Part shown: positions 1-37,827 of the stretch, in pieces
How positions within the stretch are numbered: the first letter of the stretch is position 1
Layout: every line of letters starts with the position of its first letter
DNA from: a virus
IMG/VR virus record: IMGVR_UViG_3300048672_000575
Location: 1 to 37,827 of that record
Reading direction: 5' to 3' (one strand)
Length of the DNA stretch: 37,827 bases
The notes under the pieces: model-generated
Told to the model about the DNA's origin: nothing
Databases searched by the model: none
What the model saw: the letters and a program-made list of their open reading frames with translations, nothing else
Program-made: the position numbers and the translations under genes

Positions 1-45
1 GTTCTTACAGCGTTGCAGTCCTTGCTCGTGCTTTTGCTCTGACAT
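1..45 (-). CDS. Small Cys-rich protein, 5' part only (long allele)
   Basis: This is the first 15 codons of the gene whose complete form lies at 37461-37712; the window edge cuts it. The start ATG is at 45 and is preceded on the minus strand by a strong AAAGGAGAG site. It reads MSEQKHEQGLQRCKN, whereas the right-end copy reads MSEQGLQRCKN, so this allele has four extra residues (KHEQ) inserted in frame. The gene begins one base after the stop of the VRR-NUC gene, consistent with translational coupling in the leftward operon. Its function is unknown (see the complete copy). Confidence 0.75.
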   Translation of the reverse strand, partial: MSEQKHEQGLQRCKN

Positions 46-160
46 TTTACATCTCTCCTTTGATGTACTTCTTAAAAATCTCGATTGCCTCATCGGCAGA
101 ATATGCAACCCGCACGCAGTGCTTAAGCAGGTGGAGGATCTCTATCATCGTTGCTTGAGC
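1..160. repeat. Left copy of terminal direct repeat (assembly overlap)
   Basis: Positions 34-160 are identical to 37701-37827 (127 bases). Positions 1-33 also match the sequence upstream of the right copy, except for one G/A substitution and a 12-base insertion (about positions 27-38; the exact placement is ambiguous because the flanks repeat). An exact 127-base end overlap is what a k=127 de Bruijn assembly leaves when a circular or terminally redundant molecule closes. I therefore read it as assembly redundancy, not as a biological terminal repeat. Confidence 0.9.
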
Positions 161-409
161 CTCCGACGGCTTCTCCCCTGGAAGCTTCATTTCGATGTAC
201 AGCCCTGAGAATCTCCCCTTCGGGATAGGCACGACAATATCGGGAATGCCAGCCTTTACGCCCTTGGCTTTCCGAATCTTCCCCGCCGCCCACGATGTAC
301 GTCTTTCGTTTTCGACGTGATGCACCGCATGAAATTCTGGATGCCGTATCGCTTGCCATGCTAGCCACTCGAAAAACTTGATTAACTCATTTTCTTCTAA
401 GTGTTTCAC
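47..409 (-). CDS. VRR-NUC domain nuclease
   Basis: A 120-residue protein that is essentially a single VRR-NUC (PD-(D/E)XK superfamily) domain. The motif GIPDIVVP places the catalytic Asp at about residue 57, and LYIEMK supplies the E-x-K pair at about 73-75, followed by the typical SEAQ helix. The family cleaves structured or double-stranded DNA, and in phages it usually sits with helicase and recombination genes, as here. The start is GTG at 409; no strong ribosome site is visible, and the gene lies two bases after the HNH gene, so coupled translation is likely. It could serve replication-intermediate processing or junction resolution; which one cannot be told from sequence. The last 38 codons are repeated at the right end of the window. 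Confidence 0.85.
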   Translation of the reverse strand: MKHLEENELIKFFEWLAWQAIRHPEFHAVHHVENERRTSWAAGKIRKAKGVKAGIPDIVVPIPKGRFSGLYIEMKLPGEKPSEAQATMIEILHLLKHCVRVAYSADEAIEIFKKYIKGEM

Positions 410-411
410 GC

Positions 412-966
412 TTATTCATCAGCAATAAAAACTCTATGCCAAGCCATATGGTGTTTGTTGCAAAGCCAAAGCACATCAAGTGGCTTAGAATAATCAGGAT
501 GATGCGCTTGTGCTCCTTCTGCATTACAAACTTTACAATGAAGTACCCTAACCATCTTCCCGTCCCGTATAGCATTTGAAACTACACGTCTTGCCTTGTG
601 TTTTTTGGGGTGGGCCAATCGCTGCTTTATTGATGCTATTTTTGACTTTTCTTTATAATACTGAGATCGCTCATTGCCAAATTTCATAAGCTCTTTGTTG
701 CGAAGACGTTGTAATTTATTTTTTTTACTGATCGCCTCTCTTGCCGCTAGTGGGTCATGAACAATTTTAATCCTCGGGGGTCGAGGAGTATAGGCGAGTC
801 TCATTTTTGTTCTTAGCTCTTCTTGATTCTTCTTATAGAATTCCCTAGCCCATATTTTATGGCAGCCTTTACATTGGTTGGTAATTCCCAATTTGTAAGT
901 TTTGTTTTTTGCGAATTCAGAAACAGGCAATAGCTTTAAGCATTTCTTACATTGATGTTCTGTCAT
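412..966 (-). CDS. HNH endonuclease (probable free-standing homing type)
   Basis: A 184-residue protein. The N-terminus has two Cys pairs (CKKC near residue 6 and CKGC near 32) likely forming a zinc ribbon, followed by a long Lys/Arg-rich middle. The C-terminus has a zinc-stabilised HNH nuclease: CKVC, then AHHPDY, then LCNKHHMAWH. Such proteins in phages are mostly mobile nucleases inserted between functional genes. The stretch is richer in A/T runs than its neighbours, supporting recent arrival. Start ATG at 966 has GAGGA upstream. It lies between the helicase and the VRR-NUC gene and leaves both intact. Fairly sure of the fold; the target site is unknown. Confidence 0.82.
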   Translation of the reverse strand: MTEHQCKKCLKLLPVSEFAKNKTYKLGITNQCKGCHKIWAREFYKKNQEELRTKMRLAYTPRPPRIKIVHDPLAAREAISKKNKLQRLRNKELMKFGNERSQYYKEKSKIASIKQRLAHPKKHKARRVVSNAIRDGKMVRVLHCKVCNAEGAQAHHPDYSKPLDVLWLCNKHHMAWHRVFIADE

Positions 967-975
967 TTTGAATCC

Positions 976-2589
976 TCAGAACGGGTTCTGCGCTTCCCAA
1001 TGCTCTTGTTGCTTTTCGGCGGTAGTGAATTTAACACTTAGGATCTCAAAGTACTTACCTCGCTTTATAACACTAATCTGTTCAACCGGTAATATCTCAT
1101 TTTGCCTAAGAAAAGCATCGGCTACCGTCTTCGGGCTGTAGGGCGTGCCACCACGCGCCAGCCATTTACGCTGGGCTGCTGCAGTTGCAAAGCCGCCATG
1201 GTCAAAGCATAGGTAATCGGCAAACGGTACAAAGACACCCTTGCATTGATACTCAATCTTGAAGCTATCGGGCTTCCCCATCTTCTTGTGTCGCTTGATA
1301 GTTGTGTTTACAACTTCATACGTTTCAACCTGCGAAAGTATGGGCGCGCTTGTGGGCTTTAGCTCAAGCTCTTTTGTGTTGTCGGGAAAGCAGTATTCGC
1401 AGCTAGGGCAAAAGGAGGTTTTCGTAGGTACGGCGCATCCGCAAATCGGGCAAAACTTGTGCGGTGCTATTCCTATTTCGGCTTTGTCGCTCTTCTTGGT
1501 TTTGATTTGGATCATGTCTATAGGGCCGTGGCGTTTAATGTTGCCGCCGTAGTCTAGGACTAAGCAGGAAGATTTTTCAGGGGCCGTGCGCGTTCCTCTC
1601 CCTACGGTTTGAATGTAGAGCGACGCGCTTTTCGTGGACCGCAAAAGAGCCACCACATCAATGCCACGAAAATTGAATCCAGTCGTGAGCACAGAGACAT
1701 TGCACAGCGCGCGAATCTTCCCATCTTTGAATCCTTGTATTTTGACATCGCGTTCCCAGTTGCACATTTCGCCCGTCACATAGTCAGCCGCTATGCCAAG
1801 CTCTTTAAACTTTTCGGCAACATCTTTTGCGTGCTTTACGCCCGTGCAGAACACTAGCCAGTGCTTGCGATCGCCCGCATGCTTTATGATGTCGCGGCAG
1901 TGCTCATCGATTAGTGCTTCTCTATCAAACGCTAGCTCTAGCTCTTTTTGGTTAAAGTCATAACCCGATGTCGAAACCATGCTGATATCCACCTCAGCTT
2001 TAGCGATTGAGGTAAGAGGGCAAAGATAGCCCTCGTCGATAAGTTTGCGAATGGATATATCATAGGCGATGTCTGTAAAAGTCGAACCTTCTGCGATTAG
2101 TGAACCTTGATCCATGCGCATCGGGGTTGCGCTTAGACCTACGATCTTAAGCCTGTAGTTTTTAGTTCGTAGACCTTCAATCAGCTTTTGATACATTGAG
2201 TTTTGGTCACGGCTCAGCAAATGACACTCATCTACGATAAGCATGTCGTACTCGAGCTCCTTCGCCTTCTTGTAAACGCTTTGCACGTTCGCAAACGTTA
2301 TGCGCCGTATGCGCTTCTCGCCTAGCCCTGCGGAGTAAATGCCAATTGGCTCTGCTGGCATCAGCGCTTGAAGCTCTTTGGAATTCTGCGCAACTATCTC
2401 CTTTGTGTGAGTAGCGACGAGAAAACGAAACTTTGGGTGCTTAGCTGATATGCGTTGAATGATGGTTGCAATAATAAAGCTTTTGCCGCTACCAGTTGGT
2501 GCAACGATTATCGGCGCGCTTTGCGGCGACGCCTTCCAGCAGTCCCAAAGAGCAGAAATTGCCTCTTCTTGGTAGGGGTAAAGCTTCAT
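976..2589 (-). CDS. DEAD/DEAH-box superfamily 2 DNA helicase
   Basis: A 537-residue SF2 helicase. Visible motifs in order: a Q-motif-like LYPYQEEAI at the N-terminus, Walker A APTGSGKS at about 30-37, DEAD-type box VDECH near 120, SATPMR near 150, and motif VI QTVGRGTR near 330. A four-Cys zinc ribbon (CPICGC...CPSC) follows near 385-405, then a C-terminal domain of about 130 residues that I do not recognise. Phage members unwind branched DNA during recombination-dependent replication, and the neighbours (VRR-NUC nuclease, Sak4-like ATPase, DUF669 protein) fit that role. The stop is 10 bases before the HNH gene start. The ATG at 2589 gives the Q motif at the right distance; its ribosome site is weak. 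Confidence 0.9.
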   Translation of the reverse strand: MKLYPYQEEAISALWDCWKASPQSAPIIVAPTGSGKSFIIATIIQRISAKHPKFRFLVATHTKEIVAQNSKELQALMPAEPIGIYSAGLGEKRIRRITFANVQSVYKKAKELEYDMLIVDECHLLSRDQNSMYQKLIEGLRTKNYRLKIVGLSATPMRMDQGSLIAEGSTFTDIAYDISIRKLIDEGYLCPLTSIAKAEVDISMVSTSGYDFNQKELELAFDREALIDEHCRDIIKHAGDRKHWLVFCTGVKHAKDVAEKFKELGIAADYVTGEMCNWERDVKIQGFKDGKIRALCNVSVLTTGFNFRGIDVVALLRSTKSASLYIQTVGRGTRTAPEKSSCLVLDYGGNIKRHGPIDMIQIKTKKSDKAEIGIAPHKFCPICGCAVPTKTSFCPSCEYCFPDNTKELELKPTSAPILSQVETYEVVNTTIKRHKKMGKPDSFKIEYQCKGVFVPFADYLCFDHGGFATAAAQRKWLARGGTPYSPKTVADAFLRQNEILPVEQISVIKRGKYFEILSVKFTTAEKQQEHWEAQNPF

Positions 2590-2678
2590 GGTAGAACACT
2601 CATAGACAACAGCTAAGCACGTTCCCGTTTTTGAAAGAGGTGATCAAATCTCATCGTTCTTTTTCCTTAAGGTTGCTT

Positions 2679-2894
2679 CTAGCTGTTGTCTTCAACGTCC
2701 CATTTGATTGGCTCACTAAACGTATGGTTCTGGGTGTAGTCTCTTTTCTCTACATATTCCCCCCTGCTCTTCTGTAGCATTGCGTTGGTAGCAGCGAATT
2801 TTTTATGCAAGGCGCGTTGAAACGCACGTTTCTCCCACCACGTCCCGACGCATATTCCAGCCAAGAACACGAGCGCGCCAATTATCACTCCCAT
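2679..2894 (-). CDS. Small single-pass membrane protein
   Basis: A 71-residue protein with a hydrophobic N-terminal segment (VIIGALVFLAGICVGTWW, about residues 3-20) followed by a charged, Lys/Arg-rich tail, so probably N-terminally anchored with the tail in the cytoplasm. The ATG at 2894 is preferred over the GTG one codon upstream because the AAGGAG site then has normal spacing. The ATG overlaps the stop of the DUF551 gene by one base (TGATG). No family recognised; an inner-membrane early phage protein is the most that can be said. Confidence 0.6.
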   Translation of the reverse strand: MGVIIGALVFLAGICVGTWWEKRAFQRALHKKFAATNAMLQKSRGEYVEKRDYTQNHTFSEPIKWDVEDNS

Positions 2895-3124
2895 CACTTC
2901 TCCTTAGGCGGTTCAGGAAATTCCAGAGGCATCCAATATCTCGGCGTCCACGATTCGCTCCGATCTGTGATATCTTCCCAAAAGGCCGCGTAACGCCCTG
3001 CTGCCATCTGATATCGTGCTATCCCGACATCTCCCACGGTGTTCGGCCATGCCCATACATACACGTCAACTTCGTTCTTGTTAATCTCCGGCAGTCTCTC
3101 CTTCACGCTGATCCACTCGCTCAC
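2894..3124 (-). CDS. DUF551 family protein
   Basis: A 76-residue protein with the hallmarks of DUF551: the N-terminal WISVKERLPE motif and a C-terminal WMPLEFPEPP motif, joined by a beta-rich middle with many aromatic residues. DUF551 proteins are common small phage early proteins with no established function. It starts with GTG at 3124, which overlaps the stop of the next upstream gene (GTGA) and has a strong AAGGAGGG site. Length is normal for the family. Confidence 0.8.
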   Translation of the reverse strand: MSEWISVKERLPEINKNEVDVYVWAWPNTVGDVGIARYQMAAGRYAAFWEDITDRSESWTPRYWMPLEFPEPPKEK

Positions 3125-3348
3125 TTCCCGCCCTCCTTGGGTTGGTAATCATAATCCTTACGCAATTTGTTACATGCCCGGCAAAAAACGCGGTGCCCAT
3201 GCCTTGCGTCCAGCTCTAGCCCGTGGTGAATCATAGCCATCTTTCGGTTGATATCCGGGCACGCGTAGACGAGCGCATCTAGCTCGTGACTCATAAACTG
3301 GATCTCCCAGTCGTGCAGACCAAAGAAACAGAGAATTTTACGTATCAT
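3121..3348 (-). CDS. Small Cys/His-containing phage protein
   Basis: A 75-residue protein beginning MIRKILCFFGLHDWE and carrying a CRAC pair near residue 57, plus another Cys and several His residues that could complete a zinc site. The ATG at 3348 is chosen over one 21 bases upstream because AAGGAG sits six bases before it. The LCFFGLHDWE start followed by CxxC recurs in small phage proteins of unknown function. Its stop overlaps the start of the DUF551 gene, so the two are translationally coupled. Confidence 0.65.
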   Translation of the reverse strand: MIRKILCFFGLHDWEIQFMSHELDALVYACPDINRKMAMIHHGLELDARHGHRVFCRACNKLRKDYDYQPKEGGK

Positions 3349-3404
3349 CTCACTCTCCTTTTTCCGCATCAGTTTTTGGATTCTAGTGTTCTAGGATAAA
3401 AGTC

Positions 3405-3452
3405 TCAGGATCTATGCCACAATTTAACGCCGTGGCTGCCTCTCTTTCCCAT
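3405..3452 (-). CDS. Possible 15-aa micro-peptide
   Basis: The reading frame MGKRGSHGVKLWHRS starts at ATG 3452 with a good AGGAG six bases upstream, between the 54-aa gene (ends 3466) and the gene starting at 3348. It may be a true basic micro-peptide or just a ribosome landing site in the leader of the downstream gene. Nothing but the ribosome site supports it. Confidence 0.25.
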   Translation of the reverse strand: MGKRGSHGVKLWHRS

Positions 3453-3465
3453 ATAGTCTCCTAAG

Positions 3466-3630
3466 TTACTGAACTTCCCCATCTCCCGCTTCCTCACACT
3501 CCTCAATCGCCGCGTGCAATTCCCGAAGCGCTTTTTGTAGGTAGCATTCGGTTATTCTCTCGTACATAAACCACAAGCCAGGATCTTCGGCCTGCTTGGC
3601 TACTAGGGCCTTTAGGTCGGCTAAGGTCAT
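3466..3630 (-). CDS. Small hypothetical protein, 54 aa
   Basis: The frame reads MTLADLKALVAKQ and ends EEAGDGEVQ. It is largely helical and acidic at the C-terminus, with two Cys (near residues 29 and 45). Start ATG at 3630 overlaps the stop of the upstream 55-aa zinc-ribbon gene by four bases (ATGA), and GGGGAG lies before it. It is the third gene of a chain of tightly overlapping micro-genes. No family recognised beyond a resemblance to short phage early proteins starting MTLxDLKAL. Confidence 0.62.
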   Translation of the reverse strand: MTLADLKALVAKQAEDPGLWFMYERITECYLQKALRELHAAIEECEEAGDGEVQ

Positions 3631-3794
3631 GGCTTCTCCCCTCTCTTATCTCGCATTTTCTCAATAGCATAATCCGCAATCGCGCAGGCGCAGTTTAAAC
3701 AGATGTATTCGGTGCCAACCTCGCAGGGATCTACTAGAGGGCCTTCGCAGCGGGGGCATGGCTCTGGTGGATCGGGGGTTTTGTCTTTGGTCAT
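3627..3794 (-). CDS. Small zinc-ribbon-like protein, 55 aa
   Basis: The frame starts MTKDKTPDPPEPCPRCEGP and continues to EYICLNCACAIADYAIEK. The pairs CPRC (residues 13-16) and CLNC (32-35) would coordinate one zinc, with an extra Cys at 37. Start ATG at 3794 overlaps the stop of the 55-aa basic gene by four bases, and its own stop overlaps the next start by four. A GGGGGCG stretch stands in for the ribosome site, so translation may depend on coupling. Function unknown; small zinc ribbons in phage early regions often bind nucleic acid or host proteins. Confidence 0.65.
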   Translation of the reverse strand: MTKDKTPDPPEPCPRCEGPLVDPCEVGTEYICLNCACAIADYAIEKMRDKRGEKP

Positions 3795-3958
3795 CGACGC
3801 CCCCGCTTGGCAAGCTTCACGATCTGTTTGCCCTCGATAGCGTCCAGCCGGAGATGTGCGCCATATACGAGCGCCTCGACTATAGCTAGGTGCTTCTTAA
3901 GCGCTCGCAGGTTCCTAAGCGTCAAATCCTGCGGGGCTCTTTTCTTTTTCGTTGCCAT
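3791..3958 (-). CDS. Small basic protein, 55 aa
   Basis: The frame starts MATKKKRAPQDLTLRNLRA and ends with the basic run KLAKRGRR. It is strongly cationic and helical. Start ATG at 3958 has AAGGGA upstream; the stop overlaps the next gene by four bases. It is the first of three overlapping micro-genes and sits just downstream of a nested hairpin at 3977-4027. Nucleic-acid binding is plausible from charge but unproven. Confidence 0.6.
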   Translation of the reverse strand: MATKKKRAPQDLTLRNLRALKKHLAIVEALVYGAHLRLDAIEGKQIVKLAKRGRR

Positions 3959-3976
3959 GCTTTCCCTTACAAAAGT

Positions 3977-4027
3977 GGGCGCGCCATCTTAACTACTGGG
4001 ACACCGATGGGGTGTGACAGCGCGCCC
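3977..4027 (-). promoter_or_regulatory. Nested hairpin in leader of micro-gene chain
   Basis: A perfect 8-bp outer stem, GGGCGCGC (3977-3984) with GCGCGCCC (4020-4027), encloses an inner 5-bp stem, ACACC (4001-4005) with GGTGT (4011-4015). On the minus strand it lies between the 33-aa gene and the start of the 55-aa basic gene and is followed by ACTTTTG. It could be a weak terminator/attenuator or a structured leader. The short T-run argues against strong termination. Confidence 0.4.
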
Positions 4028-4035
4028 GTATGTAC

Positions 4036-4137
4036 CTACTGACCAAGCCCGTACATCAACCACTCGATCATCTTCGGTATCAGATCCAACGCGCCGTGAA
4101 ATGCTAGGCCCGCTAGAAGGAATAGTTTCATGCTCAT
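4036..4137 (-). CDS. 33-aa hydrophobic/amphipathic peptide
   Basis: The frame reads MSMKLFLLAGLAFHGALD and continues to WLMYGLGQ: a hydrophobic helix followed by a second amphipathic one. The ATG at 4137 overlaps the stop of the lipoprotein gene (ATGA); a second ATG two codons later is also possible. Pairing with a lipoprotein gene suggests a membrane location. No known family; too short for confident assignment. Confidence 0.5.
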   Translation of the reverse strand: MSMKLFLLAGLAFHGALDLIPKMIEWLMYGLGQ

Positions 4138-4460
4138 TTTGCACCCCCAAACATGCGGGTGAGGAATCCGGGCGCTAGATCACGCTTTGTTTGTTCCTGC
4201 ATTGCCATCTCGCGGAGCTGGTAGTGTGAGCTCTTGATACCGACAGGCGTACGCGCTTCGTTCGCGATGCCTACCATTGTGTCACCAAAGGCCCGCATTC
4301 CCTTTTCGTCGGCGCTTAGTAAAATGCTGCCCTCTTGCCAAGGGGCGGGAGAGTGTACGACACCCCCGCACCCTTGCAAGATTACTGCAGCAGCACACAA
4401 GCTAAGCCCTAGACACATGACAACTACAGTTCCGATCACTTCTTTCGTTTCGTCCTTCAT
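4134..4460 (-). CDS. Small putative lipoprotein
   Basis: A 108-residue protein with a hydrophobic segment at about 10-28 that ends in LQGC (Cys at 31), a plausible lipobox, followed by a soluble, mostly helical domain. The ATG at 4460 is chosen because GGAGG sits five bases before it; an in-frame extension of 20 codons upstream lacks such a site and would include the ribosome site. If processed by signal peptidase II it would be anchored in the inner or outer membrane. Candidates are an outer-membrane spanin-like or superinfection-exclusion lipoprotein, but it lies in the leftward block, away from the lysis cassette. A promoter (4492-4520) precedes it. An uncleaved membrane anchor is the alternative. 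Confidence 0.6.
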   Translation of the reverse strand: MKDETKEVIGTVVVMCLGLSLCAAAVILQGCGGVVHSPAPWQEGSILLSADEKGMRAFGDTMVGIANEARTPVGIKSSHYQLREMAMQEQTKRDLAPGFLTRMFGGAK

Positions 4461-4478
4461 TTTAACCTCCATAAATAA

Positions 4479-4520
4479 ACAACCTACAAATAACCTACAA
4501 CATGAGTATCGTACTGTCAA
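4479..4520 (-). promoter_or_regulatory. Leftward promoter with overlapping 11-bp direct repeats
   Basis: On the minus strand TTGACA (4520-4515) is followed after 17 bases by TAGGTT (4497-4492), a good -35 and a passable -10. Two tandem 11-mers, TTGTAGGTTAT and TTGTAGGTTGT (4500-4479), overlap the -10, as an operator would. They share TTTGTAG with the repeats at 8458-8486 beside the HTH gene. It drives the lipoprotein and micro-gene chain. Confidence 0.55.
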
Positions 4521-4566
4521 TAAAAAAACTTAACACTAATTATTGATGCCCTACGCAAGTTAATGG

Positions 4567-5625
4567 CTACGCAACAAGCACCCCGCGCCACATAAGCCCC
4601 AGAAAGCTTAGCCTATAGCTTTGGTTAAACTGCTTACTGCCAGCTAGCCATGCATTCTCAACACCGCCCCTAAAGATCTTGTCGTGCCTAGTAGCCCACA
4701 GCACATCTTTGGTCTGATTCCAAAGCCATGCGTACATCGGCGCTATTAGCAGGCTTAGGTCATAGGTCAGTGAATTAGCGTCAGGATCGGCTTGGTCGGT
4801 GTTGTAGCGGAAAGCACCTCTAGTTTCGTCCCACATTTCGACCCACATTCTTGCGGCAGCTCCTGCGACGATATCAACAAGATCGGGCGCTGTTCCGGGC
4901 CAGAAATTCTTAGCTTCAATCGCAGCGTGCGCGCAAATGCCCACCATGAAAGGCTTGTAGTTAGTCCCGCCAACCGTAGGGCTAAGTTTGTTAAGATGTG
5001 ACAAGTTCGCCAAACGCAGACGGTCAGTATAAGCGCGATGCGCAGCCCCAGCTTTTTCGTCATCGATATGAGACAAGAGCGCATAGCTTACCTCTCTTAT
5101 GTAGTCTAAGTTTTCAACTGGTTCCGGTGTTGAGTCACGCGCAAACGCAGCCCCTGTCGCAAGCACATGAATCGGCGTCTTGTCGTTAAGCAACAAAAAC
5201 CCGCGCGTAAAATTCCTATACCCCTGCGCATTGCCACCATTCGGCAGCACGTACGCATCACGGTAAAAGGCAGATGCTTCGCGTGCCGTTTGTAAGAGCT
5301 GCGGGTTATTTAGATAGTTGCCTATCTGTTGATACACCCATCCAGCGTCGTAGTACTGCGCGTCTAGCTTCTGATCGTAACCTAAGTTACTGCGCCAGAT
5401 GCCGGAATGCTGCATCCCGTACTGCAGCATGTTTTGTTCCCAGCGCACCTTAAGCGCTGGATCGAACGGCGCCGTGGTTGGCGGTGGTGGTGGCGGTCCC
5501 GCGTCCATAATCCACTCCAGCCGAGTCTTTAGTAGGTTTCGCTTTACGCGCACACGGTCAGCCTGCTTTTGTACCTTGACCGTTTCGCCGTTCTTGATTC
5601 CCTTATCGATGTGTATGATTCCCAT
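4567..5625 (-). CDS. (alpha/alpha)-barrel-like protein, paralogue of the 36413-37441 product
   Basis: A 352-residue protein. The N-terminal 60 residues are basic and end in a six-proline linker; the rest is a helical repeat rich in Trp, Tyr and Phe, resembling six-hairpin glycosidase-like toroids. It aligns with the protein at 36413-37441 at several points: YKPFMVG with FRPFMGA, SLLIAPMYAWLW with NLLIVPYLGWLW, and near the end FNQSYRLSFLGLMWRG with CQNFRWSRQYLTWRG. Related uncharacterised phage proteins share this FNQ(N/S)YR...WR ending. A carbohydrate-active or virion-associated role is a guess from fold and aromatic content. It begins two bases after the GroES stop, with GAGGGGC as ribosome site, in the leftward (probably early) operon, unlike its paralogue. 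Confidence 0.6.
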   Translation of the reverse strand: MGIIHIDKGIKNGETVKVQKQADRVRVKRNLLKTRLEWIMDAGPPPPPPTTAPFDPALKVRWEQNMLQYGMQHSGIWRSNLGYDQKLDAQYYDAGWVYQQIGNYLNNPQLLQTAREASAFYRDAYVLPNGGNAQGYRNFTRGFLLLNDKTPIHVLATGAAFARDSTPEPVENLDYIREVSYALLSHIDDEKAGAAHRAYTDRLRLANLSHLNKLSPTVGGTNYKPFMVGICAHAAIEAKNFWPGTAPDLVDIVAGAAARMWVEMWDETRGAFRYNTDQADPDANSLTYDLSLLIAPMYAWLWNQTKDVLWATRHDKIFRGGVENAWLAGSKQFNQSYRLSFLGLMWRGVLVA

Positions 5626-5626
5626 G

Positions 5627-5932
5627 CTAGCCCCTCACAATGCCTAAAATGTCGTCCTCTCGCATGATGATGTATTTCTCGCCATCAAGCTCGATTTCTG
5701 CTCCTGCGTATTTCCCGAACAGCACCAAGTCGCCAATCTTTACAATCAACGGCTTGATGCTCGCATCCTCCATCATGCGACCAATCCCTATTGCGTAGAC
5801 TTCCCCACGCTGGGGCTTCTCCTTGTTCGCCTCTGGGATATACAAACCGCCCTTGCTCTTCTCTTCAGCATCTAGGCGCTTAATCACGACGCGATCGTAC
5901 AACGGTTCTACGTTCAGTTTTGCTTTTGTCAT
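5627..5932 (-). CDS. groES: GroES-family co-chaperonin (Cpn10)
   Basis: A 101-residue full-length Cpn10. Signatures in order: PLYDRVVIKR at the start, the mobile loop EEKSKGGLYIPE at about 23-34, EKPQRGEVYAIGIG, then KIGDLVLFGKYAGAEIELDG, and the end IIMREDDILGIVRG. It would form the heptameric lid on the host GroEL ring; no groEL gene is present in this genome. Phage co-chaperonins such as T4 gp31 adapt GroEL to fold the capsid protein, but gp31 is highly diverged, whereas this one is close to bacterial GroES. The ATG at 5932 lies three bases after the DUF669 stop, so it is expressed with replication genes. Identification is secure; the capsid-folding role is inference. Confidence 0.95.
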   Translation of the reverse strand: MTKAKLNVEPLYDRVVIKRLDAEEKSKGGLYIPEANKEKPQRGEVYAIGIGRMMEDASIKPLIVKIGDLVLFGKYAGAEIELDGEKYIIMREDDILGIVRG

Positions 5933-5935
5933 GTC

Positions 5936-6445
5936 TTAGCCCTTCATAAAGTCAGGAAGCTCGTCTTCCTCTAATGTTTTTGGCGTTGGCTGCCCATTGC
6001 CAGCAGGCGTCGCTTTCTTCCCCATCGAGTACCAACCCTTGATCTCATTCTTCGGTCCGTAAGGCTCACCAGTAGCTAGGTTGGTGCCGCTTCCAGGTTC
6101 AACCGTAACCTTGATGATGTGCATCTTCTCCATAAGCTCCTGCGAGCTTGCTGGAATCCCTGGCGGTAATCCGCACGCTTGAGCGAGCGCGCTTAGTTGT
6201 CCACGCCCAATTTGCTGCGCTTTCTCACTTGCGTTCTGAATGTTGAAGTTCACGGTAATCTGCCTTCCCGCGTACTCTTCATCCCAGATTTGCTCCACGA
6301 CTTTAAGGTACTTACCACCCTTGGCCGTGTCCTTAATCTCTGCCGAGATTACCGTTGCAACGTAGCGCCCAGCTGGAAGCGGTTCAAATGTCCCGCCTGG
6401 CTTTACGTTTAGATCCTCAATTACCTGTGCTAAGTCACCGTTCAT
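5936..6445 (-). CDS. DUF669 ssDNA-binding-like protein
   Basis: A 169-residue protein matching phage DUF669 proteins: an N-terminal PLPAGRYVATVISAE strand region, ITVNFNIQNASEKAQQIGRGQLSALAQACG in two parts across residues 65-95, and a flexible Pro/Gly/Thr linker. It ends in the acidic tip LEEDELPDFMKG, which resembles the acidic C-terminal tip of SSB proteins that recruits partners. DUF669 genes typically lie beside Sak4-like ATPases, as here, and are thought to coat ssDNA during annealing. Start ATG at 6445 is preceded by AGGAG that lies inside the 23-bp repeat at 6448-6470. Confidence 0.8.
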   Translation of the reverse strand: MNGDLAQVIEDLNVKPGGTFEPLPAGRYVATVISAEIKDTAKGGKYLKVVEQIWDEEYAGRQITVNFNIQNASEKAQQIGRGQLSALAQACGLPPGIPASSQELMEKMHIIKVTVEPGSGTNLATGEPYGPKNEIKGWYSMGKKATPAGNGQPTPKTLEEDELPDFMKG

Positions 6446-6446
6446 A

Positions 6447-6674
6447 TTATGCTCCTAGTTTAGTTAAATCCTTAATCTCGTCTTTCTTGGATTGCATATC
6501 CTTTTCTATGTCTGCGTTTATCTCTGACGCCTTCCCATGCTTGCCGCAACTAAGGCAGTGGTAGGTGTCCTCGCTCCAGCGAATTATCATTGAGCCAGTT
6601 TTCTCCTCATGAAACGGGCATAGGATAACCTCTCCCGTAGAGTCCGATTTGCTCAAGTCTCGAATGATCGACAT
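6447..6674 (-). CDS. Stand-alone CHC2-type zinc-finger protein
   Basis: A 75-residue protein containing only the zinc-binding motif of DnaG-type primases: CPFH (Cys19, His22), then YHCLSCGKHGK (Cys40, Cys43). The rest is a charged helix. No TOPRIM or helicase domain follows, so it is a detached primase zinc finger or a regulator derived from one. The DUF3987 protein encoded at 8777-10075 could be a partner. The C-terminus DLTKLGA is identical to that of the upstream Sak4-like protein because of the direct repeats flanking this gene. The ribosome site AGGAG also comes from the repeat. Confidence 0.8.
   Translation of the reverse strand: MSIIRDLSKSDSTGEVILCPFHEEKTGSMIIRWSEDTYHCLSCGKHGKASEINADIEKDMQSKKDEIKDLTKLGA
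6448..6470. repeat. 23-bp direct repeat, copy A
   Basis: Identical to 6679-6701. On the minus strand it encodes the last seven residues DLTKLGA of the CHC2 protein, its stop, and the AGGAG ribosome site of the DUF669 gene. Confidence 0.95.
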
Positions 6675-6677
6675 ACG

Positions 6678-7505
6678 CTATGCTCCTAGTTTAGTTAAAT
6701 CTCTTTCTACTTTCACTTCTCCCAAGTCGCCAACGACACGCGCCTTTAGTCCGGTGCGGATAGCGGCGCTTAGTTCGGACCAGCCCTTGAGCTCTCCTGG
6801 TGCGTCTTCTGGGATGTTGATTTGCGGCGGGAGGTTGTAGCTTTCTTTGGTTTCCCAGAAGGGGCGAGGCTTAAGGCGTAATACGCGTTGATTGCTTCCT
6901 TTAAGCCGGATGCTGTCACCTTCGCCTGCTGCAGCTGTTGCAAACTCGAGGAAGCCGACGATATCACAAAACTTGAAAATCTTAGCTCCGCATCGCTTAT
7001 CGACGCCCAAAGAATATTTAGGGTACGAGCCATATTCTGGGTGTTCGACATACTTGGTTTCGACGTGCGAGATGATGACTGGCATAATCTTCTTTTGTTC
7101 ATTTAGTGCTCCTAACCTTGCAAGTATTTCCGTTTCCCATAGTGCTGCAGCCCGCACGAATCCCGAATAGAACGGAAACGCTTTAGGGTGCAGAATGTTA
7201 TCTACACCAGCATCAGCGCACACCTTGCCGTGCACTAGCTTCTCGGCGCTGTCGGCGGTGTCTAGCACTACTGTTTTGTAAGGGTGCTTCTCGGTTGCTA
7301 ACCATTCTAGGATCTCAATCAGCATCCCGTAGCTGTTGCAGATGCCTTCGTGAGTAGCAACGCTTAAGTGATCGTGCCGATCTTCAGTGCGAATGAAAAA
7401 CGGACTAGGGCACGACGCTGCGAACCTACTTTTCCCCGATCCAGGCTGGCCATATACCGCGATTTTCGGGGGCTTTGAGATGCTAGTGCGGATTACTGTG
7501 ATCAT
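6678..7505 (-). CDS. Sak4-like RecA-fold ATPase (recombinase)
   Basis: A 275-residue P-loop protein. Walker A GQPGSGKS lies at 19-26, and VVLDTAD near 80 is the Walker B strand. IISHVETK in the middle fits the sensor region of phage AAA/Sak4 proteins. These RecA-core proteins promote ssDNA annealing and recombination and work with an SSB-like partner, here DUF669, two genes downstream. The protein starts at ATG 7505 and overlaps the preceding 110-aa gene by four bases. The last seven residues duplicate the C-terminus of the CHC2 protein. Family call fairly sure; biochemical activity not shown by sequence. Confidence 0.82.
   Translation of the reverse strand: MITVIRTSISKPPKIAVYGQPGSGKSRFAASCPSPFFIRTEDRHDHLSVATHEGICNSYGMLIEILEWLATEKHPYKTVVLDTADSAEKLVHGKVCADAGVDNILHPKAFPFYSGFVRAAALWETEILARLGALNEQKKIMPVIISHVETKYVEHPEYGSYPKYSLGVDKRCGAKIFKFCDIVGFLEFATAAAGEGDSIRLKGSNQRVLRLKPRPFWETKESYNLPPQINIPEDAPGELKGWSELSAAIRTGLKARVVGDLGEVKVERDLTKLGA
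6679..6701. repeat. 23-bp direct repeat, copy B
   Basis: Identical to 6448-6470. It encodes the DLTKLGA end of the Sak4-like protein and carries the AGGAG site that serves the CHC2 gene start at 6674. Confidence 0.95.
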
Positions 7506-7834
7506 ACATCTATCTCCTCAATTGACTCATTATCTATATCTATTAATGTTTTACGACTAATCGGGCGAAAGCGCTTGTCGATAGCCTCGAGTGCACAGCT
7601 AACAGCAAACCTACGATTGGATTCCCGTGTTTCCGCCGGCGTCATGAGCGGCATTGGAATTGTAATTTCGATTCTAGGCTCATCATCCGACATTACCGTT
7701 AACAACCAGCCGTTTTTTGTTTCGACGATATCAGTGCATATGGCCGCGTAGGTTATCTCGGGAAAGGTTAAGATTCCGTCGAGTTGTGGGTATTGCTGTT
7801 CTAGTAATGTAATTATTTGTCTAACTGTTGCCAT
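7502..7834 (-). CDS. Hypothetical early protein, 110 aa
   Basis: A 110-residue acidic protein with a mixed alpha/beta pattern (ITLLEQQYP helix, ITIPMPLM strand, two helices, acidic end SIEEIDV). No domain recognised. ATG at 7834; its stop overlaps the start of the Sak4-like gene (ATGA), so the two are coupled and it may be an accessory factor for recombination. The ribosome site is weak (AGGCC). Confidence 0.6.
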   Translation of the reverse strand: MATVRQIITLLEQQYPQLDGILTFPEITYAAICTDIVETKNGWLLTVMSDDEPRIEITIPMPLMTPAETRESNRRFAVSCALEAIDKRFRPISRKTLIDIDNESIEEIDV

Positions 7835-7853
7835 GTTTGGCCTATGCTATTTG

Positions 7854-7928
7854 TTAGTCTAAAAGCCACAACGTTAAAGCTACGCCTATTCCAAACCCTG
7901 CCAGAAATCCAATCAGCATATTAATCAT
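7854..7928 (-). CDS. 24-aa single-helix membrane peptide
   Basis: The frame reads MINMLIGFLAGFGIGVALTL and ends WLLD. It is almost entirely a transmembrane helix with a GxxxG-like GFGIG core. ATG at 7928 overlaps the stop of the Lar-like gene (ATGA) and has GGAG six bases upstream. It fills what would otherwise be a 90-base gap. A real membrane peptide is likely given the coupling, but no family is known. Confidence 0.5.
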   Translation of the reverse strand: MINMLIGFLAGFGIGVALTLWLLD

Positions 7929-8149
7929 ACTTGCTCCACCGTCGTGGTTTCCATATCCCCACACGGCCACATCGCATCGTGAACTTCCTTATTCCACGCG
8001 GTGGCTGCGCCATCTAGTGTGTAGCTCATGTCACCATACGCGCCGCAGCTTTCGCAGTAGATTCTCATACTGTCGTGCCACGTTCTTTCGATTGCTGGTG
8101 TGCCGTTGCAGGCCGGGCAGTTTCTTAGGGTGTCTAGTGGGTGTCGCAC
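7925..8149 (-). CDS. Lar-like zinc-finger protein (restriction-alleviation family resemblance)
   Basis: A 74-residue protein with the layout of Lar/restriction-alleviation-like zinc proteins: LRNCPACNGTP (Cys11, Cys14), then IYCESCGAYGD (Cys32, Cys35), then AATAWNKEV. Rac prophage Lar modulates type I restriction, but most family members are untested, so the anti-restriction role is only a possibility. The start is GTG at 8149, with AAGGAG five bases upstream. An ATG two bases earlier in another frame opens only a five-codon frame. Confidence 0.7.
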   Translation of the reverse strand: MRHPLDTLRNCPACNGTPAIERTWHDSMRIYCESCGAYGDMSYTLDGAATAWNKEVHDAMWPCGDMETTTVEQV

Positions 8150-8157
8150 ATGTCTCC

Positions 8158-8439
8158 TTATAAAGCTTGCTGTTCCATGCCGTCCAAGAAAGTTTGCGTG
8201 ACGATTCTCTGGTCTGGATCTGCGAAGGGCTCCCAGCCTGTGCCCTTGAATGGCATTTCCACTATTGTTCTAAGTAGCGCGCTCATCAAACGGCAGGCCT
8301 GATACTTATTGTGATTAGTAGATGGCTCTCCCTCGCCAGTTAGTAGAACCGCTGATAGCAAAGCGAACGCCCCCGATAGATATATCTTGCTATCCCTATC
8401 CAGGTCATCTAGATTTTCAAGACTAATTACATTTTCCAC
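8158..8439 (-). CDS. Hypothetical first gene of leftward operon, 93 aa
   Basis: A 93-residue, mostly helical protein (KIYLSGAFALLSAVLLTGEG, then ACRLMSALLRTIVEMPF). It starts with GTG at 8439 with a very strong AAGGAGGG site and is the first gene after the leftward promoter at 8463-8491. No family recognised. Being the promoter-proximal gene of the early operon, it could be a host-takeover or regulatory protein, but nothing in the sequence says so. Confidence 0.6.
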   Translation of the reverse strand: MENVISLENLDDLDRDSKIYLSGAFALLSAVLLTGEGEPSTNHNKYQACRLMSALLRTIVEMPFKGTGWEPFADPDQRIVTQTFLDGMEQQAL

Positions 8440-8448
8440 AAACCCTCC

Positions 8449-8514
8449 TTGACAATGTTTGTAGATTAGTCCACACTATTTGTAGAGTCAATGCCTTTCT
8501 GGAGTTTTTGTAAA
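8449..8514. promoter_or_regulatory. Divergent promoters with tandem 21-bp operator-like repeats
   Basis: Rightward: TTGACA (8449-8454), 17 bases, CACACT (8472-8477). Leftward: TTGACT (8491-8486), 17 bases, TAATCT (8468-8463). Two imperfect 21-bp tandem units (8452-8472 and 8473-8493) each contain TTTGTAGA (8458-8465 and 8479-8486), exactly two helical turns apart and overlapping both promoters. A weaker TTTGTAAA sits at 8507-8514. Beside it lies the HTH gene (8515), so autoregulation is likely. Confidence 0.6.
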
Positions 8515-8754
8515 ATGAGTTTCAAATCGATCGAAGAAATGTTTGCTTCCGCTGGGGGTGCTGTGCACGTCGCTGCTTTCCTCGACCTTAATCAATGGAC
8601 TGTTGAGCGCTGGTTGAAGTACGGAATCCCCGACAAGCACTGGAATAAGCTCGTTAAGCGTTTCGATATATCGATCAGCGATCTCCACAAGCTTTCGCAA
8701 CAAGCGCGTGAGGAGTGGACGCACAAACGCGGGCTCGAGCGGCTTCGTAAATAA
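8515..8754 (+). CDS. Small HTH DNA-binding regulator (Cro/YdaS-like)
   Basis: A 79-residue protein whose core fits a Cro/YdaS-type helix-turn-helix: GGAVHVAAFLDLNQWTVERW, then GIPDKHWNKLVKRFDIS. The second helix (TVERWLKYGIP) matches the recognition helix of YdaS-like phage regulators. It is the only recognisable transcription regulator here and sits beside the repeat-bearing divergent promoter, so it probably controls the early leftward operon and itself. The start ATG at 8515 (GGAG ten bases upstream) is preferred over one eight codons earlier, which lies inside the operator region. No second repressor gene is seen, so a classic lysogeny switch is unlikely. Confidence 0.72.
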   Translation: MSFKSIEEMFASAGGAVHVAAFLDLNQWTVERWLKYGIPDKHWNKLVKRFDISISDLHKLSQQAREEWTHKRGLERLRK

Positions 8755-8776
8755 CCTCTAAAACAGCTGAGGGCTT

Positions 8777-10075
8777 GTGCAAGAGCTATTAGCCACCTGT
8801 CCGGGGCTGGTCGGCGATATTGCCCGTTACCTTAACTACTCGTTGCGTCGTGAGCGCCCTTCCATATGCTTGGCCGCGGCTTTCTCGTTTGTTAGTGCGC
8901 TAATTTCAAAGCGCGTTAACTGCGTATACAATGGCCTCACGACAGAGCCATGTCTATTTGCCGCTACCATTGCAGACACTGGATCGGGCAAAACCCATGC
9001 GCAGAATTTACTTGAAGAGCTCATGATAGATGGTGGCGTTGACGTTGGTCCCGAAGGTTTTCTACTTGGCACACCAGCATCTGATGTTGGGCTACGTACG
9101 GCGCTAGTGCAAAACTCAAGGCGCTTTTTCCCTTGGGATGAGCTGGGGTTCGCGATTAGCTCTTTGTCCGGTAGTAAGAACAGCTGTGAGTCTCAGGTGC
9201 TTCCCACCTTAATGAACCTATATTCAAAAGAGGGAAAGTTTGTCGCTGGGAAGCAATACGCAAAGACAGATCGGGTAGACATCAAAGATCCGCATATAGC
9301 GGTGTTTGGTGCGTCAACACCGGAAAGGTTCTTCGGCGCAATCAACGATAACATGATCCTAGATGGATTCGTTCCGCGAGTGCTTCTGTTCTTTGAGGTT
9401 GGGACATTGAAGCGAAAGCGAGATGACACAATCGCAGCTTCTGCAACGTCTCCTGAGATGCGGAAATCTATAGTCGATGGAATCCGTAACATAGAATGTT
9501 GGTTTACCAATGCTGCGGGAGACCTTGCGGAAGCTGTTCCTAATGCAATGCCTAGAGCTAAGATGCAAATTGAAATTGAGGTTGCTGGGCCTGGGTATCC
9601 TACCTTGGACATCCTAAAAGAATGGGAAGGTATTATCGGTGGGGTAGTCGATGGCAAGAGCATGCCAAAGACTTCTAGAGCTATCTACACGCGAGCTATG
9701 GAGCAGACGCTAAAGGTGTGCCTATGCCTATCAGATTTTAGGTTTTTGAGGTGTCCCATAGCTTCCACCTATTACGCGGTGGATTTTATGGGGACATTGC
9801 TGAAAATAGCTTGTGAGGAATGCAGTAAACATGTACATCAGGATCAGCGGATTCGCGATTACAACGCGCTCAAGGATAAGGTGCTGGGGTTATTCGATGT
9901 CGGCGAAGTTAAAGAACGAAAATGGATCACAGAGCGTACTCGCCGCTGGTGCGACCTTAAAACCCGGAGTGCTATCTATGCTGACCTTGCCGATAGTGGG
10001 CTGTGGCAAGAAGAAGAGTCTTTCAAAGATGAGTTCACTCAGAAAAAATCAACCTTCTTCAGGCGCATGGCCTAG
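8777..10075 (+). CDS. DUF3987-type primase/helicase ATPase
   Basis: A 432-residue P-loop protein of the DUF3987/YfjI type. Walker A ADTGSGKT lies at 66-73; FFPWDELG near 115 supplies the acidic Walker B pair. The C-terminal 80 residues (after HQDQRIRDYNALKDK) look like a small winged-helix or HTH tail. Phage members are linked to replication initiation and can carry primase domains upstream. Here no such domain exists, and the only primase-like piece in the genome is the detached CHC2 finger at 6447-6674. Start GTG at 8777 has GAGGG only three bases upstream, a tight spacing. It directly precedes the iteron-bearing origin candidate, the usual place for an initiator or loader. Confidence 0.8.
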   Translation: MQELLATCPGLVGDIARYLNYSLRRERPSICLAAAFSFVSALISKRVNCVYNGLTTEPCLFAATIADTGSGKTHAQNLLEELMIDGGVDVGPEGFLLGTPASDVGLRTALVQNSRRFFPWDELGFAISSLSGSKNSCESQVLPTLMNLYSKEGKFVAGKQYAKTDRVDIKDPHIAVFGASTPERFFGAINDNMILDGFVPRVLLFFEVGTLKRKRDDTIAASATSPEMRKSIVDGIRNIECWFTNAAGDLAEAVPNAMPRAKMQIEIEVAGPGYPTLDILKEWEGIIGGVVDGKSMPKTSRAIYTRAMEQTLKVCLCLSDFRFLRCPIASTYYAVDFMGTLLKIACEECSKHVHQDQRIRDYNALKDKVLGLFDVGEVKERKWITERTRRWCDLKTRSAIYADLADSGLWQEEESFKDEFTQKKSTFFRRMA

Positions 10076-10110
10076 TCCCTAGCTAAACCGTGTTATAGAC
10101 CGAATTAGCC

Positions 10111-10363
10111 GTTTATTGTACGGTTATTGTACACTTATTACCACTTATTTCCGCGCAAGTGTCGGAAATCATTCAACATATAAAATAAAAGGCATAAAAG
10201 GCAAGGGGGGTATATATATGTGACTTGTTGTCTTGTTTTTCTTTGATATATAGGGGGGGTCTGCCTTTTATTCCTTTTATTATTCTTTCTTTAATAATAT
10301 CACATATATATATACATAATAATAGGTAATAAACGTACAATAAGTGTACAATAAACGTACACC
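10111..10363. other. Candidate replication origin: inverted iteron arrays around an AT-rich core
   Basis: Left array of tandem 10-11-mers: GTTTATTGTAC (10111-10121), GGTTATTGTAC (10122-10132), ACTTATTACC (10133-10142), ACTTATTTCC (10143-10152). The right array is the same in opposite orientation: GGTAATAAAC (10325-10334), GTACAATAAGT (10335-10345), GTACAATAAAC (10346-10356). Inside lies a second inverted repeat, 10184-10203 against 10262-10281, matching at 19 of 20 positions. Inside that are two G-runs (10205-10210, 10253-10259) next to TATATA tracts. No gene occupies it. The layout suits initiator binding and strand opening. Confidence 0.65.
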
Positions 10364-10388
10364 TTTGTTTTAGAACGGGGTTTGGGCT

Positions 10389-10403
10389 CGAGGCATAGCC
10401 TCG
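10389..10403. other. Short perfect hairpin before late genes
   Basis: CGAGGC-ATA-GCCTCG, extended outward by GGGGT (10377-10381) pairing with ACCCC (10406-10410) across an internal loop. There is no T-run after it, so it is not a typical terminator. The rest of 10364-10463 holds nothing I can name. Confidence 0.4.
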
Positions 10404-10463
10404 CTACCCCTGTACCCCCAAAAATCCTTTGCCTTTTCCCCCACTCCGCGCATCATACCCTTC

Positions 10464-10787
10464 GTGGGTTATGACACTATCCCAACAGCTGAAGATGTCC
10501 TCGAGGACGCTACACCCCATCAGCGGCTCTTATACGCCGTTCTCCTCCGCGCAGTGCGCGACTACACCGACCGCTCAACCTCAGACGCGCGCACGCACGC
10601 ACGTAGCGCGGCACTATGGCTGCTTAACCCCACAGACAAGCCATGGGGCTCACGCTGGTGTTGTGCGCACTTGGGCCTATGCTGGTATAGGCTACGGCAG
10701 GAAATCGTTACCGGCAGGCGGCTAGGTCTTTTAAATGGCAGGCGCGTTACGCCTTACAGGACGGGTTGCGGCTACCGGGTAGGCTAG
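10464..10787 (+). CDS. Small HTH-like phage protein, 107 aa
   Basis: A 107-residue Arg/Trp-rich protein. The middle (AVLLRAVRDYTDR, RTHARSAALWLL, then WCCAHLGLCWYRLRQEIVTG) follows a pattern frequent in small phage proteins: a helix, a WL residue pair, then F/W-x2-C-x3-GL-x3-LR, which looks like a helix-turn-helix. The frame is long and open with this recurrent pattern, so I accept GTG at 10464, although no clear ribosome site is seen; a competing frame starting at 10429 lacks the pattern. It lies between the origin candidate and the packaging genes, a sensible place for a late activator, but that is inference. Confidence 0.6.
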   Translation: MGYDTIPTAEDVLEDATPHQRLLYAVLLRAVRDYTDRSTSDARTHARSAALWLLNPTDKPWGSRWCCAHLGLCWYRLRQEIVTGRRLGLLNGRRVTPYRTGCGYRVG

Positions 10788-10815
10788 CCGCTCGGCTTAT
10801 GCGCAAAATCGTATC

Positions 10816-10844
10816 TTTACACAACGCCACGTTCGTTTTAAGCT
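10816..10844 (+). promoter_or_regulatory. Possible promoter for packaging/virion genes
   Basis: TTTACA (10816-10821) is followed after 17 bases by TAAGCT (10839-10844), within the 101-base gap before the small-terminase candidate. Moderate match only. The palindrome AATGCATT lies just downstream. Confidence 0.3.
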
Positions 10845-10888
10845 TGTAATGCATTGTAGTGGTTTTAATACGTTGAGGCATAAGGAAT

Positions 10889-11143
10889 ATGCCGTTTCAA
10901 AAGGGCCATAAGGGCTTTGGCTCAACTAAACGTAAGCGCGATCAGCTGCTGCGCAAGCTCTTGCCGCTCGAGCCACAAGCTTTGGACGCCTTGAAAGACA
11001 TGCTTACAAACCCCGACGATCGCGCCTTCGCCGTCAAATTCATTCTCGAGAACCTTCACGGGCGCGCACCGCAACGGCTCGAGCACACCGGCGAGGATGG
11101 CAGCCCGCTTGGCCCAATAGTTGCCATAATTAAGGACGCCTAA
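10889..11143 (+). CDS. Putative small terminase subunit
   Basis: An 84-residue basic protein. It begins with MPFQKGHKGFGSTKRKRD, has a helical middle (LEPQALDALKDMLTN, AVKFILENLHG) and ends in a HTGEDGSPLG tail. This tail, joined to a KxILENLHGRAP helix, is typical of short phage proteins preceding large terminases. It is shorter than most TerS proteins (usually 130-180 aa) and lacks an obvious separate oligomerisation domain, so it may be only the DNA-recognition part or an accessory protein. Ribosome site AAGGAA lies before the ATG. The tailspike-like gene starts immediately after its stop. Confidence 0.55.
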   Translation: MPFQKGHKGFGSTKRKRDQLLRKLLPLEPQALDALKDMLTNPDDRAFAVKFILENLHGRAPQRLEHTGEDGSPLGPIVAIIKDA

Positions 11144-12577
11144 ATGGCCACTCCAGCCGAGCTCATGGGGCATTCCCTTGTTGCCCCACTTGCACGCGAT
11201 CTTGGCACTAACGCTATCCAATCCCTCACCGTCGCTGACCTCGTGAACGCCAACACCAAGGGCCAAAACGGTGTGGTTTACACACCGCTAACACTAAACC
11301 AAAACGTTACACTCACCGGCTCACTGCAAATGCTACGCGGCGGCCGCATCACAACCAACGGCCGCACACTAACTATCAACGGCGCGTTTAGCGCTGGCTC
11401 CTACCAAGTCTTCACAACCTCCGGCACCCAAGTGGTGTTCGGACCAAACGCCACACTATTCGTACTGCCCGAGTGGTTCGGCGCAGTTGGCGACGGCACG
11501 ACGGACGACACAACAGCAATCCAAGTCGCTTGGAACGTCGCAACCGCCGCGCGCGTGCCGCTCGTGCTGCAGTGCAAGAAAACCTACCGCATCAGCGCAC
11601 TTACCGCTCCTCAGTACGGCCAGATGATAAGCGACAACGCGCGCCGTTCTTACGCTGTACTCAAAGCCAACAGCGCAAGCGCAATGGTGACACTAAGCGG
11701 CGCTGGCGATGACTTTAACACGTTTAAAGGCATTCAATTCGACGGCAACTCAACAGCTGCAAGTTGCTTGAAAATGAACGCCACCAACTACCCTCTGATT
11801 GAAGACTGCGCCTTCGTCGGCGCTATCAAGCTTGTCGACTCAGCGCTAGGCGCTATCGGCGCTAACTTCCTACGCTGCGAGTTAAACGGTACTAACGGCG
11901 TCACTATCGACTGCGTGTTTCTCTCGCTCGCATCCGTTGGTGTCTATTTCGATAAATGCACGTTCGGCAACACTGCAACTTACGCCATCCGCTCCGACTC
12001 CTCATTCACCGGCGACAATATCAACGTAATCGATTGCATTTTCGGGACGGTCTGTACCGATATGATAAAGCTCGACCGGGCGAACACCGGCGGCACGCAT
12101 GTCAACGCCGTGCTTGCGCGCAACCGTTTCGACGGTGGGCCTAGTAACTCAAATATCAATATCGGCCAATACGTAAACGCTGTCATTCGAGACAACGAAA
12201 TCACGGGCGGCTCAACTTACTCCGTCGTAACAGATGGGTTATTCACACAGATTGTAAATAACGCGTTCACACAAAGCACTAGCGCCGCTATCCGCGTCAC
12301 TTCAAACGCGCAGGACGTATATATCGGTAAGCAGCTATGGGGCTCGCTCGGCGGTGGTAGTTACATCACCGACGCTGGAACGCGCACCATTATCGAGCCA
12401 CAGCAGGAAATCCGCTCGGGTACCACGGCCCAGCGCCCATCTTCCGGACTATCTGCAGCGCATCTACTGGCCGCACAGCATTGGGGACCGTACTTTGACA
12501 CCACGTTAGCAGCCAACGGCAAACCTATTTGGTGGAACGGAGTAATCTGGGTTGACGCAACTGGAGCAGCGGTGTGA
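11144..12577 (+). CDS. Tailspike-like pectate-lyase-fold protein
   Basis: A 477-residue protein. Residues 111-127 carry WFGAVGDGTTDDTTAIQ, the signature that opens right-handed parallel beta-helix tailspikes, after which short strand/turn repeats rich in N, G and V continue to about 410. The C-terminus (GTTAQRPSS, then GPYFDTTL and PIWWNGVIWVDATGA) is a common ending of phage fibres and spikes. The first 110 residues would attach it to the virion. Such proteins bind or degrade surface polysaccharide, so this is the likely host-range determinant. Location is odd: it lies between the small- and large-terminase genes, with the start one base after one and the end overlapping the other by four. 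Its coding strand is strongly C-rich compared with the portal gene. Confidence 0.85.
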   Translation: MATPAELMGHSLVAPLARDLGTNAIQSLTVADLVNANTKGQNGVVYTPLTLNQNVTLTGSLQMLRGGRITTNGRTLTINGAFSAGSYQVFTTSGTQVVFGPNATLFVLPEWFGAVGDGTTDDTTAIQVAWNVATAARVPLVLQCKKTYRISALTAPQYGQMISDNARRSYAVLKANSASAMVTLSGAGDDFNTFKGIQFDGNSTAASCLKMNATNYPLIEDCAFVGAIKLVDSALGAIGANFLRCELNGTNGVTIDCVFLSLASVGVYFDKCTFGNTATYAIRSDSSFTGDNINVIDCIFGTVCTDMIKLDRANTGGTHVNAVLARNRFDGGPSNSNINIGQYVNAVIRDNEITGGSTYSVVTDGLFTQIVNNAFTQSTSAAIRVTSNAQDVYIGKQLWGSLGGGSYITDAGTRTIIEPQQEIRSGTTAQRPSSGLSAAHLLAAQHWGPYFDTTLAANGKPIWWNGVIWVDATGAAV

Positions 12578-14076
12578 GAGAATGCACGATTGAACTACCG
12601 CGCTTTCACGCTAAACAACAGCTTGCTTTTGACTCGCCTGCTACCGACTTGCTGTTCGGCGGTGCGACTCGAGGCGGCAAATCCTTCTTTGTTCGTAAGG
12701 CGCTAATCCTCTGGTGCTCCCAGATTCCAGGGCTACAGTGCGATATCTTTCGCCTACACTTTGACGACGTGATAGGGGAGAACATGGAAGGTGAAACATC
12801 CTTCCCGAATCTCCTTCACGCCTGGAAAATGCAAGAGCTTGTCAAAATCAACCAAACCGAAATCAAGTTCTGGAACGATAGCGCCATCTACCTCGAGCAC
12901 TGCGCAGATGATTCTGTCATGTCTAAGCATCAAGGTATCGCACGGCATGTGCGCGTATTCTCCGAGTCTACGCAGATTCTCCCACACCGTATCGAGTGGC
13001 TTACGCGCTGGGTTACGATGTCCGAAGAGATGAAATCGCGCGTTCCCGAACGTTGGAAAGGGCGATTTCCGAAGGTTATTCACGTCACAAACCCAATCGG
13101 CGTATCAGCCAACTACTATAAGCGAAACTACGTCCAAGCCCGGGAACCGTACAAGATTGAGCAAGTTGGCGCATGGCAACGGCAGTACATCCCAGCGCTA
13201 GTCGAAGACAATCCAAGCGAAAACGCTGAAATCACCCGCCAACGCTTTGGCACCGGTGACGCTGCCGTAGCGGACGCAATGCTTAACGCCAACTGGAACG
13301 CGCTGATTGGTGAGTTCTTCCCCGAATGGGACGAGAATAGGCACGTCGTTACCGACTTCTACCCACCTTCGCACTGGTTTAGGTTTCGCGGCTTTGACTG
13401 GGGTACAGCTGAACCATTCTGCGTGCTATGGGCTGCAGTTAGCGACGGGGAACCCTTTAAAGACTCAGATGGCCACGAACGCTGGTTCCCGCGCGGTGCT
13501 ATCGTTATCTATAACGAATGGTACGGCTGCGACCAACAAGACCCAAGTAAGGGCAACCGCATGCGGAATGAAGACATCGCAGCCGGAATCTTGGCGCGCT
13601 CCGAGTATGAGCATCGCGGTGTTGTTACCCTTACCGACTCGCTCCCCTTCCAGGACCGTGGCGGCGATACAATTGCGCAAGTATTCCAGCGCGCAGGCGT
13701 TATCCTAACCCTTGGCGACACATCGCGCGTTACCGGCTGGTCGCGCATGCGGGACATGCTTATAGGCAAGGAAATCGATAGCAACGCACCGCGTGTGCCC
13801 ATGATTTACTTTTGCGCGTGCTGCAAGTACTGCCGCGATTACATCCCGGCGCTACCGCGACACCCTTCCGAGACTAAGAAACAAGACGCTGCAGAGCACG
13901 GAGAAGCGACGCACGCGCCTGACACCGTGCGCCTAATCTGCATGGCGCATACCCATGCCGTCATCAAAGACAGAATTGAACCAATTGATAGTAGGGTGCA
14001 AAAAGAGCTTAATAGTCATAAGCCCACAATAAAGAAGATTCTGAGCCACGTTGGAGGCCCGCGTATATGGCAGTAA
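12574..14076 (+). CDS. terL: Large terminase subunit (packaging ATPase/nuclease)
   Basis: A 500-residue TerL. Walker A GGATRGGKS is at 29-37, just after an LAFDS adenine-contact segment. VRVFSES near 130 is the Walker B strand. The C-terminal RNase H-like nuclease is visible as FRFRGFDWGTAEPF (first catalytic Asp), TLTDSLPFQDRGG, and DTVRL near the end. It cuts and pumps DNA into the prohead through the portal. A Cys cluster (CACCKYC) near residue 410 is extra. Start GTG at 12574 overlaps the tailspike stop, with GGAG eight bases before. Its end overlaps the portal gene by ten bases. Confidence 0.92.
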   Translation: MRECTIELPRFHAKQQLAFDSPATDLLFGGATRGGKSFFVRKALILWCSQIPGLQCDIFRLHFDDVIGENMEGETSFPNLLHAWKMQELVKINQTEIKFWNDSAIYLEHCADDSVMSKHQGIARHVRVFSESTQILPHRIEWLTRWVTMSEEMKSRVPERWKGRFPKVIHVTNPIGVSANYYKRNYVQAREPYKIEQVGAWQRQYIPALVEDNPSENAEITRQRFGTGDAAVADAMLNANWNALIGEFFPEWDENRHVVTDFYPPSHWFRFRGFDWGTAEPFCVLWAAVSDGEPFKDSDGHERWFPRGAIVIYNEWYGCDQQDPSKGNRMRNEDIAAGILARSEYEHRGVVTLTDSLPFQDRGGDTIAQVFQRAGVILTLGDTSRVTGWSRMRDMLIGKEIDSNAPRVPMIYFCACCKYCRDYIPALPRHPSETKKQDAAEHGEATHAPDTVRLICMAHTHAVIKDRIEPIDSRVQKELNSHKPTIKKILSHVGGPRIWQ

Positions 14077-16613
14077 CATTTGAAGAAGCTAAGGCGTTCA
14101 TTGCCGACGCCATCAAGGCGCGTGATAGCTGGCTAACAGTTGCCGATAGATCGTGGGATGAGATTAAGAAGCGCCAGCGGAATGGTCGTATTTGGTCCGT
14201 AACGCCCAACTCTTCTAGGCGGCGCGCTCGCTATCCTGCTTGGTACTCGATTTTCAAGATTCGTGGGCCGCTCCTCTTGTCGCGTATCGGTATCCCTATC
14301 GGTAAAGATACGACGCAGGACGGGAACGACAACGTGGGCGCAACTGCTGCTATTTGCCTTGAGCGACTAGCGGTAAACTTGGCGCGCTCTTTTGACTTTT
14401 TCGACGTAATGGCTGCAGCGCGGGACGACTTTCTAGCTACAAACGTTGGCGAGGTGCGCGGGTTCTACGAGCGCGACACTGTGAAAGAGCCGGTCAAGGA
14501 ATACATCACGCCACAAAAGCGCATGGATAACATGGGCAATGAAGAGGTTATCTTCATTGGCTCAGATGGTGAAGAGGTAATGTCCGATGAAATCATGCAG
14601 GACGATACCGGGTACTTCATCGAGCACGAGCAAACAATTGACGTTGAAAACGAGCGTATCTGCCTTGAGCCAGTGCTCTATCGCGAGTTCTACGTAGACC
14701 CTGCAATTCGTAGGTGGGCGCGTTGCAAGCGTGTGGCGTTTGCCAACTACTATTCGCGCGATGAGTTCCGCGACATCTTTGGCGATAAGGCGCTTATGGG
14801 TATCTCGTTCCCCGAAGACGACAAGCCGGGCGAGTACGAGAATAAGAGTAAGCAGCAGATGATTAAGGTTTTTGAGTACTGGGATCTCTACGAGCGCAAA
14901 TGCTATTGGTTTGCAGAGTACGGCGAAGGATTCATAGAGCCAAAGGGCGAGTACCAGCCGGAAGAGTTCGAGGAAGACGAGCAGCCAAACGGGCTTTACA
15001 ACCTAGAGAAGTTTTTCCCTTGCCCAAAGCCGCTACTGATGAACGCGCCGACTGATGAATTCTGGCCGGTACCTGAGTTCTATCAGGTGGTAGAAATCAC
15101 CGAAGACATTCACACCATCTTTTCTCGCATGATGGCGTTAACGCGCGCAATCCGCGTGCGGTTGCTGTTCGATAACAACGTTGAAAGCTTGCAAGCGCTT
15201 ATTAACGAAGCAAGTGAGGGCGATGCAATTGGCGTACCAAACCTTGCGCAAAGCCTAATGAGCGCTGGCGGCAATCTTGCAAACGTTGTGCAGTATTTGC
15301 CAATCGCCGAAATGATAGAGGGCTTGAACCAAACATACACGGCGCTCGAGCAGCGGTTGATGGCGTTATTTAAGCTTACGGGCACGTCGGACCTGCTCCA
15401 AGGGCTTACAACTACCAACACCGATAAGACGCTAGGTGAGCGTCAGATGGAAGAAAAGTATGCGATTAACCAGATCGCAGAAGCACAGCGCAAGATGCAG
15501 GAATTCGTGCGCGATTCTTACCAGCTCATCTGCGAGATGGCGCTGAAAAACTTCAAAGATTCTAGTCTTGATCAGTACATCATTCCGCAAACCCTACAGC
15601 CCGAACATCAAGAGCGCTACCGCGCGGCAATTGGATTGCTCCGCGATGATACGAAACGGTTTCGCATTGAGCTTGAGACGGATTCAACGATTGCGCTTAA
15701 CGAACAGTACGATAAGGCAATGCGGGTTGAGCTTGTGAACACGTTAACGCAAGCAATCGAGCGCACGGCCAACACGGCGCAAACCTCACCGGCGCTGGTT
15801 GGAATCGAGCTCCATGCTTTGAAATACCTTATCCAGGGCATGCGCCAAGGGAAGATGTTCCAGAATGAGATAACACAAGCGATCGACCAGGCAATTAAGG
15901 CTGCGCAGTCAGCACCTCCGGCGTTTAACAAGGATGAAGAGGCCGTGAAGGTTAAGGAGCAAGAGCTGCAGATTAAGGCGCAAGAGGTTCAAGCCACAAT
16001 GCAGCTCCAGCAGTACAAGGTGCAAAGTGATGAGCGCATCCAGGTGATGAAGCTGCAGCAGGATGGGCAGATTGCGGCGCTTGGGAACCAGATTAAGCAG
16101 TTTGAGCTTAGCCTCGAACAAGGGAAGTCGGTGGCAGATCTAGAGTTGTCGTATGCGCAGCTTACGGCTGAGGTGAACAAAGCGCAGCAGGAGTTGCAGC
16201 TAAAGCATGATGCGCTGTTGGTTGAGATACGAAAGATTACCGACAAGAAAGAGGCTGATCAGTTCGCAGCGATGATAGACATGCAATTGCAGCCGTATCA
16301 GCAACAGCTTGAGGGCTACAGATTGCAGCTTGACCAAGCAGAGTTGCAGTTACGCGCGCAAGAGCAGGCGCTTAAAGAACAGCAGCAAAGCTTTCAAGCG
16401 ATGAACACGCAGATTGATAATCAACGGCAGGAGATGCGCATGCAGCTTGATGCGGTTGCGTTAAAGCACGAAATGACTAAGCCACCTGAAATCCCACCGA
16501 TTACAATCAATATGCCGCAACCAGCGACGACGAAAAAGAAGGTTAAGATTTCACGCGACGAGCTTGGCAACATGACTGAGCTTATACAGTCAGACGAGCA
16601 ATCAGCGGAGTAG
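14067..16613 (+). CDS. Portal protein (podovirus type, 848 aa)
   Basis: An 848-residue protein directly after TerL. Long portals of this size occur in podoviruses such as P22-like and BPP-1-like phages. Typical elements: an N-terminal helical start with a Trp-rich segment, an acidic middle (EPKGEYQPEEFEEDEQ), the DEFWPVPEFYQVV segment before the stem/crown helices, and YTALEQRLMALFKLTGTSDLLQG, the long helix that lines the channel. From about 610 to 800 it is a Gln/Glu/Lys-rich coiled coil matching the barrel of such portals. GGAGG lies nine bases before the ATG. The dodecamer forms the DNA entry vertex. Confident from size, position and these motifs. Confidence 0.85.
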   Translation: MAVTFEEAKAFIADAIKARDSWLTVADRSWDEIKKRQRNGRIWSVTPNSSRRRARYPAWYSIFKIRGPLLLSRIGIPIGKDTTQDGNDNVGATAAICLERLAVNLARSFDFFDVMAAARDDFLATNVGEVRGFYERDTVKEPVKEYITPQKRMDNMGNEEVIFIGSDGEEVMSDEIMQDDTGYFIEHEQTIDVENERICLEPVLYREFYVDPAIRRWARCKRVAFANYYSRDEFRDIFGDKALMGISFPEDDKPGEYENKSKQQMIKVFEYWDLYERKCYWFAEYGEGFIEPKGEYQPEEFEEDEQPNGLYNLEKFFPCPKPLLMNAPTDEFWPVPEFYQVVEITEDIHTIFSRMMALTRAIRVRLLFDNNVESLQALINEASEGDAIGVPNLAQSLMSAGGNLANVVQYLPIAEMIEGLNQTYTALEQRLMALFKLTGTSDLLQGLTTTNTDKTLGERQMEEKYAINQIAEAQRKMQEFVRDSYQLICEMALKNFKDSSLDQYIIPQTLQPEHQERYRAAIGLLRDDTKRFRIELETDSTIALNEQYDKAMRVELVNTLTQAIERTANTAQTSPALVGIELHALKYLIQGMRQGKMFQNEITQAIDQAIKAAQSAPPAFNKDEEAVKVKEQELQIKAQEVQATMQLQQYKVQSDERIQVMKLQQDGQIAALGNQIKQFELSLEQGKSVADLELSYAQLTAEVNKAQQELQLKHDALLVEIRKITDKKEADQFAAMIDMQLQPYQQQLEGYRLQLDQAELQLRAQEQALKEQQQSFQAMNTQIDNQRQEMRMQLDAVALKHEMTKPPEIPPITINMPQPATTKKKVKISRDELGNMTELIQSDEQSAE

Positions 16614-16616
16614 CGC

Positions 16617-18629
16617 GTGGGTTCACAGAAAGTCGTAAATAACCCGCTTGGCAGCTATCCGGTTGATGTCGATAGAGACGCTTCCGCAAACACGCGGCAA
16701 GCAGTTGGAATTGACTTTGGCACGGTAAGCGGCGGTGTTTATACCGCTAGCAGAGTTAGCGCTACGAACCCGCTACCGGTTACTGGGACCATAACCGTTG
16801 GTTCTAGCGTTACTGTAAACAATGCAGCTGGTGCTAGTGCCGTCAACATTCAAGATGGTGGCAACTCCATAACGGTAGATGGCGCGGTAACTGTTAGCGG
16901 TACTGTTGCAGTCACTCAGCCGGTGGCCGTTACGGATAATTCAGGATCTCTTACCGTCGACGGCACGGTGGCTGTGTCGAGTGTTGGCGGGACGGTCGCG
17001 GTAAGCGCTGCAAGCCTTCCGCTACCTACAGGCGCCGCAACGCTAGCCGAACAGCAGACGCAGACAGCCTCACTCTCGGTGATGGACGACTGGGACGAGA
17101 CGGACCGCGCAAAGGTAAATCTAATTGTTGGTCAAGCTGGTATCGCTGCGGGCACTGGTGTTGATGGCGTTACGGTTCCGCGAGTCACGTTAGCAACTAA
17201 CGTAGGACTACCTACAGGCTCGAATACCATCGGGGCTGTTACTAATACCGTGCTTTCGGTGGTCGGGAATGGCGCGGCAGCTACAGCGCAGAGAGTCACG
17301 CTTGCGAATGACTCCACGGGTGTACTCGCTACAGTGTCGACAGTTACCACAGTTGGAACAGTTACGAACATTACCAATCAGGGGCAGCTGGTTGACAACG
17401 CCGGGTTCACGGACGGTACCACGCGCCTGAATATGTCCGGGTATGTTTTTGATGAAGTGGCGGGCACGGCGCTAACAGAGAACGATGGGGCTGCGGCACG
17501 GGTTGATTCAAAACGCGCTCAGGTGTTTACGCTCGAAGATGCTACAACAAGGGGCCAGCGCGCTACGGTTACAGCAGCTAATGCGCTTAAGGTCGATGGG
17601 AGTGCAGTAACGCAGCCAGTAAGTGCGGCTTCTTTGCCGTTACCTACTGGCGCTGCTACTAGTGCGAATCAGAGCACAGAGATTACAAGCCTACAGCTTA
17701 TTGATGACATCGTATTTGCTGAAGATGTTGCGCATACGACAGGCGACAAAGGGGCTCTCGTATTATCTAGGCGTGCTGATACCGCGAGCTCTAGCGCGGG
17801 GACCGATGGCGACTACGCAACGCTAAACACCGATGCAAACGGGCGCTTACATGTTCGTGATTCAACAACTGGTGGTAGTTCACAGCAGGTGCAAGGACCT
17901 AGCGCGGTGGGGGCTAGTATAACTACCGGCAATCTATTCCCATGCGGATTCAAAGATCTTTTTGGTAATGGTGTTGTTCCCACGGGGCTAGACGCATCCG
18001 GCGTTGTCGTGATGGGTGTTTTGCCTTTAGATCTAGCGCTTAACATTCAGGACTTTTCACCCAGCGGCGAAGTATACGTGACCGGGTTGTTAGCACACGA
18101 CGCGGTGGATAGTGGCGGGCCTATCAAAACTGGCGGCAAGGCGGCAAGCTACGCACCGGCTACATCCGATCAGCCGAGCGCTAACAAAACCGCGGTAGCT
18201 TCGGGCGATAGAACAGACGGCGCGTTCAATCTATACGGGGAGGCAGTCGAGGGCGTAAACGGATATTACTTTACGCTCGATAACGTTTCCACGACCTACA
18301 ACAACACCACGACAACAGCGACAAGTGCCGCTAAGAACTGTTGGAACTATCGGCAGGCGTCATTCACTTACGAACTAACAAAAGCCAATAGTCCTACAGA
18401 TATCCTGTTTGAAGTGGAAGTTTCGCTAGATGGGACTAACTACGCGGTGATGCAAAATGACTTCTTGGGCGATCTTAGAGAATCAGCCGCTAGTGTCGGA
18501 AGCGGGATCAAGAAGAGTGTGACGTTTGCAATTGCCGCTCAAAAGATTCGAGTGAAAGCGACCGCTACAGGAACAACGGCGAGCGCAACGTTCACGGTTG
18601 CCAATGCCGTTTTATATCTACGGAACTAA
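16617..18629 (+). CDS. Repetitive beta-rich virion protein
   Basis: A 670-residue protein made of short Val/Thr/Gly-rich strand repeats (for example VTVSGTVAVTQPVAVTDN) and two copies of AASLPLPTGAAT near residues 130 and 340, each followed by a helical linker. The segment MDDWDETDRAKVN, then IVGQAGIAAGTGV, recurs in many uncharacterised phage structural proteins. The C-terminal 150 residues look like a beta-sandwich. Start GTG at 16617 has GGAG six bases before. Its place between portal and scaffold suggests a head- or neck-associated fibre or decoration. No specific family name is justified. Confidence 0.65.
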   Translation: MGSQKVVNNPLGSYPVDVDRDASANTRQAVGIDFGTVSGGVYTASRVSATNPLPVTGTITVGSSVTVNNAAGASAVNIQDGGNSITVDGAVTVSGTVAVTQPVAVTDNSGSLTVDGTVAVSSVGGTVAVSAASLPLPTGAATLAEQQTQTASLSVMDDWDETDRAKVNLIVGQAGIAAGTGVDGVTVPRVTLATNVGLPTGSNTIGAVTNTVLSVVGNGAAATAQRVTLANDSTGVLATVSTVTTVGTVTNITNQGQLVDNAGFTDGTTRLNMSGYVFDEVAGTALTENDGAAARVDSKRAQVFTLEDATTRGQRATVTAANALKVDGSAVTQPVSAASLPLPTGAATSANQSTEITSLQLIDDIVFAEDVAHTTGDKGALVLSRRADTASSSAGTDGDYATLNTDANGRLHVRDSTTGGSSQQVQGPSAVGASITTGNLFPCGFKDLFGNGVVPTGLDASGVVVMGVLPLDLALNIQDFSPSGEVYVTGLLAHDAVDSGGPIKTGGKAASYAPATSDQPSANKTAVASGDRTDGAFNLYGEAVEGVNGYYFTLDNVSTTYNNTTTTATSAAKNCWNYRQASFTYELTKANSPTDILFEVEVSLDGTNYAVMQNDFLGDLRESAASVGSGIKKSVTFAIAAQKIRVKATATGTTASATFTVANAVLYLRN

Positions 18630-18639
18630 ACGGGGATAT

Positions 18640-19275
18640 ATGCCAGATACGAATCTACATAAGATCGATTCTAAGGGCAATGTCATCAAGGAATGGTTGC
18701 CGCTCATACGACTTACAGATGCAGCTGATACCCCATATGGGATCGAAAGTGATTATCGATCCCTATGGGTCTTATGGGGGAATGCGAAAACTAAGGTCTT
18801 CATACAGCAATTTGATAAGAAGGGGAATTTGATTGCTCAAACGGATTCGGGGAACACAAAGAATCAAGGGATCACAACAGACAGGCGGGCGCTAATCTTA
18901 TCTAGGGCTGGACCAGCGAATCCCGCGGTGACAAAAACGGCGCTCGTGATTTCAGGGCCGGTGCCTACTAACACACTGGGGCCGTTGACGTTTGATGGTA
19001 GGGGAGTCGTAGGGGGGAAAGTCGGCGCAGCAAAACTCAATTTGACGACAAACAAACAGGCTGTGCTGGTGGAAGAAGTGAACGCGTCTGTTTCTAAGAG
19101 CGGCGTGCATTCTCTAGGAGATAGGTACTACACGACCGATCCAACGTCCACGGTAGTTTACATCCACGACAAAAAAGGGAATCTGGTTAAGTCATTCACT
19201 CCGAGCTATTCGACGAGCACCAAAATTGTGGATGTGGTTCAGGATGAAGATTATTTTTGGATGTTGGGATATTGA
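18640..19275 (+). CDS. Hypothetical beta-propeller-like protein, 211 aa
   Basis: A 211-residue protein with repeated IDSKGNVIKEW, FDKKGNLIAQT and HDKKGNLVKSF units; such D-x-KGN-hydrophobic repeats look like blades of a small beta-propeller or a repeated beta-hairpin. ATG at 18640 (preceded by GGGGA) is preferred over a TTG 14 codons earlier that overlaps the previous gene. Probably a virion or adhesion-related accessory in the head operon; no family known. Confidence 0.55.
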   Translation: MPDTNLHKIDSKGNVIKEWLPLIRLTDAADTPYGIESDYRSLWVLWGNAKTKVFIQQFDKKGNLIAQTDSGNTKNQGITTDRRALILSRAGPANPAVTKTALVISGPVPTNTLGPLTFDGRGVVGGKVGAAKLNLTTNKQAVLVEEVNASVSKSGVHSLGDRYYTTDPTSTVVYIHDKKGNLVKSFTPSYSTSTKIVDVVQDEDYFWMLGY

Positions 19276-19277
19276 AC

Positions 19278-19484
19278 ATGCCAACCATAACACTTTCAGA
19301 TAATGAGAAGCCGGGGCTGCCGCAGATTAAGCGGTATATTTTAGCGATAGTTAAGCGCTCGGGTGGTTCGATTGACCGTGCGCAGCTAATAGCGCATTTA
19401 CAGACTTTGCCGCTATTCAGACCTGCGCTCGTATTGCAGGCGCTTCAAGATTTGCAGAACGAAGGGAAGATTTCGCAGGTGTAA
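19278..19484 (+). CDS. Small winged-helix-like protein, 68 aa
   Basis: A 68-residue protein with the helix-helix-helix-strand pattern of a winged helix (QIKRYILAIVKRSGGSIDRA, LIAHLQ, LVLQALQDLQNEGKISQV). The last part resembles the L-x2-L-x3-GxI wing seen in many small DNA-binding domains. ATG at 19278 lies two bases after the previous stop. A role in the virion operon is unclear; the fold call is by pattern only. Confidence 0.5.
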   Translation: MPTITLSDNEKPGLPQIKRYILAIVKRSGGSIDRAQLIAHLQTLPLFRPALVLQALQDLQNEGKISQV

Positions 19485-19486
19485 TC

Positions 19487-19669
19487 ATGACTATCATGTA
19501 TTACTTAAAGCCTTACTGGTACAGCTTCCCGCCTAGCGGGGTGCCAGATTGGGGGGCAGCCAAGAAAAAGAGGAAGGCTGCTAGGAAGGCTTACTTGATA
19601 ATGCAAAGACGAAAGAAAGAAGAGGAAGAGTTGATCATACTATTGGCTAAGTTGGGGATGTATGAGTGA
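19487..19669 (+). CDS. Small basic protein, 60 aa
   Basis: A 60-residue protein: aromatic N-terminal third (MYYLKPYWYSFP), then a Lys/Arg-rich helix (AAKKKRKAARKAYL) and an acidic-to-hydrophobic end. Its stop overlaps the next start by eight bases. No family known; coupled expression with the structural operon is the only context evidence. Confidence 0.5.
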   Translation: MTIMYYLKPYWYSFPPSGVPDWGAAKKKRKAARKAYLIMQRRKKEEEELIILLAKLGMYE

Positions 19670-20237
19670 TCAAAGGTACGGAAGCGAGAACGGCGGTAAG
19701 ATTGTAACGCGAAAGTTTAACTACGGCGATGAAAAAGAGTCGTCGTGGCCACCACGTTTCGGGACTGGTGGCGGCGGTGTGTATCACATCGATAAGGAGA
19801 CAGGGAAACTAAAAGAAGGCCATGCGCCACGAAAAGAAGTTAGGTATGGCGAAGCGCCGTATGTGATCGGAGATAGTATCGAACCATATTATCATCCGGC
19901 TGCGCAGTGCTATATCGACAGCAGATCCAATCTTGAAAGAGTCGATAATGCTTACGGCACTATTACAACCGACAAGAAGCTACCTCCTAACGATTGGTCG
20001 ACAAGGGAGCGGGCGCGCGCGGTAAGAAAAGATCAGCATGAGGCGTTGCACAAGGCAGTGGCACAAATCGATGCTGGCACAGCTCCGTTGAATGAAGAGC
20101 AGCGGGCGTTGTGCGATGTACAAAATGAAATCGTTTCGAGCGCGTTGAATTTCGACGCGTTTAACGTAGTAGGGAGAAAGGACAATGCAAAAGGAAAGCG
20201 ATTCCGTAGGCCAGGGCGTAGAAAGCTCCGGCGCTAG
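19662..20237 (+). CDS. Hypothetical structural-operon protein with overprinted basic tail
   Basis: A 191-residue protein. Its middle (YHPAAQCYIDSRSNLERVD, then NAYGTITTDKKLPPNDW) resembles a phage protein found just before scaffold genes, in which YHPA-x2-x-YIDSRS and GTITTDK are conserved. The last 17 residues are strongly basic (KGKRFRRPGRRKLRR) and are encoded in the 53 bases that also encode the N-terminus of the scaffold protein in another frame. It could be a head-assembly factor. Start ATG 19662 overlaps the previous gene. Confidence 0.55.
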   Translation: MSDQRYGSENGGKIVTRKFNYGDEKESSWPPRFGTGGGGVYHIDKETGKLKEGHAPRKEVRYGEAPYVIGDSIEPYYHPAAQCYIDSRSNLERVDNAYGTITTDKKLPPNDWSTRERARAVRKDQHEALHKAVAQIDAGTAPLNEEQRALCDVQNEIVSSALNFDAFNVVGRKDNAKGKRFRRPGRRKLRR

Positions 20238-21378
20238 CGCGGAAGGTAGCAAGGAAGCGGTAGCGACTGAAGTAACTGAAGCTGTGGAAGCCAAGCCCGA
20301 AAAAGGGCTGAGCTTACGTGATGCGTTAGAGGTCGCGATTGAAGCAACTAAACCAGAATCAAAGGTAGACAATGAGAAGCTGGGAAAAGTTAGAGAAGGA
20401 GGAGCTGGACAGAATAAGGGCGAAGCGCGGAAGGGAGCCAACGCCACTCGAGAGAACACAGGCGGAGAACGACATAAGGCTAAGGATGTTACTTCCGTTG
20501 GAAGCGGTTTGGAGCCCCCAGCCGAGTGGGACAAGGACGCAAAAGAAGACTTCCGGCAGTCTTCTCCAAAGGCTCAAGAAGCTGCTCTGCGATTGCATCG
20601 GAATAGACAATCCGTAGTTGAAGAGATTCGAGCAGGAAAGGAACAACTTGCGCGTGAGTCGGCGGAGCTGCAGTGGGCCAAGGACGTTGTAAAAGAGATC
20701 ACCCCCTTTCTAAAGACTAGAGGAGACAAGGAACCTACTCACGCGCAGGTCATAAAGGCGTTACGGGTTGTCAATGAGATAGATGCAAACGCGAAGGGTG
20801 CGGTTGCTGAAATCCTAAAGGCAAAAGGAATCCCAGTACCGAAAGAGCTTGAAAATGCGGGAGTTTCATCGCCGGACATTGACGAGAAAATAACCCCTTT
20901 ACAGAACCAGCTAAAAGAAGTACAGAGTGAATTAGCTGAAAGAAGGCGCGCTGAGCAGTCTCAATTTTTGGGACAAGCTTGGCAGGCTTTCGAAAGCACT
21001 AAGAATGCGGCTGGCGCTCAAAGATTCCCTGATTGTGGTAATTCAGAATCAGGTATCAAGATTGCCAGTTCCATGGGCTCCCTAGTTCGCGGTGACACTG
21101 ACTTAAGCAAGCAGTTCATCGCAAACGTTAAGGCGCGCATCCCTGACCTCACATATCATAAGTTGCTCGAAGAGGCTTATCGGTACTGTGGTGGAAAGGT
21201 TGACGACTCCGAAGCGTCTAGGACTCAAGACACGCAGAAGCATGTTTTGAAATCTAGTCGTGCTGCTTCTTCCGTTCCGGGAAGAGGAGCACCAACATCA
21301 AGTAGCGGTCCGGTCAAGAAATTCAAGACCTACCGCGAAGCTGCAAGAGCAGCGCTTGATAGTTTGGAATCGGAGTGA
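20185..21378 (+). CDS. Scaffolding protein
   Basis: A 397-residue, highly charged, mostly helical protein immediately upstream of the capsid gene, the standard position of a scaffold. The first 110 residues are disordered and rich in E, K, G and S. GLEPPAEWDKDAKEDFRQSSP near 107-127 is a familiar scaffold segment, followed by helices with coiled-coil character around 235-260 and a basic C-terminus (KKFKTYREAARAALD). The core would line the prohead, with the basic tail touching the capsid protein. Start ATG 20185 has AGGGAG upstream and sits inside the end of the previous gene. No protease motif is seen. Confidence 0.75.
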   Translation: MQKESDSVGQGVESSGASAEGSKEAVATEVTEAVEAKPEKGLSLRDALEVAIEATKPESKVDNEKLGKVREGGAGQNKGEARKGANATRENTGGERHKAKDVTSVGSGLEPPAEWDKDAKEDFRQSSPKAQEAALRLHRNRQSVVEEIRAGKEQLARESAELQWAKDVVKEITPFLKTRGDKEPTHAQVIKALRVVNEIDANAKGAVAEILKAKGIPVPKELENAGVSSPDIDEKITPLQNQLKEVQSELAERRRAEQSQFLGQAWQAFESTKNAAGAQRFPDCGNSESGIKIASSMGSLVRGDTDLSKQFIANVKARIPDLTYHKLLEEAYRYCGGKVDDSEASRTQDTQKHVLKSSRAASSVPGRGAPTSSSGPVKKFKTYREAARAALDSLESE

Positions 21379-21386
21379 GTCACCGC

Positions 21387-21420
21387 ATAGGTACTCACTC
21401 ATTTTAGAGTGAGTACCTAT
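21387..21420 (+). promoter_or_regulatory. Perfect 14-bp hairpin covering the capsid-gene ribosome site
   Basis: ATAGGTACTCACTC (21387-21400), six-base loop ATTTTA, GAGTGAGTACCTAT (21407-21420). The right arm contains the whole initiation region and the first two bases of the capsid ATG (21419-21421). In the transcript it would hide the ribosome site. There is no T-run, so it is not a terminator. Part of the right arm recurs at 25909-25923. Confidence 0.8.
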
Positions 21421-22396
21421 GGCAGCACTATCAGAAATTCAATCCGTAACGTGGGAAAACCGCGAGAAGAAACCATCCGACGCAGTATCGGACAACATCC
21501 CGTTGTTCTATGCGCTCCGAGAGAAAGGGCGTGTAAAGGTCATCAATGGTGGCCGCGAGATCTGGGAAGACATCCGATATGCGCAGAACGCATATGTGCA
21601 GCGGATTGATCCTACTGAAGAGATCGCGATCGGGTACAACCAGACGATCACGGGCTTTCAGTACACCCCGAAAATTATCGTTGTTCCGGTTGTAATCAAT
21701 GCGCTCGAGAAGGCTCAGAACGAAGGTGACGCGCAGTTCCTGGACCTCCTGGACCAGCGCAATCAGACTGCAGAAGATTCCCTGTTTAATAACATGGAAT
21801 TAGACAGCCAAGGCGATGGAAGTGGTTTTGGCGGAAAAGCCTTTGCGGGTGTAAAATCTTACATCGTAGATAGCACCAGTTCTGGAAGCTACGGTGGTCT
21901 TGCTCGCTCGTCTTACTCGTCAATCCGCAACGCATCCGTAGCGGCAACGTCGGTATTCACTGGCGCTACTGACAGCTCAAACATCGAGAGTCGGCTGCGC
22001 TACTGCAAAAACCTCGTTGTGCGAAACGGTGGCCCTGAGCTCCTGCTCGCTGGGCAGACCTACTACAACGCTGGCGCTGATGCGATGTCGGCCAAGCAGC
22101 GGTTTACGCAGAACAAGGCGATGCTTGAAGCTAACTTCGACAACTACGTTATCGAAGGGATGACGGCGCTTCTTGCTAACGGCAAGGTGTTCTCTGGCCT
22201 TGCGCGCATTGCGTCGGATCGTGCTTACGGCATTCGCCTCGAGACGGTGGCATTGAAGATGTACAAAAACTACAACTTCCAGCCGGTTCCGGATCGTGTG
22301 TCTGTCAATCAGCTAGTTGATATCTCGATCAGTGTTGGTATTGGTCAGTTCACTTCTAGCGGTACTGGGTTGGATTTCGTGATTTACGATTCATAA
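21419..22396 (+). CDS. Major capsid protein
   Basis: A 325-residue protein of HK97-fold type. The N-arm ends in DNIPLFYALREKGRVKVINGG, a motif of podovirus-type capsid proteins; the hallmark segments continue with IDPTEEIAIGYNQTITGFQYTP in two halves, DLLDQRNQTAEDSLFNNME, a glycine-rich insertion near 135-160, and a compact A-domain. The C-terminus RVSVNQLVDISISVGIGQF is typical. It follows the scaffold gene and is followed by a strong terminator. The ATG is inside the stem at 21387-21420 and the only upstream Shine-Dalgarno-like sequence is GTGAG. Function secure from context and pattern; the exact subfamily was not tested. Confidence 0.8.
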   Translation: MAALSEIQSVTWENREKKPSDAVSDNIPLFYALREKGRVKVINGGREIWEDIRYAQNAYVQRIDPTEEIAIGYNQTITGFQYTPKIIVVPVVINALEKAQNEGDAQFLDLLDQRNQTAEDSLFNNMELDSQGDGSGFGGKAFAGVKSYIVDSTSSGSYGGLARSSYSSIRNASVAATSVFTGATDSSNIESRLRYCKNLVVRNGGPELLLAGQTYYNAGADAMSAKQRFTQNKAMLEANFDNYVIEGMTALLANGKVFSGLARIASDRAYGIRLETVALKMYKNYNFQPVPDRVSVNQLVDISISVGIGQFTSSGTGLDFVIYDS

Positions 22397-22402
22397 CCTA
22401 AA

Positions 22403-22435
22403 GGGGGCGTAGCAACGCCCCCATTTAATTTTTCG
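22403..22435 (+). terminator. Rho-independent terminator after capsid gene
   Basis: Perfect 8-bp stem GGGGGCGT-AGCA-ACGCCCCC (22403-22422) followed by ATTTAATTTTT. It lies seven bases after the capsid stop and would trim read-through to downstream genes. Confidence 0.85.
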
Positions 22436-22444
22436 GGAGAAACT

Positions 22445-22930
22445 ATGCTTCAGGGACAATACAACTTAACGGCATCGGACGGGACGACTGCGCAGGCAGG
22501 TCTTGGCGATGAGATAAACGTATGCGGTGCAACGTATAAGTATTGCCAAGCGAGTGGAGCAATTGCAGCCTACGCTTGTTGCCACATTACGGCGGCAATG
22601 CTTGCGATTGAGTCGACCACTACGCTTGTTGGTACAGCGGCGCGGCCTACGGGGTTTATTATCCCGCAGTTTGCCGTTGCAACTGGCGAGTACTTTTGGG
22701 GAGCGGTCGGACCGTTCTATCTGCGTGAGGATAACAGCACCACGTTCAAGGTGCTGGCAGCTAACGCAGCTACTAGCGTGCGGTTGTACACCACGGGAAC
22801 GGCTGGAGTGCTTGACGACGCAGTGACGACAGGTAATGTGGCGGGCTTGCAACTAACTGAAACAGTTACTACGCAGGAAGCAGCTGATTGTGTGGCTTGC
22901 ACACGATTGGTTTCGTTCTGCGAGCTGTAA
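22445..22930 (+). CDS. Probable head decoration protein
   Basis: A 161-residue beta-rich protein with eight Cys residues and the start MLQGQYNLTASDGTTAQAG. Alternating small/hydrophobic residues (EYFWGAVGPFYLREDNSTTF) and position after the capsid gene suit a trimeric decoration or cement protein, though size and Cys content are not diagnostic. CGGGAGAAACT gives a good ribosome site. It is flanked by terminators (22403-22435 and 22939-22966), so its dose is separately set. Confidence 0.55.
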   Translation: MLQGQYNLTASDGTTAQAGLGDEINVCGATYKYCQASGAIAAYACCHITAAMLAIESTTTLVGTAARPTGFIIPQFAVATGEYFWGAVGPFYLREDNSTTFKVLAANAATSVRLYTTGTAGVLDDAVTTGNVAGLQLTETVTTQEAADCVACTRLVSFCEL

Positions 22931-22938
22931 TTTAGGAC

Positions 22939-22966
22939 GCGGGGAGCAAGGATTGCTCCCCGCTTT
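22939..22966 (+). terminator. Rho-independent-like terminator
   Basis: Perfect 10-bp stem GCGGGGAGCA (22939-22948), loop AGGAT, TGCTCCCCGC (22954-22963), then only TTTATC. The stem is strong but the T-run is short, so partial termination is likely. Confidence 0.75.
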
Positions 22967-22988
22967 ATCATCAAAGGATGTGAATACC

Positions 22989-23714
22989 ATGGAACTGTCA
23001 CCACTAAGTAAGCTTAATCCCTGGGGCGCTGCGACGCTCGACAATCTTGATACTTCCAATGTCGTGGACGGCCAGCGCATTGGCGGCATGTCCAATCGGC
23101 AGTTTGTGCGGTTCTATAATCGAAAGGTTATGGAAGTGCACGCCACGGAAGTTACTAGGAATGAGAGAACGGGCGAAGTTAGGGTTCTAAAGACAATGCC
23201 CGTTGAAGTTGAGCGGGAGTTTGTTCAGATCGTAACTCCTGGGGATAAAAACGAAGTGGATCAGCCTGCTGAAGACTTTCACAAGCGGGAGTTCTTCCGG
23301 CAGTACTCGCAGTTTCGTGATGGCAAGTCTGCGCCGATGGGTACGCCAATCGAAGATTGCAGCTATGTCGGGCCATCGATTGCTACGGAGCTTGTCTATC
23401 GCGGATGCAAGACAGAAGAGCAGCTAGCGGATGCTAGTGAGGTTTTGTGCGGAAGCATTGCTGATGGTTTCTCGCTTCGAGAGTTTGCGCGGGCATCCGT
23501 ACGCGCAAAGAATCAGAACGCGAACATGGGACAAGTTACGGCGATGCGTTCCGAGCTGCAGAAAGCTATGGAACGGATTGCGCAGCTTGAAGAGGCAGCC
23601 AAGGGCGTTAAGCCCGTAGAGGCTGGAACACTAGTAACGGCAGAGGGCGAAGTTTTAACACCAAAGCGTGGTCCGGGCAGGCCGCGTAAAGAAGAGCAAG
23701 TAGAGGCAGCATGA
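22989..23714 (+). CDS. Hypothetical virion-operon protein with AT-hook-like tail
   Basis: A 241-residue protein. It is acidic and mixed alpha/beta, with a coiled-coil stretch (MRSELQKAMERIAQLEEAAKG split across 188-208), ending in KRGPGRPRKEEQ, a match to the AT-hook (core GRP) that binds the minor groove of A/T-rich DNA. ATG at 22989 with AGGA ten bases before is chosen; the frame is open 33 codons upstream but there it overlaps the terminator. The role is unknown; the tail could contact packaged DNA. Confidence 0.55.
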   Translation: MELSPLSKLNPWGAATLDNLDTSNVVDGQRIGGMSNRQFVRFYNRKVMEVHATEVTRNERTGEVRVLKTMPVEVEREFVQIVTPGDKNEVDQPAEDFHKREFFRQYSQFRDGKSAPMGTPIEDCSYVGPSIATELVYRGCKTEEQLADASEVLCGSIADGFSLREFARASVRAKNQNANMGQVTAMRSELQKAMERIAQLEEAAKGVKPVEAGTLVTAEGEVLTPKRGPGRPRKEEQVEAA

Positions 23715-24613
23715 CAAAGGCACTTAAGGCGCTAGTAGCGATTCTGGTATCAACGGGGCTTGCGACATCGGCCTACGCCGATACTTGCTCGTCGGCACTA
23801 ACTGGTTTATTTACTCCAGCGCAAGCCGTGAAGCTTTGCGCGGGGTCGCTGGTTAGTAGCAACTTCACCTTCGCTAGTACTCCCGGGACGATTAAGGGCG
23901 CTGGTACTTTGCTCATGAGTCCTGTTAGCGATGCAAACCGTGTGTTTACGTTTGCGGGTGCTTCCGATTCTGCAATCTCGCTACTTGGTGGAGATGGTGG
24001 CGTAACTGCTACGCAGACTTTCACGGTTGCAACCGACACTGCCGACGGTGACGACGATGGCGTCTTGTGTCTTGCTGGTGCTGATGCCTGTACTACTAAC
24101 GGCTCCCGTGGTGCCTATATAACCGTCAGCGGTAATGAAGCTTCGAGCACTGGCGATATCAAAATGCAGGGCGGCAACCTTGCCGGTGGTGGTATTAACC
24201 TTTACGCGCCGCACGCATCTTCAGTTGTAAGCTTCGGTGTTGGAACCAATTCCAACGACTGGAATTTCTCGGTTGCTAACAGCCGCACGGTTCTGCACCA
24301 GAAACAGGCAACCGCAGGCGATGTTGAGCTGTCGGCTACAGGGTCAGCGCTTTCGATTCAGGAAGGTACTGCAGCCAGCGCTTGTATGGGCACTGTGACG
24401 TTTAACGGGACCACGGCGGTTACGAAGTCTACAACGTGCGCAACGACTGGAAGCCGTATTTTCCTAACGCCGACGAGCGATCCGACTGGTGCGACAGCTG
24501 CCTATTGCTGGGTTACGAATATCGTTAACGCAACTAGCTTTGATGTTGATTGCGATCAGGCGAACGACGGAACGGCAAACTGGATCATCTTCCACGAAGC
24601 TCCGGCGCTTTAA
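23711..24613 (+). CDS. Secreted beta-rich protein with Sec signal peptide
   Basis: A 300-residue protein beginning with a textbook signal peptide: basic start MTKALKA, hydrophobic core LVAILVSTGLATS, and AYA before Asp24 as a cleavage site. The rest is Thr/Ser/Gly/Ala-rich beta repeat with eight Cys. The last 80 residues (GTVTFNGTTAVTKSTTCATT, SRIFLTPTSDPTGATAAYC, TSFDVDCDQANDGTANWIIFHEAP) match a C-terminal domain seen in several phage fibre-like proteins. An export signal on a gene inside the virion operon is rare. It may act in the periplasm or cell surface, or the protein may be added to virions in an unusual way. ATG overlaps the previous stop (ATGA). Confidence 0.65.
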   Translation: MTKALKALVAILVSTGLATSAYADTCSSALTGLFTPAQAVKLCAGSLVSSNFTFASTPGTIKGAGTLLMSPVSDANRVFTFAGASDSAISLLGGDGGVTATQTFTVATDTADGDDDGVLCLAGADACTTNGSRGAYITVSGNEASSTGDIKMQGGNLAGGGINLYAPHASSVVSFGVGTNSNDWNFSVANSRTVLHQKQATAGDVELSATGSALSIQEGTAASACMGTVTFNGTTAVTKSTTCATTGSRIFLTPTSDPTGATAAYCWVTNIVNATSFDVDCDQANDGTANWIIFHEAPAL

Positions 24614-24624
24614 TAGGTTAGAAG

Positions 24625-24900
24625 ATGAAAGCAAAGGTCTGGTTTGACGAACAGGACGTTGAGCACGAAGCCCTAGCTGTTGGCACAACGCCAAAGCACA
24701 TGGTTGTGCAAAAGGACGTCCTGTTCTTTCACTTTCGCGGCGGCGCTGAGAATGCGCTGCAGTTAGATACGCCAGCAACGGAGAAGCACAAGCAGGACTA
24801 TAAGCAGGAGTTTAAGGCTTTTGTAGATTCCAAAGCGGAGATGCAGAAGGCGCTAGAGACTCCAGAATCTGTAAAAACATTAGAGGTAGAACATGACTAA
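24625..24900 (+). CDS. Hypothetical small protein, 91 aa
   Basis: A 91-residue protein: an N-terminal beta half (KAKVWFDEQDVEHEALAVG, LFFHF) and a C-terminal charged helix (EKHKQDYKQEFKAFVDSKAE). No family recognised. Ribosome site AGAAG lies before ATG 24625; the end overlaps a 14-codon frame. It lies in the operon between the secreted protein and the adaptor. Confidence 0.55.
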   Translation: MKAKVWFDEQDVEHEALAVGTTPKHMVVQKDVLFFHFRGGAENALQLDTPATEKHKQDYKQEFKAFVDSKAEMQKALETPESVKTLEVEHD

Positions 24901-24937
24901 GAAGAAGGGCGGCAAGAAGGGCGGTAAGGGCTGTTAA
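24893..24937 (+). CDS. 14-aa Lys/Gly-rich peptide
   Basis: The frame reads MTKKKGGKKGGKGC, with AGAGGT five bases before its ATG, overlapping the end of the 91-aa gene. The sequence is simple repeat-like, and the 11-mer AAGGGCTGTTA recurs 23 bases downstream (24926-24936 and 24949-24959). It may be a real basic peptide or a decayed tail. Confidence 0.35.
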   Translation: MTKKKGGKKGGKGC

Positions 24938-24984
24938 GCAAGGGCGACAAGGGCTGTTAGTTTCCGCAGTAGGATTGGGTTTGT

Positions 24985-25902
24985 GTGGCAACAATCAAAG
25001 AGCTTTTACAAGCGTTTTGTTATCGGATAAACCAACCGGCACCGACGGCTTTTGTTGGCGTTAGCTCACCAACTGAGCAGCAGTACCTAGAGCTCTTTCG
25101 ATTTATCGGCGACAACTTACGGAACAGGCCGTACCAGTGGCCACAGCTTAAGCGCGGGTATACTTTCACGACGCAAACGGATGTCCGGCGCTATCAGTTG
25201 CCGGGCGATTTCTACCGCATCCTAGAATCTAGCCAATGGGATACAACAAACCAATGGCCGATGCGCGGGCCTATCTCGGACTACAACTTTACGGTGCGGG
25301 AGTTTGCGGTTGTAAGCTTGCAGACTAGGAAGGCGTTCCGGCTTATTGGGCCTACGCAGTATCTTTTTGCAACGTCGCCGTACTCGCAGCGCTCAGCTAG
25401 TACTTTTGAGATTGATCCAGCAGGAGCCAACAACACCGATGAGTTGTATCTAGGGTACATGTCTTGCAATTGGATCTGGCCGCGCGATTGGGCAGCTAGT
25501 ACGGCTTATACAGCTGGCGATCTTCGCTCGTGTAGTGGATACGTTGGGCGAGCGGGGAGTACGGCTACGAGTGGGACTACTAGGCCGACTGAAAGTTCTA
25601 CAAGTGACGGAACAATCACATGGGCAGTGTATCGTGAGCCTTACCCATGCTCGGCTGCTAATACAGCGCTGAACGATAGCGATATCTGCTTATTTGATGA
25701 TGACCTGATGATTGAGGGCATGCGCTGGGCCTATAAGCGCGCTAAGGGGCAAGACTTTGAGACCGAAAGGAACGACTGGGAGCAGCAGTTAAAATCTACG
25801 TTTGCGCGGTTTAACGGCCCGGTGCGAATCAATGCCGCAGATGAGTTTGGTGACTACCCCGGGGATTGGCCTAATATCCCTGCGGGAAGTTGGAGCGTTT
25901 AG
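24985..25902 (+). CDS. Head-tail adaptor (gatekeeper-like) protein
   Basis: A 305-residue protein. The start ATIKELLQAFCYRINQP, EQQYLELFRFIGDNLRNRP and ADEFGDYPGD near the end match podovirus adaptor proteins that bind below the portal. A Ser/Thr/Gly-rich insertion (residues about 175-205, TSGTTRPTESSTSDGT) looks like a loop or small domain inserted in the fold. GTG at 24985 is the start that gives the helical N-terminus; the ribosome site (TAGGA) is far upstream. Adaptors close the head after packaging. Family call by pattern and order: portal, capsid, adaptor, nozzle. Confidence 0.65.
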   Translation: MATIKELLQAFCYRINQPAPTAFVGVSSPTEQQYLELFRFIGDNLRNRPYQWPQLKRGYTFTTQTDVRRYQLPGDFYRILESSQWDTTNQWPMRGPISDYNFTVREFAVVSLQTRKAFRLIGPTQYLFATSPYSQRSASTFEIDPAGANNTDELYLGYMSCNWIWPRDWAASTAYTAGDLRSCSGYVGRAGSTATSGTTRPTESSTSDGTITWAVYREPYPCSAANTALNDSDICLFDDDLMIEGMRWAYKRAKGQDFETERNDWEQQLKSTFARFNGPVRINAADEFGDYPGDWPNIPAGSWSV

Positions 25903-25908
25903 CATTTC

Positions 25909-25923
25909 GTGAGTACCTATGGC
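25909..25923 (+). repeat. Second copy of capsid-gene initiation sequence
   Basis: GTGAGTACCTATGGC is identical to 21409-21423 and in both cases spans the start codon (ATG at 25919 here). Here the left arm of the capsid hairpin is missing. No other copy was noticed in the window. Confidence 0.9.
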
Positions 25924-27178
25924 GCTAGTTGGTGGTATTGATTACGGGGAGTATGGGCGATGGGAGAAAGTTGTAGCACCAACGGGCGCTACTTACTACA
26001 AGGTGCCGGGGACTGGCTACCTTTACGATCCGTTCCTTTCTAACGCGAAGGGGCGCCCGGTAGTATTTACAGACCCACGGCCTGAAGCTGCAAAGCTTAA
26101 AAAGCAAGAGAAGATGGCAGAGGATGCGGCAAGCCCCATGGGACAGCTTGCGCCGGTTGCCGGGGCTGCGGTTGCGCCGATTGCAGCTAAGCAAGTTGCA
26201 AACTGGGCATTCCCTACGGCGGCTGAAAAGCTTGCGGAAGCCAAGGCAGCTAAAGACCTGGCTGCGCTTACAGCTTCCGGGGCTGAGGTTGTGCCAGCGC
26301 AGGCGGCTATACAGGCAGGAGCACAAGCCGGAGCGGCAGCAGCGGCGGGCGGCGCCGTGCCGATTCAGCAGCTATCTACGGGCGGTATGCTCATGAGCGA
26401 CGGCACTATCGCGGGCGGCGGCGGCGCTGTGCAGGCTATTAACGGGGCTTCTAGTGCAGCAACCAACGCACCGCAAGGGGCCAACTTCTTAGGGACTGCC
26501 ACGCCTTATTTGGGGGCTGCGGGCGCAGCGCTTGGGGCTTATGGGCTACACAACGCCATTGAAGCTAACGATCCAAAAGCTGCCTTTATGAGCGGCGCTG
26601 GGCTAGCTGGCGGGCTTGGTATGGCGGCTCCGCTGCTTGGCTTTACTGGTCCCGTAGGTTGGGGCCTGCTTGGGCTTGCTGCGCTTGGCGGTGCTGGCGG
26701 TTTAGGGCTGCAGCAGCTACTAGGCCAAAAGAGCACTAAGCAAATCCAAGCGGAGCGCTGGGCCGATGTTGGCCACTCCGATATGAATCCCATAGGCGGT
26801 GACTACTTCGCGGGCACTGGCGGCGAAAAGTCTCGAGACGAGAAGTTTCTAACCCCTGACGCTATCCGTAACAATCCGGACAACTATCACGCGGCTAAGG
26901 ATTGGGATAGCTGGTCTAGGCCACAGCAGGATCAGTTCCTTTCGACGATGCTTGCAGAAGGCAAAGTGTCGGAGCGCAAGGGCGGCATCTACTACGATGA
27001 CGCTCGAGCGGCTGAGCTTGCAAATCAGATTCGATCAGGTGGTGCAGTAGCGCAGCCCGTTACTAAGTCTTCGGCACCTCCTCCTGCTAGGCCACCCGCT
27101 CCGACAGAGGAAGAGAAGATCGGCGCAGCGCTTGCGAATCGTATGAACTACCGATCATCTAGAGCAGCAATGAGGTAG
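25919..27178 (+). CDS. Ala/Gly-rich internal or tail protein, 419 aa
   Basis: A 419-residue protein. The N-terminal 60 residues are aromatic and beta-like; 60-290 is extremely Ala/Gly-rich with hydrophobic stretches (GWGLLGLAALGGAGGLGLQQ near 245-264) that could insert in membranes, as ejection proteins do. The C-terminal part (DNYHAAKDWDSWSRPQQDQF, then GGIYYDDARAAELANQIRSG) is compact and helical, followed by a Pro-rich linker. It lies between adaptor and nozzle genes. A role in DNA ejection is reasonable but not certain. Its start shares 15 bases with that of the capsid gene. Confidence 0.55.
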   Translation: MALVGGIDYGEYGRWEKVVAPTGATYYKVPGTGYLYDPFLSNAKGRPVVFTDPRPEAAKLKKQEKMAEDAASPMGQLAPVAGAAVAPIAAKQVANWAFPTAAEKLAEAKAAKDLAALTASGAEVVPAQAAIQAGAQAGAAAAAGGAVPIQQLSTGGMLMSDGTIAGGGGAVQAINGASSAATNAPQGANFLGTATPYLGAAGAALGAYGLHNAIEANDPKAAFMSGAGLAGGLGMAAPLLGFTGPVGWGLLGLAALGGAGGLGLQQLLGQKSTKQIQAERWADVGHSDMNPIGGDYFAGTGGEKSRDEKFLTPDAIRNNPDNYHAAKDWDSWSRPQQDQFLSTMLAEGKVSERKGGIYYDDARAAELANQIRSGGAVAQPVTKSSAPPPARPPAPTEEEKIGAALANRMNYRSSRAAMR

Positions 27179-27180
27179 GA

Positions 27181-28767
27181 ATGGACCCTATCCCATTGCC
27201 AGCGCCTTACGGCGGGGCAAACACAAAGATACCGCTCATTGCACTGCAGTCACCGCAATGCGAGGTGATGTTCAATTTCAACTCTGTACAAGAGGGCGTG
27301 TCCTTACGTCACGGCGATGCGCTTACAACGCAAGTGGCGCAGACAACGCCAATCGCCTCATACCCACGCGGCTTTGGTGTCTTCAATAACGTGCCGTACT
27401 TTTGGGCGTCGAACGCAAACACTTCGCGGACCAACTTCTACAATGGGCTTACGGGCGCAATCATTGGCAGCTCTTCCCCGGCTGGTGGCGCGTCGTACCT
27501 GTACAAAGGGCTAAACTTTAACGGCTACATTCTCTTCTTGACTCCAGATGGCGACTCCCCTGGGCACAAGTGGGACGGTACAACTTTCTCAGCGCTTGGC
27601 TACACGGGCGCAAGCTTAACCCCTTACAACGGCGCAGTATTCAAAAACCGCGCTTATCTAACACAGTACGCTTCTCCCGACTATTGGTATTCAGGGATTG
27701 ACTCTATCGCTGGTGCGCTTACCAAAGTTTCAATGTCGGGCATCATTTCAGAATATGCCTACATTGCGGACATCGGGGTGATTACGCTTTCTGACAATGT
27801 AAGCGCGGTGCTTGTGCTTTGCCTTATCTATGAAAGCGGTGAAATACTCTTCTATAGTGGCAGCTATCCTAACTCTTCAGATTGGTCGATTATTGGGCGC
27901 GCAACTATTGGGCGGCCATTTAGGAACGGGCAGAACATCCAGTACGGTGGTGACTATCTTGTCATTACCGACACAGGGCTCTTCTCCTTGCGCGACGTTT
28001 TCTTGAAAGGGAAAGGCACAACAAGCCTTGCCGATCTATCGCTTAGTGACCCAATCAATAAAGAGTGGATTACCTTAGCAAGCGCTTTTCGTGTTGGGAT
28101 TAGTGGCGTTTCCCCTAGTCAAAGCGTGCAGGGCGTTTGGGATCGTGTCACCTCACGCATCATCGTAATGTTCCCAATGTACTTTGACAGCTCGAACGTT
28201 TTAACGTTTGGTGCTACTTTCTTTGTCTATGACACTTCCTTAAACTCTTGGAAGACTCACAACACAAAATCACTAGATGCTGGTATAACGGCAGCGGGGA
28301 ACGCTCCGGGCGCGCTTGGGCTATGCGTCGCTAATAACAAGGTGTACTTCCTGGGCGCTAATACTGCAGCTACGTTTATTGGCGTATTCCAAAAGGAAGG
28401 CTCTTCCGGGTTTGTCGATACTACTGCGGGCAATACGAGCGCCACATACACCTATGAGATTACCTCAGCGCCTATCGCGAATGGCCGAACATTCGTTCAA
28501 AAGGGCGAAGGTATGGATCTCATCGTAGAGACTGACCTATACGGGCAAACAGAATACAAAATGATTCGGGATTTAGGCGTTTCTGAGACTAGCGCGCAGT
28601 TAGTGCCTACGCAGCCAAGCGGCCTGCAAAAGCCCTTTGTAAATGTGGGCATTGAAGGATCCTTTATTCAGTATAAGATAAGCGGGACGACAACCACGGG
28701 GAAAACGGTTGGCTATGCGCTTTATGGCGTAAACTTTTGGGTTGAACAGGGCAGGAGTCCGCGATAG
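27181..28767 (+). CDS. Tail nozzle / tubular protein-like
   Basis: A 528-residue beta-rich protein with propeller-like repeats (PYFWASN, FLTPDGDSPGHKWDGTTF, YDTSLNSWKTHN) of the kind found in podovirus nozzle (tail tubular protein B-like) proteins. Its motif PLPAPYGGANTKIPLIALQSP at the N-terminus and FKNRAYLTQYASPDYWYSG in the middle are typical of these nozzle/stabilisation proteins. Position after the adaptor supports this. It would form the hexameric tail tip through which DNA leaves. ATG is two bases after the previous stop. Confidence 0.7.
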   Translation: MDPIPLPAPYGGANTKIPLIALQSPQCEVMFNFNSVQEGVSLRHGDALTTQVAQTTPIASYPRGFGVFNNVPYFWASNANTSRTNFYNGLTGAIIGSSSPAGGASYLYKGLNFNGYILFLTPDGDSPGHKWDGTTFSALGYTGASLTPYNGAVFKNRAYLTQYASPDYWYSGIDSIAGALTKVSMSGIISEYAYIADIGVITLSDNVSAVLVLCLIYESGEILFYSGSYPNSSDWSIIGRATIGRPFRNGQNIQYGGDYLVITDTGLFSLRDVFLKGKGTTSLADLSLSDPINKEWITLASAFRVGISGVSPSQSVQGVWDRVTSRIIVMFPMYFDSSNVLTFGATFFVYDTSLNSWKTHNTKSLDAGITAAGNAPGALGLCVANNKVYFLGANTAATFIGVFQKEGSSGFVDTTAGNTSATYTYEITSAPIANGRTFVQKGEGMDLIVETDLYGQTEYKMIRDLGVSETSAQLVPTQPSGLQKPFVNVGIEGSFIQYKISGTTTTGKTVGYALYGVNFWVEQGRSPR

Positions 28768-28780
28768 GAGCGTGAAGAAC

Positions 28781-29461
28781 ATGAAGAAGATAACTCGAAT
28801 TGAGTTTAATGGCGATGTCTTAACGTTGGCTGAATGGGCTAAGAAGTTTGGTATTAAAAAATCGACCTTATGGGCTCGTTTATATAAATTTGGTTGGTCA
28901 ATTGATGAAGCCTTGGGAGTCAAGGCTAAGCCTATGCGAATTGGGACGTGGTGGCCAGGAGATCGATCGAGAATAACAAAAGATCAGGCGATTGAACGAT
29001 ATGTTTATATAAATGGCATTCGTACTTTTACCAAGGCATACCGCGCATGGCTGGCTATGAAGAATCGATGTTACAACAAGTCTTGTAAAAGCTTTAAAGA
29101 TTACGGAGCGCGGGGAATTATTGTTTGCGATGAGTGGAAGAATTCTTTTGATCAGTTCATTAAAGACATGGGCCATCCTGGAGAGTCCCATTTATCTATA
29201 GATAGAATAGACAATGAAGGGCCTTATTGCAAAGATAATTGTCGCTGGTCAGATCGTATACAACAGAACTCCAATACAAGAAAAAATGTGTTTTTAGAAT
29301 TCGAGGGAGAGAGATTTACAATTTCACAACTAGCTAAGAAATTTCAAATTTCTCCCTCATTACTTAGAAGTCGTGCTGTAGTTAAAAAATGGCCAATTCT
29401 TGAAGCTGTTGGAGTAATTCCCCATAAACGTTCCAGGAGTGAACAATGCCAAAGTTTTTAA
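28781..29461 (+). CDS. Free-standing HNH homing-type endonuclease
   Basis: A 226-residue protein. The centre is the common phage HNH domain: AYRAWLAMKNRCYN, YGARGIIVCDEW, SIDRIDNEGPYCKDNCRW, QNSNTR. On either side lies a similar HTH-like module (LTLAEWAKKFGIKKSTLWARL near 14-34 and FTISQLAKKFQISPSLLRSR near 190-210), so the layout is HTH-HNH-HTH. The gene is clearly more A/T-rich than its neighbours. It ends 16 bases inside the next gene, with AGGAG in its own coding sequence serving that gene. A mobile intruder between the nozzle gene and an internal virion protein. AGGAG stands ten bases before the ATG at 28781. Confidence 0.88.
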   Translation: MKKITRIEFNGDVLTLAEWAKKFGIKKSTLWARLYKFGWSIDEALGVKAKPMRIGTWWPGDRSRITKDQAIERYVYINGIRTFTKAYRAWLAMKNRCYNKSCKSFKDYGARGIIVCDEWKNSFDQFIKDMGHPGESHLSIDRIDNEGPYCKDNCRWSDRIQQNSNTRKNVFLEFEGERFTISQLAKKFQISPSLLRSRAVVKKWPILEAVGVIPHKRSRSEQCQSF

Positions 29462-30285
29462 CTACGGCCTACGGGACTAAAATTAACACTGCAGGCCTAA
29501 CCCCTGAGCAGATTGCCCGTGTGCGCGCGACGGCAGAAGACAATGGCGCCTATGGCGCTAAGGGAGCAGCGCTTGCAAATCAGTTGCGAAAGCGTACAGG
29601 TGCTACTCCTGGCGCTGGTAAGCAGCAACCAGCAGCGCAAGACCCCGGTACGAAAGGGCTAGGCGATACGGCGACAACCATTGACGACTTCCTAGAGGGA
29701 ATCTTCAAAGACCTAAAGCCGCTTGACCTTTCGGGCGCTCCTAAGATTCTAAGCGCTGACGATTTGGCGGCATCTAGGCAGGGTGTCTATAACTCGATTT
29801 ATCAGCAGAACACACAAGACCTGCAGCAGAATAGGCAGCGCGACCTTGAACAGCAAAAGCAAGAGCTCGCGAATCGCGGCATTCCGCTAAACTTTGGTGG
29901 CGAGGATTTGTACAGTAAGTCTATCGCTGATGTGAATAAGCGCTATGACACCATGGATCTTAACGCGCGAAACATGGCGAACGTCGGCGCCGATCAAAGT
30001 CTAGTTGCACAGTCTCAAGTTAACAAAACAGCGCAAGATGCGTTTTTGTCTAATGCCACAGAGCAATTCAACTCGCAGTTAAACGCGGCAAGTGTTGGCG
30101 GCAACGTTCTACAGACCTTGATGCAGAAATTCGGCATTTCGCGTGAAGAGGCACAGGCAGCGCTCGACAGAAAGAGTCGCGAGAAGATTGCAAGAATTGG
30201 AGCAGCGCGTAGTGGTGGTGGCGGTGGTGGTACTACTGACACAGGGCCTATAATCGGCGGTGCTGCGCCTGGTTTCGGAGTTTAG
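29446..30285 (+). CDS. Internal virion (ejection) protein candidate, 279 aa
   Basis: A 279-residue, mainly helical, Gln/Asn-rich protein (YQQNTQDLQQNRQRDLEQQ near 124-142) ending in a glycine tract (GGGGGG) and a disordered tail. No domain recognised. Order nozzle, then three mid-to-large proteins, the last with a transglycosylase, resembles podovirus ejection cassettes. ATG 29446 is preceded by AGGAG, inside the HNH gene end. Confidence 0.5.
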   Translation: MPKFLTTAYGTKINTAGLTPEQIARVRATAEDNGAYGAKGAALANQLRKRTGATPGAGKQQPAAQDPGTKGLGDTATTIDDFLEGIFKDLKPLDLSGAPKILSADDLAASRQGVYNSIYQQNTQDLQQNRQRDLEQQKQELANRGIPLNFGGEDLYSKSIADVNKRYDTMDLNARNMANVGADQSLVAQSQVNKTAQDAFLSNATEQFNSQLNAASVGGNVLQTLMQKFGISREEAQAALDRKSREKIARIGAARSGGGGGGTTDTGPIIGGAAPGFGV

Positions 30286-30286
30286 T

Positions 30287-31399
30287 ATGGCATCAAGTGA
30301 TGAAGCATTAGCAGCCTTGCTCAATCAGGGCGTAAGCGGTGCAGACTTAGGGGCGCTTGATGCGTTCAAGAGCAGCATTCAGGCCGAAAGCCCGTATCGC
30401 ACTGCGGCGGCACCAATTCTAGGCGCGAAGTTTGACATGGGGACGTGGAGTCCAGCCACGCGCTTTGGTGTATCTGCCGGGCAGTCGTTCATAGGCGCGT
30501 TGCTTGGTGAGATTGCGAAGAAGGACGAGGCTGAGCAGCTGGCTAAGGTTACGGCGGTGCTGCCGCAGCTCTATAGCAATCCGGCTGCAGTTGCTGCGCC
30601 TGGTGGAGTGGATGCGGGAGCGTTTGAAATCTTGCGACAGAATGCCGTTGCGAAGCGTGATATCGGGAAAGCTGTGCAAGCATCGGACTTTTTGAAAGAT
30701 ATGCTAAAGGCGCAGAATGCGGGCATTGAGGCAAGGTCTAAAGTATTTGGTGAGCTTGGGGCCAAAAAGGATTTTTATGGGGCTGGGCAGGACCCCGACA
30801 GTCCACAATTCAAGTTAAATAAAGTAATCAAAGATGAGGAAGACGCCCGGCGAACTGAAGTTCTGGCTAAAGTTCCGGGGGCACAAAGTCTTTCAGTCAT
30901 GACATCAGTGCTGCCAACATTGGAAGCGATGTCAAAGATTAATAGCAAGACTTCAGATATCCCTTTTGTTTATAAACTCATACAGGCGCAGGACGGTGGA
31001 GTAGTAAAAGACGGAGAGAGGGATATGGTAATTGCTTCAACTCCATTGCTTGTCAAATGGAAAACAGAGTTAGATGGCGCGCTAAATGGTGGCGGATTGC
31101 CCGTTGAGCTTAAAAAGCAAATTGTTGCTGAAATGAAAAGCAACGCACTTGCCACCTATGAAACAGTTATGAAAGGCGCTGAGCCTATCTATCAAATAGG
31201 GGAAAAGAGGGGGGCGGCTCGACAGAACATGAGTCCTTTCAATGATAGCTATATATTAGAATCGTTAACGCCAAAGACTGAGACGATAGATAGGGCCACT
31301 CTACAAGCTGAGGCTGCTGCTTTACGTGCCGCCAATCCAAGTATTACTAAAGAACAAATCGCCGCGCAGCTTCGCGCGAAGCATGGGGGCACGAAGTAG
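30287..31399 (+). CDS. Internal virion (ejection) protein candidate, 370 aa
   Basis: A 370-residue, alanine-rich, predominantly helical protein (EALAALLNQGVSGADLGALD at the start; LVKWKTELDGALNGGGLPVE near 250). ATG 30287 with GGAG six bases before is chosen; the frame is open nine codons further. The end IDRATLQAEAAALRAANPSI then LRAKHGG recalls a C-terminal tail seen in phage internal proteins. Followed directly by the 868-aa protein. Function inferred from position. Confidence 0.5.
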   Translation: MASSDEALAALLNQGVSGADLGALDAFKSSIQAESPYRTAAAPILGAKFDMGTWSPATRFGVSAGQSFIGALLGEIAKKDEAEQLAKVTAVLPQLYSNPAAVAAPGGVDAGAFEILRQNAVAKRDIGKAVQASDFLKDMLKAQNAGIEARSKVFGELGAKKDFYGAGQDPDSPQFKLNKVIKDEEDARRTEVLAKVPGAQSLSVMTSVLPTLEAMSKINSKTSDIPFVYKLIQAQDGGVVKDGERDMVIASTPLLVKWKTELDGALNGGGLPVELKKQIVAEMKSNALATYETVMKGAEPIYQIGEKRGAARQNMSPFNDSYILESLTPKTETIDRATLQAEAAALRAANPSITKEQIAAQLRAKHGGTK

Positions 31400-34006
31400 G
31401 TGGCTGATATTTTCGATGAAATTGCAGGCGCTGTAGATAGTGGCGCAATAGATAGTGGTGGGGGGTTGGCGAGCGTTCCTGATGTTTTTGATGAGGCGGC
31501 ATCTACTGTCCATCATTCAGAAACCCGCGCCGTAATGAACGATGCGCTCCGTGGTGCGGGTGGCTTTTTAACCTTAGTTGATGAGCTCTCGCCGGTTCAG
31601 CTTTATCCTCCAAGGCTAAAGATTCCCCACGCTTTTGGGTTAGGACCAAAGTCAGATCAAGAGCCGTTCTATGATGTTTTTAACAAGGTAACAAAGCAGT
31701 ACGGACTCCAAACAGAAGATAAGCCGCAAACTGAGGCGGGGAAGTTATTGGGCAACGTTGCGGAAAACTTAGTTGGAGCTGCTCCGTTTGGTCCATTGGC
31801 AGCTATAGGCTCTGGAGTCCTGGGAGGCACTGGAGGCTATTTAGGTGAAAAAGTTTCTCCTGCTTATGGTCGTGCAGCTGGATCGGTGATTGCAAGCTTG
31901 ACGCCCGCGGTCATATCTAAACTTGGAGTTCTCAAAGAGGCAGGGGAGTGGCTTGGACCAACGATTACGCAATTCCCTGGGGTACGGAGCATATTTGGAA
32001 ATTCTGCAATAGAAAGCGCTGTCGGAAGGACGATTGCGGATGTGTCTGACAACCCTGGCGCGTTGGCCGCTAAGTTGTCTGATATTGCGGACACCGCTGG
32101 ACCAGCAGCGCAGCTTGATTCGCTAAAGACCACAGCTGAGGTGGTTGGCGATTCCGGGTTGGCGCGAGCAGAGGAGGCATTTCAAAACATGCTCCCGAAT
32201 GCTCCCTTTGGACAAATCGCTAGGGATCGTGCCGCGGCGCGGGCCGGGAGCGTATTGACTGATTACAATCCAGCGATGACTGGCTACGACACATCTAAAG
32301 CTATTGAGGGCGCGATCGGTAAGTCTGCTGGGGCTATTAAAGAAGTAGAAGATGCAGCATGGGCGCTTCTCCCTAAGGACGCGCCCATCGTTACCAAGGG
32401 GTTGGAGCTTCCCTTTCAGTCAGTACTTGATGACATTACCTATTCGGGCGCTCTACCAATCGAAGGGGAGGCAAAGGGGCTAATTACAAAATTTACCAAT
32501 GCAACAGATCAAGGAGTTGTTAGCTTAGGAGTTGTTCAAGATTTGCGCTCTAAGGCTTTAGAGGTAGCTAGGGCAACAGCCGGAGGTACAACATCTGCAG
32601 ACCGCGTAGCCAATAAGGTTGCAACAGCCTTAGAAGGCCATCTTCGCGACATCGTCGATTCGAATGTAAACATAGGAGCACTGCCTGATGATGCCGCAAA
32701 GGCATGGCAAGATGCGCGAGCGGTAACTGCAGGCAAATTCGAGACCTTTGCACCGCCTAAGCCGGGCATGCCAAACAGGGGTACTAAGGGATTGGAGAGC
32801 GTAGCGCTTAAAGGTATGGCGCTCGATAACGAAACTCTATTGCGCGAGGGGCTAAGCTCCCCAGATAAGCTAGCCGCGCATGTTCAAGCAGCTGCGGCTG
32901 GCGGTCAAGACGTTAGGCCATTATATCAACAAGCATTGAAAGCGGAGCTTGACGGAGCACCCCAAACTAGGTGGGCCGATATTATTGGCGGTCGTCGCAA
33001 GCAGTGGGAAACAGTATTCACGCCCGAAGAGATGGCGAATCTCGATCGGAACCTTACAGACATAGCTGCAGAAACGGCAAAAAACAGACTTGCCTTTACA
33101 ACTGGCTCGGCTACAAATCCGCGTGGGAATGTGCAGCAGATTCTGAATAGAGGGAAAGGGGCGGCAAATCTAATTGCAGCCTCTAAGGGAGCGCCAACAC
33201 TTTTAGGGGCTGCTGCAGGTGCTCAGTATGGCTGGAACAAGGGAGAAACAACTTCAGGTTCTATCGGTAATGCTCTTTTGTACGGGCTTGGTGGCGCGAT
33301 TACTGGCCGTGCTATTAATTCCACTGCATTGGCTGCAGGCTCAAAATATGATGCTTTGTTGGCGAACGCGCTTAAAGATCCTCGTGTTGCAAGACAAGTA
33401 CTCGAAGCAGCAAAGCCATCTCAATTCATGTCAAAGCTTGGGGAAGTCGCGGCAGAAGCAGCGACAGTCGGAGCGGTAAATGCCGGAGTTTCTGCAATTA
33501 AGGGCATGTTCGGTAAAAAGGGGAATGCCTCAACCCCGAACGATTCTATTCGCTCTACCTTTGGAGACACTGCCCCCATGGAAGACGAAAAGCCCAAAGC
33601 CAAAAACATAGCTGCGGTCGAAGCAGAGATTGACAAAGACCCCTACTACTCAGCGCTGTACGAGATAGAATCCGGCCGCAATCCGCTAGCAGCAAACAAG
33701 ACAAGCTCCGCGAAGGGTGGCTTTCAGCTTATCAACAGCACGGCGAAAAGCCTGGGCGTAGAGGATCCGTTTGACCTTGCGCAAAGCTTTGAGGGCGTGA
33801 AGAAGCTAACAGAAGAGCATAAAAAGAAGTTTGGCGACGATCCGCGCATGTTGTACGCAGCGCACTATCTTGGTGAGACAACGTTGCGCAAAGCGATGGA
33901 AGGGAAGGAGCTTACACCAGAACAGCAAAAGCAGGTTGAGTTTTTAGTAAGCGAGCTTATCCCGCGCATTGAGCGCATCTATAAGCTAAAGCAGGTGAAG
34001 GCATGA
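31400..34006 (+). CDS. Large internal virion protein with C-terminal lytic transglycosylase
   Basis: An 868-residue protein. The first 700 residues are helical and Ala-rich with hydrophobic stretches (LGNVAENLVGAAPFGPLAAI, then GSGVLGGTGGYLG) that suit membrane insertion. From about 749 to the end it has an SLT (goose-lysozyme-like) transglycosylase: YEIESGRNP with catalytic Glu near 757, SSAKGGFQLINSTA, and YAAHYLGETT. It would be ejected with the DNA and locally cut peptidoglycan. In T7 gp16 the enzyme is N-terminal, so the C-terminal placement is a different arrangement. Start GTG is one base after the previous stop, with poor ribosome site, suggesting coupling. Confidence 0.75.
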   Translation: MADIFDEIAGAVDSGAIDSGGGLASVPDVFDEAASTVHHSETRAVMNDALRGAGGFLTLVDELSPVQLYPPRLKIPHAFGLGPKSDQEPFYDVFNKVTKQYGLQTEDKPQTEAGKLLGNVAENLVGAAPFGPLAAIGSGVLGGTGGYLGEKVSPAYGRAAGSVIASLTPAVISKLGVLKEAGEWLGPTITQFPGVRSIFGNSAIESAVGRTIADVSDNPGALAAKLSDIADTAGPAAQLDSLKTTAEVVGDSGLARAEEAFQNMLPNAPFGQIARDRAAARAGSVLTDYNPAMTGYDTSKAIEGAIGKSAGAIKEVEDAAWALLPKDAPIVTKGLELPFQSVLDDITYSGALPIEGEAKGLITKFTNATDQGVVSLGVVQDLRSKALEVARATAGGTTSADRVANKVATALEGHLRDIVDSNVNIGALPDDAAKAWQDARAVTAGKFETFAPPKPGMPNRGTKGLESVALKGMALDNETLLREGLSSPDKLAAHVQAAAAGGQDVRPLYQQALKAELDGAPQTRWADIIGGRRKQWETVFTPEEMANLDRNLTDIAAETAKNRLAFTTGSATNPRGNVQQILNRGKGAANLIAASKGAPTLLGAAAGAQYGWNKGETTSGSIGNALLYGLGGAITGRAINSTALAAGSKYDALLANALKDPRVARQVLEAAKPSQFMSKLGEVAAEAATVGAVNAGVSAIKGMFGKKGNASTPNDSIRSTFGDTAPMEDEKPKAKNIAAVEAEIDKDPYYSALYEIESGRNPLAANKTSSAKGGFQLINSTAKSLGVEDPFDLAQSFEGVKKLTEEHKKKFGDDPRMLYAAHYLGETTLRKAMEGKELTPEQQKQVEFLVSELIPRIERIYKLKQVKA

Positions 34007-34395
34007 TGTCCTACGCGCGCATATGGCCTGGTAGAATGTTTGAAGATGCGCAGGGCGTTTGCGGCATTATTGATATTGTTTTTTCCGCGAACGGCGCCAC
34101 CAATAATCAACAGGTGGTTGCTGCCGTTAGCGGTAAGATTATCTTAGTTCTTTCAGGCAATCTTAGATCGAGCAATGCTGCTGCATCGCAACAGTTGACC
34201 TTCAAAAGCGCTTCTGGCGGCACGAATAAAAGATCGTATCAAGTACCAGCCAGCATTGCTGCTACGCCAAATGTAGAAATCCCTTGGAGTCCATTCGGTG
34301 CGTTTCGCACAGCCGTAGGGGAGGGGCTGTTCTGCGATAATGCTGGAGCCGATCCGATAACGATTTCTTTAACCTATATCCCCTACACCCCATGA
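34003..34395 (+). CDS. Small beta-sandwich virion protein, copy 1
   Basis: A 130-residue protein. The second half (VSGKIILVLSGNLRSS, QLTFKSASGGT, PWSPFGAFRTAVGEGLFC, ISLTYIPY) fits a small phage beta-sandwich family with G-K-x-I-x-V-L strands, a TFKS strand and a (F/W)-x-T-A-x-GE-x-L segment. The product of 35814-36161 is a diverged second member. Probably a virion surface or fibre-associated protein. ATG overlaps the previous stop (ATGA). Confidence 0.6.
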   Translation: MMSYARIWPGRMFEDAQGVCGIIDIVFSANGATNNQQVVAAVSGKIILVLSGNLRSSNAAASQQLTFKSASGGTNKRSYQVPASIAATPNVEIPWSPFGAFRTAVGEGLFCDNAGADPITISLTYIPYTP

Positions 34396-34631
34396 GCGAA
34401 CAAAGCGGATCTATAACACACTTACATAGACGGCAAGACGAATACGAGGAAAACATGGAAGCTTTGCGCGGTCAGATCAGCAGTCTTGTGAACTCAATCG
34501 AGGGGCTTACTAGCAAGATTGAAAGCCTTATTATGCTGCACGAAAGAGTTGTGAAATGGCTGCTTATCGTTGTGTGCGCAATCGCGCTAGGAAAGGGCAT
34601 GTTTGATATTTTAGAGCATCTTATCAAATGA
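34392..34631 (+). CDS. XhlA-like membrane protein (lysis-associated)
   Basis: A 79-residue protein with a coiled coil (RRQDEYEENMEALRGQISSL to EGLTSKIESL) then one transmembrane helix (VVKWLLIVVCAIALGKGMF, 53-71). This is the layout of haemolysin XhlA-type phage proteins that assist holins. It lies between two genes with which it overlaps by four bases. Spanin i-subunits have the opposite order (membrane helix first), so I prefer XhlA-like. Confidence 0.65.
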   Translation: MSEQSGSITHLHRRQDEYEENMEALRGQISSLVNSIEGLTSKIESLIMLHERVVKWLLIVVCAIALGKGMFDILEHLIK

Positions 34632-35605
34632 TGTGGGGCTTAGACTTGCTAGGTATGGCGCAGTACCCAAAGACGGCGCGGCGCAACTTTCCAGAAGGTT
34701 GGGCGCTTGGCGCTTTCTCGCAAGCGTTTGGTGATAGTCGTGGCGCCGTTAGTGACTTGCTCGCTGATGGAAAGTGCCCGCGCGTACGCATACATCTTAT
34801 GTGGAAGGATAGGCATGATTTCAGCCGTGCTGACTTTCCTATAATCGTGAAAGAGGCTAGGCAGTGGTTGCCGATAGTTGCTAAATACCCCAAAGTTGAG
34901 TTTATGTTTTCTGGCGCTTGTGAGCATCAGCTAAATTCGCCAGATGCAAATGAGTTGCGGAATCGAGTCTTAGAAGTGTTCGCGACTAACCCTAAAATCT
35001 CATACGTTAATACGCCCATGCAAGGTGGTGCCGACGTGCAGTTTTGCATCAATGAGCGGCATGGCTCAAAGGCGCAATCAAGGGGTAATTTTGAAAACTT
35101 CTCTTTTGATGGCTCATCGTGCGTTGACTCTGACGTTGAAAAGCTAAAGAAAGAGTTTGCCAGCGCGCAAACGTTCTTTTTCTGGGAGCCAAGGTTCAAC
35201 GGCAGATGGGAAGACAACGACCCAACGCCGCGCCCCAACCGTAAGGGGTGGCCGGATGGTAAGCTCATCAAGTCAGTTACGGTACTTTCTACCCCACGGG
35301 GTGATGTTGATTTGCCGGATAAATGGATTTACAAATCCCATGCCGAGAACCATGGCGACGGGGCTTCTAGATCTGAAAAGCCCGTAATGATCGCACCTAT
35401 CAAGGTGCGAGAGATAATGCTCAAAAAAGGCGGGAACAACATAGCGTCTCTAAGGTACTTTGGGCCTTACGCCAATGAAGGATTTAGGTATTATGCAATC
35501 AGGTGGGGTTATGAGATAGCTACCGATCCCGTTGAAGTTTGGGCAGCTGGCACTAAGTACGGAACAATAAACCCGGCCTTTAGAAGCGGAAAGTTTAGGG
35601 AGTAA
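34628..35605 (+). CDS. Putative cell-wall hydrolase/endolysin (TIM-barrel-like), uncertain
   Basis: A 325-residue protein between two small membrane proteins, where an endolysin is expected. Strand-like segments with acidic or aromatic ends (WGLDLLGMAQYP, RVRIHLMW, KVEFMFSGACEHQLNS, TFFFWEPRFNGRW) look like a TIM barrel, with SGACEH as a candidate active-site strand (Glu). No known lysozyme, amidase or peptidase motif is present. It could equally be a phage glycoside hydrolase of another kind. Start ATG overlaps the upstream stop (ATGATG; a second in-frame ATG follows directly). Confidence 0.5.
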   Translation: MMWGLDLLGMAQYPKTARRNFPEGWALGAFSQAFGDSRGAVSDLLADGKCPRVRIHLMWKDRHDFSRADFPIIVKEARQWLPIVAKYPKVEFMFSGACEHQLNSPDANELRNRVLEVFATNPKISYVNTPMQGGADVQFCINERHGSKAQSRGNFENFSFDGSSCVDSDVEKLKKEFASAQTFFFWEPRFNGRWEDNDPTPRPNRKGWPDGKLIKSVTVLSTPRGDVDLPDKWIYKSHAENHGDGASRSEKPVMIAPIKVREIMLKKGGNNIASLRYFGPYANEGFRYYAIRWGYEIATDPVEVWAAGTKYGTINPAFRSGKFRE

Positions 35606-35608
35606 AAT

Positions 35609-35812
35609 ATGGGTGAGATCGAAAAAGTGAAGGGATGGCTCGGCGTCCTGTTGGTCGTTTGGCCGATCGTGCGTACTGTTGCGCTAGCCTTTGGCGTGCA
35701 TCTTCCTGATATTGGATTACCAATCGGCGAAGCTGCTATTTTGTCGCAAGGTGCTGGCGTTGCGTTGATGGCCACCAGCCCAGCTATCGTTGGCAAAAAG
35801 AAGGAATTGTAA
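35609..35812 (+). CDS. Holin-like membrane protein
   Basis: A 67-residue protein with two hydrophobic segments (LGVLLVVWPIVRTVALAFGV, about 11-30, and AILSQGAGVALMATSPAIV, about 43-61), a short loop between and a basic end KKKEL, the class II holin layout. GGAG before the ATG. It follows the putative hydrolase. Lysis control by dual starts is not obvious. Moderate certainty. Confidence 0.6.
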   Translation: MGEIEKVKGWLGVLLVVWPIVRTVALAFGVHLPDIGLPIGEAAILSQGAGVALMATSPAIVGKKKEL

Positions 35813-35813
35813 A

Positions 35814-36161
35814 ATGAACCTAAATTATTCCGAATACGGCGATGCGATCGTCAAGGCGAACATTGCGGCTTCGCAAACTGACTCATCGCTAGTTAGCGCC
35901 AAAACCGGCTTCATCATTGCGGTTTATCAGCTTGCGGTGTTGGTTGGTGGCACGGCAACAGATGTGACGTTCAACTCCAAGCCTTCAGGGGCTGGCGTTG
36001 CTATCTCGCCTCTATTTGCTTTCGGTGCTAACGGCGGGATCGTCTTGCCGTTCACTGGGCGTGCTTGGTTCAAAACTGTTGTTAGTGAGGGCCTTACTGT
36101 AACAACTGGGGCGGGCAGCACGTCGGGGATTTTGCTTTCTTACAAGATCATAACTCAATGA
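35814..36161 (+). CDS. Small beta-sandwich virion protein, copy 2
   Basis: A 115-residue protein with strands TGFIIAVYQLAVLVGGTATD, VTFNSKPSG, NGGIVLPFTGRAWFKTVVSE and GILLSYKI. It matches the small phage beta-sandwich family (F-x-T-x2-x-E-x-L and NGGI-x3-F) and is a distant relative of the protein at 34003-34395. ATG 35814 with AAGGAA nine bases before is chosen over an upstream start inside the holin-like gene. Probably virion-associated. Confidence 0.6.
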   Translation: MNLNYSEYGDAIVKANIAASQTDSSLVSAKTGFIIAVYQLAVLVGGTATDVTFNSKPSGAGVAISPLFAFGANGGIVLPFTGRAWFKTVVSEGLTVTTGAGSTSGILLSYKIITQ

Positions 36162-36409
36162 AGAAGGTGCTTATTTCTCCTCAGTTAAAGCTCTATACAG
36201 AAGGGCAAGGCAGGTGGGTGCTTACGCAAATGCAAGCCGCTGCAGGGAAACTGCAGGAAGTGTTTGCAGCGAGCGACAGGCGTCCAAACGCTGCAAAGGA
36301 GTTGGGAGTACTAACAGTAATTGAGGACGCAATTTCTTCTGATTCTGGGGATGTTGTAAATCCGATGGATCATGAAGTTGTTGCAGCGCTTATCCAAGGA
36401 CCTATCTAA
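36158..36409 (+). CDS. Hypothetical protein, 83 aa
   Basis: An 83-residue protein, mostly helical with an acidic middle (VIEDAISSDSGDVVNPMD). Its ATG overlaps the previous stop (ATGA), so it is coupled to the small beta-sandwich gene. No family recognised; the pair beta-protein plus small helical protein before the barrel-like gene may be one unit. Confidence 0.55.
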   Translation: MKKVLISPQLKLYTEGQGRWVLTQMQAAAGKLQEVFAASDRRPNAAKELGVLTVIEDAISSDSGDVVNPMDHEVVAALIQGPI

Positions 36410-36412
36410 AGT

Positions 36413-37441
36413 GTGGCGATTACAAAGCTTACTGAATATGAAGCCAACGAAACGGAGTGGCCTGGCTACCTAGACGACAGCCTGGATGTTGGCTCGCCTC
36501 TTAGCGATGAGCAAAAGCTAGCAAATTGCTACTACGACGCGCAGAGGGTCTTCTACATTGTAAAGGACAAGACTAGTAACAGCGCTTGGAATACGTCTGC
36601 GAATCTTGCGCAAGCAGCCTATGGGACGTACTACGTTGACCCCAACGGGGGTGTAGTCCCTGGGTATTGGAGCTTTCCGCACGGGTTGACCGAAGACTAC
36701 ATTCGGAACACTGACACGGCTGCGCGCACGAGTGCTAGGCTACTGCGAGACCACGGCTCCTACCACAACGTAACGAACAACGCGGATGATTTGCTATCCC
36801 GCGAAAACGCATATGCGCTCATGGCGCACATTCAAGCGATTCGCTACGGCGACAGCCCGGACACTGCGCGCATTGCGCAGCTGTACGGATGGGCGAAGGG
36901 GCACATCGATCAGTGGTGTACGCTACTCACTGCTGATTACTTCCGGCCATTCATGGGCGCGCTCACCGCCCAAGCGCTGATTGATTACTATACATACTAC
37001 AGCGCCAATGCTGAGATCATCACGTACTTGGCCACCATGGCTGACTACATGCACAGCACGTGCTGGGATGCTGGCGCCAACTCCTGGAATTATACCGATC
37101 GAGAAACCGGATCTTCTGATCCAATAGATCTAGATCCGCAGCCCGATCTCAATCTCCTGATCGTGCCGTATCTCGGATGGCTTTGGGTTAAGACTGGAGA
37201 TACAAAATGGAAAACGCGCGGCGATCTAGCCTTTGACGGCGGCGTCTCCATCTATGATGGTTTCGGCTTTTGGGTATCAGGTGCGTACCTTGGTGGCAAA
37301 AGCGCCGCAAGCGTCAACGGCAAACACGTGTGTCAAAACTTCCGTTGGTCGCGGCAGTACCTTACATGGCGCGGTATGGCGGCTGAGGGCGCTGCTGGTA
37401 GCGGGCTTCGACGTAACCGCATGATGCTGGGCATTGGCTAG
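36413..37441 (+). CDS. (alpha/alpha)-barrel-like protein, paralogue of the 4567-5625 product
   Basis: A 342-residue protein made of helical hairpins with many Trp and Tyr (RENAYALMAHIQAIRYGDSP, YFRPFMGALTAQALIDYY). The C-terminal part (PDLNLLIVPYLGWLWVKTGD, ISIYDGFGFWVSGAYLGG-like region, CQNFRWSRQYLTWRG) lines up with the product of 4567-5625. It lacks that protein's basic N-terminus and proline linker. Six-hairpin glycosidases have this look, so sugar binding or cleavage is possible but no catalytic residues are assignable. Last gene of the rightward operon, so likely virion-associated or late. GTG start with AAGGA twelve bases before is rather distant. Confidence 0.6.
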   Translation: MAITKLTEYEANETEWPGYLDDSLDVGSPLSDEQKLANCYYDAQRVFYIVKDKTSNSAWNTSANLAQAAYGTYYVDPNGGVVPGYWSFPHGLTEDYIRNTDTAARTSARLLRDHGSYHNVTNNADDLLSRENAYALMAHIQAIRYGDSPDTARIAQLYGWAKGHIDQWCTLLTADYFRPFMGALTAQALIDYYTYYSANAEIITYLATMADYMHSTCWDAGANSWNYTDRETGSSDPIDLDPQPDLNLLIVPYLGWLWVKTGDTKWKTRGDLAFDGGVSIYDGFGFWVSGAYLGGKSAASVNGKHVCQNFRWSRQYLTWRGMAAEGAAGSGLRRNRMMLGIG

Positions 37442-37458
37442 CTATGGGCACTGGCTAA

Positions 37459-37480
37459 GGCTAGCTAGTAACTAGCTGCC
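37459..37480. terminator. Possible bidirectional terminator between convergent genes
   Basis: GGC-T-AGCTAG-TAA-CTAGCT-GCC: a perfect 6-bp stem (37463-37468 with 37472-37477) extended by GGC/GCC across one bulged T. It lies over the stop of the leftward Cys-rich gene and 18 bases after the barrel-gene stop. No T-run on either strand, so termination is only a possibility. Confidence 0.35.
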
Positions 37481-37712
37481 CGCTCGCCAACTGGTTCGCT
37501 GTAATCTTCTCATTATCAGCAGAAAACTTAGAGCACCACGCATTGCCATCGACAGGCGCGAAGCTACTCATGATATTTGCATTGCCCATGATTTTGCCCG
37601 GCACTAGAAACACCTTTGGCGGATCGTAGTGGCAAGCACCCTGCGACGATCCTTGTGTGTCGACACCCCAGAATTTACAGTTCTTACAGCGTTGCAATCC
37701 TTGCTCTGACAT
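37461..37712 (-). CDS. Small Cys-rich phage protein, complete (short allele)
   Basis: An 83-residue protein with CKNCKFW (Cys9, Cys12), GACHYDPPKVF (Cys27) and NAWCSKF (Cys60), the spacing of a small zinc-binding phage family in which CxNC-x2-(W/F), C-x3-PP and WC-x-x-F are conserved. Function unknown. ATG 37712 is preceded by AAAGGAGAG and lies one base after the VRR-NUC stop. It is the last gene of the leftward operon and faces the last rightward gene. The left window end carries the beginning of a variant with four extra residues after MSEQ. Confidence 0.7.
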   Translation of the reverse strand: MSEQGLQRCKNCKFWGVDTQGSSQGACHYDPPKVFLVPGKIMGNANIMSSFAPVDGNAWCSKFSADNEKITANQLASGQLVTS

Positions 37713-37827
37713 TTTACATCTCTCCTTTGATGTACTTCTTAAAAATCTCGATTGCCTCATCGGCAGAATATGCAACCCGCACGCAGTGCTTAAGCAGGTG
37801 GAGGATCTCTATCATCGTTGCTTGAGC
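37680..37827. repeat. Right copy of terminal direct repeat
   Basis: 37701-37827 equals 34-160 exactly; 37680-37700 matches 1-33 except for one substitution and a 12-base deletion. Confidence 0.9.
37714..37827 (-). CDS. VRR-NUC nuclease, 3' part (duplicate of 47-160)
   Basis: The last 37 residues plus stop of the VRR-NUC gene, repeated because the two ends of the window overlap. Not a second gene. Confidence 0.9.
   Translation of the reverse strand, partial: AQATMIEILHLLKHCVRVAYSADEAIEIFKKYIKGEM

Follow-up and report, generated by a model that had tools for sequence, protein, structure and literature searches.

The sequence analysed here, referred to as the window, was the whole of the IMG/VR virus record IMGVR_UViG_3300048672_000575 (positions 1-37,827). 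It is probably a complete genome with overlapping ends, since its first 160 nt (1-160) match its last 148 nt (37680-37827), save for a single base and a 12-nt difference; such an overlap would escape a test for exact end repeats. The gene for a DUF3987 helicase is followed by a gap of 388 bp (10076-10463) between its stop codon and the next candidate gene (10464), which is the largest gene-free stretch of the window going by the list of open reading frames. Nearly all of the first 280 bp of this gap is spanned by a palindrome (10109-10358), a single large unit with inner structure. The features of the palindrome and of the genes around it are collected in Table 1.

Table 1. Features of the replication region and of the palindrome following the helicase gene
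Feature	Position	Strand	Description
DUF669 single-strand DNA-binding protein	5936-6445	-	PF05037, E 1e-12; phrog_2300/6015
CHC2 zinc-finger fragment, DnaG-type primase	6447-6674	-	75 aa; PF01807, E 1.4e-11
Sak4-like single-strand annealing ATPase	6678-7505	-	phrog_124, E 4.2e-35; PF13479
Small HTH (Cro/YdaS-like) protein	8491-8754	+	87 aa; phrog_8008 DNA-binding protein, E 2.1e-6; weak YdaS match
DUF3987 ATPase/helicase, proposed initiator	8777-10075	+	432 aa; PF13148; phrog_3022; predicted MCM-like fold
Outer left array	10109-10149	-	Four units AATAANNGK at 10109, 10120, 10131, 10141; spacing 11, 11, 10; outward
Inner left array	10184-10201	+	Two units, AATAAAAGG and CATAAAAGG; 9-bp spacing; inward; +109/+118 from the stop codon
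Centre	10204-10261		58 nt; two G-runs and TATATA tracts
Inner right array	10264-10281	-	Two units, both AATAAAAGG; 9-bp spacing; inward; about +190/+199
A+T stretch	10282-10327		85% A+T; candidate unwinding element
Outer right array	10318-10358	+	Four units at 10318, 10328, 10339, 10350; spacing 10, 11, 11; mirrors the outer left array
Terminase large subunit	12574-14076		2.2 kb downstream of the palindrome

The outer arms of the palindrome (10110-10149 and 10318-10357; 40 nt) are 85% complementary, and in the inner arms (10184-10203 and 10262-10281) 19 of 20 nt are complementary (95%). The best ungapped inverted-repeat score was 25, whereas 300 shuffles averaged 9.0 and never exceeded 12.5, and among 270-nt tiles the palindrome was the strongest inverted-repeat place of the window, with no other tile near it. 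None of 1000 shuffles matched the 11-bp periodicity of either outer array, and the region folded as single-stranded DNA with a z of -6.8. The coordinates and repeats given in the initial annotation are correct. The A+T stretch falls within the A+T-richest 100 nt of the genome (80% A+T, from 10276).

On each side, the inner inverted repeat consists of two tandem copies of a 9-bp unit, (A/C)ATAAAAGG, and thus forms a mirrored tandem array in its own right; the window has no other mirrored tandem of 9-bp units. The outer left units, read on the other strand, are AATAAACGG, AATAACCGT, AATAAGTGT, and AATAAGTGG, and the outer right units are AATAATAGG, AATAAACGT, AATAAGTGT, and AATAAACGT. The two repeats had been annotated as different; both are present as described, but all twelve units, inner and outer, also fit a single 9-bp consensus, [AC]ATAANNG[GT], arranged as four outward and two inward sites followed by two inward and four outward sites. 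This consensus, which was picked after the data were seen, has 12 sites in 10076-10463 versus seven in the remaining 37.4 kb; when this segment was shuffled, the sites averaged 0.64 and never numbered more than 4. Because the consensus is post hoc, and because 3.6% of the permutations of the inner unit would fit the outer core too, so that the shared core is perhaps partly due to chance, it is no more than plausible that one protein reads both tiers. A looser array score that mixed the tiers was not significant for the window itself (reached by 8 of 60 shuffles), precisely because of this mixing.

To the right of the outer array, a perfect short hairpin (CGAGGC-ATA-GCCTCG, 10389-10403) is followed by C-rich DNA; it is possibly a terminator or a priming site.

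The 432-aa product of the helicase gene matches DUF3987 (PF13148) with an E of 6.7e-9 and 35.8 bits, above the curated cut-off of 27, over 54 residues only, and phrog_3022, the helicase part of phage primases, with an E of 1.5e-34. Together with phrog_3022, structure matches to DUF3987 proteins support the PF13148 assignment. DUF3987 was predicted to be a helicase from its company by Kazlauskas and co-workers (PMC5862659). The protein begins with its helicase region and has no counterpart of the primase region found at the N-terminus of its relatives. An AF2 model based on an alignment of 67 relatives reached a pLDDT of 73.5 and a pTM of 0.71, and residues 6-354 were matched to MCM ATPase domains (Foldseek, VIA-align; Z 17.0, rmsd 3.9, 276 aligned). 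Going by this model, the helicase is of the MCM-like/AAA+ hexameric kind; a PDB profile search by sequence gave no match.

Upstream of the helicase gene, on the opposite strand, are the genes for the DUF669 protein, the CHC2 fragment, and Sak4, while the small HTH gene directly precedes it. The product of the latter also has a Cro-like match in Sinorhizobium phage phi3LM21 (E 2e-3), and by synteny the gene stands where relatives have a small HTH gene ahead of their primase-helicase gene. The order of small HTH gene, helicase gene, and gap, beside the DUF669 and Sak4 genes, is common to several relatives, and the module order recurs in phages of Stenotrophomonas, Pseudomonas, Klebsiella, Sphingomonas, Brenneria, and others. 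The stand-alone CHC2 zinc finger adjoins Sak4, while the helicase has no primase domain, and the phage may use a split or a host primase. No family A or B polymerase was found in the genome and, as the genome is probably complete, the phage would depend on the polymerase of its host.

The recurrence of the arrays was evaluated in annotated phage loci with DUF3987 helicases and in 80 IMG/VR loci, whose helicases are 16-29% identical to that of the window. Of 95 loci, 22 had mirrored arrays (score of at least 6) in the 0-350 nt that follow the helicase stop codon; the remaining 73 had no array in these first 350 nt with this detector. In the other 350-nt bins, from -4.2 to +3.1 kb, the same score was mostly reached by 0-3% of the loci, and at most distances by about 1%, with the exception of 4.8% at +1.05 kb and 3.6% at +3.15 kb. 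At a score of at least 8, the counts were 10 of 98 downstream regions (the window included) versus 8 of 2046 control tiles. These counts are not fully independent, because some loci are close to each other (L103 and L105). In a few loci with mirrored tandems elsewhere, these are located another 0.7-2 kb downstream, as would result from an insertion of genes. An iteron origin with mirrored arrays was considered unusual for a podovirus-like phage in the initial annotation; the setting is not unusual for this helicase, as nearly a quarter of the loci have mirrored arrays at this position. A smaller second excess (9.4%, 5 of 53) was also observed about 3.5 kb after the helicase stop codon in the DUF3987 loci L046-L150.

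The arrays of the relatives share a geometry, with sites around +10 to +45 and +75 to +115 on the left and around +145 to +220 on the right, a spacing mostly of 8-10 bp that peaks at 9 bp, and a centre mostly of 45-105 nt. The inner repeat of the window fits this family geometry in both its site positions and its centre. The outer 11-bp tier, on the other hand, is unusual, and no counterpart of it was seen in the DUF3987 family. The repeated word differs by lineage: it is TGTTTTCGG in Achromobacter phages (LB5 and Axy19, 99% identical, have the same word), GTTGTATG in Kharn, TTCTAATG in Birtae, TATAATGG in several IMG/VR contigs, GGGGATAG in Bhz54 and locus L123, and TATAAGG in Halfdan. In the 250 nt after the stop codon, the Sphingomonas phages Birtae (L064) and Kharn (L067) have in common a 22-nt spacer between their arrays, CTGAAACCCGCAGAAAACCGCG, and yet different words. 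Judged from the sequences compared, the word changes between lineages and the geometry stays. The relatives do not follow the expectation of kept units and drifting spacers. Another common spacer, GGGCTAAGTGCCTGATTTA, was observed in Eidolon (L050) and the Achromobacter phages.

No close relative of the phage with this region was found by single-protein and terminase searches. The locus L004/L154 has structural genes that match those of the window (terminase 53%, portal 55%, capsid 77%), and in the part of it examined there was no helicase match and no mirrored array.

Three other functions can be weighed. The phage encodes a Cro/YdaS-like HTH protein, and it, or another repressor, could bind the arrays as an operator or control region for the genes from 10464 on; the TGTAC-N7-GTACA junctions of the outer arrays do resemble dimer operators, and some 11-bp RTAC arrays of other viral contigs stand just before genes. 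Nevertheless, promoter-like sites in the region did not exceed chance (one found, 1.4 expected), the arrays of relatives come after the helicase gene whatever gene is next, and an operator would not need the symmetry about an A+T and G-run centre, so that we regard this reading of the whole region as unlikely. Within an origin, the outer arrays by themselves could nonetheless act as operators, or they could be sites of another protein.

A packaging site (pac or cos recognition), with repeats bound by the small terminase, would be in keeping with the downstream terminase gene and with an 84-aa ORF (10889-11143) that reads like a small terminase, although no family match backs it. As the arrays of relatives follow the helicase gene in replication modules with no adjacent terminase gene, such a site is very improbable. 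Even less probable is an attP, in which arm-type sites for an integrase would flank a core. The size of about 250 bp and the inverted arm repeats would be similar, and in one contig (L012) three TTATTGTAC units (4015-4049), which are probably attP arm sites, directly follow a tyrosine-integrase-like gene. In the probably complete record of this phage, however, a PF00589 profile search for a tyrosine integrase was empty (controls were positive) and no tRNA gene was found; moreover, the DUF3987 phages with this layout include plaque formers isolated from sewage. None of these three readings accounts for the presence of the arrays behind this helicase gene in phages whose neighbouring genes otherwise differ.

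We consider it likely, on the basis of the anatomy, the recurrence, and the predicted fold, that the palindrome region is the replication origin of the phage, of a kind in which the helicase would be the initiator. The initial proposal of an origin is thus retained as the best-supported reading, without the unusual setting, the foreign type of initiator, and the kept units that had been attached to it. Counting against an origin here, the GC skew does not switch cleanly at 10.2 kb, and the minimum of the cumulative skew lies near 14 kb.

The iteron origins of plasmids and lambda-type phages likewise have short sites in tandem next to A+T-rich DNA. In those origins the initiator is a Rep or O protein, which recruits the helicase, whereas here the helicase itself is the candidate initiator. 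The latter had been described as not a known iteron binder; the SaPI Rep and SCCmec Cch2 helicases, however, use their C-terminal domains to bind iterons that lie immediately 3' of the genes encoding them, and two helicase hexamers have been proposed for these origins (PMC7581432). The related protein Cch is described as MCM-like (PMC7581432; title of Mir-Sanchis 2016 as cited in PMC5862659). As in SaPI Rep-ori and SCCmec Cch2, the short repeats of the window lie in the gap directly 3' of the gene for the candidate initiator helicase. Differently from them, the helicase is a DUF3987 protein of a whole phage, and not one of the other helicase families of satellites and islands of Gram-positives, the word is another one, and there are two mirrored tiers.

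A large stem-loop 3' of the replication gene is likewise present both here and in pRN1, where a 100-bp stem-loop just 3' of the primase-helicase gene is needed for replication, the primase-helicase has a C-terminal winged helix, and the operon contains a small regulator gene (PMC4234260). For Bordetella phage BIP-1, a stem-loop origin of this kind was proposed and no iterons were reported in that work (PMC4234260). We found, 465-570 nt after the replication gene of BIP-1 (L151:2100-2210), two pairs of 9-bp units, GTTTGCCTC, that mirror each other across a 70-nt gap, which is the plan of the inner repeat of the window; these units are presumably the proposed stem-loop. Unlike the SF3 helicases with fused primase of pRN1 and BIP-1, the DUF3987 helicase of the window has no fused primase domain. 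The alpha protein of phage P4, also a multifunctional replication protein, binds origin repeats through a winged helix, as told in PMC4234260. It differs, in this comparison by description, in having a TOPRIM primase fused to the helicase.

As to which part of the helicase would recognize the word, word similarity followed overall helicase similarity with a rho of 0.69 (18 loci, shared ancestry ignored), and among windows along the helicase the best was a C-terminal one containing the conserved RRxGATxALK stretch (rho 0.65, partial 0.29; 18 loci). This is suggestive of the C-terminal part as the reader, in agreement with SaPI Rep and Cch2, whose C-terminal domains bind downstream iterons. Because the C-terminal 75 residues of the window's protein are poorly modelled (pLDDT mostly <50), a reader domain is inferred there from the conserved sequence of relatives.

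In the mechanism that we propose, the DUF3987 protein would recognize the repeated word, most likely through its C-terminal domain, and one helicase oligomer would assemble on each half of the mirror. The pair would then open A+T-rich DNA between or beside the inner arrays, either at 10282-10327 or in the TATATA-containing centre, and two forks would leave in opposite directions, with synthesis by the host polymerase helped by the phage single-strand DNA-binding protein and primase pieces. More tentatively, DUF3987 phages may share a class of origin, in which mirrored arrays of about 9 bp located 3' of the helicase gene would load two MCM-like helicases head to head without a separate loader, and in which the word would be rewritten together with the C-terminus while the geometry stays; the window would then be a variant with outward arrays framing the inward ones. 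The open-access papers searched gave no account of mirrored arrays as a feature common to DUF3987 phages, and for most phages outside the model systems the origin has not been located. If such a class exists, the origin and the recognition word of many DUF3987 phages could be read directly from sequence, and pairs such as Kharn and Birtae, with the same spacer and different words, would let the co-change of initiator and site be tested. With an MCM-like helicase acting on a mirrored origin, such a phage would also offer a small model of DNA opening by MCM-type double hexamers.

The outer 11-bp unit was also searched for in other DNA, and most matches to its pattern were coding or A+T-rich arrays upstream of genes. 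An A+T-rich phage contig with SSB-like and recombination genes (L005) has seven to eight tandem 11-bp units of the GTACGTTTATT type at 100-190, beside TATATATATA and a C-run, and ends just past the array; its longer ORFs include no helicase of the DUF3987 kind. Two bacterial matches (L152 and L153) have no replication context. Because of the coding or upstream location of most matches, the lack of such a helicase in L005, and the lack of context in the bacterial matches, the outer unit alone proves little. In three viral contigs (L034, L035, and L041), short tandem 11-bp arrays resembling GTATAATTA are located just upstream of genes, where they are perhaps operators or repeated -10 elements.
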